Of a DNA stretch of 64,000 bases, positions 1-64,000 are shown one piece after another. The number at the start of each line of letters is the position of its first letter. Position 1 is the first letter of the stretch. The stretch covers positions 34,714 through 98,713 of the forward strand of contig NZ_LMFZ01000004.1 of NCBI RefSeq assembly GCF_001427305.1. Direction: 5' to 3'. A program made the translations under genes and the position numbers. The DNA comes from Duganella sp. Root1480D1. GTDB lineage: Bacteria; Pseudomonadota; Gammaproteobacteria; Burkholderiales; Burkholderiaceae_D. The notes below the pieces were generated by a model. The model was not told the origin of the DNA, made no database searches, and saw only the letters and a list, made by a program, of their open reading frames with translations.

Positions 1-1
1 G

Positions 2-33
2 TTCAAACCTAAGCGGCTACGCTTACGTTTGAA
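2..33 (-). repeat. Stem-loop in the 16S-23S spacer
   Basis: Inverted repeat downstream of tRNA-Ala in the direction of rRNA transcription. Arms TTCAAAC/GTTTGAA (2-8 and 27-33) and TAAGCG/CGCTTA (10-15 and 20-25) enclose a four-base loop with one mismatch. It lies on the 23S side of the spacer, so a processing signal for the 23S precursor is plausible, but the 23S gene is outside the window and the role is inferred. Confidence 0.5.
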
Positions 34-37
34 AACT

Positions 38-113
38 TGGTGGAGGATGACGGGATCGAACCGACGACCCCCTGCTTGCAAAGCAGGTGCTCTCCCAGCT
101 GAGCTAATCCCCC
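38..113 (-). tRNA. tRNA-Ala (anticodon TGC)
   Basis: Read on the minus strand this is a 76-nt cloverleaf starting GGGGGATTAGCTC, with anticodon loop CTTTGCAAG (anticodon TGC), T-loop GGTTCGATCC and an encoded CCA end. The acceptor stem GGGGGAT pairs with ATCCTCC with one G-T pair. It lies 10 nt after tRNA-Ile in the spacer, the usual Ile-Ala pair of proteobacterial rRNA operons. Confidence 0.97.
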
Positions 114-123
114 TGGGTGGTAC

Positions 124-200
124 TGGTAGGGCTGGTTGGGCTCGAACCAACGACCCCCGCGTTATCAACACGGTGCTCTAACCAGCTGAGCTACAGCCCC
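124..200 (-). tRNA. tRNA-Ile (anticodon GAT)
   Basis: Minus-strand 77-nt cloverleaf beginning GGGGCTGTAGCTC, with anticodon GAT in loop TTGATAA, T-loop GGTTCGAGCC and encoded CCA. It sits between 16S and tRNA-Ala in the standard order of rRNA operons in this class. Confidence 0.97.
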
Positions 201-217
201 ATTTGTTCTTCGTATTA

Positions 218-244
218 CAACAGCCGATAAGTGTGGACGTTTGA
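218..244 (-). other. 16S processing stem, 3' arm
   Basis: The 27 bases here are almost perfectly complementary to the leader bases at 1884-1911 (two mismatches or G-U pairs). In the transcript the two arms would pair and bring the ends of pre-16S together, the usual RNase III processing stalk. This is seen directly in the sequence; cleavage by RNase III is inferred from other proteobacteria. Confidence 0.75.
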
Positions 245-259
245 GTCTGATGCCGACTC

Positions 260-1741
<1,482 letters not shown>

Positions 1742-1883
1742 AATCTCTGTTTTTCCGATATTGCTACCGGAGGTCACTCACTCAAAATACTGACGAATCT
1801 CTTTCGAGATTACGTTTAATATATTTTGTGCGAGCGTTATAACGTATATTTTGAGCATCGAGCCCGAAGGCTCGGGCACATCG

Positions 1884-1911
1884 TCAAACGCCCACACTTA
1901 TCGACTGTTGA
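1884..1911 (-). other. 16S processing stem, 5' arm
   Basis: Leader segment upstream of 16S, complementary to 218-244 downstream of it. Read as RNA it contains AACAGTCGATAAGTGTGGGC, pairing with GTCCACACTTATCGGCTGTT. This forms the stalk that loops out pre-16S. Confidence 0.75.
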
Positions 1912-1924
1912 TTTTTAAAGATCG
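1912..1924 (-). promoter_or_regulatory. boxA-like antitermination site in the rRNA leader
   Basis: The minus strand reads GATCTTTAAAAAT, close to the boxA element that recruits NusB/NusE in rRNA leaders. It lies just before the 5' processing arm and about 170 nt upstream of 16S, where boxA is expected. Confidence 0.6.
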
Positions 1925-1972
1925 CTGCTTTTGTTTAACGAAGCGTTGTGTTCGTTGCAGCAGAGAAGCGAG

Positions 1973-2001
1973 ATTATGCAGTGTTCCGTATAACTCGTCA
2001 A
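1973..2001 (-). promoter_or_regulatory. rRNA promoter P2 (proximal)
   Basis: Minus strand: -35 TTGACG, 17-bp spacer, -10 CATAAT, a close match to the sigma-70 consensus. Transcription would start near 1965 and run through boxA, the processing stem and 16S. Confidence 0.75.
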
Positions 2002-2060
2002 CCCCATCTTTTTCTCGTTTCGCTTCGCTGATTTGTCAGCGCTGCGTTGCGAGGGACAGA

Positions 2061-2089
2061 ACTATAGCAAACGATCCGGCTGTCCGCAA
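2061..2089 (-). promoter_or_regulatory. rRNA promoter P1 (distal)
   Basis: Minus strand: -35 TTGCGG, 17-bp spacer, -10 TATAGT, about 90 bp upstream of P2. Tandem promoters are usual for rRNA operons. The region between here and 16S (1742-2160) holds only leader elements and no gene. Confidence 0.6.
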
Positions 2090-2190
2090 GGGCATTCTTC
2101 TATTCCCGTATTTCTGCATTCTGTCGCACACCGGTAGCGGCTTTCCGCAAGCTTAACTACACTTGCCCCATATTCAATAGAAAGTCGCGC

Positions 2191-3549
2191 ATGTTTCCAA
2201 CCCCGAAAGCCCAAGACACAGCAAAAACCCTCCTGGCCTGGCTCCACCGAGGCTTTGATGCGACGACCGGCTGGGTAACGCACCTGTCGTGGTGGAAGTT
2301 CTTCCTGTTTGCTGCGCTCTCCATGATTGCAGCGTCGATCTTGCAGGACGAGCTGTTCTCGCCTTCCCGCGAGGAAGAGATGGTGATCCGCTCCCATAAG
2401 CGCACAAAATCGGGCAACGCCGACCCAAATATCACGATTGACGATAGCGGCATCCACTTCAACCCGCGTGCTGGCAAGATCAAGAAACAAGCCAGCGCTG
2501 AGGCGAGCATCGACGAAGCCACTGACGCGACTGAAGCTTCAGAAGCCGCTGCTGCCGAGGCGGCAGCTCCCGCCATGCCAGCCGAGCCTGCCGCTCCCGC
2601 CATGCCGGCGCCCCCGGCCCCGCCGGCACCGAAAGCAAACCGCGCGAAACCTGCAGCGCCAGCCGCCCCGGCGGCACCAATGCCTGGCGAGGAAGTCCAT
2701 ATTGAGCTGCCTCCGCAAATTGGCGAGGAGCTGTCCAACGCACTGGAGCAAGCGGTGGACAGCGCAGCCGAAGAAAAAGTCTCGCGCTATCACAAGCAGG
2801 CTTCGACTTGGTTCACCAGTTTCATCACCCTTCTTTTGCTAGCACTTTTCGCGATGAAGGCACTGGTTGGCGGCAAGAAGAAGGCAGAAGCCGAAGCCCA
2901 GGTGGCCAACGCCGCGGCTGAACGTGAATCCATGCAGCGCCAACTAAGCGAGGCCAAGATGCAAATGATGCAGGCCCAGGTCGAACCGCACTTCCTGTTC
3001 AATACCCTGGCCTCCGTGGAGCACCTGATCGAAACCGATCCGCCGCGCGCCTCGGCCATGCAGCGCAGCCTGATCAAATACCTGCGAGCCGTACTGCCGC
3101 AAATGCGCGAAAACAAGCTGACCAGCACGCTCGGCAGCGAGTCCGATATGGTGGTCGCTTACCTGGCCCTGTTGAAGATGCGCATGGAAGAGCGCCTCAC
3201 CGTCGACTTCGACGTGCCGGAAGGCCTGCGCACCGCCGCCTTCCCGCCGATGATGCTGCAGTCCATGGTTGAAAACGCGATCAAGCACGGCCTGGAGGGC
3301 AAACCGGAAGGGGGCTACCTGAAAGTCCGCGCTGAAGTGGCACACAGCAAACTGCGCGTCGCCGTGACTGACGATGGCCTGGGTTTTGGCGCCAAGCCAA
3401 GCACCGGTACCGGCCTGGGCCTGACCAATATCCGCGAACGCCTGAAGCTGCTCCATGGCGACCAGGCATCACTGAAAATCGAGCCCAACCAGCCAAGCGG
3501 CGTGATCGCGATTATCGAGGTGCCATACCAGTTGGCACGCTCGGAATAA
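2191..3549 (+). CDS. LytS/AlgZ-type sensor histidine kinase with Ala/Pro-rich linker
   Basis: A 452-residue membrane kinase of the His_kinase (LytS/YehU) type. A first hydrophobic segment is near residues 35-50. It is followed by a long, acidic then Ala/Pro-rich low-complexity stretch (about 100-175), probably periplasmic, and a second membrane segment near 210-228. The phospho-accepting box VEPHFLFNTL places the histidine at residue 267. Asn of MVENAIKHGLEG and the glycine-rich GLGLTNIRERL mark the ATP-binding domain at the C-terminus. The start ATG has AGAAAG upstream. It faces away from the rRNA operon and is followed 64 bp later by a LytTR regulator, its likely partner. The stimulus is unknown; the extended A/P linker is not typical of the family. 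Confidence 0.9.
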   Translation: MFPTPKAQDTAKTLLAWLHRGFDATTGWVTHLSWWKFFLFAALSMIAASILQDELFSPSREEEMVIRSHKRTKSGNADPNITIDDSGIHFNPRAGKIKKQASAEASIDEATDATEASEAAAAEAAAPAMPAEPAAPAMPAPPAPPAPKANRAKPAAPAAPAAPMPGEEVHIELPPQIGEELSNALEQAVDSAAEEKVSRYHKQASTWFTSFITLLLLALFAMKALVGGKKKAEAEAQVANAAAERESMQRQLSEAKMQMMQAQVEPHFLFNTLASVEHLIETDPPRASAMQRSLIKYLRAVLPQMRENKLTSTLGSESDMVVAYLALLKMRMEERLTVDFDVPEGLRTAAFPPMMLQSMVENAIKHGLEGKPEGGYLKVRAEVAHSKLRVAVTDDGLGFGAKPSTGTGLGLTNIRERLKLLHGDQASLKIEPNQPSGVIAIIEVPYQLARSE

Positions 3550-3613
3550 GCGATTGCCTTGTGCGGCGATCCATTGAATAATTGATACTTCTTATTTCCT
3601 AATATTGAGCACT

Positions 3614-4381
3614 ATGCCCACAGCAATTATTGCCGACGATGAGAGACTGATGCGCGACCAGCTGCGCATGCGGCTGGAACAAGTATGGCCCGAACTTGAG
3701 ATCCTTGGCGAAGCCAAGAACGGCGACGAAGCAGTTGACCTGGTCGACGAACTGAAGCCTGATTTCACCTTCCTCGACATCCGCATGCCCGGCAAGACCG
3801 GCATGGAAGCAGCCGCTGAAATCGGCAACAAGAGCAATGTGGTTTTCGTCACCGCGTATGATGCCTATGCAGTGGAAGCATTCGAGCGCGGCGCGGTCGA
3901 CTACGTGTTGAAACCGCCGGAGCCTGAGCGCCTGAAAGTCACCGTTGAGCGCCTGAAAGGCCGCCTGTCCTCGCCGGCAGCCAGCGCTGCGCAAGGCGCC
4001 GACATGGCTGCCATCCTGAACCAGCTTGCGGAAAAGATCGCCTCGCCGAAGCCCAAATACCTGCAATGGATCCAGGCCAGCATCGGGTCTGACCTGCGCA
4101 TGATTCCAGTCGAGGAAATCCTGTTCTTCCGCTCGGACGAGAAATACACCTGCGTGCAAACCGACAAGTTCGAGGCACTGATCCGCAAGCCGGTGCGCGA
4201 CCTGGCCGAGGAACTGGACCCGTCGCTGTTCTGGCAGATCCACCGCGCGACCCTGGTCAATGTGAACGCCATCGAAGGCGTAACGCGCGACATCCGCGGG
4301 CGCCACCTTGTTATGATCAAAGGCCGCCCAGACAAGCTGGAAGTCAGCCGCTCATTCCTCCATCTGTTCAAGCAGATGTGA
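3614..4381 (+). CDS. LytTR-family response regulator
   Basis: A 255-residue two-domain regulator. The receiver (1-120) has the acidic pair in IIADDERL, phospho-acceptor Asp55 in FLDIRMPG and Lys in YVLKPPEP. A LytTR DNA-binding domain fills about 150-255 (FFRSDEKYTCVQT, FWQIHRATLVNVNAI). An upstream TTG at 3605 could add three residues, but I chose ATG 3614 because the receiver begins directly there; neither start has a strong ribosome site. It pairs with the LytS-type kinase just upstream. Targets are unknown. Confidence 0.9.
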   Translation: MPTAIIADDERLMRDQLRMRLEQVWPELEILGEAKNGDEAVDLVDELKPDFTFLDIRMPGKTGMEAAAEIGNKSNVVFVTAYDAYAVEAFERGAVDYVLKPPEPERLKVTVERLKGRLSSPAASAAQGADMAAILNQLAEKIASPKPKYLQWIQASIGSDLRMIPVEEILFFRSDEKYTCVQTDKFEALIRKPVRDLAEELDPSLFWQIHRATLVNVNAIEGVTRDIRGRHLVMIKGRPDKLEVSRSFLHLFKQM

Positions 4382-4451
4382 TCCAGATCAAGCCGCCCTG
4401 CGGCTTGCTGTAATACGGTGTCCTGGTGGTTGCTGCCACCAGGAGGCCAAC

Positions 4452-5123
4452 TTGAAGAATCCCCGCACCCGCGTCCAGGGACGCCGCTCAACCGACTCCG
4501 CCCTTGCGGAAATCCGGGAAGATGAACGCGTCCACATCTCGCGTGAACTGCACGACGATCTCGGGCAACTGCTGGCGACCCTGCGTGTCGAACTCACGCT
4601 CTTGAAACAACTGCCGCCTGACTCACCCGATGCCGAGGCGCACCTGGCCAACATGGACAGCCTGCTCGTGACGGCCATCGGCTCCCTGCGCCGCATCGCA
4701 GGCAACTTGCGCCCGCGCGCACTCGACGAAGGCGGCCTGTACTTTGCGCTGGAATCGTTGCGGCGGGAGTTCGAAAAGCGGCATGGCATCCGCTGCCAGC
4801 TGGATGCGCTGCGCGACGCCCTGGTGCTCGATGAGAGTTATAGCACTGCCATCTATCGGCTGGTGCAGGAATCTTTGACCAATATCGCCCGCCACGCGGG
4901 TGCCTCCACAGCCAAAGTGCACTTGCAGCGCGATGCGGGGGAGCTGTTCATCGATATCTCTGATGACGGTCGGGGCATCGGCGTCGGCGATATGGCGAAG
5001 GCAGATGCGCTTGGCCTGCTCGGCATGCGCGAGCGTGTCGCGGCACTGCGCGGCAGCATGAACGTCGATGGCGGCAGCGGGACGCGCATCTCGATCACGA
5101 TCCCCCTCCCCTCCGGCACATAA
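4452..5123 (+). CDS. Soluble NarL-type sensor histidine kinase (HisKA_3)
   Basis: A 223-residue kinase core without membrane or sensor domain. The H-box HISRELHDDLGQ (residues about 28-40) is the HisKA_3 dimerisation motif, and RLVQESLTNIARHA with DDGRGIG form the ATP-binding domain. Start: TTG at 4452, chosen because AGGAGG lies 5 nt upstream and no in-frame ATG precedes the H-box. It follows the LytTR regulator by 70 bp, but HisKA_3 kinases normally pair with LuxR/NarL-type regulators, and none is present in the window. Its partner and signal are therefore unknown. Confidence 0.85.
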   Translation: MKNPRTRVQGRRSTDSALAEIREDERVHISRELHDDLGQLLATLRVELTLLKQLPPDSPDAEAHLANMDSLLVTAIGSLRRIAGNLRPRALDEGGLYFALESLRREFEKRHGIRCQLDALRDALVLDESYSTAIYRLVQESLTNIARHAGASTAKVHLQRDAGELFIDISDDGRGIGVGDMAKADALGLLGMRERVAALRGSMNVDGGSGTRISITIPLPSGT

Positions 5124-5150
5124 AAAAAGGGCGGGCCCGAAGACCCGCCA
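5122..5150 (-). terminator. Rho-independent terminator of the porin gene
   Basis: Minus strand: GGCGGG stem, eight-base loop, CCCGCC, then a run of seven T. It lies 53 bp beyond the porin stop and overlaps the last codon of the convergent kinase gene. Confidence 0.85.
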
Positions 5151-5202
5151 AAGATCATGAATCACCTCGAGAGAGAGTGGTACTGCTTGCTACAAAAGCT
5201 GC

Positions 5203-6285
5203 TTAGAAGGCGTGGCGGATGCCCAGGTTGAAGGCTTTGTCGCCAGTACCGGCTTCGGTGTTGTTGCCAACGGTGTAGCCGGCGCCGTTCTTGTTCTTGA
5301 TCTTGGCGATCGCGGTGTAAGCGGTGGTGCGCTTGGACAGCGCGTACAGGTAGCCGATGCCGAACTGGTTGGCGTCCTGGTTGTTGGACTTGTCGTCCTT
5401 GCGGATGTAGGAAGCGACCAGGGTGCCGCCGCCCATTGGCACGCCCACGCCCAGCAGAAGTTCGTTGCCGTCGGTAGAGGCTTTTGGAGCAACAGCCAGG
5501 CCATATGCATTCGCCACTGGCAGCGGTGCCGAACCGGCGCCCTTGTCTTTTTCGTAGCCGAAGTAGACTTTGACGACGCCGAAGTCGTAGTTGGCAGCCA
5601 ACAGGGTGTTCTTGGCTTTGTCTTTACGCACGGCTGGAGTGGCGCCCACTGCAGCGGTATCGTTGTTCTTGTTGTTGTGAACCAGGCGAACATTCAGCTC
5701 TTTGCTGGTGTAGTTCACGCCGAAGCCGAACTGGCGGCCAGCGGTATTGTCGCCAGCTTGTTCGCCCATGCCGTACAGGGCATCGACGCTGAAGCCCGAG
5801 AACACTGGGGAGTTATAGACGATGGCGTTCGACAAGCGGGTGTTGACGCCGCCGGTAGGGAACAGGTTCTTGGCGCTGCCAGCGTAGCCGGCGCCGAATG
5901 GGTCGGCAACTTGCGACAGGGCGTTGTACAGCATGGTGTACTGGCGGCCCAGGGTGATCTGGCCTGCTTCAGCGCTCTTCAGGCCAACGAAAGCCTGGCG
6001 CTGTGCGAACACGCCTGCGGTGTCCTGGTCGCCGGTATCGATCTTGACGCCGGATTCGATTGCGAAGATAGCGGAAGTGCCGCCACCCAGGTCTTCAACA
6101 CCCTTGAAGCCCAGGCGGGAAGCCGAACCCACACCACTGGTCACCTTGTTGACGCTGCCGTTCACGCCGCCGCGCTCTGCGACGAAGCCTGCGTCAGCGA
6201 TACCGTAGATGGTCACATTGGACTGGGCTTGAGCTTGTGCTGCGAAACCGCTGATGATCAGTGCTGCCAGAGTAAGTTTTTTCAC
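5203..6285 (-). CDS. Outer-membrane porin (Burkholderiales type)
   Basis: A 360-residue trimeric general porin for passive uptake of small hydrophilic solutes. A signal peptide (KKLTLAALIISGFAAQAQA) is followed by SNVTIYGIADAGF, the usual first strand of this porin family. LGFKGVEDLGGG and the C-terminal GIRHAF with terminal Phe are family hallmarks; the Phe is the BAM recognition residue. The start codon is GTG at 6283-6285 with AGGAC upstream. It has its own terminator and lies downstream of the hypothetical gene at 6375. A strong inverted repeat in its leader (6299-6359) may be regulatory. Confidence 0.95.
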   Translation of the reverse strand: MKKLTLAALIISGFAAQAQAQSNVTIYGIADAGFVAERGGVNGSVNKVTSGVGSASRLGFKGVEDLGGGTSAIFAIESGVKIDTGDQDTAGVFAQRQAFVGLKSAEAGQITLGRQYTMLYNALSQVADPFGAGYAGSAKNLFPTGGVNTRLSNAIVYNSPVFSGFSVDALYGMGEQAGDNTAGRQFGFGVNYTSKELNVRLVHNNKNNDTAAVGATPAVRKDKAKNTLLAANYDFGVVKVYFGYEKDKGAGSAPLPVANAYGLAVAPKASTDGNELLLGVGVPMGGGTLVASYIRKDDKSNNQDANQFGIGYLYALSKRTTAYTAIAKIKNKNGAGYTVGNNTEAGTGDKAFNLGIRHAF

Positions 6286-6298
6286 TTGTTGTCCTACG

Positions 6299-6359
6299 TT
6301 GTTGAAGTTGAGGGAAATGTTTCAAACGCAGCTATATTGCCCCTCAATTACTTCAACAA
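6299..6359 (-). repeat. Long inverted repeat in the porin leader
   Basis: Arms TTGTTGAAGT-TGAGGG and its complement (6299-6314 and 6341-6359, with a 3-nt bulge) flank a 26-base loop directly upstream of the porin. No T-run follows, so it is not a standard terminator. On the minus strand TTGTTG, 17 bp, TATAGC overlaps the upstream arm and could be the porin promoter. Function unknown: operator, leader hairpin or end of the upstream transcript. Confidence 0.5.
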
Positions 6360-6374
6360 TGTGACAGGAAAAAA

Positions 6375-6827
6375 TTACTTCAGGCGTGATGTCACAACCC
6401 AGTAATATTCGGACCGCAAGACCTTGATTTCACGCGCAGCGATGCCCAAACGCTTGCGCAGCCAGCTGTCGGACGGATAATTTTTCATCACTTCAAATCG
6501 GTTTCCGTCGTCATCTTTCTGGAATTCGTAGGTATTTCCGTGCTGGTCGGTGCGCGCAACCGGGAAGCTCTCGCCATCGACATAGTCTTCGCCCATCAAA
6601 ACCAGCAAGACATCCTTGCCAAGCTTGTCACGAAGCTGTTTCAGGAACTTGTCCTGTTTTTCACGCCCCAGCTGGGACCACAGGAATTCGGCGTAGACAG
6701 CCGTGTACTGGCCTGGAGCGGCCTCAAGGCCATCCAGGTCGAGGCTTTCCAGCTGCAGGACCTCATGGCCATCCAGCAGTTCTTCGATGTGCTCGCGCAC
6801 TTCGTACAGTTCTTCTTCGTTAATCAC
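6375..6827 (-). CDS. Conserved-looking hypothetical protein downstream of cysB
   Basis: A 150-residue, acidic, soluble protein with no signal peptide or membrane segment and no motif I recognise. The first half is rich in Glu/Asp/Leu (helical, EELYEVREHIEELL), the second half has mixed strands ending ILRSEYYWVV-like sequence. The start ATG overlaps the cysB stop by 4 nt, so it is translationally coupled to cysB and probably co-transcribed. Codon use resembles neighbours, supporting a real gene. No function assigned. Confidence 0.75.
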   Translation of the reverse strand: MINEEELYEVREHIEELLDGHEVLQLESLDLDGLEAAPGQYTAVYAEFLWSQLGREKQDKFLKQLRDKLGKDVLLVLMGEDYVDGESFPVARTDQHGNTYEFQKDDDGNRFEVMKNYPSDSWLRKRLGIAAREIKVLRSEYYWVVTSRLK

Positions 6828-7765
6828 AGTTCGTAGTTCTCATGTTCGCCCTTCATCGCCTGTTCGATCAGCTTGCGGTTCAACGTCGGCGCCAGCAACT
6901 CGATGAAGGTATATATATAGGATCGCAGGTAGGCACCCTGCTTGACGGCCACCCGCGACACATTCATGCCGAACAGGTGGCCCGCGGGGATGGCCCGCAG
7001 GCTGCGGTCGCGCTCAGGGTCGAAGGCCATACCGGCAATGATGCCGACGCCCATGCCCAGCTCCACATAGGTCTTGATCACGTCCGCATCGATCGCTTCC
7101 AGCAGCACGTCCGGCTTCAGGCCCCGCTTCTCAAAGGCCTGGTCGATGCGCGACCGGCCAGCGAAGGCGGCATCATACGTGATGATGTGGTGCTCGGCCA
7201 CCTCTTCCAGCGTGACGGACTTGATCCTTAACAGCGGGTGGTCCGGCGGCACCACCACCACGTGCTCCCACTGGTAGCAAGGCAGGGTAATCAGTCCGTC
7301 GATGGCGGCAATGGATTCGGTGGCAATGGCCAGGTCGGCCTGGTCGCGCTGCACCATCTCCGCGATCTGCCTGGGATTACCTTGCAATAAAGACAACCTC
7401 ACCTTCGGGTATTTCTGCATGAAGGCCTGTACTACTTTCGGCAGGGTGTAGCGCGCCTGAGTGTGCGTGGTGGCGATGGTGAAGCTGCCCGAGTCCTGGG
7501 CCGCGTACTCCTTGCCAATCCGTTTCAGGCTATCGATCTCCTGCATGATCAATTCAACCGAGGACAACACCAGCCGGCCAGGCTCGGTCAGGCCGCGAAT
7601 CCGTTTGCCGTGCCTTGTGAAAATATCAACACCCAATTCCTCCTCCAGCTCGATGATCGCCTTGGAGACGCCCGGCTGGGACGTAAACAAGGCCTTGGCG
7701 GCGTCGGTCAGGTTGTAGTTCTGGCGCACGGCTTCCCGCACGAATCGCAGTTGGTGAAGGTTCAT
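6824..7765 (-). CDS. cysB: CysB-type LysR regulator of sulfur assimilation
   Basis: A 313-residue LysR-family activator. The N-terminal helix-turn-helix (1-60; NYNLTDAAKALFTSQPGVSK) resembles CysB, and the effector domain starts at about 90 (FTIATTHTQARYTLP, a CysB signature). CysB binds N-acetylserine or related ligands and switches on sulfate-reduction genes. It stands divergent from cysI, 148 bp apart, with an inverted repeat between them. The paralogue Cbl would look similar, but the position next to the cys operon favours CysB. Confidence 0.87.
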   Translation of the reverse strand: MNLHQLRFVREAVRQNYNLTDAAKALFTSQPGVSKAIIELEEELGVDIFTRHGKRIRGLTEPGRLVLSSVELIMQEIDSLKRIGKEYAAQDSGSFTIATTHTQARYTLPKVVQAFMQKYPKVRLSLLQGNPRQIAEMVQRDQADLAIATESIAAIDGLITLPCYQWEHVVVVPPDHPLLRIKSVTLEEVAEHHIITYDAAFAGRSRIDQAFEKRGLKPDVLLEAIDADVIKTYVELGMGVGIIAGMAFDPERDRSLRAIPAGHLFGMNVSRVAVKQGAYLRSYIYTFIELLAPTLNRKLIEQAMKGEHENYEL

Positions 7766-7806
7766 TCTCGCTCTCGTTGGACTCCCCAGCGCATATTTTA
7801 CGCTGA

Positions 7807-7833
7807 TGCTTATGCCTTAACAGCATATAAGCA
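7807..7833. promoter_or_regulatory. Candidate CysB operator between cysB and cysI
   Basis: Perfect inverted arms TGCTTAT and ATAAGCA separated by 13 bp, in the divergent cysB/cysI promoter region. The T-rich/A-rich dyad fits LysR-type sites. Binding is inferred from position and symmetry. Confidence 0.5.
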
Positions 7834-7913
7834 AATAAAGACTATGTTGTTTGGAATAAGGCCCCAGTTTATTACCATTGATTCCACTTCGGGCATGCCT
7901 TACTGGGAAAGCT

Positions 7914-9602
7914 ATGTATCAATACGATCAATACGACCACCTCATCATCCGCGAACGCATCGAGCAGTATCGCGACCAGGTTCAACGCCGCCTGAACGAT
8001 GAGTTGACCGAGGCCGAATTCCTGCCGCTTCGCTTGCAGAATGGCCTGTACATGCAGCGTCACGCTTATATGCTGCGTATCGCCGTCCCTTACGGCCTGC
8101 TGAGCTCCAGGCAAATGCGCATGTTCGCGCACATCGCCCGCAAATATGACCGCGGTTACGGCCACTTCACCACTCGCCAGAACATCCAGTTCAACTGGAT
8201 CAAGCTGGAAGAGACGCCGGAAATCCTGAGCGACCTGGCTTCGGTGGAAATGCACGCCATCCAGACTTCGGGCAACTGCATCCGCAATGTGACTTCCGAC
8301 GAATTCGCCGGCGTGGCCGCCGACGAGATCATCGACCCGCGCCCATACGCCGAGGTGCTGCGCCAGTGGTCGACCTTCCACCCTGAGTTCATCGCCCTGC
8401 CGCGCAAGTTCAAGGTGGCGATCAACGGCGCCGTGGAAGACCGTGCCGCCATCGCCGTGCACGATATCGGCCTGACCGTGGTAAAGAACGAAGCCGGCGA
8501 AATCGGCTTCAAGGTGATGGTCGGTGGCGGCATGGGCCGTACCCCGATCCTGGGCAGCGTGATTCGCGAATTCCTGCCGCGCGAACACCTGCTGACCTAT
8601 ACCGAAGCGATCATGCGTGTGTATAACCTACACGGCCGCCGCGACAACAAGTACAAGGCCCGCATCAAGATCCTGCTGAAAGCCCTGGGCGTGGAAGAGT
8701 TCGCCCGCCAGGTGGAAGCCGAGTGGGAAGACCTGAAGGGCACCGAACAGACCCTGACGCTGGAAGAAATGGAGCGTATCATCGCCTATTTCCAGCCGCA
8801 CGAATACAAGGCCTTGCCGTCTTACGACGCTGCCGCCGCCCACGCGGAGAAGCCATTCCAGAACTGGTTGAAGCGCAATGTAAAGCCGCACAAGGTGCCG
8901 GGCTACGCCGCTGTCGTGCTGTCGCTGAAGAAGACCGGTGTGCCGCCGGGCGATGCGACCGCCGAGCAGATGGATTACATGGCCGACCTGGCCGACCGCT
9001 ACAGCTTCGGCGAACTGCGTGTGACGCACGAACAGAACATCGTGCTGGCCGACGTGGAACAATCCCAGTTGTACGCACTGTGGCAGGAGATCAAGGCGCA
9101 CGGCCTGGCAACGCCGAATATCGGCCTGCTGACCGACATTATCTGCTGCCCTGGCGGCGACTTCTGCTCGCTGGCGAATGCCAAGTCGATCCCGATTGCG
9201 CAGGCGATTGCCGAGCGCTTCGACCATATCGACTTCCTGCACGATATCGGTGATTTCGAGCTGAATATCTCGGGCTGCATCAACGCCTGCGGCCACCACC
9301 ACGTCGGCAATATCGGCGTGCTGGGTGTCGACAAGGACGGCAGCGAATGGTATCAAGTGTCGATTGGCGGCGCGCAAGGCAACAACTCCGCCATCGGCAA
9401 GATCATTGGCCCGTCGTTCTCCGCGCAGCAGATGCCGGAAGTGATCGACCGCCTGTTGCAAGTGTACGTTCGCGAACGCACTCCGGAAGAGCGCTTCGTG
9501 GACACCGCGCAGCGCCTGGGCATTGCCCCGTTCAAGGAATTTGTATACGCCACGCCGATTGAAACCGCTGGCCGCCTGGTAGGAGAAGACGAATATGCCT
9601 AA
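7914..9602 (+). CDS. cysI: Assimilatory sulfite reductase hemoprotein (CysI type)
   Basis: A 562-residue siroheme/[4Fe-4S] nitrite/sulfite reductase, reducing sulfite to sulfide in the cytoplasm. Four cluster-ligand cysteines are visible: CPGGDFC (near residue 413) and GCINACGHHH (near 457). The N-terminal half has GHFTTRQNIQFNWI, the substrate-binding arginine region. The start is ATG 7914 with GGGAAAG upstream; a longer reading from TTG 7878 lacks a ribosome site. First gene of the cys operon; overlaps the DUF934 gene by 8 nt. No CysJ flavoprotein is present, so electrons probably come from ferredoxin or another donor. Nitrite reductase is an alternative, but the context says sulfite. Confidence 0.93.
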   Translation: MYQYDQYDHLIIRERIEQYRDQVQRRLNDELTEAEFLPLRLQNGLYMQRHAYMLRIAVPYGLLSSRQMRMFAHIARKYDRGYGHFTTRQNIQFNWIKLEETPEILSDLASVEMHAIQTSGNCIRNVTSDEFAGVAADEIIDPRPYAEVLRQWSTFHPEFIALPRKFKVAINGAVEDRAAIAVHDIGLTVVKNEAGEIGFKVMVGGGMGRTPILGSVIREFLPREHLLTYTEAIMRVYNLHGRRDNKYKARIKILLKALGVEEFARQVEAEWEDLKGTEQTLTLEEMERIIAYFQPHEYKALPSYDAAAAHAEKPFQNWLKRNVKPHKVPGYAAVVLSLKKTGVPPGDATAEQMDYMADLADRYSFGELRVTHEQNIVLADVEQSQLYALWQEIKAHGLATPNIGLLTDIICCPGGDFCSLANAKSIPIAQAIAERFDHIDFLHDIGDFELNISGCINACGHHHVGNIGVLGVDKDGSEWYQVSIGGAQGNNSAIGKIIGPSFSAQQMPEVIDRLLQVYVRERTPEERFVDTAQRLGIAPFKEFVYATPIETAGRLVGEDEYA

Positions 9603-10143
9603 GCAAATCATCAAGGGCCGCGCAATCGTGGCCGACGACTGGAACCTGCTGCGCGCCGAAGAAGGCGCTGAGGCAGCCACTGTGGCTGCCCTGGCCGTGC
9701 CGGCTGGCCGCGTGATCGTCCCGCTGGCAACCTGGCTGGCGCAGCGCGAAGCGCTCGCGAGCCGCGCTGCCGCCGGCGAAATCGCCGTGTGGCTGGCACC
9801 GGACGAAGATCCGGTCGCACTGCGCGATGACCTGCCACGCCTGGCGCTGGTGGCGGTCGATTTCCCGAAATTTACGGATGGCCGCGGCTATTCCCACGCC
9901 TGGAACCTGCGTTCCCGCCTGGGCTGGACTGGCGAACTGCGCGCCATCGGCGACGTGCTGCGCGACCAGCTGTTCTCTATGCAGCGCGTAGGCTTCGACG
10001 CTTACGACACCCGCCCGGACCGCAGCATTGAAGACGCGCTGAAGGGCCTGACCGTGTTCAGCGAGACTTACCAGGCATCGGTGGACCAGCGTGTACCGCT
10101 GTTCCGCCGCCACGCACGTCCTGCACCTGCTGCCGGAGCCTGA
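9595..10143 (+). CDS. DUF934 protein of the sulfate-reduction operon
   Basis: A 182-residue DUF934 protein. The conserved core FPKFTDGRGYSHAWNLRSRL is centred on residue 95, and RVGFDAYDTRPDR lies further on. The family almost always follows cysI in beta- and alphaproteobacteria; a helper role for sulfite reductase has been suggested by this linkage but the biochemical function is not established. It overlaps cysI by 8 nt and ends 2 nt before cysH, so it is translationally coupled on both sides. Confidence 0.9.
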   Translation: MPKQIIKGRAIVADDWNLLRAEEGAEAATVAALAVPAGRVIVPLATWLAQREALASRAAAGEIAVWLAPDEDPVALRDDLPRLALVAVDFPKFTDGRGYSHAWNLRSRLGWTGELRAIGDVLRDQLFSMQRVGFDAYDTRPDRSIEDALKGLTVFSETYQASVDQRVPLFRRHARPAPAAGA

Positions 10144-10145
10144 CC

Positions 10146-10859
10146 ATGAGCGAGCTCGCCACCCGCGTGCGGGATACGCTAGCCACGCTCGAACGCGTTG
10201 CCGAAGAGTTCTCGCCCGCCGTTTTCGCCTCCAGCCTGGCCGCCGAGGACATGGTCCTGACGGACCTGATCCTGAAGGCCGGCCTGCCGATCGGCATCTT
10301 CTCGCTGGAGACCGGCCGCCTGCACAAGGAAACCACGGGCATGGTGGAGCGCGTGCAGGAGCGCTACGGCTACGAGATCGCGCTGTACCGCCCGGTGCAG
10401 GCCGATATCGACGCCTACGTGGAAAAGAAAGGCTTGAACGCCTTCTACGACAGCGTCGAACTGCGCAAGGAATGCTGCAATATCCGCAAGGTAGAGCCCC
10501 TGGGCCGTGCCTTGAACGGCAAAAAATCATGGATTACCGGCCAGCGTCGCGCCCAGTCTGCAACCCGCTCCGACCTGTCGGTGCAGGAGTATGATGGTTC
10601 GCACAGCATGGAAAAGTTCAATCCCCTGGCCGACTGGTCGGAACAGGAAGTGTGGGACTACATCCGCGCCAACGACGTGCCTTACAACCCGCTGCACGAC
10701 CAGGGTTATCCGTCCATCGGCTGCGAGCCCTGCACCCGCGCCATCCAGCCAGGCGAAGATGTTCGCGCCGGCCGCTGGTGGTGGGAAAACCCGGACTCCA
10801 AGGAATGCGGCCTGCACCTGGTAGACGGCAAACTGATTCGTATTAAGAAAGCAAGCTAA
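10146..10859 (+). CDS. cysH: Adenylyl-sulfate (APS) reductase, iron-sulfur type
   Basis: A 237-residue reductase converting APS to sulfite and AMP with thioredoxin. It carries both cysteine pairs of the [4Fe-4S]-containing APS-type enzymes: ECCNIRKVEPL and GCEPCTRAI. RAGRWWWE and the catalytic cysteine in KECGLH near the C-terminus also match. The extra Cys pairs argue for APS rather than PAPS as substrate, consistent with the absence of an APS kinase domain in the neighbouring CysN. It lies in the cys operon, with a 2-nt gap before and none after. Confidence 0.94.
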   Translation: MSELATRVRDTLATLERVAEEFSPAVFASSLAAEDMVLTDLILKAGLPIGIFSLETGRLHKETTGMVERVQERYGYEIALYRPVQADIDAYVEKKGLNAFYDSVELRKECCNIRKVEPLGRALNGKKSWITGQRRAQSATRSDLSVQEYDGSHSMEKFNPLADWSEQEVWDYIRANDVPYNPLHDQGYPSIGCEPCTRAIQPGEDVRAGRWWWENPDSKECGLHLVDGKLIRIKKAS

Positions 10860-11783
10860 ATGAACGCACTGGTAGAACAACACGTCAATTCGCGCCACCT
10901 CGACGCGCTGGAGTCGGAAGCCATCCACATCCTGCGCGAGGTTGCCGCCGAATGCTCGAACCCTGCCCTGCTGTTCAGCGGCGGCAAGGACTCCGTGGTG
11001 CTGTTGCGGCTTGCGGAAAAGGCTTTCCGCCCCGGGAAGTTCCCATTCCCGCTGGTGCACATCGACACCGGCCACAACTTCGCGGAAGTGATCGAGTTCC
11101 GCGACCGCCGCGTGGCCGAACTGGGCGAACGCCTGATCGTCGGTTCCGTGGAGGACTCCATCAAGAAGGGTACCGTGCGCCTGCGTAATCCGGCCACCGA
11201 TTCGCGCAACGCTGCGCAAGCCGTGACGCTGCTGGAAACCATCGCCGAACACGGCTTCGACGCCTGCATCGGCGGCGCCCGCCGCGACGAGGAAAAGGCC
11301 CGTGCCAAGGAGCGCATCTTCTCCTTCCGCGATGAATTCGGCCAGTGGGATCCGAAAGCACAACGCCCGGAACTGTGGGACCTGTATAACACCCGCGTCC
11401 ACCCAGGCGAAAACATGCGCGTGTTCCCGATCTCGAATTGGACCGAGCTGGATGTGTGGCAGTACATCGCCCGTGAAAAACTGGCCCTGCCGTCGATTTA
11501 CTTCGCGCACGAACGCCAGGTGATCCCGCGCAACGGCCTGCTGGTGCCGCTGACCGACCTGACCCCGGCCCGTGAAGGCGAGACCATCGAAACCCAGGTA
11601 GTGCGCTTCCGCACCGTGGGCGACATCTCCTGCACCTGCCCGGTGTCTTCCGACGCTGCCGACGTTGACGCGATCATCGCCGAAACCGCCGTCACCCAGA
11701 TCACCGAACGCGGCGCCACCCGGATGGACGACCAGACCTCCGAAGCCTCCATGGAAAAACGCAAGAAGCAAGGATACTTCTGA
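10860..11783 (+). CDS. cysD: Sulfate adenylyltransferase subunit 2
   Basis: A 307-residue ATP sulfurylase catalytic subunit, making APS from sulfate and ATP. The PP-loop LLFSGGKDSVVLL is near residue 37, and the typical RRDEEKARAKERIFSFRDEF follows. The start codon abuts the cysH stop and the last base overlaps the cysN start, so the two subunits are made together. Confidence 0.96.
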   Translation: MNALVEQHVNSRHLDALESEAIHILREVAAECSNPALLFSGGKDSVVLLRLAEKAFRPGKFPFPLVHIDTGHNFAEVIEFRDRRVAELGERLIVGSVEDSIKKGTVRLRNPATDSRNAAQAVTLLETIAEHGFDACIGGARRDEEKARAKERIFSFRDEFGQWDPKAQRPELWDLYNTRVHPGENMRVFPISNWTELDVWQYIAREKLALPSIYFAHERQVIPRNGLLVPLTDLTPAREGETIETQVVRFRTVGDISCTCPVSSDAADVDAIIAETAVTQITERGATRMDDQTSEASMEKRKKQGYF

Positions 11784-13090
11784 TGAACGCACTGAACGAC
11801 AACCTGAACGAACGTAGCCTGCTGCGCTTCATCACCGCCGGCTCCGTCGACGACGGCAAGAGCACCCTGATCGGCCGCCTGCTGTTCGACAGCAAGGGCA
11901 TCTTCGCCGACCAGCTGGCAGCCGTGTCGCGCGCCAAGCATAAGCGCACCGTGGGCGACACCATCGACCTGTCGCTGCTGACCGACGGCCTGGAAGCCGA
12001 GCGCGAACAAGGCATTACCATCGACGTGGCTTACCGCTACTTCGCCACTCCTAAACGCAAGTTCATCATCGCCGATACCCCGGGCCACGAGCAGTACACC
12101 CGCAATATGGTGACCGGCGCCTCCACCGCCGATGCCGTGATCATCCTGGTCGACGTGTCGAAAGTGAAGCTGCGCGAAGACGGCGGCGTGGACCTGCTGA
12201 TCCAGACCAAGCGCCACTCCACCATCGCCCACCTGCTGCAAATCGAGCACGTGGTGGTGGCTGTCAACAAGATGGACCTGGTGAACTACGACCAGGACGT
12301 GTACGATCGTATCGTCAAGGCCTACCGCGAATTCGCCGCCACCCTCGGCATCAAGGACGTGAAGACCATTCCGCTGTCCGCGCTGGCCGGCGACAACGTG
12401 GTTGACGCCGGCCAGCGCATGCCGTGGTACCAGGGCCCGACCCTGATCGAGCTGCTGGAAGACCTGTCCGTGTACGACGAATCGCATGGCGCAGCCTTCC
12501 GCTTCCCGGTGCAACTGGTGGCACGCCACAACGGCCACGAAGCCAACGATTTCCGCGGCTACATGGGCCGCATCGAGGCCGGCAACGTGGCAGTTGGCGA
12601 CAAGCTGGTGGTTCAGCCATCCGGCCAGGCCGCCACGGTCAAGGAAATCGTCACCTTCGACGGCTCCCTGCAGAGCGCCAGTGCCGGCCAGTCGGTCACC
12701 ATCGTTCTGGAAGAATATGTGGACGTGTCGCGCGGCGACCTGCTGGCCTCCAGCGTCCAGCCGGCCACCCTGCTCAAGCAAGTCAGCGCCGATGTGTGCT
12801 GGCTGTCCGAAGAGCCGCTGGACCTGCGCCGCAAGTACTGGATCAAGCACGGCACCAAGCAGACTGCCGCCAAAGTGAGCAAAATTGACTCCATCCTTGA
12901 CATCAACACCCAGCAGCGGCACGATGCGGATGCGTTGAAGCTGAACGATGTGGCGCGCATTGCGCTGACCGTGCAGCAACCGCTGGCGGCCGATGCCTAT
13001 TCGGACATTCGTGCCACCGGCGCCTTCATCCTGATCGATGAAGTCACACACCAGACAGTAGCCGCAGGCATGATCCGCCTCGGCGAATAA
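11783..13090 (+). CDS. cysN: Sulfate adenylyltransferase subunit 1 (GTPase)
   Basis: A 435-residue EF-Tu-like GTPase that drives APS formation by CysD. G1 GSVDDGKSTLIGRLL (residues 14-28), G3 DTPGHEQYTRNM and G4 NKMDLV are all present, followed by two beta-barrel domains. There is no C-terminal APS kinase (CysC) domain; the length matches the single-function form. This fits direct APS reduction by the iron-sulfur CysH. Confidence 0.96.
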   Translation: MNALNDNLNERSLLRFITAGSVDDGKSTLIGRLLFDSKGIFADQLAAVSRAKHKRTVGDTIDLSLLTDGLEAEREQGITIDVAYRYFATPKRKFIIADTPGHEQYTRNMVTGASTADAVIILVDVSKVKLREDGGVDLLIQTKRHSTIAHLLQIEHVVVAVNKMDLVNYDQDVYDRIVKAYREFAATLGIKDVKTIPLSALAGDNVVDAGQRMPWYQGPTLIELLEDLSVYDESHGAAFRFPVQLVARHNGHEANDFRGYMGRIEAGNVAVGDKLVVQPSGQAATVKEIVTFDGSLQSASAGQSVTIVLEEYVDVSRGDLLASSVQPATLLKQVSADVCWLSEEPLDLRRKYWIKHGTKQTAAKVSKIDSILDINTQQRHDADALKLNDVARIALTVQQPLAADAYSDIRATGAFILIDEVTHQTVAAGMIRLGE

Positions 13091-13113
13091 TTTCGCCAGA
13101 CAGGAGCCTGCGC

Positions 13114-13830
13114 ATGCCATATGGGAAAGTGTATTTGATTGGAGCTGGCCCCGGGGCGCAGGACCTGATCACCATGCGTGGCGCGCGGCTGCTGGCGCAA
13201 GCCGACGTAGTGCTGTACGACGCGCTGGTGACCGAGGAAATGCTGGAACTCTGCCCGCAAGCGGAAAAGATCTCGGTCGGCAAGCGCGCTGGCCAGCGTT
13301 CCACCGCCCAGGGCGTCATCAACCAGCAGCTGGTCGAATGCGCAGCGCGCTACCGGACGGTGGTGCGCCTCAAGGGCGGCGATCCCATGCTGTTCGGCCG
13401 CGCCGACGAGGAATTGACGGCGCTTGAGCAACATGGGATTGAAGTCGAAGTCGTTCCCGGCATCACCACCGCAGTTGCCGCCGCCGCAGCAGCACAGCAG
13501 CCGCTGACCAAGCGCGGCGTGGCGCGCAGCGTGGCATTCTTTACCTCCTCCACTGCCCCGGGACATCCGGAAGAACTCACCATTCCATCCACCGACACGC
13601 TGGTGCAGTACATGGGCGGCCGCGAAGCGATCGCCACCGCCAACAACCTGCTGTCGCAGGGCCGCTCGCCGGAGACGCCGGTGGTCGTGATCGAGAACGT
13701 CAGCCGCCCGGACCAGCGCGTCGAACGCATTACGCTGGCCGAGCTCGCGCATGGGCTGCCGGCCGCGCACGGGCCGGTGCTGGTCATGCTGGGTAAGGCA
13801 ATGGCGCCGCGGCCGCAGCAAAGGCGGTAA
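13114..13830 (+). CDS. cobA: Uroporphyrinogen-III C-methyltransferase (SUMT)
   Basis: A 238-residue SAM-dependent methyltransferase making precorrin-2 from uroporphyrinogen III, the first step to siroheme. The motifs VYLIGAGPGAQDLITMRG at the N-terminus, VVRLKGGDPMLFGR near 90 and VVPGITTAVAAAAAA near 115 are diagnostic. It lacks the dehydrogenase/chelatase domain of CysG. It follows cysN by 23 bp with AGGAG upstream, so it supplies siroheme for CysI; the separate chelatase gene sits just downstream on the other strand. Confidence 0.94.
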   Translation: MPYGKVYLIGAGPGAQDLITMRGARLLAQADVVLYDALVTEEMLELCPQAEKISVGKRAGQRSTAQGVINQQLVECAARYRTVVRLKGGDPMLFGRADEELTALEQHGIEVEVVPGITTAVAAAAAAQQPLTKRGVARSVAFFTSSTAPGHPEELTIPSTDTLVQYMGGREAIATANNLLSQGRSPETPVVVIENVSRPDQRVERITLAELAHGLPAAHGPVLVMLGKAMAPRPQQRR

Positions 13831-13861
13831 AATATCGTCCTCTTGCAATGAGAGGAACAAG

Positions 13862-14596
13862 ATGAGCCAAGCCCACGAAGTCCTGGAGCGCGCACGCAAT
13901 GCGCGCCTGGCAGGCAAATACGAAGACGCCCTGCGCGACCACCTGTGGTTTCACGAGCATGCGCTCGAAGAAGACCCGACCCTGGCTGGCGTTCGCCTGT
14001 CCTTCGCCCTGCGCGACTGGATCTACCTCGCCGAACAATTCCCGCTGGCGCGCCGCGCGCTGCAGGCCATCCGCGACCGCGACACCCAGCGCATCCTGAA
14101 CGGCAGCGCCACGCTGGCCCGCTTCCACGACGTCAGCGCCATCAACAGCGCGCTGGGCGAGGAACGTGCCACCCACGACCTGTTCACGCAGATCGACGCC
14201 CAGCTGCCGGAACTGGCCAAAGACTGCGCCGAACTGGCCCTGCCGGCCCTGGTGGCGGTAGAAGACTTCCAGTTGGCGCGGCGCTACCTGCCGGACCCGG
14301 TGGCCCGCATCGCCGCCCTTGCCAAGCGTGTTAACGACTTCGCCGAAGACCTGGCAAAGCGCGGCAACACGTCGTCCGCCCCGCAGTTGCTGGCATTCGT
14401 GCTGAACTACACCAAGGAAGTACGCCTGGTGGTGGAAGTGTTCCGCCGCCTGGGCGAGGACGAGGAAGTGGCCAAGGCAAGTGCCGCCGCACTCGATTCC
14501 TTGAAGTCGGAAGCCCTGCGCGATGCCGTGCAGCGCGAATTCGACAATCCGGGCAGCACTATTGCTGCCATGGTGTCGCACGCCAAAGGCGCTTGA
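13862..14596 (+). CDS. Hypothetical helical protein after the cys operon
   Basis: A 244-residue cytoplasmic protein, mostly alpha-helical and with a TPR-like start (ERARNARLAGKYEDALRDHLW, in two pieces of the first 40 residues). It has no signal peptide and no catalytic motif I recognise. ATG 13862 has AGAGGAA upstream. It lies 31 bp after the SUMT gene, probably in the same transcript, but nothing ties it to sulfur metabolism directly. Confidence 0.8.
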   Translation: MSQAHEVLERARNARLAGKYEDALRDHLWFHEHALEEDPTLAGVRLSFALRDWIYLAEQFPLARRALQAIRDRDTQRILNGSATLARFHDVSAINSALGEERATHDLFTQIDAQLPELAKDCAELALPALVAVEDFQLARRYLPDPVARIAALAKRVNDFAEDLAKRGNTSSAPQLLAFVLNYTKEVRLVVEVFRRLGEDEEVAKASAAALDSLKSEALRDAVQREFDNPGSTIAAMVSHAKGA

Positions 14597-14601
14597 CCGT
14601 C

Positions 14602-14745
14602 TTAAACCGCCGTCGCGACCCGCAGTCCCCGCCAACTGCCGGCATCGCGGCTGGCAAGTAGCAGGCACTCGCCCTCGTCCGCTTCCACCACCAGTTGGCC
14701 GCGCTCGCCCCACAGCGCGCTGCGGCCAGCCGACTGCCAGCCGCC
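14602..14745 (-). pseudogene. C-terminal remnant of a carbon-nitrogen hydrolase (probable)
   Basis: The minus strand codes 47 residues and a stop: GGWQSAGRSALWGERGQL, then VVEADEGECLLLASRD, ending RVATAV. A Ser-Ala-Gly-Arg-Ser-Ala-Leu-Trp segment followed by a G-L-V strand is how nitrilase-family amidohydrolases end. No start codon or upstream catalytic domain exists: the reading frame runs straight back into the stop of the chelatase gene at 14773. I infer a deletion that removed the 5' two-thirds. The assignment rests on a short segment. Confidence 0.45.
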
Positions 14746-14772
14746 GGTCGGGCCGCCGCGACCAGCGGCAGT

Positions 14773-15153
14773 TCAGGCGCCATCGGCCGCCGACTTGAGG
14801 CAGTATTCCGTCATCGCGCGCAGCACGGTCGGGTCTTCGCCAACTGCGCCGACTGCGCGGATCGTCACGCCGGGATGCGCAAGGCGCATTTCATCGAGGA
14901 TCAGCGGCAGGTCGCGCAGCACATGCCCGCCCTGCCCCAGGAACACCGGCACCACGGTGACGTCATCGACGCCTTGCGCGGCCAGCGCTGCCACCTGCTC
15001 CGGCAGGCGCGGCGACATCAATTCCAGGAAGGCCAGTGAGACATCAAGATCCGGTGCACGTGCCGCGACCATGTCACGTAATAGCTCGAATGGCGCCGCC
15101 CAGCTGGCGGAGCGGGCGCCATGCGCAAACAGCACCAGCGCCCGGCCGCCCAT
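14773..15153 (-). CDS. Sirohydrochlorin chelatase, short CbiX/SirB type
   Basis: A 126-residue small chelatase that inserts iron (or cobalt) into sirohydrochlorin. The signature LVLFAHGARSASWAAPFE at the N-terminus holds the metal-binding His, and VVPVFLGQGGHV near residue 75 holds the second. The start is the internal ATG at 15153, one base after the lptG stop; a longer reading into lptG has no ribosome site. Together with SUMT it allows siroheme synthesis for CysI. Confidence 0.87.
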   Translation of the reverse strand: MGGRALVLFAHGARSASWAAPFELLRDMVAARAPDLDVSLAFLELMSPRLPEQVAALAAQGVDDVTVVPVFLGQGGHVLRDLPLILDEMRLAHPGVTIRAVGAVGEDPTVLRAMTEYCLKSAADGA

Positions 15154-15154
15154 G

Positions 15155-16324
15155 CTAGTGGCGCTCCACCCAGTAAAGTGCACCCAGCGCCAGCAGCAGG
15201 TACAGCAGGCTAGGCATCAGCGCCGTCACGAATGCCGGCAATGCAGACAGCAGGCCGATATGCGAGAACAGCGTATTCACCAGCAGGAAGCTGACACCGA
15301 TCATGATGCCAATGAAGATTTTCAGGCTCACGCCGCCGGAACGGGTGTGCAGGTAAGCAAAAGGCAGCGCCAATGCCATCAGAACGAAAATCGCCAACGG
15401 ATCGAACAGCTTCTTCCAGAAGGCGATCTTGAAACGCTCGGTACCCTGCTTGTTTTCCTGCAGGTGGCGCGTGTAGACCGCCAACTCATTGGCAGACATA
15501 CGTTCAGGATCGGAACCCGACACCGACATGATCTTTGGCGTAATTTCGGAAATCAGCTCCTTGGTGGCGTGGTGCTTGACCTCCACTGCACTGGTAGCCT
15601 GGGCATAATTATTGGCCAGGTTGGCCTGAGCACCGTCCACCGCCAGGGCCGGATTGCTGAAAATGTTCTCGGTGACTTCATTCAGCTGCCAGGTGTTATT
15701 GCCCTGGAAGTTGGCAGTCTTCGCCAAAGTCACGGAGCGCAGGCGGAAGCTGGTATCAAAGTCGTACAGCTTGACGTCGATCAGTTGGCCATCCGGCCGC
15801 ACTTCGCGCACATTGAAAAAGCGCGTGCCCGTGACATCGCCGGACATGCCGGCGCTTTTCACGATATCCTTTGTCCACATGCCCGAGCGGAATTCAGTCG
15901 ACACCGCGGTGCCGCGGCCGGTCAGGCGGATTTTCTCGGACAATGGCGCCAGGCGCGGCGTAATCAGCTCGCCAAAAATGAATGCCAGCACCACAAGCAC
16001 CAGGCCCACCTTGCCTACCATGACCGCCGCGGTACGCGTCGACATCGACGAAGCGCGCATGATGGTGAATTCGGACGTCGAGGCAAATTGCGCCATTGTA
16101 TAAATGGTGCCGATCAACGCAGCCACCGGCAGCACTTCGTTGACGTGTTGCGGCAGCATGGTCAGCACATAAAACGCCGCATGCTGCATACCGTAGCCAT
16201 TTTTGCCCACGGCAGGCAGTTCGCCGGTCAGGTCCATGAAGGCTTGCAGGCCAATCAGGGCCGCCAGCGCAAAGGCCACCGCCTGCAGGATCGAGACGAA
16301 GAAGTAACGTTGGAGGATGCTCAT
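15155..16324 (-). CDS. lptG: LPS export permease LptG
   Basis: A 389-residue inner-membrane permease of the LptB2FGC transporter that lifts lipopolysaccharide towards the outer membrane. The start ([25 protein letters not shown]) and three C-terminal membrane segments, with a large periplasmic jellyroll between, fit the YjgP/YjgQ family. ATG 16324 overlaps the lptF stop as ATGA. An in-frame extension to 16447 lies inside lptF and is not used. Confidence 0.94.
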   Translation of the reverse strand: MSILQRYFFVSILQAVAFALAALIGLQAFMDLTGELPAVGKNGYGMQHAAFYVLTMLPQHVNEVLPVAALIGTIYTMAQFASTSEFTIMRASSMSTRTAAVMVGKVGLVLVVLAFIFGELITPRLAPLSEKIRLTGRGTAVSTEFRSGMWTKDIVKSAGMSGDVTGTRFFNVREVRPDGQLIDVKLYDFDTSFRLRSVTLAKTANFQGNNTWQLNEVTENIFSNPALAVDGAQANLANNYAQATSAVEVKHHATKELISEITPKIMSVSGSDPERMSANELAVYTRHLQENKQGTERFKIAFWKKLFDPLAIFVLMALALPFAYLHTRSGGVSLKIFIGIMIGVSFLLVNTLFSHIGLLSALPAFVTALMPSLLYLLLALGALYWVERH

Positions 16325-17439
16325 TTCCTGGCGCCTCCGCGCTTGAAGGCTGCCCACAGGGCGCGCGGGTGATAGCGGTGGTTCACGTTCAGGCGCCATG
16401 CGAACATGGCCAGCACGGCCACCAGGGCAGCCAGGTGCAAGGGCCACCAGCCCATGGCAAAGGTGAACTTGCCCTGCTTGATACTGGCCTCGAACACCTT
16501 GGTCAGGTTGTTATAGGTGAAGAAGACCAGCACAGCGATAATCAGGTTGATTGCGCTGCCAGCGCGCGGGTTGGCAAAACCAAGCGGGATTGCCACCAGA
16601 ATCAGCAACAGGCAGGTAATCGGCAGCGACATGCGCCACATCAGCTCCGCTTTGGTGAACCCATTCCAGTCCGCCAGCAGCGCGGCGGTCGTCATGGAAT
16701 TGGCATCCTTGGCATCGCCTGTTTCGGACGACTGCTGCGTCACGCGCATGCTGTAGCGCTCAAATTCCATGCTCTGGAAATCAGCATCGCCCGGCTTGCC
16801 CTGATAGCGGCGGCCGTTCTTCAGCACCAGGAAACGGTCGCCCGATGGCGTCACGTCGACCACCCCTTCGCTGGCCACGATCACCGATGTGCCCTTGGCG
16901 TCAACCTGGTTGACGAACACGTTGCGCACCACGGCATTGGTGCCGGCAACGCCTTCCACAAAGAAGATGCGATTGGCGGAAGCCGATTCCTTGAACTGCC
17001 CCGGCGACACCTTCTGCAAATCTTCCCGCTTGGCGAAGCGCTCGACATATTCAGTACTTTTGCCGCGCGCCCAGGGCGTGGCGTAAAAACTGAGTAGGCC
17101 GGTCAGCAACACGATCGGCAGGCCGAACGTCAACACCGGCCGGACAAAGCGGGTCAGGCTCAAGCCAGAGGCAAACCACACCACCATCTCGGAATCCTTG
17201 TAGGTGCGGGTGATCACCATCAGGACCGAAATAAAACTGGTGAAAACGAGGACAGTTGGCAGATAATTCAGGGCTGCGAACGCTAATAGCGCGATGACAT
17301 CGCTGGACGCGACTTTGCCACCTGCGGCTCGGCCGAGGATGGTGACCAGAGTCCATGTCAGGAGGATTGAGAACAGCACCGTAAAGGTGGCCCCGGCAGA
17401 GCTGACCAGCTCACGGCGGAGGGCGCGATGGAAAATCAT
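16321..17439 (-). CDS. lptF: LPS export permease LptF
   Basis: A 372-residue partner of LptG. It begins [19 protein letters not shown], with three N-terminal and three C-terminal membrane segments around the periplasmic domain. It is divergent from pepA with a 42-bp gap, the same arrangement as in many proteobacteria. The pepA -10 (17448-17453) lies in that gap, so the two promoters must overlap. Confidence 0.94.
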
Positions 17440-17447
17440 TCGACGTT

Positions 17448-17453
17448 TATAAT
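17448..17453 (+). promoter_or_regulatory. -10 element of the pepA promoter
   Basis: TATAAT, 28 bp before the pepA start. No good -35 is visible 17 bp upstream, where the sequence is the first codons of lptF. Confidence 0.45.
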
Positions 17454-17481
17454 TCGTTCTACAAAATTAAGGAGAAACCAA

Positions 17482-18978
17482 ATGGACTTTAGCATAAAAG
17501 CACTCGACGCCAAGAACACCATCGCCAGCGCCAAAAGCGGCTGCATCGTGGTCGGCGTCTTCGAAAACAAGAAGCTCTCGAAAGCGGCTAAAGCCCTCGA
17601 CAGCGCTGGCGAAATCACCGCCGCACTGAAATCCGGCGACATTACGGGCAAAGCCGGCACCACCCTGCTGCTGCGAGGCCTGAAAGGCGCTGCCGCCGAA
17701 CGCGTGCTGCTGGTAGGCTTGGGCGCCGATGAAGCAGTCGCCGAAAAAGCCATCGGTTCCGCCATCAATGCCGCCATCAAGGCGCTGGGCACCGTTGCAT
17801 CGACGGACGCTATTATCGCACTGCCACTGGAAGAAGTGAAAGGCCGCGACGCCAACTGGGCGATCCGCTCCGTAGTGCTGGCCGGCCGCGACGCCGTGTA
17901 CCGCACCGACGCGCAAAAATCGAGGAAAGACCCGGCATGGGCCGGCCCGAAGAAAGTCGCCCTGGCCGTGGCAGGCAATGCCGGCAACAAGCTGGCGCTG
18001 TCGCAAGCGGTTGCCACCGCCAACGGCATGGAACTGACCAAGGACCTGGGCAACCTGTCCGCCAACGTCTGCACCCCGACCTACCTGGCCAACGTCGCCA
18101 AGAAGCTGGGCAAGGACTTCGGTTTTGAAGTCGAAATCCTGGACCGCAAGCAGATGGAAGCCCTGAAGATGGGCTCCTTCCTGTCTGTGACCAATGGTTC
18201 CGAGCAGGCGCCGAAGTTCATCGTCCTGAAACACAAAGGCGGCAAGGCCAAGGATGCACCGACCGTCCTGGTGGGCAAAGGCATCACCTTCGACACCGGC
18301 GGCATTTCGATCAAGGCCGGTCCAGGCATGGACGAGATGAAATACGATATGTGCGGCGCCGGCTCCGTGCTGGGCACCTTCCGCGCAATCGGCGAAATGG
18401 GCCTGAAATCCAACGTGGTCGGCATCGTGGCCGCTTGCGAAAACATGCCGTCCGGCCGCGCCACCAAGCCAGGCGACATCGTCACCTCGATGAATGGCCT
18501 GACCATTGAAATCCTGAACACCGACGCCGAAGGCCGCCTGATCCTGTGCGACGCGCTGACCTACGCCGAACGCTTCAACCCGGCCGCCGTGATCGACGTA
18601 GCGACCCTGACCGGCGCCTGCATCGTGGCCCTGGGCCACCACAACAGCGGCGTGTTTGCACGCGACGACGAAGCCGGCAACGCGCTGGTCGAGGCCCTGA
18701 TGGCATCGGGCAAAGCCACCGGCGACACCGCATGGCGCCTGCCGATCGGCGAACAGTACAACGACCAGTTGAAGTCCAACTTCGCAGACCTGGCCAATAT
18801 CGGTTCCCCAGGCGGCGCTTCCTGCACCGCCGCCGCCTTCCTGGAAAACTTCACCCGCAAGTATCCATGGGCCCACGTCGATATCGCCGGCACCGCCTGG
18901 AAGTCGGGCGCCGCCAAAGGCGCCACCGGCCGTCCAGTGCCGATGCTGACCAACTTCCTGATCGGCCGCGCCGGCTGA
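17482..18978 (+). CDS. pepA: Leucyl aminopeptidase (PepA, M17 family)
   Basis: A 498-residue two-metal aminopeptidase releasing N-terminal Leu and other residues; in E. coli it also acts as a DNA-binding factor. The catalytic domain holds [17 protein letters not shown] (Lys and Asp ligands) near residue 270 and the M17 signature NTDAEGRL near 347. ATG 17482 has AAGGAG 8 nt upstream. Followed by a strong terminator. Confidence 0.96.
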
Positions 18979-18994
18979 CCGGTAAGCCGACCAA

Positions 18995-19025
18995 CAAAAA
19001 AGCCGGGGAAACCCGGCTTTTTCTT
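18995..19025. terminator. Bidirectional terminator between pepA and the lipoprotein gene
   Basis: Stem AGCCGGG/CCCGGCT (19001-19007 and 19012-19018) with a run of A before and T after, so it can stop both convergent transcripts. Confidence 0.9.
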
Positions 19026-19483
19026 TAATAGATCGACGATGTCGGCATGGGCTGCTGCGGCGGCGCACCGCGCGCGGCGGCGCCCTCCCCGCGTTGCAGG
19101 ACCACCGTAATCGTGGAAGGCAAGTCAAAGCCAGCCCCAGTCTGTTTATCGACAATCTGGCCAGCCCCGAGGGTGAAGATGATATTGCCCCATTTGGAGG
19201 CATTCTGGCGCGCCTCGATCTGGTCATAAGCCCAGACATCTTCGCGGCGGCAATCGACGACGAGCGGCTGGGTGCTCTTGTGCACCGACACCCGCCCGGG
19301 GGAAGTGACAAACCAGCGGCCCCGGTCGTTCGAGAGCACACAGCCGATGGCAGACACCTGCTGGTGATCCAGCACGGTCTGCACCAGTACCGACTGCTCG
19401 GTTGAATCGAAAAGGGTGGCGCAGCCACCCAACGCCGCTGCGCACAGCGCAGCGAACGCGAATCGACTCAGCCTGGATGGCAT
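19025..19483 (-). CDS. Small lipoprotein of unknown function
   Basis: A 152-residue lipoprotein: n-region MPSRLSRFAF, hydrophobic core, lipobox LGGC (Cys at about 20). The mature part is mostly beta with two cysteines (near 49 and 77) that could form a disulfide. ATG 19483 was chosen because it directly precedes the signal peptide; upstream residues in the frame are unlike a protein. No domain recognised. It follows the small gene at 19494, probably in one transcript. Confidence 0.8.
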   Translation of the reverse strand: MPSRLSRFAFAALCAAALGGCATLFDSTEQSVLVQTVLDHQQVSAIGCVLSNDRGRWFVTSPGRVSVHKSTQPLVVDCRREDVWAYDQIEARQNASKWGNIIFTLGAGQIVDKQTGAGFDLPSTITVVLQRGEGAAARGAPPQQPMPTSSIY

Positions 19484-19493
19484 GCAGTCAGGC

Positions 19494-19841
19494 TCAGTCG
19501 GCCGACTGGCCTCGTTTCTGGCGGAGACCCTGGATGACGTGCATGATGTCGTCCATGCTGTTGGCACCGATGCCCTGGAATGCGTCGAGGACTTCGTTCA
19601 GGACTTCGTTACGCACTTCGGCATCAGCAACAGCAATGGCTTGCGGGCGCTGGGATGCAGCGCGTGCGCTTGCCTCGCGGGCAGACTTGCGGCCGCTTGG
19701 CGATTTGCCGTGTTCCAGTGCCGCTTGCCAGATCAGCCAGCGACGTTGTGTCTCATATACCAGATACTCTTCTGGCTTGTCTTCGCGCCGACGGACGATT
19801 TGGCCGTCCTTCTGCGCCCATGCTTCGAATGCAGATCGCAT
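19494..19841 (-). CDS. Hypothetical protein, 115 residues
   Basis: Soluble and charged, with a conserved-looking start (RSAFEAWAQKDGQIVRRRED) containing several aromatic residues, a basic Ala-rich middle and a helical C-terminus. The first 45 residues resemble small proteins often found near phage or plasmid genes, but no mobile gene is near. It lies 10 bp upstream of the lipoprotein gene. Function not assigned. Confidence 0.65.
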   Translation of the reverse strand: MRSAFEAWAQKDGQIVRRREDKPEEYLVYETQRRWLIWQAALEHGKSPSGRKSAREASARAASQRPQAIAVADAEVRNEVLNEVLDAFQGIGANSMDDIMHVIQGLRQKRGQSAD

Positions 19842-20205
19842 GTGTATTCCTTTAGTTTGCAGTGCCCGTTAAATCGGAATTAGTTTCCCAATATTACCAC
19901 TTATTAACGCAAGACAACATTCAAATCCGTTGTAAATAAGCAAAATCACCCAGCTCCGTGGAAACAACTTCGATACCAACCGTTTAATTATATTGACGTT
20001 TACGGTTGTTGATAGCGTAATTTTAGTACCAATCTGATAACTTTGAAGCACTATTGGAAATTATTTTTACACCGACACCTTTTTTGCGACAGGAAAGCAC
20101 AATTTTGATGTCACCGTAGAATCATTGTTTGGCTCAAATACGACAGCTTCCCATAGCATAGTGAGTATTGATAAGATCTGCCCCCACGCAACTTGAAAGT
20201 CCGAC
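19842..20205. other. AT-rich intergenic region
   Basis: About 360 bp, distinctly richer in A/T than the flanking genes. Short open frames here (for example 60 codons at 19869-20051 on the minus strand) have no ribosome site and atypical composition. It must contain the promoters for the exonuclease III gene and for the divergent 19841 gene, but I cannot place them with confidence. Confidence 0.6.
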
Positions 20206-20970
20206 ATGAAATTAGCCACTTGGAATGTTAACTCATTGAACGTTCGCTTGCCGCACGTTACGAAATGGCTGGATGAAAACCCGGTCGATGTGCTCTGCAT
20301 CCAGGAAACCAAGCTCACCGACGACAAGTTCCCGGTCAGGGAAATCGAGGAGCTGGGCTACCAGGTGGTGTTCAATGGCCAGAAAACCTACAACGGTGTT
20401 GCCATCCTGTCGCGCCATCCAATGCAGGACGTGGTCAAGAACAACCCGAGATATCCGGACGAGCAGCAGCGCATCCTGGCCGCCACCATCAACGGCATCC
20501 GGGTAGTGAACGCCTACGTGCCGAACGGCCAGGCGCTCGATTCGGACAAATACACCTACAAGCTGGGATGGATGGCCGGTTTCCGCGACTGGCTGGGCGA
20601 AGAACTGGCGAGCAACCCGCACCTTGCCGTGCTGGGTGACTACAACATCGTGCCCGATATCCGTGACACCCATGACCCGGCGATGGAAGGCGACATTTTT
20701 TGCTCGAATAAGGAACGCGCCGCCCTGCAGGCCTTGTTCGATCTCGGCCTGCATGATTCGTTCCGCCTGTTCGAGCAACCGGAAAAAAGTTTCTCGTGGT
20801 GGGATTACCGCATGCTGGGCTTCCAGAAGAACAAGGGCCTGCGCATCGACCACGTGCTGCTCTCCGCGCCATTGAAAGAACGCTGCGTCTCTTGCGTGAT
20901 CGATCGTGCGCCGCGCAAGTGGCAGCAGCCTTCCGACCACGCTCCGGTCATCGCGACTCTGGGCGCCTAA
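20206..20970 (+). CDS. xth: Exodeoxyribonuclease III
   Basis: A 254-residue AP endonuclease/3'-5' exonuclease of base-excision repair. MKLATWNVNSLNVRLPHV and IQETKLTDDKFP (catalytic Glu) open the EEP fold; GDYNIVPD holds the Asp/Asn pair and SDHAPVIATL the C-terminal catalytic His. Length matches the family. Its stop overlaps the stop of the convergent GGDEF/EAL gene by 4 nt. Confidence 0.95.
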   Translation: MKLATWNVNSLNVRLPHVTKWLDENPVDVLCIQETKLTDDKFPVREIEELGYQVVFNGQKTYNGVAILSRHPMQDVVKNNPRYPDEQQRILAATINGIRVVNAYVPNGQALDSDKYTYKLGWMAGFRDWLGEELASNPHLAVLGDYNIVPDIRDTHDPAMEGDIFCSNKERAALQALFDLGLHDSFRLFEQPEKSFSWWDYRMLGFQKNKGLRIDHVLLSAPLKERCVSCVIDRAPRKWQQPSDHAPVIATLGA

Positions 20971-23900
20971 GCCGCCTGCCGTTCCATCATGAGCTGGGCG
21001 CGCACGCCCAGCACGGGTTTCGAGAACAGGTAGCCCTGCGCATAGGTACAGCCTTGCTCGCGCAAGAGCTGGAACTGCCCTTCCGTCTCCACCCCTTCCG
21101 CCACCACCGATAGCTGCAGGCTGTCCGACAGCGCGATGATTGCGGCCACGATGGCGCGGTCTTCCGCGCTTTCTTCCAGGTCCTTGATGAAGGCGCGGTC
21201 GATCTTGATCTTACGCACAGGGAAGCGCTTCAAATAAGCCAGCGAGGAATAACCGGTGCCGAAGTCGTCGATCGACATGCGGATTCCCATCGCGTTGATC
21301 TGCCCCAGGATTTCCAGCGTCTGTTCGCCGTGCTGCATCAGCGCCGTTTCGGTGATTTCGAATTCGATCAGCGCGGGATCGATGCCCGTCTCTTCCAGCG
21401 TGCGCCGGATCGAATCGACCAGGCCTCGATGCATGAACTGGCGCGCCGACAGGTTGATCGCCATCGGCACCGGTGCCATGCCCTGGCGCTGCCATTCCAT
21501 GCTTTGCTCGCAAGCGCGGCGCAGCACCCATTCGCCGATCGGCACGATCAGGCCGTTTTCTTCGATCAGCGGAATGAACTGGTCCGGCATCACCAGGCCG
21601 CCAGCCGGACGGCGCCAGCGCAGCAGCACTTCCAGCGTGGCCAGGCGGCGCGTCGCGATGTCCATGATCGGCTGGTAATGCAATTCGAACTGGCCAAGCT
21701 GCAAAGCCGAACGCAGGGCGCTCTCCATCTCGAAATGCATGGCTGCCGCCACGTTCATTTCTTCGTTGAAGTACTGGTAGTTATTACGGCCGGAAGCCTT
21801 GGCATGGTACATGGCCGCATCGGCATTGCGCATCAGCGTGGCAACGTCGTTGCCGTCGTCCGGATAGGTGCAGATGCCGATCGATGGCGTGATATGCAAC
21901 AGGCGGCCGTCCAGCGGAATCGGTTCGGACAGCAAGTCGATGATCTTTTGTGCGACCTGGCTCGATTCTTCAGTGGTGTGGATACCCGGCAGCAGCACCA
22001 CGAATTCGTCGCCTCCCAGGCGCGCCACGGTATCGCTTGCCCGCACCGCCCCCACCAGGCGCGCCGCCACTTCTTTCAACAGGGCGTCGCCGGTCATGTG
22101 GCCTAGCGAATCGTTGATGGTCTTGAAGCGGTCAAGGTCGATGAACATGACTGACAGGCGGCGCTCGGAACGCTGCGCCGCCAGCATGGCGCGGTCCAGG
22201 CGGTCGGCCAGCAGCGCGCGATTGGGCAGTCCGGTCAGGCTGTCGTGGTAAGCCATATGGTGCACGCGGGCTTCGGCCTGCCGGCGTTCCACGATTTCAG
22301 CCTGCAGTTGCGCGTTCGCCCCAGCCAGTTCCGCCGTGCGTTCCAGCACCCGCACTTCCAGTTCGTCGCGCGCACGGCGCACCGCTTCCGCGGCCTCGCG
22401 GCGCGAGGTAACGTCGTCGATCAGCCATACCGAGCGGCCTTTGGGGTCGGCCATGTCGAATGGGCGCCCCGACAGGCGTGCCCAGAAGCTGCTGCCGTCC
22501 TTGCGCACCAGCTGGTATTCATAGGAACTGGCGTGGCCTGCCAGGAAGTCTTTTTCAGTCGCCTTGCGCGCCGCGTCCCACCCGGCCAGGTCGGGATAGA
22601 AGGTCTGCACGCTGACGCCGGCCATCTCGCCCGGGCCGTAGCCGAACAACTCTTCCATCTTGGCGTTGCAGCGCAGGTTGCGGCCCCTCTCGCAAACAGA
22701 AATACCCATCACCGCGCTGTCGAGGATCGCCTGGTTTTCCAGCAGTGCATTACGCAGCGATTCCTCATCATGCTTTTGCGTGGTGCGGTCTTCAATGATC
22801 CAGATCGTGCCTTGGGTCGGGTCTTCCGGGTTCACCACATAGCCGATCAACTGCGCCCAGAAGTCGCTGCCGTCCTTGCGCCGCATCAGCGTTTCGGAGT
22901 GGAAGTGCTTGCCCTGGCTAAGCAGGGGGCCGGCAACGGAGCCGACCCGGTTGTAGGTCTCATCGTCCGGATAGATGGCGCGGCCCGGCATGCCCAGCGC
23001 TTCATCGCCTTCATAGCCGAACATGTCGGCAAAGCCGCGGTTGTAGCGCGTAATCAGGCGGTTCTTGGTAAACAGCATGGTGATCGAGGCATTGGTCATG
23101 ATGGCCTCGACTTCCATCTGGGTCTGGCGCGACACGGTCACGTCCTCCAGGATCCAGATGGTGCCGCCAGCATTGTGTTCCTGGTCAACCGCCTGCGCCC
23201 GCACGCGGCACCAGATGATCGTGCCGTCCTTTCGCATCAACTGGCATTCGCGCAGCTCGAACAATTGGCCTGCGCCCAGCAAGGGGCCGGCCTGCCGGCC
23301 GAAAGCGGCGTGCTGCTCCACGTTCTCAAACAGGATCGACGCGTGGCGGCCACGCAGTTCTTCCAGCGTATAACCGAACATTTCAGCCATGCGCGGATTG
23401 ACCGTCAGGATTTCCTGGTTCTTGGTGAACAGGATGCCGACCGAGGCATTGTCCAGGATCGCTTTCTGTTCCAGCAACAGCCGGCCCATCGCCTCTGTCG
23501 CTACGCGCTGCTCGTTGATGTCTTCCAGGATGAAAACCGTGCCTTCGCGCGAATCGGCGGGGTCCAGCGCACGGCCGTTGGAGCGGCACCAGAACAAGCT
23601 TCCGTCACGGCGCCGCAATTGCAGTTCAAGCGTCAGCGGCGTGCCCTTCGCCAGCACAGGGAAGTATTCGGTGCGCATGCGCAGCGCTTCTTCCGGCGTC
23701 GGGTACAGGATGTCGCTCGGTGCGCCTTCCAGCTCTTGTCGTGCATAGCCGAACATTTCAGCGGCGCGCATATTGCATTCGACGACATAGCCGTTCTTGG
23801 CGAGGATGATGCCGACCGCCGCATTTTCCAGGATGGCCTGCTGCTCCAGCATGGCCTTGCGTAGTGCGCGCTGGTCGCGCTGGGCGCTGCTGATGTCGTT

Positions 23901-24263
23901 GAAGATGATGGTCGCGCCGCCATCGAGTCCGCCCGGCAGCGCCTTGACCGTCAGTTGCACGGCGACGTAATTACCGCTGGCGTTGGTCAGCACGCTGTCC
24001 CATTTGGGAGCGGTGCGCGGCGCCATATTCGGCAAGGCTGCGGACACCACCAGCGCAGCATTCAACTGCGCATTCGCTTCGGCACGCACATGGCGGGCAA
24101 ACATTTCGACCACGTTGCGGCCACGCGGATCGGATTGCAGCAAGGCGTCGAATTCGGAGTTGGAAGCGAACACCAGGCCGTCGGCATCGCAAGCGCAGGC
24201 AGGCATCCCGACCAATTGCAAAGCATTGGCCACAACTTCAACATTACTCAAAACAGAATTCAT
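20967..24263 (-). CDS. Five-PAS GGDEF/EAL cyclic-di-GMP protein
   Basis: A 1,098-residue cytoplasmic protein. One divergent PAS at the N-terminus is followed by four tandem PAS/PAC units of about 120 residues (each with RRKDG or similar, and a closing FxLEDI/IxEDR motif). A GGDEF domain follows with intact RLGGDEFVVLLPG near residue 750, then an EAL domain starting LEVLLRWRRP near 878 (EVL variant). EFEITE and DDFGTGYSSL metal/catalytic segments are conserved. Both cyclase and phosphodiesterase sites look intact, so net activity cannot be told. The PAS units are similar enough to suggest internal duplication. No membrane segment. It is a single-gene unit facing xth. Confidence 0.93.
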   Translation of the reverse strand: MNSVLSNVEVVANALQLVGMPACACDADGLVFASNSEFDALLQSDPRGRNVVEMFARHVRAEANAQLNAALVVSAALPNMAPRTAPKWDSVLTNASGNYVAVQLTVKALPGGLDGGATIIFNDISSAQRDQRALRKAMLEQQAILENAAVGIILAKNGYVVECNMRAAEMFGYARQELEGAPSDILYPTPEEALRMRTEYFPVLAKGTPLTLELQLRRRDGSLFWCRSNGRALDPADSREGTVFILEDINEQRVATEAMGRLLLEQKAILDNASVGILFTKNQEILTVNPRMAEMFGYTLEELRGRHASILFENVEQHAAFGRQAGPLLGAGQLFELRECQLMRKDGTIIWCRVRAQAVDQEHNAGGTIWILEDVTVSRQTQMEVEAIMTNASITMLFTKNRLITRYNRGFADMFGYEGDEALGMPGRAIYPDDETYNRVGSVAGPLLSQGKHFHSETLMRRKDGSDFWAQLIGYVVNPEDPTQGTIWIIEDRTTQKHDEESLRNALLENQAILDSAVMGISVCERGRNLRCNAKMEELFGYGPGEMAGVSVQTFYPDLAGWDAARKATEKDFLAGHASSYEYQLVRKDGSSFWARLSGRPFDMADPKGRSVWLIDDVTSRREAAEAVRRARDELEVRVLERTAELAGANAQLQAEIVERRQAEARVHHMAYHDSLTGLPNRALLADRLDRAMLAAQRSERRLSVMFIDLDRFKTINDSLGHMTGDALLKEVAARLVGAVRASDTVARLGGDEFVVLLPGIHTTEESSQVAQKIIDLLSEPIPLDGRLLHITPSIGICTYPDDGNDVATLMRNADAAMYHAKASGRNNYQYFNEEMNVAAAMHFEMESALRSALQLGQFELHYQPIMDIATRRLATLEVLLRWRRPAGGLVMPDQFIPLIEENGLIVPIGEWVLRRACEQSMEWQRQGMAPVPMAINLSARQFMHRGLVDSIRRTLEETGIDPALIEFEITETALMQHGEQTLEILGQINAMGIRMSIDDFGTGYSSLAYLKRFPVRKIKIDRAFIKDLEESAEDRAIVAAIIALSDSLQLSVVAEGVETEGQFQLLREQGCTYAQGYLFSKPVLGVRAQLMMERQAA

Positions 24264-24440
24264 GTACGCCTGGACTCCGGGGGTATCCAGCCGATCATAG
24301 CGTACAAAACTGACTAGTCAAAGGAAAGGCCGGGTTTGCTGACTTTGTTACAACAAAACCATGTCTTTTTGCCGCGACGCAGCTCCCTGCAGGATGCGCA
24401 CAGGCGCCCGGCCGCCAGGCCGGACGCACTGCCCTGCGAA

Positions 24441-25625
24441 TCAGGTGGCGGGCACCCGCACCCAGCCTTCCATCAAGACTCGCGCACTGCGGCTCATGAT
24501 GGCCTTCTTCACGGTCCATTCCCCGTTTTGCTGCGTGGCTTGCGCGCCCACGCGCAAGGTGCCGGACGGGTGGCCGAAGCGTACTGCTTCACGCTCGCCG
24601 CCGCCGGCGGCCAGGTTGACCAGCGTGCCCGGAATCGCGGCAGCCGTGCCGATTGCCACGGCTGCAGTTCCCATCATCGCGTGGTGCAATTTGCCCATCG
24701 AGAGTGCGCGCACCAGCAGGTCGATGTCGCCGGCCTGCACCGGCTTGCCGCTGGATGCGGTATAGCCGGCCGGCGCTGCGACGAAGGCGACCTTCGGCGT
24801 GTGCTGGCGGGTGGCCGCTTCCGACACGTCCTTGATCAGGCCCATGCGCACTGCGCCGTGGGCCCGGATGGTCTCGAACTTTGCCAGGGCTGCCGCATCG
24901 CCGTTGATCGCTTCCTGCAGCTCGGTGCCGGTGTAGCCGATGGCATCGGCATTGATAAAGATGGTCGGAATGCCGGCGTTGATCATGGTCGCCTTCAGCG
25001 TGCCGACGCCCGGTACTTCCAGGTCGTCGACCAGGCGGCCGGTCGGGAACATCGCGCCACCGGCACCCTCTTCTTCCGCCGCTGGGTCCATGAACTCAAG
25101 CTGCACTTCGGCGGCCGGGAAGGTCACGCCATCGAGCTCGAAGTCGCCGGTTTCCTGCACCTCGCCATCGGTCATCGGGATGTGGGCGATGATGGTCTTG
25201 CCGATATTGGCTTGCCAGATGCGCACCACCGCCATGCCGTCGCGCGGCACGCGGCCCGGAGCCACCAGGCCGCCGCTGATCGCGAAGGCGCCGACGGCCG
25301 CCGACAGGTTGCCGCAGTTGCCGCTCCAGTCGACGAAGGCCTTGTCGATGCTGACCTGGCCGAACAGGTAATCCACGTCATGGCCGGAGCGGGTGGAGGC
25401 GGACAGGATCACCGTCTTGCTGGTGCTTGACGTCGCGCCTCCCATGCCGTCGATCTGCTTGCCATACGGGTCCGGGCTGCCGATCACGCGCAGCAGCAGG
25501 TCGTCGCGCGCCTTGCCAGGTACCTGGGCCGCTTTCGGCAGGTCCTGCAGCCGGAAGAACACGCCCTTGCTGGTGCCGCCGCGCATATACGTGGCAGGTA
25601 CTTTGATTTGCGGTTTGTGTGCCAT
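24441..25625 (-). CDS. prpF: 2-methylaconitate cis-trans isomerase
   Basis: A 394-residue PrpF that isomerises the trans/cis form of 2-methylaconitate made by AcnD, as part of the methylcitrate cycle. The start PATYMRGGTSKGVFFR and the pair GGATSSTSKTVIL and SGNCGNLSAAVGAF (catalytic Cys) are typical. Last gene of the prpB-prpC-acnD-prpF operon, with a gap of zero to acnD. No clear terminator follows in the 177 bp to the next gene. Confidence 0.95.
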   Translation of the reverse strand: MAHKPQIKVPATYMRGGTSKGVFFRLQDLPKAAQVPGKARDDLLLRVIGSPDPYGKQIDGMGGATSSTSKTVILSASTRSGHDVDYLFGQVSIDKAFVDWSGNCGNLSAAVGAFAISGGLVAPGRVPRDGMAVVRIWQANIGKTIIAHIPMTDGEVQETGDFELDGVTFPAAEVQLEFMDPAAEEEGAGGAMFPTGRLVDDLEVPGVGTLKATMINAGIPTIFINADAIGYTGTELQEAINGDAAALAKFETIRAHGAVRMGLIKDVSEAATRQHTPKVAFVAAPAGYTASSGKPVQAGDIDLLVRALSMGKLHHAMMGTAAVAIGTAAAIPGTLVNLAAGGGEREAVRFGHPSGTLRVGAQATQQNGEWTVKKAIMSRSARVLMEGWVRVPAT

Positions 25626-28223
25626 TTATGCTGCCTTTGCGGATTCGAGGAAGTCCTGCGCGAAGCGCTGCAGTACGCCACCGGCCTCGTAGATCGACAC
25701 GTCTTCCGACGAATCGAGGCGGCAGGTCACCGGCACTTCCAGCCGCTCGCCGTTCTTGCGCTTGATCACCAGGGTCAGCGTGGCGCGCGGTGCGCGTTCA
25801 CCGATCACGTCGAAGGTTTCGGTGCCGTCGATGCCCAGTGTCAGGCGGTTCACGCCCGGCTTGAATTCCAGCGGCAGCACGCCCATGCCCACCAGGTTGG
25901 TGCGGTGGATACGCTCGAAGCCTTCGGCCACGATCGCTTCCACGCCTGCCAGGCGCACGCCTTTCGCCGCCCAGTCACGCGAAGAGCCCTGGCCGTAGTC
26001 GGCGCCGGCGATCACGATCAGCGGCTGCTTGCGCTCCATGTAGGTCTCGATAGCCTCCCACATGCGGGTCACTTTGCCTTCCGGCTCCACGCGGGCCAGC
26101 GAGCCGGCCTTGATGCTGCCGTCGGCATTGCGCACCATTTCGTTTTTCAGCGTTGGATTGGCGAAGGTCGCGCGCTGTGCGGTCAGGTGGTCGCCGCGGT
26201 GGGTTGCGTAAGAGTTGAAGTCCTCTTCCGGCAGGCCCATCTTGTGCAGGTATTCGCCTGCGGCGGAATCCATCATGATCGCGTTCGATGGCGACAGGTG
26301 GTCGGTGGTGATGTTGTCGCCCAGCACGGCCAGCGCACGCATGCCGCTCAGGGTGCGCTCGCCTGCCAGCGCACCTTCCCAGTAAGGCGGACGGCGGATG
26401 TAGGTCGATTGCGGGCGCCAGTCGTACAGCGGCTCGGCGCGTTCGGCTGCTTCTTCGCTGCGGGCGAACATCGGGATGTAGACCTTGCGGAAGTGCTCTG
26501 GCTTGACGCTGGATGCGACGATCGCGTCGATCTCTTCGTCGCTCGGCCACAGGTCTTTCAGGGTAATCGGCTTGCCTGATGCATCGTGGCCCAGCACATC
26601 CTTCTCGATGTCGAAGCGGATAGTGCCGGCGATGGCGTAGGCCACCACCAGCGGCGGCGAAGCCAGGAAGGCCTGCTTGGCGTATGGGTGAATACGGCCG
26701 TCAAAGTTACGGTTGCCCGACAGCACAGCTGTGGCGTACAGGTCGCGGTCAACCACTTCCTTCTGGATTACCGGGTCTAGCGCGCCGGACATGCCGTTGC
26801 ATGAAGTACAGGCGTAAGCAACCACGCCGAAGCCCAGCTTTTCCAGCTCAGGCATCAGGCCCGCTTCTTCCAGGTACAGCGTCACGGCCTTGGAGCCAGG
26901 CGCCAGCGAGGATTTGACCCATGGCTTGCGCAACAGACCGGCCTTGTTCGCATTGCGGGCCAGCAGGCCGGCGGCAATCATATTGCGCGGGTTATTGGTA
27001 TTGGTGCAGCTGGTGATGGCGGCAATGATCACGGCGCCGTCAGGCATCTTGCCCGGCTCGTTTTCCACCACGCCGGAAATGCCGCGTGCAGCCAGCTCGG
27101 AGGTAGGAACCCGCTTGTGCGGGTTGGACGGGCCGGCGATATTGCGCACCACGCTCGACAGGTCGAACTTCAGCACGCGCTCGTACTCGACCTTGGCCAG
27201 CTCGTCCGACCACAGGCCGGTGTGCCGGGCGTAGGTTTCCACCAGTTCCACCAGGTCGTCGTCACGGCCGGTCAGCTTCAGGTATTTGATGGTTTGCGCG
27301 TCGATCGAGAACATCGCGGCAGTAGCGCCGAATTCCGGTGCCATGTTCGAAATGGTGGCACGGTCGCCCAAGGTCAGCGCGGTCGAACCTTCGCCGTAGA
27401 ACTCCAGGTAGGCTGAAACCACTTTTTCCTTGCGCAGGAATTCGGTCAGCGCCAGCACGATGTCGGTCGCGGTGATGCCCGGCTGCGGCTTGCCGGTCAG
27501 CTCGACGCCGATGATGTCCGGCAGGCGCATCCAGGATGCACGGCCCAGCATCACGGTTTCCGCTTCCAGGCCGCCCACGCCGATGGCGATCACGCCAAGT
27601 GCGTCCACCATCGGGGTATGGGAATCGGTGCCGACCAGGGTATCCGGATAGGCCACGCCATCGCTCACCTGAATGACCGGCGACATGCGCTCCAGGTTGA
27701 TCTGGTGCAGGATGCCGTTACCCGGCGGGATCACGTCGACGTTCTGGAAGGCCTTCTTGGTCCAGTTGATGAAGTCGAAGCGGTCTTCGTTGCGGCGGTC
27801 TTCAATGGCGCGGTTCTTGTTGAATGCGTCCGGGTCGAAACCGCCGCATTCCACTGCCAGCGAGTGGTCGACCACCAGCTGGGTCGGCACCACCGGGTTG
27901 ACCAGGGCCGGATCTCCGCCCTGCTCCGCGATGGCGTCGCGCAGGCCCGCCAGGTCGACCAGCGCGGTCTGGCCCAGGATATCGTGGCACACCACGCGCG
28001 CCGGGAACCACGGGAAGTCCAGGTCGCGCTTGCGCTCGATCAGTTGCGACAGCGATGCGGTCAGCGCGGCCGGATCGCAGCGGCGCACCAGGTTTTCCGC
28101 CAGCACGCGCGAGGTGTATGGCAGCGTGGCGTAGGCGCCCGGCTTGATCGCATCGACGGCTTCGCGCGCGTCGAAGTAATCGAGCTTGGTGCCGGGGAGT
28201 TGCTTGCGGTATTGGGTATTCAT
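25626..28223 (-). CDS. acnD: 2-methylcitrate dehydratase (AcnD, Fe-S type)
   Basis: An 865-residue aconitase-family enzyme that, with PrpF, replaces PrpD. [4Fe-4S] ligands are in ITSCTNTNNPRNM and ACTSCNGMSGALD, and active-site residues in GADYGQGSSRDWAAKG near the C-terminus. The N-terminus differs from AcnA, and the prp context supports AcnD. The start overlaps the prpC stop by one base (TAATG) and it abuts prpF. Confidence 0.95.
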   Translation of the reverse strand: MNTQYRKQLPGTKLDYFDAREAVDAIKPGAYATLPYTSRVLAENLVRRCDPAALTASLSQLIERKRDLDFPWFPARVVCHDILGQTALVDLAGLRDAIAEQGGDPALVNPVVPTQLVVDHSLAVECGGFDPDAFNKNRAIEDRRNEDRFDFINWTKKAFQNVDVIPPGNGILHQINLERMSPVIQVSDGVAYPDTLVGTDSHTPMVDALGVIAIGVGGLEAETVMLGRASWMRLPDIIGVELTGKPQPGITATDIVLALTEFLRKEKVVSAYLEFYGEGSTALTLGDRATISNMAPEFGATAAMFSIDAQTIKYLKLTGRDDDLVELVETYARHTGLWSDELAKVEYERVLKFDLSSVVRNIAGPSNPHKRVPTSELAARGISGVVENEPGKMPDGAVIIAAITSCTNTNNPRNMIAAGLLARNANKAGLLRKPWVKSSLAPGSKAVTLYLEEAGLMPELEKLGFGVVAYACTSCNGMSGALDPVIQKEVVDRDLYATAVLSGNRNFDGRIHPYAKQAFLASPPLVVAYAIAGTIRFDIEKDVLGHDASGKPITLKDLWPSDEEIDAIVASSVKPEHFRKVYIPMFARSEEAAERAEPLYDWRPQSTYIRRPPYWEGALAGERTLSGMRALAVLGDNITTDHLSPSNAIMMDSAAGEYLHKMGLPEEDFNSYATHRGDHLTAQRATFANPTLKNEMVRNADGSIKAGSLARVEPEGKVTRMWEAIETYMERKQPLIVIAGADYGQGSSRDWAAKGVRLAGVEAIVAEGFERIHRTNLVGMGVLPLEFKPGVNRLTLGIDGTETFDVIGERAPRATLTLVIKRKNGERLEVPVTCRLDSSEDVSIYEAGGVLQRFAQDFLESAKAA

Positions 28224-29374
28224 TACTTGCGGTCCTTCAGAGGTACGAAGGCCAGGTCTTCAGGGCCGACGTAGTTGGCGCTTGGACGAATGATCTTGTT
28301 GTCGATGCGCTGTTCGATGACGTGGGCAGCCCAGCCCGAGGTACGGGAGATCACGAACAACGGGGTGAACATGGCGGTCGGCACGCCCATCATGTGGTAC
28401 GACACGGCGGAGAACCAGTCCAGGTTCGGGAACATCTTCTTGATTTCCCACATCACCGATTCCAGGCGCTCGGCGATGTCGAACATCTTCATCGAGCCGG
28501 CTTCCTGCGACAGGGAGCGCGCCACTTCCTTGATCACCACGTTGCGCGGGTCGGAGATGGTGTAAACAGGGTGGCCGAAACCGATCACCACTTCCTTGTT
28601 GGCGACGCGGTTACGGATGTCGGCTTCCGCTTCGTCGGCGTTTTCGTAGCGCTGCTGGATGTCCAGCGCGACTTCGTTGGCGCCGCCGTGCTTGGGACCG
28701 CGCAATGCGCCGATCGCGCCCGTGATGGCGGAGTGGATGTCGGAACCGGTGCCGGAAATCACGCGGCTGGTGAAGGTGGAAGCGTTGAACTCGTGTTCCG
28801 CGTACAGGATCAGGGAGGTGTGCATCGCACGCACCCACGATTCGGAAGGCTTTTCGCCGTGCAGCAGGTGCAGGAAGTGGCCGCCAATGGTTTCGTCATC
28901 GGTTTCCACCTCGATGCGCTTGCCGTTGGTGCTGAAATGGTACCAGTACAGCAACATGGAGCCGAAGGAAGCCATCAGGCGGTCGGCGATGTCGCGCGCG
29001 CCGGCGATGTTGTGGTCATCTTTCTCCGGCAGGCAGCAGCCAAGAACGGAGACACCGGTGCGCATCACGTCCATCGGGTGGGCGGAGGCAGGCAGCGCTT
29101 CCAGGGCGGACTTCACGCCTTGCGGCAGGCCGCGCAGGGATTTCAGCTTCTTCTTGTAGCCTTTCAGTTCGGCGATGTTCGGCAGCTTGCCGTGCACCAG
29201 CAGGTAGGCGATTTCTTCGAATTCGCAGGTGGTGGCCACGTCCAGGATGTCGTAGCCGCGATAGTGCAGGTCATTGCCGGTTTTGCCGACGGAGCACAGG
29301 GCAGTATTGCCGGCTGCAACGCCGGACAAGGCTACGGATTTCTTTGGCTTGAAGGTTGGAGCTGCTTCGGTCAT
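28223..29374 (-). CDS. prpC: 2-methylcitrate synthase
   Basis: A 383-residue citrate-synthase-fold enzyme joining propionyl-CoA and oxaloacetate. [12 protein letters not shown] near residue 35, the catalytic His in [11 protein letters not shown]-type sequence (VIGFGHPVY), and Asp in [13 protein letters not shown]-like C-terminal sequence are present. ATG 29374 has GGAGAG upstream; a longer frame to 29542 runs through the intergenic gap and prpB and is not used. It lies 25 bp after prpB. Confidence 0.95.
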
Positions 29375-29399
29375 GTTGGTCTCTCCTCGAATTGATTGA

Positions 29400-30287
29400 T
29401 TATTTTTTCTGTGCTGCGAACAGGGCGTCGAGCTTCTGTTCGAAGTCGTGATAATTGATGCGCTCATACAGTTCGGCGCGGGTCTGCATGGTGTCGACCA
29501 CGTTCTGCTGGGTGCCGTCGCGGCGGATCGCGGTGTACACATTTTCGGCGGCTTTGTTCATGGCGCGGAAGGCGGACAGCGGGTACAGCACCAGGCCCAC
29601 GTCCGCCGCCTTCAATTCTTCCACAGTGAACAGCGGGGTCGACCCGAATTCGGTGATATTGGCCAGCACCGGCACTTTCACGGCAGCGGCGAACTGCTTG
29701 TACATGTCCAGCGAGATCATCGCTTCCGGGAAGATCATGTCGGCGCCGGCTTCCACGCAGGCTACCGCACGGTCGATTGCCGCGTCCAGGCCTTCCACGG
29801 CCAGCGCATCGGTGCGCGCCATGATCACGAAGTTTTCGTCGGTACGGGCGTCAACGGCAGCTTTGATGCGGTCGATCATCTCGCCCTTGGAGACGATTTC
29901 CTTGCCAGGGCGGTGGCCGCAGCGCTTGGCGCCCACCTGGTCTTCAATATGCATTGCGGCAGCGCCGAACTTGATCATCGACTTCACGGTACGCGCCACG
30001 TTGAAGGCGGAGGAGCCGAAGCCGGTATCCACGTCCACCAGCAGCGGCAGGTCGCACACGTCGGTAATGCGGCGCACGTCGGTCAGCACATCGTCCAGGT
30101 TGGAAATGCCCAGGTCCGGCAGGCCCAGGGAGCCGGCAGCCACGCCACCCCCCGACAGGTAAATCGCCTTGAAGCCGGCGCGCTTGGCCAGCAGGGCGTG
30201 GTTGGCGTTGATCGCGCCCACCACCTGCAGCGGGGATTCTTCTTGCACGGCTTTGCGGAAGGCGGCACCTGCGGAATATTGGCTCAT
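29400..30287 (-). CDS. prpB: 2-methylisocitrate lyase
   Basis: A 295-residue lyase cutting 2-methylisocitrate into succinate and pyruvate. The isocitrate-lyase-superfamily motif [12 protein letters not shown] carries the catalytic Cys, with [10 protein letters not shown] and HIEDQVG as metal-binding segments. First gene of the prp operon; AAAGGAC lies upstream of the start and a sigma-54 promoter 39 bp further. Confidence 0.96.
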
Positions 30288-30325
30288 GATGTCCTTTCAG
30301 TTTGAGGGATGTTTGCCGTCCATAG

Positions 30326-30341
30326 TGCAAGCGGCGTGCCA
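30326..30341 (-). promoter_or_regulatory. Sigma-54 promoter of prpB-prpC-acnD-prpF
   Basis: Minus strand TGGCACGCCGCTTGCA matches the -24/-12 consensus (GG and GC with correct spacing). It is 39 bp upstream of prpB and the divergent prpR is a sigma-54 activator, so dependence on PrpR is expected. Confidence 0.88.
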
Positions 30342-30395
30342 GCCACAGCTGCCCAGCAAAATCAAGCACTTGCAACGCCGGCGCCAGAGTATAAT

Positions 30396-30433
30396 GTTTC
30401 AAGTTGAAACACGTGAAACGTTTCAGGTGAAAC
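30396..30433. promoter_or_regulatory. PrpR operators: clustered GTTTCA/TGAAAC palindromes
   Basis: Two perfect palindromes, GTTTCAAGTTGAAAC (30396-30410) and TGAAACGTTTCA (30414-30425), plus a further TGAAAC half-site (30428-30433) that touches the prpR start codon. They lie 55-105 bp upstream of the sigma-54 promoter, right for an enhancer. They also cover the prpR leader and ribosome site (AGGTG at 30425-30429), with TATAAT at 30390-30395 just upstream, which suggests autorepression. Confidence 0.8.
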
Positions 30434-32071
<1,638 letters not shown>

Positions 32072-32154
32072 GGGCCCGAGGCATCGAAGCCACACCGTAT
32101 TGCATCAATGACAATATCGTAGTATCTTCTTGCGTTGATTTCAGGGGCATTTTC

Positions 32155-34134
32155 ATGGAATATCGCAGGGAAATTGATGGTCTGCGGGCGGTTGCCGTCC
32201 TGCCGGTAATCCTGTTTCACGCAGGGTTCCAGTTCTTTGGCGGCGGCTTCGTTGGCGTCGACATCTTCTTCGTCATCAGCGGCTACCTGATCACGACGAT
32301 CCTGATCCACGAACTGGAAGCCGGCCAGTTCTCTATCCTCAATTTCTACGAAAGGCGCGCACGCCGCATCCTGCCCGCGCTATTCCTGCTGCTGCTTGCC
32401 TGCCTGCCCTTCGCTTGGTTCTGGCTGGTGCCCGACGACTTGAAAAGCTTTTCGCAAAGCCTGGTGGCGGTTACCGCCTTCGCGTCCAATATCCTGTTCT
32501 GGCAGCAGAGCGATTACTTTGACTCCTCGGCTGAATTCAAGCCGCTGCTCCACACCTGGAGCCTGGCGGTGGAAGAACAGTTTTACCTGCTGTTCCCCTT
32601 GTTCCTGATGCTGTTCTGGCGTCGTGACCAGCGCATGCTGCTGGCGGTGCTGGTGGGCACGGCACTCGCCAGCCTCGGTGCTGCACAATGGGGCGTCGCC
32701 AAAGACCCCACTGCCACCTTCTTCCTGCTGCCCACCCGCGGCTGGGAACTGGCCATCGGCGCGCTGTGCGCCTATTACATGTCACGCCCCGGTGCTGGCC
32801 AGCATGCGCAACGCACGCGCGAACTTGCCGGCCTGGCCGGACTGGGTCTGATCGGCATCAGCATTTTCGCCTTCAGCAAATACACGCCCTTCCCCAGCGT
32901 TTATGCGCTGCTGCCCACCGTCGGCGCGGCCCTGATCATCCTGTTCGCGGCCCCATCGACCACGGTCGGCAAGATCCTGGGCAGCCGGCTGATGGTCGGG
33001 GTCGGCCTGATCAGCTACAGCGCCTACCTGTGGCACCAGCCCATCCTGGCGTTCGCACGCCACCGCAGCATGGAAGGTCCGGGCCCGCTGTTGATGGCCG
33101 GCCTGGTCGCCCTCACCATGGTGCTGGCCTACCTTAGCTGGCAGTTTGTCGAGAAGCCCTTCCGCAACCGCAGCAAGTTCGGCCGCCCGCTAGTCTTTGC
33201 CTTTGCCATCGCCGGTTCGCTGCTGTTCTTCGGCATCGGCATGGCCGGCCATAAGACCGACGGCATGCGAAGCGTGAAGACCACGCCGCAGCAGCAGGAA
33301 GTCCTGCGCACAGTCGCCGCCAGCCCCAAGCGGGCTGCCTGCCATACCAAAGGACTGGACTACCGCAAGCCGCAAGATGCCTGCGCCTTCAATGGCCCCG
33401 ATGGAGAATGGGCAGTGATCGGCGACAGCCATGCCATCGAACTGGCCTACGCGCTGGGAGTGGAATTGCAAGGCAGCCGCCAGGGCGTGCGCCAGTTCAC
33501 CTTCAGCGGCTGCACCCCGTCCTACCAGCGTGCAGACACCAACCCGGGCTGCAGCGAATGGACGCGCGAAGCGGTCGACTTCATTGCCAGCGACCCACGC
33601 ATCAAGGAAGTGGTGGTCAGCTATCGCCTCCACAGCGCCTTGTTCGGCGACCACGAAGGCGTTTACCCGCGCCTGCCCGACGAGTTTACCGATGCCAGGC
33701 GCAGCGCGATCTGGGCTTCCTACAAGACGATCTTGAACCATTTTGTGAGCGCCGGAAAACACGTGACTGTAGTGCTGCAGGCGCCGGAGCTGCCGCGCCA
33801 GGTGGATAAGCTGATACGCCAGGCCGACGATCCGCGCAGCGTGGATGGCGTCACCACGGACTGGTGGCATCGCCGCAGCGCTTATGTGGAGCAGCGCCTG
33901 GGCGAACTGCCAGCCGGCGTGCGCATCCTGCGGCCGGAATCGCTGTTCTGCAATGGTGCGCACTGCTATGCCGTCAAAGACGCCAAAGCCCTGTATTTCG
34001 ATGACGACCACATGTCGATCTACGGCGCCGGCCTTGTCGCGCATGACCTGGTGGGCGGGCAGCCGCGCGCCTGCGAAACCGGCTGCTCGCTAGAATCGGC
34101 AGCATGGACGAGCACACCGAAAGAGAGTCACTGA
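32155..34134 (+). CDS. Membrane O-acyltransferase with SGNH domain (OafA/YrhL-like)
   Basis: A 659-residue protein. The N-terminal acyltransferase-3 domain begins YRREIDGLRAVAVLPVILFH (substrate His at the end) and has about ten membrane segments to residue 365. A periplasmic SGNH domain follows: block I VIGDSHAIEL near residue 420 and the DxxH motif in DDDHMS near the C-terminus. Such proteins add acetyl or other acyl groups to O-antigen, exopolysaccharide or peptidoglycan. The substrate cannot be told. It overlaps the next gene by 31 nt. Confidence 0.9.
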   Translation: MEYRREIDGLRAVAVLPVILFHAGFQFFGGGFVGVDIFFVISGYLITTILIHELEAGQFSILNFYERRARRILPALFLLLLACLPFAWFWLVPDDLKSFSQSLVAVTAFASNILFWQQSDYFDSSAEFKPLLHTWSLAVEEQFYLLFPLFLMLFWRRDQRMLLAVLVGTALASLGAAQWGVAKDPTATFFLLPTRGWELAIGALCAYYMSRPGAGQHAQRTRELAGLAGLGLIGISIFAFSKYTPFPSVYALLPTVGAALIILFAAPSTTVGKILGSRLMVGVGLISYSAYLWHQPILAFARHRSMEGPGPLLMAGLVALTMVLAYLSWQFVEKPFRNRSKFGRPLVFAFAIAGSLLFFGIGMAGHKTDGMRSVKTTPQQQEVLRTVAASPKRAACHTKGLDYRKPQDACAFNGPDGEWAVIGDSHAIELAYALGVELQGSRQGVRQFTFSGCTPSYQRADTNPGCSEWTREAVDFIASDPRIKEVVVSYRLHSALFGDHEGVYPRLPDEFTDARRSAIWASYKTILNHFVSAGKHVTVVLQAPELPRQVDKLIRQADDPRSVDGVTTDWWHRRSAYVEQRLGELPAGVRILRPESLFCNGAHCYAVKDAKALYFDDDHMSIYGAGLVAHDLVGGQPRACETGCSLESAAWTSTPKESH

Positions 34135-34568
34135 AGGAACAGATGGGCCGCATCATTGAAGAGGCGCGCATGATACTGCCTGGCATCCAGGCCCTGTTCG
34201 GTTTCCAGGCCATTGCCGTCTTCAACGATCGCTTCGAAAAGCTGCCGGTCTATGCCCAGGACTGCCACGCCGCCGCCCTGGCGCTGGTGGTGGTTGCCAT
34301 TGCGCTGGTCATGCTGCCGGCCGCCTACCACCGCCTCGCCGAGCCAGGCCAGGTTTCCATGCATGCGATCGCCATTTCCTCGCGCGCCATCTGCTACGCC
34401 CTGGCGCCGCTGGCAGCCGGCCTGGCGCTGGACATCGCTGTGGTGCTCTACATGGTAACCGGCAGCGACATGGGCAGCGCCGCCGGGGGCCTGGGCGCAT
34501 TCGTGCTGCTGATCGGCACCTGGTTTGTCTATCCCCTGCGAGCCCGGCACCGCCTGCCCCGCTCCTGA
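34104..34568 (+). CDS. Small membrane protein, DUF6328-like
   Basis: A 154-residue protein with a cytoplasmic N-terminus (LKEQMGRIIEEARMILPGIQ) and four predicted membrane segments (about 29-45, 58-75, 92-115, 125-145). The first 40 residues, with LPGIQALFGFQ and FNDRF, resemble the DUF6328 family of small membrane proteins of unknown role. It is coupled to the acyltransferase by a 31-nt overlap. Confidence 0.7.
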   Translation: MDEHTERESLKEQMGRIIEEARMILPGIQALFGFQAIAVFNDRFEKLPVYAQDCHAAALALVVVAIALVMLPAAYHRLAEPGQVSMHAIAISSRAICYALAPLAAGLALDIAVVLYMVTGSDMGSAAGGLGAFVLLIGTWFVYPLRARHRLPRS

Positions 34569-34647
34569 GCAACCGTTCGTCACGCAGTTCGACCACTCGC
34601 CATATCGCTGGAACGACATCTGATTGGATACGGTATGCTGCCAGCCC

Positions 34648-35679
34648 ATGAAAAGAGAACATTATTATTGGCTGCTGCAAGGGCTCGGCTGGAGCGGCGT
34701 CGCCCTGTTTGTCGCCGTCGTCAATAAGCTCCACGTCACCTACTTTCCGCTTGCCGCCTGGTGCGGGCTGAGCGGTCTGGCCTTGACCGCGCCGTGGCGA
34801 CGCCTGTGCAAATTCCGCTTAAAGCGCGGCAAGCGGCTTAGCTGGCAGGCTGCTGCCCTTTCGGCAGCCGTCATGGGGCTGGTGCAGACAGTCAGTAACA
34901 CTGCGGTCGACTATTATGTATCCGGCGCCAACTGGTATGTGGGCAGCCCCGTATGGTTCATGATGCTGCAGTCATTCTGGATCGGCGTCATGCTGGCCTG
35001 GAATGTCTGCTATATGGCCGCCCTGTCCCTGCGCCGCAACCAGCGCCTGGAAGCGGAGGCGCTGTTGCTGGAAGCAGAGACCTTGCGCCTTGAAGTCCTG
35101 GCCAAAGATGCGGAACTGCGAGCATTGCAGGCCCAGGTCAACCCGCATTTTTTCTTCAATAGCCTGAATAGCGTGCGCGCCCTGCTCTACCAGGATACCG
35201 ATTCTGCCGCCCATATGATCGATCAGTTGGCGACCCTGATGCGCTACACCCTGGTTTCCAGCTACAACGATTGCGTGCCGCTGGAAGAAGAACTCGATGC
35301 CGTGCGCGCCTATCTGGCGATCGAGAAGATTCGCTTCGAGGAACGGCTGCAATTTGCCATCGACATCGCCCAGGACATGGAATTGATTACCGTCCCGCCG
35401 ATGGCGCTGCAAACGCTGGTGGAGAACGCGGTGAAGTACGGCGTGGAACAATCGTCCGCCGGCAGCGAAATCAGTATTCGCGCCCAGTGCGCCGATGGCA
35501 CCGCCATCATCGAAGTGGCCAACCTCGGCAACATCCAGGCGGGCCGCACGTCGACTGGCGTTGGCGTCAGCAATGCCCGTAAGCGCCTGGCGCTATCCAA
35601 GGGCGAGCATGCCACATTGGACCTTGCAGAAAACGATGGCTGGGTTTGCGCCACCATGCGCTTCCCGATCCCCGCATAA
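34648..35679 (+). CDS. LytS-type sensor histidine kinase, tandem copy 1
   Basis: A 343-residue kinase with four predicted membrane segments in the first 135 residues and a short cytoplasmic linker. The His_kinase box QVNPHFFFNSLNS has the phospho-acceptor His167, followed by an ATPase domain (LVENAVKYGVEQ as N-box). ATG 34648 was preferred over TTG 34624 because the first hydrophobic segment starts there. First of four paralogues (34648, 35693, 36742, 38533) that alternate with two LytTR regulators. No extracellular sensor domain, so the signal is probably membrane-linked. Confidence 0.9.
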   Translation: MKREHYYWLLQGLGWSGVALFVAVVNKLHVTYFPLAAWCGLSGLALTAPWRRLCKFRLKRGKRLSWQAAALSAAVMGLVQTVSNTAVDYYVSGANWYVGSPVWFMMLQSFWIGVMLAWNVCYMAALSLRRNQRLEAEALLLEAETLRLEVLAKDAELRALQAQVNPHFFFNSLNSVRALLYQDTDSAAHMIDQLATLMRYTLVSSYNDCVPLEEELDAVRAYLAIEKIRFEERLQFAIDIAQDMELITVPPMALQTLVENAVKYGVEQSSAGSEISIRAQCADGTAIIEVANLGNIQAGRTSTGVGVSNARKRLALSKGEHATLDLAENDGWVCATMRFPIPA

Positions 35680-35692
35680 AGGAATCGACTAC

Positions 35693-36730
35693 ATGGACCG
35701 ACACCGCTCACTGATCCCCCGGCCAGGCTGGTTTCCCACACTGCAAATCCTCGGCTGGGGAACGCTGTTCCTGCTCCTTATCCTCGGCAACGGCCGCTAT
35801 ACGAATGCCACCTTACTGGCTTCGTTCGTGCTGGTATTTGGCCACGGCTGGCTGTTGACCAGCGTGTGGCACCGCTTCTTCAAGTCCAGGCGCTGGAATC
35901 GCCACGGCAACGACTGGCGCCTGCCCGCCGTGGCATTGCTGCTGCTGGCCCCCTTGCAAACCGCGGTCTCGGAACTGGCCACTTATCTTTTTGCGCCGAA
36001 CCTGGCAGCCGCCGGGCGTTCGGAACGCATTCCAATGGAACTGGCCTTCTGGTGCATTGTCATGCTGGGCTGGACCATCTGCTACATGGCGGCTGTTGCG
36101 TTGCGCCGCGCCACACGGCTGGAGGCAGAAGCACTTCGGCTGGAGGTGCTGGCAAAGGACGCTGAACTGCGCGCCCTGCAATCGCAGGTCAATCCGCACT
36201 TTTTCTTCAATAGCCTGAACAGCGTGCGGGCCCTGATGTATGAAAACGTCGACAACGCAGCAGTCATGGTCGACCAGCTGGCGACCCTGATGCGCTACAC
36301 GCTGATGTCCACCTTCAGCGACTGCGTGCCGCTGCGGCAGGAATTGGATGCAGTTCGCGCCTATCTTGGCATTGAAAAAATACGCTTCGAGGAGCGCTTG
36401 CGTGCGCATTTTGAAGTGGACGCAGGGCTGGAGCACGTCACGATCCCGCCGATGACTTTGCAGACCCTGGTTGAAAATGCAGTCAAATACGGCGTCGAGC
36501 GGCGCACCGAAGGCAGCGAGATCCGCATCATTGCGCGCCAGACGGATGAGCATGCGGTGATCGAAGTCGCCAACCGGGGCGCGCTGCTCGCCAATCCCGG
36601 CTCGACCCGGGTCGGGATTGCCAATGCACGCAAACGGCTGGAGCTTGCAAAAGGTGGGCAGTCAAGCCTTGACTTGAGCGAAGCTGATGGCTGGGTACGT
36701 GCAACCCTGCGCTTCCCGCTCGCCGCCTGA
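35693..36730 (+). CDS. LytS-type sensor histidine kinase, tandem copy 2
   Basis: A 345-residue paralogue of copy 1: four predicted membrane segments, SQVNPHFFFNSLNSVRALM with His169, LVENAVKYGVERR as N-box. ATG 35693 with AAAGGA upstream, 13 bp after copy 1, clearly the same transcript. The membrane half is diverged from copy 1 while the kinase half is nearly the same, suggesting different inputs and a shared output. Confidence 0.9.
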   Translation: MDRHRSLIPRPGWFPTLQILGWGTLFLLLILGNGRYTNATLLASFVLVFGHGWLLTSVWHRFFKSRRWNRHGNDWRLPAVALLLLAPLQTAVSELATYLFAPNLAAAGRSERIPMELAFWCIVMLGWTICYMAAVALRRATRLEAEALRLEVLAKDAELRALQSQVNPHFFFNSLNSVRALMYENVDNAAVMVDQLATLMRYTLMSTFSDCVPLRQELDAVRAYLGIEKIRFEERLRAHFEVDAGLEHVTIPPMTLQTLVENAVKYGVERRTEGSEIRIIARQTDEHAVIEVANRGALLANPGSTRVGIANARKRLELAKGGQSSLDLSEADGWVRATLRFPLAA

Positions 36731-36741
36731 TACTGATAGAT

Positions 36742-37776
36742 ATGGAAAAACCGCAAACACCGCTGCTGGCACGAATCAACTGGTACTGGGTCCTGCAAGG
36801 ACTTGGCTGGGGCGCTGTCACCGCCTTCGTCATGCTGGTCAACGGCCCATTCCTTGAGAAGCCTGGTGCGGTCCTTACCTGCATCCTGGACGGCGTCAGC
36901 GGCCTGTTGCTGACAGACTTATGGCGCCGTTACATGAAACTGCGCGACTGGAACAGGCGCAAGGCGGACTTGCGCCAGGTCGCGGTAGCGATCTTCATCC
37001 TCGGGCCATTGCAACTGGCGAGTGTCACCATCATCGCCCGCACCCTGGTCGGCATCGCCGACGGCGGCAGCTGGCTGCCGATGCTATTCCTGTTCTGGTC
37101 CGGCATCATGGCGGCATGGCAGGTCTCCTATATGGCCGTTACGGCCCTGCGCCGCGCCAACCGCTTCGAGGCGGAAGCGCTTCGTCTCGACGTGCTTGCC
37201 AAGGAAGCCGAACTGAAGGCCTTGCAGGCACAGGTTAACCCGCATTTCTTCTTCAATAGCCTGAACAGCGTGCGTGCGCTGATCTTCGAGAACCAGCAGT
37301 CGGCCGCGCAGATGATCGACCAGCTCGCGACGCTGATGCGCTATACGCTCGCTTCCAGCTATGCCGATAGCGTGCCCTTGAAAGAAGAGATGGAAGCCGT
37401 GCGGTCTTATCTCGCCATCGAAAAGATCCGCTTCGAACAACGCTTGAATGTCGCCATCGACATTGCCGGCGGCATGGACGCTGTGACGATCCCGCCGATG
37501 GCCGTGCAGACGCTGGTCGAAAACGCGGTGAAATACGGCGTCGAGCAAAGCAGCGTCGGAACGGAAATCCGCATCAGTGCCAGCCATGCCAATGGCCACG
37601 CATCGATCGAAGTGGCCAATCGCGGCGCACTGGCCACGCTTGGCAATTCGACGCGCGTCGGCCTGGCCAACGCTCGCAAGCGACTGCTGCATGCAAAGGG
37701 CGGCGACGCCAGGCTTGACCTGGTGGAGCGCGACGGCTGGGTGCGCGCCACCCTGACTTTCCCCTTGTCCTTATGA
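36742..37776 (+). CDS. LytS-type sensor histidine kinase, tandem copy 3
   Basis: A 344-residue paralogue: RINWYWVLQGLGWGAVTAF opens the first membrane segment and is close to the start of copy 4. His168 lies in QVNPHFFFNSLNS. It begins 11 bp after copy 2 and overlaps the following regulator by 4 nt (ATGA), so it is the most direct partner of the degenerate regulator at 37773. Confidence 0.9.
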   Translation: MEKPQTPLLARINWYWVLQGLGWGAVTAFVMLVNGPFLEKPGAVLTCILDGVSGLLLTDLWRRYMKLRDWNRRKADLRQVAVAIFILGPLQLASVTIIARTLVGIADGGSWLPMLFLFWSGIMAAWQVSYMAVTALRRANRFEAEALRLDVLAKEAELKALQAQVNPHFFFNSLNSVRALIFENQQSAAQMIDQLATLMRYTLASSYADSVPLKEEMEAVRSYLAIEKIRFEQRLNVAIDIAGGMDAVTIPPMAVQTLVENAVKYGVEQSSVGTEIRISASHANGHASIEVANRGALATLGNSTRVGLANARKRLLHAKGGDARLDLVERDGWVRATLTFPLSL

Positions 37777-38420
37777 TACGCGTGCTGCTCGTCGACGATG
37801 AGCGCCTGGCCCGCAAGGAGCTGCGCCGCTTGCTGGCCGACCATGCGCATTGTCAAATTGTTGGCGAAGCCGTCGATGTTGCCGATGGCATCGCGCAGAC
37901 CTTGGCATTGGCGCCGGACTTGATCCTGCTGAACGTGCAAATGCCGGGCGGCAGCGGCTTCGACCTGCTCGACGAGCTGGACGAGGTACCGGAGATCATC
38001 TTCACGACGGGCCATGGTCCCTGCCCTGCCGACTACCTGCTGAAGCCAGTTCACCCGCAACGCCTTGCTGCCGCACTGGAGCGCGCCGCCGTCCGCGCCG
38101 GGATGGGCAGGAAGCCGCGCAAGCTGTTCATCCGCGAGGGACAGCGCTGCTGGTTCGTGCGCCTGACCGATATCCGCCTGTTTGAAGCGGAAGGCCAGCA
38201 TACGCGCGCCTATTTCGACGGCGGCTCGCCGCTGATTGCCCGCCCATTGCTGCAGTTGGAGAAAATGCTCGACCCGCAGCAATTCTTCCGCGCCAGCAGC
38301 CGCCATCTCGTCAACCTTGCCGACGTGGATCGCATCGTGCAGACAGCCGGCGGCTCACTCGCGCTCAACGTGGCAGGCGTAGCGGTGGAAATCATGGGCA
38401 CCACTCATCACGCAATTTGA
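37773..38420 (+). CDS. LytTR regulator with degenerate receiver (Asp to Asn)
   Basis: A 215-residue LytTR protein. Its receiver aligns without gaps with that of the regulator at 39567 through residue 60, but the phospho-acceptor position 54 is Asn (ILLNVQMPGG against LLLDVQMPGG). A stretch of 8 residues between beta-4 and beta-5 is also missing (TTGHGPCPADYLLKP against TTAFDQYALQ...ALDYLMKP). The LytTR DNA-binding domain (residues 115-215; LFEAEGQHTRAYFDG, HLVNLADVDRIVQ) appears intact. It is therefore unlikely to be switched by normal phosphorylation and may bind DNA constitutively or act through dimerisation. Coupled to kinase copy 3. Confidence 0.9.
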   Translation: MIRVLLVDDERLARKELRRLLADHAHCQIVGEAVDVADGIAQTLALAPDLILLNVQMPGGSGFDLLDELDEVPEIIFTTGHGPCPADYLLKPVHPQRLAAALERAAVRAGMGRKPRKLFIREGQRCWFVRLTDIRLFEAEGQHTRAYFDGGSPLIARPLLQLEKMLDPQQFFRASSRHLVNLADVDRIVQTAGGSLALNVAGVAVEIMGTTHHAI

Positions 38421-38532
38421 CCGCTCGTCAAATTTTCAATTCAGGCCTCGCCACGACGCCGATAAGGTGATGTACGAAGAACCAGAATGGATGTATGCTC
38501 GCATCGACCAATTCCTGCAATAAGCACTCACT

Positions 38533-39570
38533 ATGACTGAAACCCGGCGCCCGCTGTTTGCAAGGCTTGACTGGTACTGGATCATGCAAGGCCTTGGCTG
38601 GACCCTGATTTTCCTGGTGGTCGTCCTGACCTACAGCCGTTACATCGCCTCGCCGGGCGTAGTGGCCACCTGTGCCTGGACCGCGGCCAGCGGGGCCCTG
38701 CTATCGGACCTGTGGCACCGCTTTATCAAAGCCCGCCGCTGGAATAACGGTGCGATCAAGTGGCGCATGTTCTTAGGCCCGGTATTGCTGCTTGGGCCAC
38801 TGCAAGCATTGAGCGTGGCAGCGGCGATCTACATCCTGCAGGGGCAATTCGACAGCAGCTTCGCGTGGGCGCCCGCATCATCCGCGCTCTGGAGCTGCGT
38901 CTTCCTTGGATGGCAGCTTGCCTACATGGTGGCGCTGGCGATCCGCCGCGCCAACCAGTTCGAAGCGACCGCCCTACGCATGGAGGTACAGGCCAAGGAC
39001 TCCGAATTGCGCGCGCTGCAGGCCCAGGTCAATCCGCACTTCTTCTTCAATAGCCTGAACAGCATCCGTGCCCTGGTGTATGAAGAACCTGATTCGGCTT
39101 CGCAAATGATCGACCAGTTGGCAAGCCTGATGCGCTATGCCTTGCAGACCGGCCAGTTGCATATGGTGCCGCTGCAAAAAGAACTGGAAGCGGTAGAAGC
39201 TTACCTGGCCATCGAGAAGATCCGCTTCGAAGAGCGGCTGCGCACCAGCATCACCATCGAGCCGGGGCTGGAACAGGTCATGATCCCGCCCATGTCGCTG
39301 CAAACGCTGGTGGAAAACGCCGTCAAATACGGCGTGGAGATGAGCACCACCGGCAGCGACATCCTGATCACTGCCCGCCGCGACGGCGGCAACGCCCTGA
39401 TCGAGATTGCCAACGCGGGCGCCATCCGCTCCTTCGGCAACTCCACCAAGGTTGGCCTCACCAACACCCGCAAGCGCCTGGCCCTGTCGATTGGCGAGGA
39501 AGCCAGCCTGCAATTGAGCGAAAACAGCGGCTGGGTACGCGCCATCCTGCAATTCCCGGTGACGGCATGA
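38533..39570 (+). CDS. LytS-type sensor histidine kinase, tandem copy 4
   Basis: A 345-residue paralogue: four predicted membrane segments, QVNPHFFFNSLNSIRALV with His169, LVENAVKYGVEMS N-box. It lies 112 bp after the degenerate regulator and overlaps the last regulator by 4 nt. Together with 39567 it forms a complete, conventional kinase-regulator pair, so the preceding kinase/pseudo-regulator unit looks like a duplicate of this pair. Confidence 0.9.
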   Translation: MTETRRPLFARLDWYWIMQGLGWTLIFLVVVLTYSRYIASPGVVATCAWTAASGALLSDLWHRFIKARRWNNGAIKWRMFLGPVLLLGPLQALSVAAAIYILQGQFDSSFAWAPASSALWSCVFLGWQLAYMVALAIRRANQFEATALRMEVQAKDSELRALQAQVNPHFFFNSLNSIRALVYEEPDSASQMIDQLASLMRYALQTGQLHMVPLQKELEAVEAYLAIEKIRFEERLRTSITIEPGLEQVMIPPMSLQTLVENAVKYGVEMSTTGSDILITARRDGGNALIEIANAGAIRSFGNSTKVGLTNTRKRLALSIGEEASLQLSENSGWVRAILQFPVTA

Positions 39571-40268
39571 TGCGCGTGCTGATCGTCGACGACGAACGCC
39601 TGGCGCGCGCCGAGCTGCGGCGCATGCTGGCCTCCCATCCGGGAGTCGCCATTGTTGGAGAAGCGATCAATGCCGCCGAAGCGGCACTGCAGGTCGAGGC
39701 GCTGCAACCGGACTTGCTGCTGCTGGACGTGCAGATGCCCGGCGGCAGCGGCTTCGACCTGCTGGCCGCACTGGACGACGCGCCGGAAGTGATTTTCACC
39801 ACCGCCTTCGACCAGTACGCCCTGCAAGCCTTCGAAGCCAGTGCGCTCGACTACCTGATGAAACCCATCGAACCGCAGCGCCTGGCCGCAGCACTGGAGC
39901 GCGCCGCGGCGCGCCTTGGCATCGCGCCCACACCCAGCGCGGCGCCGCGCAAACTCTTCATCCGCGACGGAGAGCGCTGCTGGTTCGTGCGGCTGGAAGA
40001 TATTCGCCTGTTTGAATCGGAAGGCAATTACACCCGCCTCTACTTCGACGGCGCGGCGCCGCTTCTGGCGCGCTCCCTGCTGCAACTGGAACAGCGCCTC
40101 GACCCGCAGCAATTCTTCCGCGCCAACCGCCGCCACATCGTCAACCTGGCTGCCGTGAAGTGCATCGAAAACGGAGAAGGAGGCGCCGTGGCCTTGCGCA
40201 TCGAAGACATGACGGTGGAAGTCTCGCGCCGCCGGGCCTCAGCCCTCAAGCAATTGCAGGAATTCTAA
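39567..40268 (+). CDS. LytTR response regulator, complete receiver
   Basis: A 233-residue regulator with intact Asp54, acidic pair IVDDERL and Lys in DYLMKPIEP, followed by a LytTR domain (about 130-233; LFESEGNYTRLYFDG, RANRRHIVNLAAV). Coupled by 4 nt to kinase copy 4; a bidirectional terminator follows. Target genes unknown. Confidence 0.92.
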   Translation: MMRVLIVDDERLARAELRRMLASHPGVAIVGEAINAAEAALQVEALQPDLLLLDVQMPGGSGFDLLAALDDAPEVIFTTAFDQYALQAFEASALDYLMKPIEPQRLAAALERAAARLGIAPTPSAAPRKLFIRDGERCWFVRLEDIRLFESEGNYTRLYFDGAAPLLARSLLQLEQRLDPQQFFRANRRHIVNLAAVKCIENGEGGAVALRIEDMTVEVSRRRASALKQLQEF

Positions 40269-40274
40269 GCCAAT

Positions 40275-40301
40275 AAAAAACCCGCTCGGTGAGCGGGTTT
40301 T
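40275..40301. terminator. Bidirectional terminator after the kinase/regulator array
   Basis: Stem CCCGCTC/GAGCGGG (40281-40287 and 40291-40297) with A6 on the left and a short T-run on the right; shared by the convergent PEP-CTERM-like gene. Confidence 0.88.
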
Positions 40302-40323
40302 CGAGAGCTGCGCAGCGTTGGGG

Positions 40324-41124
40324 TCAGGCCTTGCGGCGACGTCCATACGCCAACGCAATGGCGCCGATGCCCAGCAATGCCAGTGTACCTGGCAGCGGTA
40401 CACTGGCCGGGTCACTCACTTGCTCCGCAAATGCGGCAACGCCACCGCGAACATTGAAAGCATAACGGCCATCGAGGGCGACGTTGCTGCCTTTGATCAG
40501 CGCGTTCTTGCCCGAATCCAGCATCTGCTTCGCAGCACCCGAACCGGCGAACTCGAAGTCGGCAGCCGTGCCCTGCATATGGAAGCCCGCACGCGTCTTA
40601 TCCGACGAACTGGACTTGTCCCACTGGATCGAACCGTAGTTGTAGTAGAAGTCGAAGTTGTTGGCACCGGTATCGGAACGATCGACCAGCACCAGTTGGA
40701 AGGTGTTCTTCTTGTCGTTCATCTGCGGGAAGTAGCCAACATCGGACCACGTCACCGCGAAGGCGTTATGGCCCGCGAACTTGGTGCTGCCATAGCCAAT
40801 GGTGCCGCCGCCATTACGGATGTCGACGTCGCCAAAGAATGGCGCCAGGAAGGAACGTCCGTAGGAATTGCTATTGAACGCCTCTGGCGAGAAGGTGCCC
40901 ATGCCGGAGCCAAAGGAGACATTGCCGTTGGTGTTGATAAACAAACCGCTATAAACCGAGCCATTCAGTCCCAGCTTCATATTGTTGGTCAGGCCGACCT
41001 TGGTGGAACCGTCATCGACAGCAGGAACCAGGGTCTGGGAAAAACCGGACAGGATGGGGGAAGCGTGCGCAGCGGCGCTAAAAGCCAGCATGGCGGCGAG
41101 CAACGGCTTGGTCAGTTTGGACAC
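40324..41124 (-). CDS. Secreted nidogen-like protein with PEP-CTERM-type tail
   Basis: A 266-residue exported protein. The start is GTG 41124 with GAAGAG upstream, giving the signal peptide SKLTKPLLAAMLAFSAAAHA. The body resembles a NIDO domain (GLFINTNGNVSFGSGMG, FLAPFFGDVDIR, NFDFYYNYGSIQW). The C-terminus is a sorting signal: VPLPGTLALLGIGAIALAYG followed by RRRKA, in place of the usual VPEP motif. Proteins like this are processed by an exosortase and go to the surface or exopolysaccharide; no exosortase is in the window. Flanked by two nearly identical terminators. Confidence 0.85.
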   Translation of the reverse strand: MSKLTKPLLAAMLAFSAAAHASPILSGFSQTLVPAVDDGSTKVGLTNNMKLGLNGSVYSGLFINTNGNVSFGSGMGTFSPEAFNSNSYGRSFLAPFFGDVDIRNGGGTIGYGSTKFAGHNAFAVTWSDVGYFPQMNDKKNTFQLVLVDRSDTGANNFDFYYNYGSIQWDKSSSSDKTRAGFHMQGTAADFEFAGSGAAKQMLDSGKNALIKGSNVALDGRYAFNVRGGVAAFAEQVSDPASVPLPGTLALLGIGAIALAYGRRRKA

Positions 41125-41194
41125 AGTATTCTCTTCTTGGCAATAAGAACTGCAATTATACAAACTATATTGATTATTAGTAAATATAGGGCGC

Positions 41195-41225
41195 AAAAAA
41201 AACCCGCTCGGACTTGAGCGGGTTT
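41195..41225. terminator. Terminator after clpA
   Basis: Stem CCCGCTC/GAGCGGG (41203-41209 and 41216-41222) with T8 on the minus strand. It has the same stem sequence as the terminator at 40275. Confidence 0.9.
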
Positions 41226-41245
41226 TGGAGCGGCGGCGCAGCCGC

Positions 41246-43546
41246 TTATTCGACTTCGACGGTTTCCGGCGGCGGCGTAGGCGCCGCATCCGGTTCCGGG
41301 AACTCCAGCTTGATCGCTTCGGCCTCGTCCAGGTCCACGATCACGCGGCCACCGGATACCAGTTTGCCGAACAGCAGTTCGTCGGCCAGCGCCTTGCGGA
41401 TCAGGTCCTGGATCAGGCGCGACATCGGACGCGCACCCATCAAAGGATCGAAGCCCTTCTTCGCCAGGAACTTGCGCAGTTTCTCGCTGAAGATCGCTTC
41501 CACCTTCTTCTCGTGCAGCTGCTCTTCCAGCTGCATCAGGAACTTGTCGACCACGCGCAGGATGATTTCCTCGTCCAGCGCACGGAAACTGATGGTCGCA
41601 TCCAGGCGGTTGCGGAACTCCGGCGTGAACATGCGCTTGATGTCCGCCATCTCGTCGCCCGCTTCCTTGCTGTCGGTGAAACCGATCGAACGCTTCTGCA
41701 GGCTTTCCGCACCCGCGTTGGTGGTCATGATGATGATCACGTTGCGGAAGTCGGCCTTGCGGCCGTTGTTGTCGGTCAGCGTGCCGTGGTCCATCACCTG
41801 CAGCAGGATATTGAAGATATCCGGATGCGCCTTCTCGATCTCGTCCAGCAGCAGCACGGCGTGCGGCTTCTTGGTGATCGCCTCGGTCAGCAGGCCGCCC
41901 TGGTCGTAACCCACGTAGCCAGGAGGCGCGCCAATCAGGCGGCTCACCGCATGGCGTTCCATGTACTCCGACATGTCGAAGCGGATCAGCTCAATGCCCA
42001 GGATGAAGGCGAGCTGCTTGGCCACCTCGGTCTTGCCGACGCCGGTCGGACCGGAGAACAGGAAGGACCCGATAGGCTTGTCCTGCTTGCCCAGGCCGGC
42101 GCGCGACATCTTGATCGCGGAAGCCAGCGCCTCGATCGCAGGATCCTGGCCGAACACCACGTTGCGCAGGTCGCGGTCGATGGTGGCCAGCTTGCTGCGG
42201 TCGTCCTGGTTGACGGTCTGCGGCGGAATGCGCGCAATCTTGGAAATGATTTCCTCGATCTCGGTCTTGCCGATAGTTTTCTTCTGCTTCGACTTCGGCA
42301 GGATGCGCTGTGCAGCGCCGGCCTCGTCGATCACGTCGATGGCCTTGTCCGGCAGGTGGCGGTCATTGATGAAGCGCGCCGCCAGTTCGGCCGCAGTCGA
42401 CAGCGCCGACGACGAATACTTCACGCCATGGTGTTCCTCGAAACGCGATTTCAGGCCGCGCAGGATCTGCACAGTCTGTTCCACGGTCGGCTCGTTGACG
42501 TCGACCTTCTGGAAGCGGCGGGACAGCGCATGGTCTTTCTCGAACACCCCACGGAATTCCGTGAAGGTGGTCGCGCCGATGCACTTCAACTGGCCGTTGG
42601 CCAGGGCCGGTTTCAGCAAGTTGGACGCGTCCAGCGTTCCGCCCGACGCCGAGCCGGCGCCGATAATGGTGTGGATCTCGTCGATGAACAGGATGCCGTT
42701 CGGGTTGTCTTTCAGTTGCTTGAGCACAGCCTTCAGGCGCTGTTCGAAGTCGCCGCGGTACTTGGTACCGGCCAGCAGCGCGCCCATGTCGAGCGAATAG
42801 ACCACGGCGTTCGACAGCACTTCCGGCACGTCGCCCTGGGTGATGCGATAAGCCAGGCCTTCCGCGATGGCGGTCTTGCCCACGCCGGCTTCGCCCACCA
42901 GCAGCGGGTTGTTCTTGCGGCGACGGCACAGCACCTGGATCACGCGATCCACTTCGTCTTCGCGACCGATCAGCGGGTCGATCTTGCCCTCGGCGGCGGA
43001 CTTGTTCAGGTTCTGGGTGAACTGGTCCAGCGGCGATTCCTTGGCCTGGCCTTCCGGCACGGTGCCCTCTTCCACGCCCTCGGATGCCTTGCCGGAATCC
43101 ATTTGCTGGTCCTTGCGCACGCCGTGCGAGATGAAGTTGACCACGTCGAGGCGGGTTACGCCCTGCTGGTGCAGGTAGTAAACAGCGTGCGAGTCTTTTT
43201 CACCGAAGATGGCCACCAGCACGTTGGCGCCGGTCACTTCCTTCTTGCCGTTGGAAGCCGACTGCACGTGCATGATCGCGCGCTGGATCACGCGCTGGAA
43301 GCCTAGCGTTGGCTGGGTGTCCACTTCGCCGGTGCCAGGCACGGTCGGTGTGTTATCGCCGATAAAGTTCGTCAGCGTTTTACGCAGGTCCTCAATATTC
43401 ACTGCGCAGGCGCGCAGCACCTCGGCTGCCGATGGATTGTCAAGCAGCGCCAGCAGCAAGTGCTCCACGGTGATGAACTCGTGCCGTGCTTGCCGCGCTT
43501 CGACAAACGCCATATGCAAACTTACTTCCAATTCCTGCGCAATCAT
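41246..43546 (-). CDS. clpA: ATP-dependent Clp protease ATP-binding subunit ClpA
   Basis: A 766-residue Hsp100 unfoldase that feeds ClpP. The N-domain (1-145, [19 protein letters not shown]) binds ClpS. Walker A1 is [15 protein letters not shown], Walker A2 [14 protein letters not shown], and the ClpP-binding loop region follows D2. ATG 43546 has GGAGG upstream and overlaps the clpS stop as ATGA. Confidence 0.96.
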
Positions 43547-43845
43547 ACTTCCTCCATCACACATTGCAGGGGATGCCCCGCCTTGCGTGCATGCGTTAAA
43601 ACAAACTCCACTTTGGTTGAAGCTATATCTTTAGAGAAAACGCCGCACACGCCTTTGCCGTAGCGATGGACACTCAGCATAATTTGTGTGGCCGTTTCCC
43701 GGTCCTTATTGAAATACTCCTGGATGATGGCGACTACAAACTCCATTGGAGTGTAGTCGTCGTTCAGCAGCGCCACCTGGTACATAGGTGGCGGCTTTAT
43801 CGCCTGCCGTTCCAGGACGGTTTCGGTGTCATGCTTGGTTGCCAT
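43543..43845 (-). CDS. clpS: ClpS adaptor for N-end rule substrates
   Basis: A 100-residue adaptor. [20 protein letters not shown] is the family signature, and the binding pocket for N-terminal Leu/Phe/Tyr/Trp uses its Asn-Asp pair and a downstream His ([11 protein letters not shown]). ATG 43845 was chosen for family length; an upstream ATG at 43887 would add 14 residues. Directly upstream of and coupled to clpA. Confidence 0.95.
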
Positions 43846-44171
43846 ACGCTTATATTCTAATGCTTTCAGACTAGTTGCAACGCCCATTTAAGAGGGCCAT
43901 TTCCACCAGTACTCATCTTACGCGTTTTCGCCGATTGCCGCAGATGGCGGTCAGGTTGGCATAAATCAAGGGGCCGCAAAAATAGCTGTTGCAAAAAGCT
44001 CACCGTGTGCTAGTGAAAGCGCTTGACATTAAAAATTGTTCCGCCAACAATGCGATATCGACATTGTGCAGTTCTGTACATGCCGGTAAGAAGTGAGTTG
44101 TCGAGGAGGGGGCAGGAAGCTTCTTGCTTTTATGGCTCGTGTGATTCGTTTTTAATGAAGGTTTTTTTAAT
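43846..44171. other. Intergenic region: clpS upstream and cspA leader
   Basis: The left part must carry the clpS promoter, which I cannot place. The right part holds the cold-shock gene promoter (44023-44051) and its leader of about 115 nt. No open frame is convincing. Confidence 0.6.
44023..44051 (+). promoter_or_regulatory. cspA promoter
   Basis: -35 TTGACA (perfect), 17-bp spacer, -10 AACAAT. It predicts a start near 44058 and a long untranslated leader of about 115 nt before the gene, as is usual for cold-shock genes whose leader RNA senses temperature. Confidence 0.7.
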
Positions 44172-44375
44172 ATGGCAACTGGTACCGTTAAGTGGTTCAA
44201 TGACTCCAAAGGTTTTGGCTTCATCACTCCTGATGATGGCGGTGAGGATTTGTTCGCGCACTTTTCCGCTATTAACATGAACGGCTTCAAGACCCTGAAA
44301 GAAGGTCAAAAAGTGCAGTTCGAAGTCACGCAAGGCCCTAAAGGCAAGCAAGCTTCCAACATCCAATCCAGCTAA
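44172..44375 (+). CDS. Cold-shock protein (CspA family)
   Basis: A 67-residue single cold-shock domain, an RNA chaperone. RNP1 is KGFGFIT and RNP2 is DLFAHFSAI; both aromatic faces are present. GAAGG lies upstream of the start. Long leader before it and a strong terminator after it; single-gene transcript. Confidence 0.97.
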
Positions 44376-44393
44376 CCCTGGCCTCGGATCAGC

Positions 44394-44423
44394 AAAAGCC
44401 CCGCCCTGCGGGGTTTTTTTTCG
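44394..44423 (+). terminator. Terminator after cspA
   Basis: Stem CCCCGC/GCGGGG with a three-base loop and T8. Confidence 0.92.
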
Positions 44424-44457
44424 CACCTTGCCCGGCAACTACTATGCTGATTTCGTC

Positions 44458-45024
44458 ATGCAAATTCGTACCCTCAGCCTAGCCGACGCGCCCGCCCTGC
44501 TTGATTTCGAGCTCGCCAACCGCGACTGGTTCGAATCGCAGGTCGATGCGCGAACGCCCGACTTTTACAAGCTGTCCGGCGTAGCGGCACATATAGAGGA
44601 ATACCTGGCCCGCTATTCGGCCGGCAGCCTGCATCCCTGCCTGCTGATTGAAGACGGGGACATTCTTGGCCGCTGCAACCTGAAAGATATCGACCGCATC
44701 GGTGGCCGGGCCGAAGTCGGCTATCGCATTGCAGCGTCCGCCATTGGCCGCGGCCTGGCGGGTGCCGCGCTGTCGCACCTGATGGAACTGGCATATGGCC
44801 GCTGGGAGCTGGCCGGCCTCGACGCCCACGTCACCATTGCCAACGCCGCCTCCGCCCGGGTCCTGGAACGCGCCGGCTTCTCGCTGGCAGGCCCGTCCCC
44901 CATTACCGCCGTGGTCGGCGGCGCGCAACTGGCCTGCCTGCATTACCGGCATAATAAAAGCAGCCCCTGCCAGCATTCCCCTGATTTGGCGAATCAACGC
45001 GGGAATTTTTGTGCGCTGGGGTAA
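44458..45024 (+). CDS. GNAT-family N-acetyltransferase
   Basis: A 188-residue acetyltransferase of the RimJ/RimL-like type. Motif A is GYRIAASAIGRGLAGAALSH (acetyl-CoA loop) near residue 92, and ANAASARVLERAGFS is motif B. ATG 44458 is preferred over the ATG 30 nt upstream, which lies next to the terminator. The last 25 residues are low in structure. Substrate unknown. Confidence 0.87.
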   Translation: MQIRTLSLADAPALLDFELANRDWFESQVDARTPDFYKLSGVAAHIEEYLARYSAGSLHPCLLIEDGDILGRCNLKDIDRIGGRAEVGYRIAASAIGRGLAGAALSHLMELAYGRWELAGLDAHVTIANAASARVLERAGFSLAGPSPITAVVGGAQLACLHYRHNKSSPCQHSPDLANQRGNFCALG

Positions 45025-45055
45025 GATAGACTTATCTTTGGGATAAGTTTTTCAT

Positions 45056-46348
45056 ATGCACACGCCGCGCAATCTCACCGCCACCGTGGAATCAACAAGC
45101 TACCAGGTCGAAAGACACGAGCGCTTAGCGAGCGGGGCGATCCGAAAGGCACTGGAAGAACCCGACAATCCGCACCAATACAGCCTGCTGGAAGTGCCCA
45201 GCCACCTGGCCCGAGGACTGCTGCAGCGCTACGCTCGCGGCGACTCGCTCGACTTGCTGCGTCACCACTTCCATGGTGACTACCTGCCCTTACTTCAGCA
45301 GGCGGCAGACTTGTGCGCCAAGCTGTTTCCCGATCATCGGCTGCGCCTGCAGGTTGACCAAACAGCTAGCTGGATGCTGCTGTTCGCCTTGGTCTGCTTC
45401 GATGACGATGGTGCGCAGGTGACGCATCTGGACAACTGGTTCACGCCGGGCGGCAATCCAGTCCTGTTTACGATGGTACGCAAAGCCTTCGCGCCAGGTG
45501 AGCGCTACCCGGCCGATCTCGATATTGAGCATAAGGCGATGCCGCACGAGGAGCAGCTGGTGGGTGCGCTGCTGCAGCCGCCCGCAACCTGGCCGCAGGC
45601 ATTTGCCGCCTACATGAAGCAGTGGCCCAGGCTGATGAAGGCTTTCGGCTACCGCGAGCAGGTCGGGGACGGCAAGTCGGCATTCGAATATTTCCCGCTG
45701 CACCTGGGCCTTGCCGTTTGTGCCTTCGATGTCGACGACAGCGCGTTCCGCCACCTGCCCTACTATCCGCTCGAACTGGTCGACTACTACCGCACTCACG
45801 TTCGACCAACGCGCGACGCCTGGCGCAGCTGCGTGCGGGACCCGGCTGAGGGCTTGCCCGCTACCGCCAGACCAAAACCCAAGCGTGACTATGTCCTGAC
45901 CAAATCCGAAGCGTACGCCCGCTGGATCGAGCTGGTGTGCGGCGAGCAGCCTGCCCTGACCGACGCCGCCAGGCAGGCGCTGGGCAAGCGCAAAACCATG
46001 CCGCCTATCCATACGCTGACGGCGACGTTGGCAGCGCGTGGCTTGGCGCTGCACGCCGATTTGAAGGATGACGCCACGTTGGCCGCCCAGGCAACGGCCC
46101 TGTGCGAAGCATGGCAATTGCCCGCAGCAGGGCTTGCCAATACGGCGCAGCAAGGAACGGCCGCCGTCACCACGATGCTGAATGCGCTGCAAGACCGTGC
46201 AAACGACAACGAACGGCGGCTGGCCGTCTTCGAAGACGGCGGCGATAACTGGAATGCCCTTCTATACAGCTATCACCATGAAGCCGAATTCACGACGCTA
46301 TGTGAGCAACTTGGCCTCAAGCGCCTGAACCATAGCCAGTGGCAATAA
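45056..46348 (+). CDS. Possible PoNi-like (DUF1911) immunity protein
   Basis: A 430-residue cytoplasmic, mostly helical protein without signal peptide. The centre (about residues 215-250) reads SAFEYFPLHLGLAVCAFDVD and then PYYPLELVDYYR. This pattern of an aromatic-Glu helix, an Asp-Asp pair and a YYPxxLVDY motif is like DUF1911, the domain of immunity proteins against PoNe nuclease toxins. The C-terminal 150 residues are unlike the short immunity proteins I know. No toxin or type VI gene is adjacent. It starts 31 bp after the GNAT gene and precedes a secreted unknown. The family call is tentative. Confidence 0.45.
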   Translation: MHTPRNLTATVESTSYQVERHERLASGAIRKALEEPDNPHQYSLLEVPSHLARGLLQRYARGDSLDLLRHHFHGDYLPLLQQAADLCAKLFPDHRLRLQVDQTASWMLLFALVCFDDDGAQVTHLDNWFTPGGNPVLFTMVRKAFAPGERYPADLDIEHKAMPHEEQLVGALLQPPATWPQAFAAYMKQWPRLMKAFGYREQVGDGKSAFEYFPLHLGLAVCAFDVDDSAFRHLPYYPLELVDYYRTHVRPTRDAWRSCVRDPAEGLPATARPKPKRDYVLTKSEAYARWIELVCGEQPALTDAARQALGKRKTMPPIHTLTATLAARGLALHADLKDDATLAAQATALCEAWQLPAAGLANTAQQGTAAVTTMLNALQDRANDNERRLAVFEDGGDNWNALLYSYHHEAEFTTLCEQLGLKRLNHSQWQ

Positions 46349-46371
46349 CTTCACAAACAAAAGGAAAATAA

Positions 46372-47154
46372 ATGTCGACATTCGAATTGCATACAACGCA
46401 CCGCCTGCTGGCTGCCCTTCTGTTGGCGGCAGGCGCATTAACTAGCGAGACAAGTCTGGCGGCGCCCATCGAATTGCCGCCACTGGGCCTGTACCGCATC
46501 GATACCGACGGTACGATGGCCTTCAGCGGCAACCCTACCCAAGTCCGCTTGACCACCGAGGGTGAGCACGGCGATACAACCGCACGCTGGCAAGCCGGCG
46601 CAAAAAGCGCCACGCGTGATTTCAAGGGCAGTGGTCCGGTCACGCATTGCGTCAAGGCCGTGACCGGCGGGACGCTGCCCTTGCCGCCGCAAGCCGAAGC
46701 TTGCACGGTGCAGTCGACAACCAGAATCAAGGATGGCTTTACCCAGACCGCCAATTGCTCTTTCGGCAGGCTTGACTTGACCGTGCACCAACTCGACAAG
46801 GAGCGCTGGGAATTTCTATCGGATATGACGATGGTGACGACCGGCGCCGCGCCCAATATGTCAGTCCTGTCGCCTTTGCTCAAACAGCAGGCCGAGCATG
46901 GTGAGACGCCCGAGATACGTGCACGCGCCAAACAGCAACTGGCCGAGCTGCCGGGCATGCAAAAGCAGAGCGACGCGACTTACGCCGCCACCATTGCACG
47001 CATGAAAGCAGAAATGGAGAATAGCACCGACCCAGAAGAAAAAGCCGGCATCCGCATGGCGCTCGACCGCATGCAAGCGGGCACGCCGACCATGAAAACC
47101 CGTTCGCGTACCGTCTGGACGCGTATCTCGCATACCTGCGATAGCGGCAAGTAG
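46372..47154 (+). CDS. Secreted hypothetical protein (DUF3617-like)
   Basis: A 260-residue exported protein with signal peptide ending near LTSETSLAA. PPLGLYRIDTDGTM then HCVKAV and two further Cys (AEACTVQ, TANCSFG) recall DUF3617 periplasmic proteins, with a possible disulfide. The C-terminal third is a charged helix (KAEMENSTDPEEKAGIRMAL). It lies 23 bp after the possible immunity gene and may be co-transcribed with it. Function unknown. Confidence 0.6.
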   Translation: MSTFELHTTHRLLAALLLAAGALTSETSLAAPIELPPLGLYRIDTDGTMAFSGNPTQVRLTTEGEHGDTTARWQAGAKSATRDFKGSGPVTHCVKAVTGGTLPLPPQAEACTVQSTTRIKDGFTQTANCSFGRLDLTVHQLDKERWEFLSDMTMVTTGAAPNMSVLSPLLKQQAEHGETPEIRARAKQQLAELPGMQKQSDATYAATIARMKAEMENSTDPEEKAGIRMALDRMQAGTPTMKTRSRTVWTRISHTCDSGK

Positions 47155-47192
47155 TCAGCTTGCGCCAACGTTGAAGGGCTGCGCCAGCCGAG

Positions 47193-47230
47193 AAAAATAA
47201 AAACCCCATGTCCTCGCGGAAATGGGGTTT
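47193..47230 (-). terminator. Terminator after icd
   Basis: Stem AACCCCAT/ATGGGGTT (47202-47209 and 47222-47229) with a T-rich tail on the minus strand. Confidence 0.85.
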
Positions 47231-47248
47231 GGCTTGAAGCCGGATCGA

Positions 47249-48502
47249 TTACATCTGTTCGATCATCACGTCGCCGAAGCCGGAGCACGACACCTGGGTC
47301 GCGCCTTCCATCAGGCGGGCGAAATCGTAGGTGACCTTCTTGGAGGCGATGGCTTTTTCCATCGACGAGATGATCAGGTCAGCTGCCTCGGTCCAGCCCA
47401 TGTGGCGCAGCATCATTTCAGCCGACAGGATCAGCGAGCCGGGGTTCACGTAGTCCTTGCCTGCGTATTTAGGCGCGGTGCCGTGGGTCGCTTCGAACAT
47501 GGCGACGGAATCGGACAGGTTGGCGCCTGGCGCGATACCGATGCCGCCCACTTGCGCCGCCAGCGCGTCGGAGATGTAGTCGCCGTTCAGGTTCAGGGTG
47601 GCGATCACGGAGTATTCCGCTGGACGCAGCAGGATCTGCTGCAGGAACGCGTCGGCGATCGAATCCTTGACGGTGATTTCGCGGCCGGTCTTCGGATTCT
47701 TGAACTTGCACCATGGGCCGCCGTCGATCAGTTCAGCGCCGAATTCTTTCTGCGCCAGTTCGTAAGCCCAGTCACGGAAGCCACCTTCGGTGTACTTCAT
47801 GATGTTGCCCTTGTGGACGATGGTCACCGATGGCTTGTCGTTGTCGATCGCGTACTGGATCGCCTTGCGCACCAGGCGCTCGGTGCCTTCGCGCGAAACC
47901 GGCTTGACGCCGATGCCGGAAGTGTCAGGGAAGCGGATCTTCTTCACGCCCATTTCCTTGGTAAGGAACTCGATCAGCTTCTTGGCGCCTTCCGAGCCTT
48001 CCTGCCACTCGATGCCGGCGTAGATGTCTTCCGAGTTTTCGCGGAAGATCACCATGTCGGTCTTCTCAGGCTCGCGCACCGGCGAAGGCACGCCCTTGAA
48101 GTAGCGCACTGGGCGCAGGCAGACGTACAGGTCCAGCTCCTGGCGCAGGGCCACGTTCAGGGAACGGATGCCGCCGCCGACCGGGGTGGTCAGCGGGCCC
48201 TTGATCGACACGACATAGTCCTTCAGTACCTTCAGGGTTTCTTCCGGCAGCCACACGTCAGGGCCGTAGACCTTGGTCGACTTCTCGCCGGCGAAGATCT
48301 CCATCCAGCTGATTTTGCGCTTGCCGCCGTAGGACTTGGCAACCGCCGCGTCCACCACCTTGATCATCACCGGGGTAATGTCCACGCCGGTGCCGTCGCC
48401 TTCCAGGTAAGGGATGATCGGGGTATCAGGCACGTTCAGGGAAAAATCGGCATTAACGGTGATTTTCTGGCCGTCGGCAGGTACTTTGATATGTTGGTAC
48501 AT
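47249..48502 (-). CDS. icd: NADP-dependent isocitrate dehydrogenase
   Basis: A 417-residue TCA-cycle enzyme making 2-oxoglutarate. [20 protein letters not shown] contains the active-site Ser that is phosphorylated in E. coli; [13 protein letters not shown] and the metal-binding segment [17 protein letters not shown] are present. Length fits the E. coli type. Own terminator; divergent from the pseudouridine synthase gene. Confidence 0.96.
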
Positions 48503-48605
48503 CGTGTTCTCCGAAGAAGGGTTTTTCGCAGTCTTCTATAAGACATAAGACACAGGCGTTCCACATTATGCACCAGTATTTTACTGGGCGCTATACTAGC
48601 AACCT

Positions 48606-49169
48606 ATGCCTCTGATACTTTTTAATAAACCTTTTCAGGTATTGTGCCAGTTTTCCCCCTCTGGAGATAAGGAAACGCTGGCCGACTACATCAAGATCCC
48701 GAACGTCTACCCCGCCGGCCGCCTCGACTACGACAGCGAAGGCCTGATGCTGATGACCGACGACGGCAAGCTGCAGCACAAGATCGCCCACCCCGACCGC
48801 AAGGAAGCCAAGACCTACCTGGTGCAGGTGGAAGGCGTGCCGGATGGCGCTGCCATGGCGCGCCTGCAGGCGCCGCTCGACCTTGGCGACTTCACCACCC
48901 TGCCCTGCGAGGCGGTGCGCATCGCCGAACCGGGCTGGCTATGGCCGCGCAACCCGCCGATCCGGCAGCGCGCCGACCAACCGACTTCCTGGCTGGCCAT
49001 CACCCTGCAAGAGGGCAAGAACCGCCAGGTGCGCCGCATGACGGCCGCCATCGGTTACCCGACTTTGCGCCTGGTGCGCTCGGCTATCGGCGGTATTTCC
49101 CTGGCCAGCCACCCGCTACTGCCAGGCGAGTGGATGGAAGTCTCACCGGACGACCTGGCTACGCGCTAA
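48606..49169 (+). CDS. 23S rRNA pseudouridine synthase (RluE-like)
   Basis: A 187-residue RsuA-family synthase without S4 domain, as in RluE (acts on 23S position 2457 in E. coli). The catalytic Asp is in PAGRLDYDSEGLMLMT, and EGKNRQVRRMTAAIGYP is the second family motif. The gene ends 80 bp before the Ala/Ser-rich gene. Confidence 0.9.
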   Translation: MPLILFNKPFQVLCQFSPSGDKETLADYIKIPNVYPAGRLDYDSEGLMLMTDDGKLQHKIAHPDRKEAKTYLVQVEGVPDGAAMARLQAPLDLGDFTTLPCEAVRIAEPGWLWPRNPPIRQRADQPTSWLAITLQEGKNRQVRRMTAAIGYPTLRLVRSAIGGISLASHPLLPGEWMEVSPDDLATR

Positions 49170-49249
49170 ATAAGTCAACCAGGCAAGTCTCGACAGCGTT
49201 GATGAATCAGGTTCACCAGAACCTTCATCCACTATAAAAGGAGTTCGTC

Positions 49250-49534
49250 ATGTCTAAGACTACTGTCGTGCTGCTTGCCTCCCTGCTTTCCGTTTCCGCC
49301 TTCGCTGCCGACCACCATATGAAAGGCTCTGCTTCGGCTTCAGCAGCCGCATCGATGGCCTCGGCCGCATCCGCTGCACCAATGGCCTCTGCAGCATCGG
49401 CCGCCTCGGCCGCTGCTTCGGATGCGGCCTCCGCCAAGAAATCGGCCAAAAAAGCCAAGAAAGCCGCTTCCGCCGCAGCTTCCGCTGCCGCATCTGCGGC
49501 CTCCGCCGCATCCATGGCTGCCTCGATGAAGTAA
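49250..49534 (+). CDS. Exported Ala/Ser-rich low-complexity protein
   Basis: A 94-residue protein. A clear signal peptide ends SVSAFAAD; the mature 75 residues are almost only Ala, Ser, Met and Lys (ASAAASMASAASAAPMASA) with a central Lys cluster (KKSAKKAKKA). AAAGGAG lies 8 nt upstream of the start and a hairpin follows, so it is a real single-gene unit. Such a sequence would be disordered or form a helix with a basic patch. No family recognised. Confidence 0.8.
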   Translation: MSKTTVVLLASLLSVSAFAADHHMKGSASASAAASMASAASAAPMASAASAASAAASDAASAKKSAKKAKKAASAAASAAASAASAASMAASMK

Positions 49535-49546
49535 GTAGAAAGCGAG

Positions 49547-49579
49547 AAACCCGCAATGGCGCAATGCCATGCGGGTTAT
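49547..49579. terminator. Hairpin between the Ala/Ser-rich gene and rpsT
   Basis: Arms AACCCGCA-TGGC and GCCA-TGCGGGTT with a bulge and a five-base loop. The T-run is short on both sides, so termination is probable but not certain. Confidence 0.55.
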
Positions 49580-49622
49580 TCCGGTACACCTGTTTGGCGG
49601 CTAATGCCGCCAGCACACGAAC

Positions 49623-49889
49623 TTAGGCGGACAGTGCCTTCAGGGCAGCTGCCAGACGGCTCTTGTGACGAGCGGCCTTGTTCTTGTGGATGATTTTCTT
49701 GTCAGCGATCGAGTCGATGGTCGACACGGAAGCCTGGAAGATGGTGGTAGCAGCAGCTTTGTCGCCAGCCTGGATAGCCTTGCGAACAGCTTTGATAGCG
49801 GTACGCAGGGTCGAACGCTGAGCGGAGTTGTGAGCGTTTTGCTTGACTGCTTGACGAGCGCGCTTGCGCGCTTGTGCGGTATTTGCCAT
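49623..49889 (-). CDS. rpsT: 30S ribosomal protein S20
   Basis: An 88-residue basic protein: [20 protein letters not shown] at the start, [13 protein letters not shown] in the C-terminal half. Normal length. In the 30S subunit S20 sits at the bottom, against helix 9 and the distal part of helix 44, so it is of interest here because the 16S copy in the window lacks that part; I see no obvious truncation in S20 itself. Confidence 0.97.
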
Positions 49890-50084
49890 TTGAGAATCCT
49901 AATTCGTTGTCAAAGTTCGTTTGCAAACAATAGCGTTTGCCAAACCGGTGCGGTGTTTTCAGAGCCGGCTGAACGTCGCTGCCTGCCTTACTGAATTCTG
50001 TACAGCCTTAAATTATAACGGGGTTTTGCTGCCAGGGCAATTCTAAATGTCGGTGCGTTGCCGCTTTCGCTATAATCAGCGCCC

Positions 50085-51635
50085 ATGAACTTGCTCAAGA
50101 CCCTCGCCGCTATTTCAAGCATGACAATGTTGTCCCGCATTACGGGACTCCTCCGTGAAGTCCTGTTCTTCCGCGCTTTTGGTGCGGGCGGCCTGACCGA
50201 CGCGTTCTACATTGCCTTCCGCATTCCCAACCTGCTGCGCCGCCTGTTCGCCGAAGGCGCATTTTCGCAGGCATTTGTGCCAATGTTGGCAGAATACAAA
50301 AACAAGCAGGGTGAAGAAGCGACCCGCACCCTGGTCGACCACGTGGCAACCGTCCTGGTCTGGGTCACGCTGCTCACCAGTGCAGTCGGTATTATAGGCG
50401 CCCCGCTGTTCATTTACCTGATTGGTTCGGGCCTGAGCAAGGATCCCGAGTCCTTCGACGCGGCGGTCTGGATGACGCGCCTGATGTTCCCCTACATTGC
50501 CTGCATGTCTTTCGTCGCGCTTTCCAGCGGCGTGTTGAACACCTGGCGCCAGTTCAAGATCCCGGCCTTCACCCCCGTGCTGCTGAACCTGTCCTTCATC
50601 TGCGCAGCCCTGTTCCTGGCACCGCACCTGAAGCAGCCCGTGTATGCGATGGCGATTGCCGTCATGGTCGGCGGCGTGCTGCAGGTGGCGCTCCAGGTGC
50701 CTTCGCTGGTGAAGATCGGCATGCTGCCTCGCCTGTCGTGGAACCCGCGCGTCGGCCTGGCCGATCCGGGCGTGCGGCGCATGCTGAAAAATATGGTCCC
50801 GGCCTTGTTTGCCGTCTCGGTGGCGCAGATCAGCCTGATGATCAATACCACCTATGCATCCTGGATGCAGGAGGGCAGCGTGTCCTGGCTGACGGCCGCC
50901 GACCGCCTGATGGAATTCCCCAACGCCCTGCTCGGCGTAGCACTCGGCACCATCCTGCTGCCAAGCCTGTCCAAGGCCAGCCAGGAACAGGACCACGCGG
51001 AATATTCCGCCCTGCTGGACTGGGGCTTGCGCCTCACCTTCCTGCTGGCCATGCCGGCGGCGGTAGGCATCGCCGTGCTGGCCTTGCCGCTGATGGCGAC
51101 CCTGTTCCACAACGGTAAGTTCACCGACTTCGCAGCCGTGATGTCGGCGCAGCCACTGCTGGCTTATGCGGTCGGCCTGGTCGGCATCATCCTGGTCAAG
51201 TCGCTGACGCCGGCCTTCTATGCGCGCCAGGATGTGCGCACGCCGGTGCGCATCGGCGTCATCACCCTGGTGGCGACGCAGGTGATGAACCTGGCTTTCG
51301 TCTGGCAGTTCAAGGTGGCCGGGCTGGCACTGTCGATCAGCGTGGCAGCGCTGCTGAACGCGGCCCTGCTGTACCGCGGCCTGCGCGCGAAAGGCATCTA
51401 CGCTCCGCAACCGGGGTGGCCGAAATTCCTGGGCCGCTTGCTGGCGGCAGTAGTCCTGATGGGCCTTGCGGGCTGGTTCGGCGGACAGCAGTTTGACTGG
51501 TTGGGCATGCGCCATCACGCATTCCTGCGCGCCGGTGCATTGTTCCTGGTGATCGGCGGCTGTGTCGTGGTGTACTTCGGCACCCTGTTCGCACTCGGTT
51601 TCCGCGTGCGCGACTTCAAGCGCCGCGCAAAATAA
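50085..51635 (+). CDS. murJ: Lipid II flippase MurJ
   Basis: A 516-residue MOP-superfamily flippase with about 14 membrane segments, moving lipid II across the inner membrane for peptidoglycan synthesis. TMLSRITGLLREVLFFRAFG at the N-terminus and DAFYIAFRIPNLLRRLFAEG are the family signature. Divergent from rpsT, the usual arrangement in this group, and convergent with the secretion operon. Confidence 0.95.
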   Translation: MNLLKTLAAISSMTMLSRITGLLREVLFFRAFGAGGLTDAFYIAFRIPNLLRRLFAEGAFSQAFVPMLAEYKNKQGEEATRTLVDHVATVLVWVTLLTSAVGIIGAPLFIYLIGSGLSKDPESFDAAVWMTRLMFPYIACMSFVALSSGVLNTWRQFKIPAFTPVLLNLSFICAALFLAPHLKQPVYAMAIAVMVGGVLQVALQVPSLVKIGMLPRLSWNPRVGLADPGVRRMLKNMVPALFAVSVAQISLMINTTYASWMQEGSVSWLTAADRLMEFPNALLGVALGTILLPSLSKASQEQDHAEYSALLDWGLRLTFLLAMPAAVGIAVLALPLMATLFHNGKFTDFAAVMSAQPLLAYAVGLVGIILVKSLTPAFYARQDVRTPVRIGVITLVATQVMNLAFVWQFKVAGLALSISVAALLNAALLYRGLRAKGIYAPQPGWPKFLGRLLAAVVLMGLAGWFGGQQFDWLGMRHHAFLRAGALFLVIGGCVVVYFGTLFALGFRVRDFKRRAK

Positions 51636-51648
51636 AGGCTGCGCAGCT

Positions 51649-52446
51649 TCAGCGCCGCGATGGCGGCGGTGGCGCTTCCTCGCCCGACTGGTCGCCGGAC
51701 TGCTCCGGCGGCTGCGGTTCTTGCGGCGGTTCCTGAGGTTCCTGCGGCGGCTCCTGCTGTGGCTCTTGCGTCGGTTCAGGCGGTGCAGCAGGCTGCGGCT
51801 GTTCTTGCGGCGTGCCCGCCTTGCTGCCAGGCTGCGTGCCATTCAGGCCACCAGGCTGCGTACCCGTCATGCCAGTCAGCGGGCTGCCGGGCTGCATGCC
51901 CGATCCCGGCTTGGCCGGCTGCCCCGGCTGCGGGCCATCCGCACTCTTCGCGCCCGCGACCTGCACGCCCTCGCCGCTGAACTTCCAGTCTGTCAGGCTG
52001 GTCTTGCCCTCGAACGCTACAAAGCGCGGCGGAAAATTGCCGATCTTGATCGGCGTCGCTTTCGACAGGCTGTATATGGCCAGGATGCCGCCGTTCTCGG
52101 TGGCCTTCACCAGGCCCCACTCCGCTTTGCCCGTCATCGGGTCGACGTACACGCGGCGCAAGTGGCGGCGCAATTGCGGGAAGCGCGGGTCCTTCAGCAG
52201 TTCGGCAAATGACTTGGGGTAGTTGGGCTGCCCCTGCGGTGTGGCGGCAGCGTAACTGGCCAGCGCATTGCTGTACTCCATGCCAATATCGAGCAAGGCC
52301 TGTTCCGCGGCCGCGCGCTGCATGGTCGTGCCAAGGCGCAGCGATACCGCGCCAAGCAGGCCGATAATCGCCACCAGGATCACTACGCTGACGTAGGTGA
52401 ACCCGGGCTGCCTACCATTCCGAATAAGGCTTGCCGCTGCGGTCAT
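51649..52446 (-). CDS. Pseudopilin-like protein with Pro/Gln/Glu-rich tail
   Basis: A 265-residue protein. A prepilin-type N-terminus follows a 14-residue leader: GFTYVSVVILVAIIGLLGAV, but position +5 of the mature protein is Ser, not the usual Glu. The body (40-150) resembles minor pseudopilins. The C-terminal 100 residues are low complexity, Gly/Pro/Gln then Pro/Gln/Glu repeats (PQEPQEPPQEPQ). ATG 52446 gives this leader; it overlaps the previous gene by 35 nt. Last gene of the secretion operon. Confidence 0.75.
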   Translation of the reverse strand: MTAAASLIRNGRQPGFTYVSVVILVAIIGLLGAVSLRLGTTMQRAAAEQALLDIGMEYSNALASYAAATPQGQPNYPKSFAELLKDPRFPQLRRHLRRVYVDPMTGKAEWGLVKATENGGILAIYSLSKATPIKIGNFPPRFVAFEGKTSLTDWKFSGEGVQVAGAKSADGPQPGQPAKPGSGMQPGSPLTGMTGTQPGGLNGTQPGSKAGTPQEQPQPAAPPEPTQEPQQEPPQEPQEPPQEPQPPEQSGDQSGEEAPPPPSRR

Positions 52447-52786
52447 TGCCGGGCGCTCCGCTCTTGATGTCTGCCACGCCGCCTTTGCCGACGTCGTCCG
52501 GCGGCACGATGGTCCAGCTATCGCTCTTTTCGGTGATCGGGTCGATCGGGAGCGCACGCAGGTATTTTTTCTCCACCAGTTGCTCCAGGCTGTCCGGGAA
52601 GCGGCCGGTATCGCCGTAGTATTGGTCGATGATGGCGCGCGTGCTGCGCAGGTTATCGGCCAGGATGGTTTCCTTGGTCTTGTCCACGCTCGGGAAATAA
52701 CGCGGCACGGCAAGCGTCAGCAGCAAGGCGATAATGCCCAGCACCACCAGCAGCTCGATCAGCGTGAAGCCCTTCTTGTTTACCAT
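52412..52786 (-). CDS. Type II secretion pseudopilin (GspG-like)
   Basis: A 124-residue pseudopilin with a short leader and KKGFTLIELLVVLGIIALLL (Gly-Phe cleavage site, Glu5). The C-terminal region (YYGDTGRFPDSLEQLVEKKY) is GspG-like. The start overlaps the previous stop by 7 nt. Confidence 0.85.
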   Translation of the reverse strand: MVNKKGFTLIELLVVLGIIALLLTLAVPRYFPSVDKTKETILADNLRSTRAIIDQYYGDTGRFPDSLEQLVEKKYLRALPIDPITEKSDSWTIVPPDDVGKGGVADIKSGAPGNDRSGKPYSEW

Positions 52787-53250
52787 TTCTTGTAAGGCAC
52801 GCCGTTCAGGCCTACCTGCTCCGAAGTCGAATACACGTCAAAAACATCCTCGCCTTCGCGCGGATCGTCGGCATCGCTGGCGTAGCTGCGCTTGCCCCAG
52901 CTCTGGCCATTGCTGGCATTGGAGTCCGAATTGAAGGGGTCGCGCGGGATGCGGCGCAGGAAGTAGATCTTGGCGCGCTTCGGGCTGCGCACGTCGACCA
53001 CGCCTTCCACCAGCGCCTCCAGCGTGCGCGGATAGCCATTGCCGGTGATGGATTTGGCGATGCGGCCTTCATCGTAGGCGGTCTTGTAGTCGTCCAGCGC
53101 CTTGCGCATCACGTGCAGCGCGCTGCGCAGCTCCTGCTCGTTGCGGCGCTGGACCACGGTCTGCCCGACCGGGATCGCCAGCGCGGCGAGCAGGCCGAGA
53201 ATGGCCAGCGTCACCAGCAATTCGATCAGGGTGAATCCGCGCCCGCGCAT
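52780..53250 (-). CDS. Type II secretion pseudopilin
   Basis: A 156-residue pseudopilin: MRGRGFTLIELLVTLAILGL with Glu5, then a globular domain with GYPRTLEALVEGVVDVRSPK, similar to GspG-type minor pilins but longer. It lies 2 nt after the secretin and is coupled to the next pseudopilin. Confidence 0.85.
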   Translation of the reverse strand: MRGRGFTLIELLVTLAILGLLAALAIPVGQTVVQRRNEQELRSALHVMRKALDDYKTAYDEGRIAKSITGNGYPRTLEALVEGVVDVRSPKRAKIYFLRRIPRDPFNSDSNASNGQSWGKRSYASDADDPREGEDVFDVYSTSEQVGLNGVPYKKW

Positions 53251-53252
53251 GC

Positions 53253-55262
53253 TTACTCTTTCCGCTCCGTGCTGGCAGGCGGCTGCACGGTATTGGCCGG
53301 AGCAGGCGCCGGTGGCGGCAACGGCTTGGTCACGCTCGACGCCGGGCCAGGCTGGGTGTTCGACAACGGCAGCTTCTGCGGCGCGGACGGGTCGTTCGGC
53401 GCCGCAGCGGCGCCTGGTGCCGGTACTGCCGTTGCAGCGGCTTCCTGCGCGGGCGCAGCGCCGGCAGGCCGGGCGCCAGGCAGCACCACGGTCTGGCGCG
53501 GCGCGACATCAGGCTTGCGGCGGAAATTGGCTTCCGTGCCGGCCGAGAATTCCGCAACCGAAGTTTCCGGGCGCTGCAGGTTGCGCACCAGGTGCGGCGT
53601 GATCGACAGCACGATCTCGGTCTTTTGCTTGTCGTCCGTCTGCGTACCGAACAGGCGGCCCAGGATCGGGATCTCGCCCAGGCCAGGCACGCGGTTGCCG
53701 GTGCTGCGCTCTTCGCTGTTGATCAGGCCCGCCAGCACCTGGTTCTCGCCATCCTTCAGTTGCAGGAAGGTGGAAGCCTGGCGCGTGCCGATCTGGTAGG
53801 CAGTCGTACCGGTGGCAGTCGTCACACGGTCGATCAGGTTCGATACTTCCAGCGCAATGCGGATGCCCACTTCGTTGTTCAGGTAGATGGTCGGCTCCGC
53901 ATTCAGCGTCAGGCCGACATCGACATAGCTCACCGACTCGGAAGCAAAGCCGCCCGTGCCCGGCGAAATGGTCGTGGTAATCACCGGCACTTTCTCACCG
54001 ATCACGACCTTCGCCTTTTCCTTGTTGCGCACGCGGATGCGCGGGCTGGCCAGCAGGTTGGTATCGCCGTCGGTTTTCTTGAGGTTGACGGTCGTTTGCA
54101 ATCCCGAGATGCCGATCGTGTTGCGGTTGAGGGAATCGAGGTCGCGCAAGGTCAGGTTCTTGCCGTCGCCGCTCCTGCTGCCCAGGACGGTCAAGGTCGC
54201 GTTGCTCGGCCAATCCACACCAAGCTGCATCAGGCGGCTGCGCTTGACCTCCAGGATCTCCACGTCCAGCATGACTTCAGGCTCGGCCTGGTCCTGTGTG
54301 GCGATGATCTTTTCGGCCAGCTTCACCGCGTCGGCGCTATCGCGCAGGATCACCAGGTTGAGCTTTTCGTCTGCCACCACGTCGCGCGTCTTGAGAATGG
54401 TCTTGAGCGTGTTGGCGACGGTCTTGGCTTCCGCATTTGACAGGTAGAAGGTGCGCACTACCGTTTCCTGGTACTCCTTCAGCTTGGCCGCCGTGTTCGG
54501 GTAGACCAGGATGGTATTGGCATCCATCACCTGCTGTTCGAGCTGGTTCGTCATCAGCAGGAAGTAGATCGCCGATTCCACCGTGCTGTTCTTCAGCATG
54601 ATGGTGGTGCGGGCATCGCTTTTCACATCCTTGTCGAAGATGAAGTTCAGGCCCGAACGGCGCGAAATGATGTCGAACACCTGTTTCAGCGGCGCTTCAC
54701 GGAATTCGATCGTGATCGGCGTCTTGTAAGCCTTGGACAAGCCGCTTTCGGCCGGCGGCTGCGGCATCTGTTCGTTGATTTCCCGCATTAGGGCGCGGGC
54801 GCGCGCCTGGTCCGGTTTTTCAGCCAGCACCGTGCTGACGCGGTTCCTGGCCGCTTCGAATTCTTTCTGTTCCAGCGATGCGCTGGCCTGCGCCAGCAGC
54901 TTTTCATGGCGGTCGGCCATTTCCAGCGCACGCAAACCGGCACGGGCGCGCTCATTCTGCGGATCCATCGACAGCACGCGCTGCATGTTTTGCGCAGCCA
55001 GGGCGTACTTGCCCGCGTTGATCAACTGGTCGGCCTGCTCCAGCATGCGCGCGCTGGCGCGGTCGCGGGTGTCAAGGTAGGCGGAGCGGTAGATGGCGTT
55101 GTCCGGATCGCGCTTCATCGCTTCCTGGTACTTCAGCAGCCCCTCTTCCACCTGGTCTTTTGCCACCAGCGTGCGGCCATCGCGGTAGGCCATATCTGCG
55201 GCGCAGCCGGACAGCGCCAGCACCAGCACGGACAGCGACAGCGTTCTCAGACTTGGCTTCAC
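53253..55262 (-). CDS. TPR-containing outer-membrane secretin (GspD/MshL-like)
   Basis: A 669-residue lipoprotein secretin: signal with LSGCAAD lipobox, then an N-terminal TPR-like helical region (about 25-165; KYQEAMKRDPDN, NMQRVLSMDPQNERARAGL). A short STN/N0 domain follows (ITIEFREAPLKQVFDIISRR), then an N1 domain and the secretin pore (VPVITTTISPGTGGF, NQVLAGLINSEE). The C-terminus is Pro/Ala-rich. Ordinary GspD has three or more N-domains and no TPR. The start overlaps the GspC-like gene by 4 nt. Confidence 0.9.
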   Translation of the reverse strand: MKPSLRTLSLSVLVLALSGCAADMAYRDGRTLVAKDQVEEGLLKYQEAMKRDPDNAIYRSAYLDTRDRASARMLEQADQLINAGKYALAAQNMQRVLSMDPQNERARAGLRALEMADRHEKLLAQASASLEQKEFEAARNRVSTVLAEKPDQARARALMREINEQMPQPPAESGLSKAYKTPITIEFREAPLKQVFDIISRRSGLNFIFDKDVKSDARTTIMLKNSTVESAIYFLLMTNQLEQQVMDANTILVYPNTAAKLKEYQETVVRTFYLSNAEAKTVANTLKTILKTRDVVADEKLNLVILRDSADAVKLAEKIIATQDQAEPEVMLDVEILEVKRSRLMQLGVDWPSNATLTVLGSRSGDGKNLTLRDLDSLNRNTIGISGLQTTVNLKKTDGDTNLLASPRIRVRNKEKAKVVIGEKVPVITTTISPGTGGFASESVSYVDVGLTLNAEPTIYLNNEVGIRIALEVSNLIDRVTTATGTTAYQIGTRQASTFLQLKDGENQVLAGLINSEERSTGNRVPGLGEIPILGRLFGTQTDDKQKTEIVLSITPHLVRNLQRPETSVAEFSAGTEANFRRKPDVAPRQTVVLPGARPAGAAPAQEAAATAVPAPGAAAAPNDPSAPQKLPLSNTQPGPASSVTKPLPPPAPAPANTVQPPASTERKE

Positions 55263-55810
55263 TCAATCACTCCAATATTTAACTGCTGCACCTGCTTCAT
55301 GGGCAGGTAGGTAATCGTCAGGTTTGGCGGTGCAATCGCATCGACACGGTACATGCCGTCGATTTGCGTGCCTTGTTTCACAACAAAGGTCTGGTCGCCG
55401 CGGCCAAGGTAAACTTCCCACTGGCCATCGGCCGCCGCTTTGCCCAGGAACTGGAACGGCAGCGGCGGCGCGGTTGGCGGCGGCGGCGGCGGCGGGTTCA
55501 GTTCCGCTGCGGTGGGAGCCGGTGGCGGAGGATTCCAGTTCTGGCCGCCGAATACCCCGTCCTTGCTCTTGAACGAACCTTCGCCTACTTCACCAATCAA
55601 TTCTTCGCGGGGAACCAGGCGCAGGATCGATGCCTCGCCCGGCGCTGCATTGGCCACTTTCGCCGCAGGCGGCGCGCTGGCGGCTGGCGTGCGCGCCGGC
55701 TTGCGTTCGACCGCCTCCGCCACCGTATCGTTGGGCGCCTTGTCGCCGAACAGCACCAGCCCCGCGGCACCCAGCAGCGCCGCGCCCATCAGCATATGGC
55801 GCGGCTTCAT
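55259..55810 (-). CDS. GspC/PilP-like inner-membrane linker protein
   Basis: A 183-residue protein with one N-terminal membrane segment, a Pro-rich linker (about 90-115) and a C-terminal small beta domain (FQFLGKAAADGQWEVYLGRG, NLTITYLPM) like the HR domain of GspC or PilP that contacts the secretin. Position next to the secretin supports this. Confidence 0.7.
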   Translation of the reverse strand: MKPRHMLMGAALLGAAGLVLFGDKAPNDTVAEAVERKPARTPAASAPPAAKVANAAPGEASILRLVPREELIGEVGEGSFKSKDGVFGGQNWNPPPPAPTAAELNPPPPPPPTAPPLPFQFLGKAAADGQWEVYLGRGDQTFVVKQGTQIDGMYRVDAIAPPNLTITYLPMKQVQQLNIGVIE

Positions 55811-56337
55811 GGCTTCTCCTTCAGGTACAGCGTAAAGCGCATGCGCGCTTCGACCACCGGTTCGGTGATGGTTTCGCGGCGGAAGGCAATATCGTCCAGC
55901 GCCGCAAACGGGATCGCCGACAGCGCCTGCATGCTGAACTGCCAGATATTCTGGTAGGCCCCCTTCACCGGCAGCGTGACCTGGTAAGCAGCTACGCCGC
56001 TGTTCTTGTCCACGCTGAATTTGTAGTCGCCCTGGTCCAGTGCCAGCCCGGTCTTGGCAGCGATGTCGAATAGCTGCTTCACCTGCTGCTCCGCGTGGCG
56101 CTTTTCGCCCAGCGTGGCATAGAAATGGGCCAGGTTTTCGTTGGCGGTCGGCGGGGGCGCGGCCTGCGCCAGTTGCGGCGGCGCGGGCGGCAGCGGCTCA
56201 TATGCCAGCTGGCGCGCCTTGAGCGACCAGGCCAGCGCCAGGGCACCTGCCAGCAGCAGCGCCAGCGCGGCGCAGCCTGCAACACCAAGGCGCATGGCAG
56301 CCAGGCGCACGCGCAGCATCAAGGCGGCAACGCTCAT
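55807..56337 (-). CDS. PilO/GspM-like inner-membrane protein
   Basis: A 176-residue protein with one N-terminal membrane segment and a ferredoxin-like C-terminal domain (VAAYQVTLPVKGAYQNIWQF). ATG 56337 is chosen; an upstream ATG at 56349 would overlap the previous gene more. Coupled on both sides by 4-nt overlaps. The assignment rests on topology and order. Confidence 0.65.
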   Translation of the reverse strand: MSVAALMLRVRLAAMRLGVAGCAALALLLAGALALAWSLKARQLAYEPLPPAPPQLAQAAPPPTANENLAHFYATLGEKRHAEQQVKQLFDIAAKTGLALDQGDYKFSVDKNSGVAAYQVTLPVKGAYQNIWQFSMQALSAIPFAALDDIAFRRETITEPVVEARMRFTLYLKEKP

Positions 56338-56879
56338 CGCGCCCTCCATTGCACTTCGACCTGGAACCGCAGCGGGCGGTTGGGATCCTGGTCGTTGATC
56401 TCATGGCGCAGCAGGGAGGCGCCGGCAAAGAACTCCTGCTGTTTCAGCTGTTCGATGTAGCCGACCATATCGTCGCTGTTCTTGGCCTCGGCCGTGATTT
56501 TCAGCGCACGCTTGCGCGGGTCGGGATCAAGTGCCAGCAGCGCCACGGCAGGCGAGTTGGCGGCGGCGATTGAGTCCTGCAATTCGCGCCATGGCAGGTT
56601 CAGTTGCAGGATGGCGGCATTGACGGCCACTGCCTGCGCTTCCGGAATCGCGGTTTCCGGCTTGCGTTCCGGCGCACGCACGGCGGCGGCCTGCTTGCGC
56701 TGCTGGACCCGCAGGGACTGCTCGCGCGCCGCTTGCTGCTTTGCGGCCTGCACGCCGAAGGCGGCACCGGCCGCCAGCAATGCCAGGCCCAGCGCGCCGC
56801 CTGCCAGGACGGCCGGATGCACGCGGTACAGCGTGCCCCGCACACCTGCGGTGGCGAAATCGATCTGCATTGGGCTCAT
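56334..56879 (-). CDS. PilN-like inner-membrane protein
   Basis: A 181-residue protein with a short cytoplasmic start (MQIDFATAGVRGTLYRVHPA), one membrane segment, a coiled region rich in Gln/Arg (55-85) and a C-terminal ferredoxin-like fold (RALKITAEAKNSDDMVGYIE). This is the PilN order and topology; sequence similarity is weak. Confidence 0.65.
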   Translation of the reverse strand: MSPMQIDFATAGVRGTLYRVHPAVLAGGALGLALLAAGAAFGVQAAKQQAAREQSLRVQQRKQAAAVRAPERKPETAIPEAQAVAVNAAILQLNLPWRELQDSIAAANSPAVALLALDPDPRKRALKITAEAKNSDDMVGYIEQLKQQEFFAGASLLRHEINDQDPNRPLRFQVEVQWRAR

Positions 56880-57655
56880 GCTGCAACTCCCAGTGCCGCC
56901 GTGGCGATATGCTTGTCGCTGGCGGCCGGCTTGGCCAGCGCTGGCGGCACTTCACCGCTCAACTGGATCAAGGCCGGCGCTTGCAAGCCCAGCAGCAGTG
57001 CCTCGCGCTGCGCTGCCTGCGTCAGCCAGTAGTGGTCGGCGCCGTGCGGGATGGCGATGTGGCGCACCGCGCGCAGCTTGCCACCCTCGCAGGCGGCCAG
57101 CGCCAGCACATTGGCTTGCGCGACGCCGAACCAGGCGTCGTTCTTCAATGACCGGGCATGGCGGTTCCAGGCCGCCACGAAGTGCGGCACGATGGCAGTG
57201 ACAACCAGCCCATGCTGGGCGGCGGCATTTTCAATTGCAGCCTTCAGCAGGCGCGGAATCGCAGCGGCCATGAACGGGGCCGCCGCGTTCCAGTCCGCGC
57301 TGATATGCCAGGCGGCTGGCGTTTCTCCATACAGCGTGTGGAAGCGCAGCGCTGCCGCGCCTTCCAGGTCGGCCAGGCGCGCGGCCTGTACCGGCGGCGT
57401 CACTTGCCACAGGCGTACCAGTTCGTCGGACAGCACAACGCCGGCGGCCATGCCGGCCGCGTCCTGGCCTGCCAACAGCGCGGCCAGGGCGGCCGGCAAG
57501 GCATCCGCCACGCCGGCCGGCCCTGCGGACAGCGCGGCCAGCCCCTGCTCGGCCAGCAGTTCCGGCGCTGCCGAGCCCCAACGCCGCACGCGCAGCAGGC
57601 GCAAGGCCTGCGGCGTCACTTCGATGCGCAGCGATTGCGTGAAATTCTTAAGCAT
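56876..57655 (-). CDS. PilM/GspL-like cytoplasmic protein
   Basis: A 259-residue Ala-rich protein with no membrane segment. The order between the ATPase and the PilN-like protein and the RNase-H-like beginning (LRIEVTPQALRLLRVRRWG) suggest the cytoplasmic actin-like part of GspL/PilM, which links ATPase to the inner-membrane platform. No clear ATP-binding motif is seen, so the call is tentative. Confidence 0.55.
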   Translation of the reverse strand: MLKNFTQSLRIEVTPQALRLLRVRRWGSAAPELLAEQGLAALSAGPAGVADALPAALAALLAGQDAAGMAAGVVLSDELVRLWQVTPPVQAARLADLEGAAALRFHTLYGETPAAWHISADWNAAAPFMAAAIPRLLKAAIENAAAQHGLVVTAIVPHFVAAWNRHARSLKNDAWFGVAQANVLALAACEGGKLRAVRHIAIPHGADHYWLTQAAQREALLLGLQAPALIQLSGEVPPALAKPAASDKHIATAALGVAA

Positions 57656-59333
57656 GCAAGGTCACCCGCTTGATTTCTGCCAGTGTGGTATCGCCACGGC
57701 GCACCACTTCCAGCGCCGCATGGCGCAGGCTGCGCGTGCCGTTGGCATAGGCCGCCGCCTTGATCTGGCGGATCGGCCGCTTTTCCACGATCAGTTCGCG
57801 GATTTCGTCGTTCAGGGTCAGGATCTCCGCAATCGAGCGGCGCCCCTTGTAGCCGGTGCCGCGGCAATCCCCGCAGCCCTTGCCTTCCTTGAAGCTGTAT
57901 TCATAGACGTCGGCGCGCGCCAGCCCCACGCTGGCCAGTTCCTCGTCGGACGGCGTCACCTCCACCGCGCAATGCGGGCAGTTGATGCGCACCAGGCGCT
58001 GCGCCCAGATGCCGTTCAATGCCGACACGAAGGCATAGGGATCGATGCCCATGTGGGTGAAGCGCCCGAACACGTCGAACACGTTGTTGGCGTGGACGGT
58101 GGTCAGCACCAGGTGGCCGGTCAGCGCCGACTGCACGGCAATTTCCGCCGTTTCGCGGTCGCGGATCTCGCCCACCATGATCTTGTCCGGATCGTGGCGC
58201 AGGATCGAGCGCAAGCCCTTGGCGAAGGTCAGGCCCTTCTTTTCATTGACCGGAATCTGCAGGATGCCCGGCAACTGGTACTCCACCGGGTCTTCAATCG
58301 TGATGATCTTTTCGCGGCCATTGTGGATTTCGGTCAGCGCCGCATACAGCGTCGTGGTCTTGCCGGAGCCGGTCGGCCCGGTTACCAGCAGCATGCCGTA
58401 TGCCTCCTGCGCCAGCGAGCGCAAGGTCGATAAGGACGATTCATCGAATCCCAGCGCTTCCAGCGTCAGCGAGCCGTAGGACTCGATCATGGCACGCTTG
58501 TCCAGGATTCGGATCACTGCGTCTTCGCCGTGAATGGAAGGCATGATCGATACCCGCAAGTCGATCTCGCGCCCCATCGACTCGACGCGGAAGCTGCCGT
58601 CCTGCGGCACGCGGCGTTCCGCGATATCCAGCTCAGCCAGCACCTTCAGGCGCGAAATGATCTGCTCCGCGACGTCGATGCCGTTGACGGCCGTCGCATG
58701 GTCCAGCACCCCATCCACCCGGTATTTCACGGCCAGCCCGCCGGCGGTCGACTCCAGGTGGATGTCGGAAGCGCCGGCCTTCAGCGCATCGTACAGGGTC
58801 GAATTGACCAGCCGCACAGCCGGGCTGGCGCCTTCCGACACCGAGGCAAACGACAGCACCGCCGCCGTCTTGCCGTCGCGCCGCGTGCCCTCCCCGCCCG
58901 ACACCAGGGAATCGACGGCGCGCGCCGACTCCTCCTGTTTCGACAGGTAGGCCTGGATATCGGCCTGCAGCGCCAGCCGCAGTTGCAGCGGCGCCGACGC
59001 CGAGCAACGCGCCTGCGTCGCCAGCCAGGTTTGCAAATCGAGGTCGAATGGATCGGCAATCACCCCCACTGCCGCCCCGTCGTGGGAACGCAGCAGCACG
59101 CAATGGCGGGCCATGGCTTGCGACAGCGGCAGCCGGTCGAAGGCCGGCTCGAAGGCCAGCATGTCCGCCGTTTCCAGCACGGCCAGGCCGAAAGGCTGGG
59201 CCAGCGCCCGTACCGCCATGCGCGGTTCGATGCCGGACAAATCCTCCAGCTCTTCCACCAGGCTGCGTTTGGACAGCGCGCACTGCGCGCGCGCCTTGGC
59301 CAGCAGGTTTGCATCAAGCACCGGCAGCGTCAT
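57648..59333 (-). CDS. Type II secretion ATPase GspE/MshE-like
   Basis: A 561-residue assembly ATPase. The N-terminal domain (about 25-125) is MshEN-like. Walker A GPTGSGKTTTLYAAL, Asp-box and Walker B MVGEIRDRETAEIA, His-box LVLTTVHANN and two CxxC zinc motifs (CPHC, CGDC) are present. Coupled to GspF by 4 nt. Confidence 0.93.
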   Translation of the reverse strand: MTLPVLDANLLAKARAQCALSKRSLVEELEDLSGIEPRMAVRALAQPFGLAVLETADMLAFEPAFDRLPLSQAMARHCVLLRSHDGAAVGVIADPFDLDLQTWLATQARCSASAPLQLRLALQADIQAYLSKQEESARAVDSLVSGGEGTRRDGKTAAVLSFASVSEGASPAVRLVNSTLYDALKAGASDIHLESTAGGLAVKYRVDGVLDHATAVNGIDVAEQIISRLKVLAELDIAERRVPQDGSFRVESMGREIDLRVSIMPSIHGEDAVIRILDKRAMIESYGSLTLEALGFDESSLSTLRSLAQEAYGMLLVTGPTGSGKTTTLYAALTEIHNGREKIITIEDPVEYQLPGILQIPVNEKKGLTFAKGLRSILRHDPDKIMVGEIRDRETAEIAVQSALTGHLVLTTVHANNVFDVFGRFTHMGIDPYAFVSALNGIWAQRLVRINCPHCAVEVTPSDEELASVGLARADVYEYSFKEGKGCGDCRGTGYKGRRSIAEILTLNDEIRELIVEKRPIRQIKAAAYANGTRSLRHAALEVVRRGDTTLAEIKRVTLHA

Positions 59334-60514
59334 GCCATTTCTCCGGCCAGGTCAAAAATCGGCATATACAGAAGCACCACGATAGCACCCACCACCAGGC
59401 CGATACCGGCCATCAGCAGCGGTTCAAAAGTACGGGTAAAGCGGTCGATCCAGCGCCCGATCTCGCCGTCGTAGAAGGCCGCCGACTGCGTCAGCATCGC
59501 CCCCATCTCGCCGGTGCGCTCGCCCACGCGCAGCATGCGCAGGGAAATCGGCGTGGTCAGTCCATTGGCCTCGAAGGCCGACGACAGCGGCAAGCCCGCC
59601 TCGATCATGGCGCGCGCGCCCTGCAAGCCTTCTTTCACATTGGCCGACACCATGGCCTGCACGGTGTCGACCGCATTCAGGATGGTGATGCCGCCCTCGC
59701 TCAGCATGCCAAGCGTCAGGTACAGGCGCGACAGCTCATAAATCTTGACCCGCTCGCCGACGCCCGGCAAGCGCGCCAGCAGGCGCGCCATGCCGCCGCT
59801 GCGCACCAGGTGGCGCACGCCAAACACCGCGCCGCCCACCAGCGCCGCGATCCCGGCCACCAGCGGCAGGGTATGCGCGGCCGCAAACTGGCCCCAGCTC
59901 AGCATCACTTGCGACATCCACGGCAGGTTGCGCCCCGCGCCCTGGTACACCTCGGCAAAGCGCGGCACCACGTAGGCAATCAGGAACAGCGATACGCCGC
60001 CGCCCACCAGCAGCAGGATGCAAGGGTAGATGGCCGCGCTGACCAGCTTGGCGCGCACCAGGTCGACGCGCTGCTGGTAATCGATGAAACGTTCGAGGGA
60101 GCGCGGCAAGTCGCTGGTGCCTTCCGCCGCCTTGACAATGCCCACATACAGCGGCGGGAACAATTGCGGCTGGTCGGCCAGCACGGTGGAAAAGCGCTGG
60201 CCCTCGCGCAGGCCGTCCAGCAGGCGCTCCAGCACGCCGCGCGTGGCCGGTGCCGCTTCTTTTTCCAGCAGCGCTTCCAGCGCCTCCACCACGCCCAGGC
60301 CGGCGTTCAGCAGCGCCAGCAGCTCCTGGCTGAACAAGACCAGCGAGAGCGCCTTGGCTTTGCCGGCGCGCAGGCCGGCGCTGCGCGGCGTGATGGCGCT
60401 GACGAACAGGCCGCGCGCTTCCACCTGGCGGCGCGCATCTGCCTCGTCGCGGCCATCGATGACCAACTGGCCGATCGCCATGTCCGGCGACAAGGTGCGA
60501 ACGTCGAACTGCAT
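59330..60514 (-). CDS. Type II secretion platform protein GspF-like
   Basis: A 394-residue inner-membrane protein with two T2SSF domains, three membrane segments (about 165-190, 215-235, 365-390) and the conserved ARALxxAGLPLxxA-type motif in both halves (IEAGLPLSSAFEANGL). Interacts with the ATPase and pseudopilins. Coupled to gspE; follows gspG by 19 bp. Confidence 0.93.
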   Translation of the reverse strand: MQFDVRTLSPDMAIGQLVIDGRDEADARRQVEARGLFVSAITPRSAGLRAGKAKALSLVLFSQELLALLNAGLGVVEALEALLEKEAAPATRGVLERLLDGLREGQRFSTVLADQPQLFPPLYVGIVKAAEGTSDLPRSLERFIDYQQRVDLVRAKLVSAAIYPCILLLVGGGVSLFLIAYVVPRFAEVYQGAGRNLPWMSQVMLSWGQFAAAHTLPLVAGIAALVGGAVFGVRHLVRSGGMARLLARLPGVGERVKIYELSRLYLTLGMLSEGGITILNAVDTVQAMVSANVKEGLQGARAMIEAGLPLSSAFEANGLTTPISLRMLRVGERTGEMGAMLTQSAAFYDGEIGRWIDRFTRTFEPLLMAGIGLVVGAIVVLLYMPIFDLAGEMA

Positions 60515-60533
60515 CGCTCAGGCCGCGCTGCGC

Positions 60534-60965
60534 TTACTGGGCGCCGATGTCGGCGTTCTCGCCTTCGCCGCCCGGCTGGCCATCCTTGCCGAGGGAGATG
60601 ATGTCGTATTCAGCCTTGGCGCCCGGCGCCTTGTACTGGTATGGACGGCCCCATGGATCGGGCGGCACGCCCTTTTTCAGGTAGGGGCCATTCCATTTGG
60701 CGCCTGCCGTCGCCGGCGCCGCCAGCAGCGCGGCCAAGCCTTCTTCCGTGCTTGGGTAGCGGCCGACGTCCAGGCGGTAGGTGTCCAGCGCTTTGTCGAA
60801 GGCTTCGATCTGCGCCTTGGCGACCGTCACCTCGGATTTACCCAGTTGCGAGAAATATTTCGGGCCGACATATGCGGCCAGCAGGCCGATGATGACAATC
60901 ACCACCAGCAGTTCAAGCAGGGTGAAGCCTTTGCTGGTCTTGCCATGGATCCGTGCTGCAAACAT
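60534..60965 (-). CDS. gspG: Major pseudopilin GspG
   Basis: A 143-residue GspG. Leader of 10-12 residues, cleavage at KGFTLLELLVVIVIIGLLAA (Glu5), and the C-terminal calcium-site region (PYLKKGVPPDPWGRPYQYK, EYDIISLGKDG). ATG 60965 has GGAGG 8 nt upstream; the longer frame to 61007 has none. First gene of the operon, so probably the most highly expressed. Confidence 0.94.
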   Translation of the reverse strand: MFAARIHGKTSKGFTLLELLVVIVIIGLLAAYVGPKYFSQLGKSEVTVAKAQIEAFDKALDTYRLDVGRYPSTEEGLAALLAAPATAGAKWNGPYLKKGVPPDPWGRPYQYKAPGAKAEYDIISLGKDGQPGGEGENADIGAQ

Positions 60966-61007
60966 CCGTACTACCTCCGCCTTGAATAGAACTGCAGAGG
61001 CTACCAC

Positions 61008-61303
61008 GCGGGTTTAGGTTTCGACAATTTTTTCTGCGGTGTGCAGCCCCCATGTCTCAGCTAAGACATTTTGGACGGAAATGTTATTAAAAGTGTCGCA
61101 GAATTATCACAAGATGATTCCTGCCGGCATTCGAATTTCCTCATAGTAGTTGCCAAATTTTATTTGCTTTTTCCTCAATAAAATTAAATGAACACCATTG
61201 AATATTTATCCACTTCCGATCGTGTCATTGTTATATTTCCTTGCAACCTGTGCAACACAGGGGCGCCGTTTTCGTTTCGTTAAAAAAAGCAAGGGAATGC
61301 ATC
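61008..61303. other. Intergenic region between gspG and the PEP-CTERM-like gene
   Basis: About 300 bp, A/T-rich, containing divergent promoters I cannot place. An 18-bp imperfect palindrome ATGTCTCAGCTAAGACAT is at 61052-61069 and could be an operator for the secretion operon. No gene seen. Confidence 0.5.
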
Positions 61304-62047
61304 ATGAATCTACATTTCACTCGTATCAAACAACTGGCCGGCTGCGCGCTGGTCGGCGCCGCGGCCATGCTGGCCGCTCCCGCCCATGCCGGCGTCGCCA
61401 ATTTCGACGCGCAGGCGCCGATGGTGTACGGCCACGGCGAAAAATTCCTGGATGGCAGCCTTCGCTTCACCTCCCAGATCTCGAGCTTCCTGCAGTCCCA
61501 GGGCATCACCGACGGCACCGTCGGCGTCATGCTCGATGGCAGCAACGCCGGCAGCTGCGGCGCGGTGATCGATTGCCCAGCCGGCAATGACAGCACTTAT
61601 TACTCGGGCTGGAACGACAGCTCGCTCAACGCCCAGCGCGAAGGCGGCTTCTTCAACCTGAATTCCTTGCGCTTCTCCTTCTTCGCGCCGCTGGCGGGCA
61701 TTCCCGACGGCAGCTATGGCCAGTTGCAGCTGACAGCCACCACCGATGACGGCAGCGTCGTCACCCGCAGCGCCGACTTTGCCGGCCAGGATGCCAACGG
61801 CCACTTCATGTTCTCGACCTGGAAGCTGGATCCCGACTTCGCCGCCCTGCACCTGACCAACCTGAACATCAGCGCCTGCCTGTTCGACGGCAACGGCGGC
61901 TGCCAGAACCCGGCCGACTGGGCCCTGTTCCAGGCGCAATTTGCCATCGATGACCTGGATGTCGCGGTGCCGCTGCCTGGCTCTGCCCCGCTGCTGATGC
62001 TCGGCCTGGCCGGCCTGGCCGCCATCCGCCGCCGCCGCGCCCAATAA
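61304..62047 (+). CDS. Exported protein with PEP-CTERM-type tail (QFxxD-like)
   Basis: A 247-residue secreted protein. Signal peptide ends APAHA; the body has three or more cysteines; the C-terminus QAQFAIDDLDVAVPLPGSAP then a hydrophobic helix and RRRRAQ is the sorting signal, with the QFxxD motif that precedes it in one subfamily. AAGGGA lies upstream of the start. It is followed 22 bp later by the subtilase gene, likely the same transcript. Confidence 0.85.
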   Translation: MNLHFTRIKQLAGCALVGAAAMLAAPAHAGVANFDAQAPMVYGHGEKFLDGSLRFTSQISSFLQSQGITDGTVGVMLDGSNAGSCGAVIDCPAGNDSTYYSGWNDSSLNAQREGGFFNLNSLRFSFFAPLAGIPDGSYGQLQLTATTDDGSVVTRSADFAGQDANGHFMFSTWKLDPDFAALHLTNLNISACLFDGNGGCQNPADWALFQAQFAIDDLDVAVPLPGSAPLLMLGLAGLAAIRRRRAQ

Positions 62048-62069
62048 CTCGATCACAAGGATACACACC

Positions 62070-64000
62070 ATGCAACTGCGACCACTGACCCTGGCCGTCC
62101 TGACCGTACTGTCCGGCCTGGCCGTGCAAGCCGGCGCTGAAGAAGCCCGCCACTCCTACATCGTGCAACTGGCCGACGCGCCGGTCGCCAACTACACCGG
62201 CGGCGTCAGCGGCTTGTCCGCCACCAAGCCAGCGCCTGGCAGCCGCCTCGACGTCACTGCCCAGAACGTGCAGGACTACATCGCCTACCTCGACCAGCAG
62301 CAAAGCAGCGCCACGGCCACCGTGCCGGATGCCCAGATTGTCCACAAATACAAGCTGGTACTGAACGGCTTCGCGGCCCGACTGACCGACGCCGAAGTGC
62401 GCGCGCTGAAGAAAAACAGCGCCGTTGCCAGCATCAGCGCCGACGAAGCACGCACCCTGGACACCAACTACACCCCGAAATTCCTCGGCCTCGACACCCC
62501 GGGCGACGGCCTGTGGGCCAAGCTGGGCGGCATCGACAAGGCCGGCGAAAACGTGGTGATCGGCATTATCGACGGCGGCATCTGGCCTGAGCATACCTCC
62601 TACGCCGACCGCGTCGACAACCAGGGCAAGCCGACTTTCGACGTCAGCGGCACCCTGGTGTACGACACCCCATCCAACTGGAACGGTGCCTGCGTGACCG
62701 GCGAAGGCTTCACCGCCAACCATTGCAACAACAAGCTGATTGGCGCGCGCTACTTCAACGCCGGCTTCCTGTCCACCGGCCGTCCGCTGCACTGGACCGA
62801 CTTCGTTTCGCCGCGCGACTCGCTGGCAGGCGCCACCGGCCACGGCGGCCACGGCGACCACACCGCGACCACCGCTGGCGGCAATTCCGGCGCAGTCGGC
62901 AGCCTGTCGGGCATCCCGATCGGCAGCATGTCCGGCATGGCCCCGCGCGCGCGCATCGCAGCTTACAAGGTGTGCTGGACCTATCCTGATGCCACCGCCA
63001 CCGACGGCACCGGCACCAAGAATTCCTGCTACAACTCCGACAGCGTGGCCGCTATCGACCAGGCCGTGGCCGACGGCGTGAACGTGCTGAACTACTCGAT
63101 CAGCGGTTCCCAGACCAGCGTCACCGACCCGGTTGAAATGGCCTTCTTCAATGCGGCTGCCGCCGGCGTGTTCGTCGCCGCCTCGGCCGGCAACTCCGGC
63201 CCGACCAATGCCGTGGCCCACCTGTCGCCATGGCTGACCACTGTCGCTGCGTCGACCCACAACCGCGCCAGCGTCGCCACCGTCAACCTGGTCGGCGGCG
63301 CCAGCTACACCGGCGCTTCCTACAATCAGTCGCCGCTGCCGGATACCGCAACCATCCTGGCGCGCGATGCTGCCATCAAGCCCTACGCACAATTGAGCAC
63401 CGCCGACAAGGCCGCCGCCCGCCTGTGCTACACCGAAGCCGACCGCGCCACCTATGGCGGCGGCCCGGACGGCGCACTCGACCCGGCCAAGGCCAGCGGC
63501 AAGGTGCTGCTGTGCGAACGTGGCAACAGCGCCCGCGTCGACAAGTCGCGCGCCGTGAAGGAAGCCGGCGGCGCCGGCATGATCCTGATGGATACCTCCG
63601 CCGCCCAGGCGCCGGTGGCAGACCCGCACAGCATCCCGACCGTGCACCTGAACTTTGCCGACGGTTCGGCTGCCCGCACCTGGGTTGCCACCCACGCGGA
63701 CGGCATGAGCAATATCGGCAAGTCGGTGCTGACCACCAGCGCCGTGCCTGCGCCGCAGATGGCCAGTTTCTCCTCGCGCGGCCCGAACAAGCACAACGCC
63801 AACATCCTCAAGCCTGACCTGACCGCACCTGGCGTGGACATCCTGGCCGGCGTCACCGCCGACTACAACACCCCGGCCGAGCGCGACGCGATTGCCAACG
63901 GCACCCTGACCCCATACGCCAACTGGGCCAGCTACCAGGGCACCTCGATGTCCAGCCCGCACGTAGCCGGCCTCGGCGCGCTGATGCGCCAGGCGCACCC
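62070..64000 (+). CDS. Subtilisin-family (S8) serine protease, cut off by the window edge
   Basis: An open frame of 643 codons that continues past the window. Signal peptide MQLRPLTLAVLTVLSGLAVQ; inhibitor I9 domain (about 28-135; HSYIVQLADAP). The catalytic domain begins near 140: Asp in GIIDGGIWPEHTSY (DGG in place of DTG), His in HGGHGDHTATTAGG, and Ser in GTSMSSPHVAGLGALMRQ near residue 630. A PA domain is inserted between His and Ser (SGKVLLCERGNSARVDKSRA). This is the plant-cucumisin-like arrangement known in many bacteria. Secreted and probably autoprocessed. The right end is missing, so any further C-terminal domain or sorting signal is not visible. Confidence 0.95.
   Translation, partial: MQLRPLTLAVLTVLSGLAVQAGAEEARHSYIVQLADAPVANYTGGVSGLSATKPAPGSRLDVTAQNVQDYIAYLDQQQSSATATVPDAQIVHKYKLVLNGFAARLTDAEVRALKKNSAVASISADEARTLDTNYTPKFLGLDTPGDGLWAKLGGIDKAGENVVIGIIDGGIWPEHTSYADRVDNQGKPTFDVSGTLVYDTPSNWNGACVTGEGFTANHCNNKLIGARYFNAGFLSTGRPLHWTDFVSPRDSLAGATGHGGHGDHTATTAGGNSGAVGSLSGIPIGSMSGMAPRARIAAYKVCWTYPDATATDGTGTKNSCYNSDSVAAIDQAVADGVNVLNYSISGSQTSVTDPVEMAFFNAAAAGVFVAASAGNSGPTNAVAHLSPWLTTVAASTHNRASVATVNLVGGASYTGASYNQSPLPDTATILARDAAIKPYAQLSTADKAAARLCYTEADRATYGGGPDGALDPAKASGKVLLCERGNSARVDKSRAVKEAGGAGMILMDTSAAQAPVADPHSIPTVHLNFADGSAARTWVATHADGMSNIGKSVLTTSAVPAPQMASFSSRGPNKHNANILKPDLTAPGVDILAGVTADYNTPAERDAIANGTLTPYANWASYQGTSMSSPHVAGLGALMRQAH

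Follow-up and report, generated by a model that had tools for sequence, protein, structure and literature searches.

The pairing of a LytS-type kinase with a LytTR regulator is known from BtsS/BtsR (YehU/YehT) of Escherichia coli, and extra sensor domains are described for BtsS-type kinases in the excerpted text of PMC5552118. AlgZ/AlgR of Pseudomonas aeruginosa has been described with one kinase; excerpts of PMC4064291 give the AlgR core CCGTTCGTC and the rhlI site CCGTTCATC, present AlgR sites as not necessarily direct repeats, and report that the D54N exchange abolishes AlgR phosphorylation in vitro. Several kinases with different sensors can also serve one receiver, as KinA–KinE do with Spo0F and LuxN and LuxP with LuxU (PMC12471899, in part). 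CmrRST of Clostridioides difficile includes a regulator with a pseudo-receiver, whose gene shares an autoregulated operon with those of a normal kinase and a normal regulator. This single-kinase system belongs to the OmpR family. According to the sections of PMC12632262 at hand, a binding-competitor role has been hypothesised, and CmrT is considered a possibly constitutively active regulator. The same sections of this 2025 review call the switching of bacterial pseudo-receivers a mystery and treat binding competitors as a hypothesis only.

We analysed a window of 64,000 nucleotides (the whole stretch of Duganella sp. Root1480D1 DNA under study), in which gene calling placed an array K1-K2-K3-R1-K4-R2 of kinases (K) and regulators (R), all on the + strand, at 34648–40268. 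The array shares with BtsS/BtsR the LytS-type kinase and LytTR regulator, BtsR is the best NCBIfam match of R2, and the predicted array operator, in which an ACCRYT-type repeat occurs twice at a distance of about 21 bp, is similar to the YehT oligonucleotide shown in the excerpted part of PMC4847170. However, neither regulator reaches the BtsR cut-off of 246 bits (PRK11697), with R2 at 163 bits and R1 at 82.7 bits, and Pfam detected no sensor domain in K1–K4. The array half-site equals the AlgR core and rhlI site, and the change made in AlgR D54N is fixed in R1, whereas the predicted array operators are direct repeats and the array has several kinases. The genomic pattern of the array is consistent with several kinases acting on one receiver, as in the Kin and Lux systems, from which it differs in that its kinases are paralogues encoded in tandem, together with a LytTR regulator and a pseudo-regulator. 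In contrast with what is considered for CmrT, R1 lacks DNA-contact residues. Our literature search returned no paper on LytTR combined with a pseudo-receiver, and none combining LytTR, histidine kinase and Massilia. Many-to-one signalling is already known; the array adds a variant of it in which the kinases stand in tandem and a pseudo-regulator is retained.

Results

The order kinase-kinase-kinase-regulator-kinase-regulator given in an earlier note on this DNA was confirmed by open reading frames and Pfam matches. K1 (34648–35679), K2 (35693–36730), K3 (36742–37776) and K4 (38533–39570) are LytS-type membrane histidine kinases that match Pfam His_kinase PF06580 (E 2.3e-28, 6.9e-27, 5.9e-29 and 4e-29 respectively) and have omega values of 0.119, 0.136, 0.121 and 0.138. 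R1 (37773–38420) is a pseudo-response regulator consisting of a receiver and a truncated LytTR domain, and R2 (39567–40268) is an intact LytTR response regulator with PF00072 and PF04397 matched in full. The coordinates agree with the spacing reported before, namely 4-nt overlaps (K3/R1 and K4/R2), gaps of 13 bp (K1/K2) and 11 bp (K2/K3), and a single gap of 112 bp (R1/K4). NPHFFFN and VENAVKYG are present in all four kinases, in which the His box and the ATP-site motif are kept, and K3 alone gave a HATPase_c match, with a score below the Pfam cut-off. The rest of the genome holds 11 His_kinase and 11 LytTR matches; since every kinase there lies near a LytTR match, the surplus of kinases over regulators is confined to the array.

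Identity among K1–K4 is 61–69% in the kinase halves and 32–41% in the membrane halves. The membrane halves therefore differ, as had been stated, and the motifs quoted for the kinase halves occur in all four except K3, which reads KIRFEQRL, but to call the kinase halves nearly the same was an overstatement. The contrast recurs in single-copy orthologues from seven other genomes (68–93% for the kinase half versus 34–62% for the membrane half) and is thus a normal feature of the kinase family; a special diversification of the membrane halves was rejected for this reason.

A unit of operator, alpha/beta hydrolase, kinase and LytTR regulator is located at the same place in 61 of the 74 congeneric genomes searched, and its hydrolase, which has a signal-peptide-like start, is kept in 54 of the 60 fetched loci. 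The array derives from this conserved operon. Multiple kinases were found in only seven of the 61 genomes, which form one clade (support 99 in the PrpR tree). R2 is present in all seven and R1 in five; R1 is thus dispensable in the remaining two, G069, where it is deleted, and G097, where it is reduced to a 47-codon frame and no R1 was found by tblastn. Both have three intact kinases with R2 alone. The array would have been called into question, in the terms of the earlier note, if it were broken in close relatives. This holds in part: gene content varies among the seven genomes, with relatives in which R1 is present, others without R1, K2 or K4, and others again with K1/K2 chimeras. Among the relatives with an array, only G084 shares the six-gene order, and its K1 has lost the His box by deletion.

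In the full-length kinase tree, K1, K2, K3 and K4 form separate old orthologous groups, with K4, which adjoins the hydrolase in relatives, basal within the array clade. G002 and G069 carry intact chimeras of a K1 sensor and a K2 kinase, and in the C-half tree G002_K1 and G069_K1 move to K2 (98), whose rows are weakly held together (15), while the K3 and K4 groups hold (99 each). As these two alone move, concerted evolution of the kinase halves was not seen as a general process. The G017 and G081 kinases group with K1 in the membrane-half tree (99) and with K3 in the catalytic-half tree (96); for the regulators of these genomes, descent from R1 versus R2 gave AU p values of 0.51 and 0.45. When the R1 alignment was used to scan named genomes, the matches listed were all distant regulators. 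The description of the array as an expanding tandem family was not borne out, for the four paralogous groups are old, and gene loss and fusion, the latter in the two K1/K2 chimeras, make up the recent changes seen.

Two predicted operators with AlgR-type half-sites (CCGTTCGTC or close variants) match the strict pattern with a 10-bp spacer exactly, and they are its only two matches genome-wide. Operator 1, the direct repeat ACCGTTCGTC-N10-ACCACTCGCC, lies upstream of K1 (34572–34601, + strand), and operator 2, ACCACTCATC-N10-ACCGCTCGTC (38400–38429, + strand), encodes the last R1 residues and the stop codon. No exact operator was found elsewhere in the fetched loci, and none in a Markov control, by a consensus drawn from the same loci and loosened once (first base A to R) before this count. 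With up to two mismatches, the operator pattern gave five matches versus four for a reversed control pattern, so we placed weight on the exact matches alone. At the same tolerance, each of the 60 fetched loci has an operator-type repeat at the head of the operon. The operator counts excluded paralogous loci (G...b) and G010, and the opposite-strand hydrolase loci L232 and L234–L237 were outside the scan in the gene's sense. TANNNT at offset 32–33 after the operator occurs 50 times among 62 rows. Presumed -10 elements at this offset are TATGCT of putative promoter P1 (34634–34639, + strand) and, at offset 33 after operator 2, TAAGGT of putative promoter P2 (38463–38468, + strand), where the hydrolase-bearing relatives G069 and G097 have TAAAGT.

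A 46-bp segment in the operator 2 region is 91% identical to the segment before the G097 hydrolase gene, and 56 bp within the 112-bp gap (38468–38523, + strand) are 93% identical to the 3' end of that gene (E 2e-20). The gap is a deletion scar left by an alpha/beta hydrolase gene, and its reading as a plain spacer was rejected. A search for a relocated hydrolase in the genome gave a best match of 31% at E 3.5e-5, and no such copy was found. With the deletion the neighbouring output is gone, leaving the array's own operators as the only strict exact ones. The earlier note had missed the hydrolase gene of the ancestral unit and the scar it left, both operators, and the selection on R1 described below.

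R1 is an aspartate-less pseudo-receiver by its Response_reg match and its Asn54: the phosphate-accepting Asp54 is replaced by Asn in five of five R1 proteins, whereas the other 69 regulators all have Asp. Eight residues of helix alpha4 are missing, and the Pfam LytTR match covers only positions 2–76 of 98, short of the full domain; R2 keeps Asp54 and is matched over positions 2–96. The C-terminal SRRR, N154 and Y155 are replaced in all five R1 proteins and R188 in four, all being invariant in the other 69 regulators, and the aromatic residue of Y-T coupling, three before the conserved Lys, is kept in three. R1 is nevertheless under purifying selection. Its omega over the five R1 genes is 0.183, twice that of R2 (0.090), and omega 1 was worse by 108 log units, with the whole estimate made on branches after the loss of Asp. 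All five frames are open at synonymous distances of about 0.5 or more. Variation is lowest in beta1-alpha1, which forms the kinase-docking face: 4 of 22 columns vary there, compared with 111 of 214 over the full alignment (p 0.0007 for this segment out of ten tried), a conservation not necessarily due to docking alone because the segment also holds active-site Asp residues. The LytTR-b segment varies in 13 of 35 columns (uncorrected p 0.04).

Discussion

Synteny, trees and scars suggest an ancestor with the order operator 1-K1-K2-K3-R1-operator 2-hydrolase-K4-R2, which would have arisen in one clade through a duplication that placed a kinase–regulator part ahead of the hydrolase operator. K1–K4 would all phosphorylate R2, the sole intact regulator. 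R2 would bind the paired half-sites and drive P1 (kinases and R1) and P2 (K4-R2, formerly the hydrolase), and the position of the operators points to an autoregulatory loop. R1, apparently unable to accept phosphate on Asp54 and without alpha4 and DNA-contact residues, keeps its kinase-docking face and may hold the kinases off R2 or damp them; judged from its sequence, it is probably a docking competitor. Deletion of the hydrolase in this lineage would then have removed the neighbouring output. We regard the combination of interchangeable kinases that converge on R2, autoregulation of the array by R2 and competition by R1 as reasonably likely. The idea in the earlier note that four inputs meet in one functional regulator gains indirect support from the absence of Asp54 in all five R1 proteins and from G069 and G097 with their three kinases and R2 alone. 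The fuller proposal, that selection made R1 a kinase-docking decoy that tunes how interchangeable kinases share R2 in an autoregulatory loop whose neighbouring output gene was deleted, is offered tentatively.

R1 might instead be a decaying duplicate without a role, truncated at birth when the duplication fused its 3' end with the hydrolase operator, and persisting for lack of time. Its missing SRRR, its faster evolution than R2 and its fate in G069 and G097 fit such decay, but the open frames at these synonymous distances, the strong rejection of omega 1 on branches that all follow the Asp loss, and the uneven variation with its minimum at beta1-alpha1 make it rather doubtful. A role with R2 and not with the kinases, in which mixed dimers or adjacent operator binding alter R2 output (cf. 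WhiI with BldM), would suit the fairly well-kept LytTR-b segment and a likely co-transcription from P1. The alpha4 helix deleted from R1 is part of the usual dimer face, however, and with N154, Y155, SRRR and mostly R188 replaced as well, such a partnership is unlikely. The extra kinases could also each serve a distant regulator of their own, the outcome named earlier as a refutation, or be insulated from R2, the array being a gene-order remnant. Cross-talk is conceivable with C5, the nearest paralogous regulator, which lies about 197 kb away and is 50% identical to R1 and 57% to R2. Against this, the 11 other regulators each adjoin a kinase, arrays of three kinases occur with R2 alone, and the K1/K2 chimeras have been kept intact, so that we consider it quite improbable.

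The relatives of the array amount to a natural series of deletions and domain swaps that bears on pseudo-regulator function and on many-to-one signalling. In this Duganella lineage, a sensory array has outlived the neighbouring gene with which it evolved.

Gene content and distribution of the array

Re-checking of the ORF positions placed the six genes (window 34648–40268, + strand, in the order K1-K2-K3-R1-K4-R2) and their spacings exactly as an earlier note had them. A Pfam domain search identified K1–K4 as LytS-type kinases and R2 and R1 as LytTR response regulators, the former complete and the latter partial. It recognised no sensor domain in the array kinases, which share 32–41% pairwise identity in the membrane half and 61–69% in the catalytic half. 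Across the whole genome, 15 His_kinase and 13 LytTR matches were obtained, with a LytTR match near each of the 11 kinases beyond the array; another kinase of the same window has its His_kinase match at 2953–3198 and a LytTR match at 4094–4378. Directly downstream of the array, the minus strand encodes a protein that combines a NIDO domain with a PEP-CTERM sorting signal (40324–41289). Between prpR and a DUF6328 gene lies an acyltransferase-SGNH gene (32155–34134), found here, among the fetched loci, only in this genome, G009 and G084.

Searching with the R1 alignment gave matches at E 1e-50 or better in 62 of the 74 genomes of the genus. Since one of these (G010) had only a paralogous pair at its match, the locus is present in 61 genomes including that of the window, and it was fetched from the other 60. 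Only 7/61 carry more than one kinase there, and the PrpR tree unites these seven genomes in a single clade (99). The complete order recurs in G084 (L195), where an in-frame deletion has removed the His box of K1, and the remaining arrays are K1-K2-K3-R1-R2 (G009), K1-K3-R1-R2 (G002), K3-R1-hydrolase-K4-R2 (G006), K1-K3-hydrolase-K4-R2 (G069) and, in G097, a K1 remnant, K2, K3, a 47-codon frame containing the R1 tail, the hydrolase, K4 and R2. R2 was found in all seven and R1 in five, having been removed in G069, with K3 running into the R1 tail, and reduced in G097. Having lost its His box but neither its membrane part nor its ATP site, the G084 K1 (267 aa) is possibly a partner-only kinase.

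Array kinases and those of G017 and G081 fell into a single clade (SH-aLRT 88) in which K4 was the earliest branch, and K1, K2, K3 and K4 each formed one group (99–100) in the full-length tree. The K1 proteins of G002 and G069 grouped with K2 in the catalytic half (98), and sliding identity places the switch close to where the kinase half begins; they are thus chimeras of a K1 sensor and a K2 kinase. In G017 (L050) and G081 (L198), where operator, kinase and regulator occur without a hydrolase, the membrane half of the kinase groups with K1 and the catalytic half with K3, perhaps reflecting another fusion.

Ancestral unit and hydrolase scar

An alpha/beta hydrolase gene precedes the kinase in 54/60 fetched loci, mostly shortly after prpR. 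Its product matched Abhydrolase_1 in a domain search, and its start looked signal-peptide-like by eye. Hydrolase matches at 1e-20 or better occurred in 34 of the 145 family genomes searched. Among 30 loci examined, kinase and regulator adjoin the hydrolase in 11/11 at ≥53% identity, six of them from three other genera, and both are absent alongside it in 19/19 at ≤40%. The G018 locus (L078) yielded no kinase; its hydrolase is a fragment with a stop codon, beside a regulator whose match spans positions 15–200 of 216.

Within the 112-bp gap of the array, 56 bp are 93% identical to the 3′ end of the G097 hydrolase, and the 46-bp operator segment at the R1 end is 91% identical to that ahead of the same gene. 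The hydrolase gene has therefore been deleted, and its former presumed promoter now faces K4-R2. The same 3′ end is retained in G084, G009 and G002, and the window's genome holds no close match to the hydrolase elsewhere (best 31% identity).

Operators and promoters

At ≤2 mismatches, all 60 fetched loci have RCCRYTCRYC half-sites directly repeated at a distance of 20 or 21 bp, and the repeat is exact in 47/60. As the consensus was derived from the same loci, its weight lies in the lack of exact repeats elsewhere in 0.94 Mb of loci and in one Markov-shuffled control of equal size. Among 62 rows there are 50 occurrences of a TANNNT hexamer starting 32 or 33 bases past the repeat. The half-site matches both the core AlgR sequence CCGTTCGTC and the site at rhlI, CCGTTCATC (PMC4064291), and is similar to the YehT/BtsR site (PMC4847170).

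A strict version of the pattern, with ACC required in each half-site and a spacer of 10 bp, gave two exact matches in the 6.6 Mb genome, both in the array: operator 1 upstream of K1 and operator 2 at the R1 end. At ≤2 mismatches genome-wide it gave 5 matches vs 4 for a reversed-pattern control, and in the window alone at ≤3 mismatches two matches were unremarkable (17 of 100 shuffles). It is exactness, position and conservation that make the case for these putative operators. A one-mismatch repeat also lies ~90 bp ahead of a putative ABC transporter operon, recognised by eye, on C5 of the same genome (L084 584–5134, about 192.6–197.1 kb), which adjoins the nearest paralogous kinase–regulator pair; G006 (L081) has a similar repeat in the same place.

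The presumed −10 element of P1, the putative promoter following operator 1 (window 34634–34648 region), ends 8 bases ahead of the K1 ATG, so the K1 transcript would be nearly leaderless. G017 and G081 look similar in this respect. In contrast, an AAGGAGG-like ribosome site is present in operons that begin with the hydrolase.

R1 as a pseudo-receiver under purifying selection

In 5/5 R1 proteins Asn replaces Asp54, which is Asp in the 69/69 other regulators of the alignment, paralogues included. The same change in AlgR (D54N) abolished phosphorylation in vitro (PMC4064291). All five R1 also have an 8-residue deletion over alpha4 and lack the C-terminal SRRR and the N154-Y155 pair, both invariant in the other 69; D8, D9, T79 and K99 are kept. 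Operator 2 encodes the R1 C-terminus, suggesting that the truncation dates from the very origin of R1 at the duplication junction.

Despite these losses R1 is under purifying selection: its omega was 0.183 (R2 0.090, kinases 0.119–0.138, PrpR 0.057), and fixing it at 1 worsened the fit by 108 log units. Conservation varied along R1: variable columns numbered 4/22 in beta1-alpha1 vs 111/214 overall (Fisher p 0.0007, one of ten segments tried), the R2 values being 5 and 45. Alpha1 is a kinase-docking face.

Proposed working of the array

Many-to-one kinases (PMC12471899), LytTR systems (PMC5552118) and pseudo-receivers (PMC12632262) are already described. A literature search covering few subscription papers found neither a paper joining LytTR with a pseudo-receiver nor a description of this arrangement, which we regard as a variation on known themes. 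Alongside the directly observed synteny, scars, operators, loss of key residues from R1 and selection, we propose that K1–K4 would all phosphorylate R2, which would activate P1 and P2, the presumed promoter following operator 2. Three-kinase arrays with R2 alone, together with the chimeras, are the best evidence that the kinases may be interchangeable. R1 would bind the kinases while taking no phosphate, and kinase access to R2 would thereby be limited or buffered.
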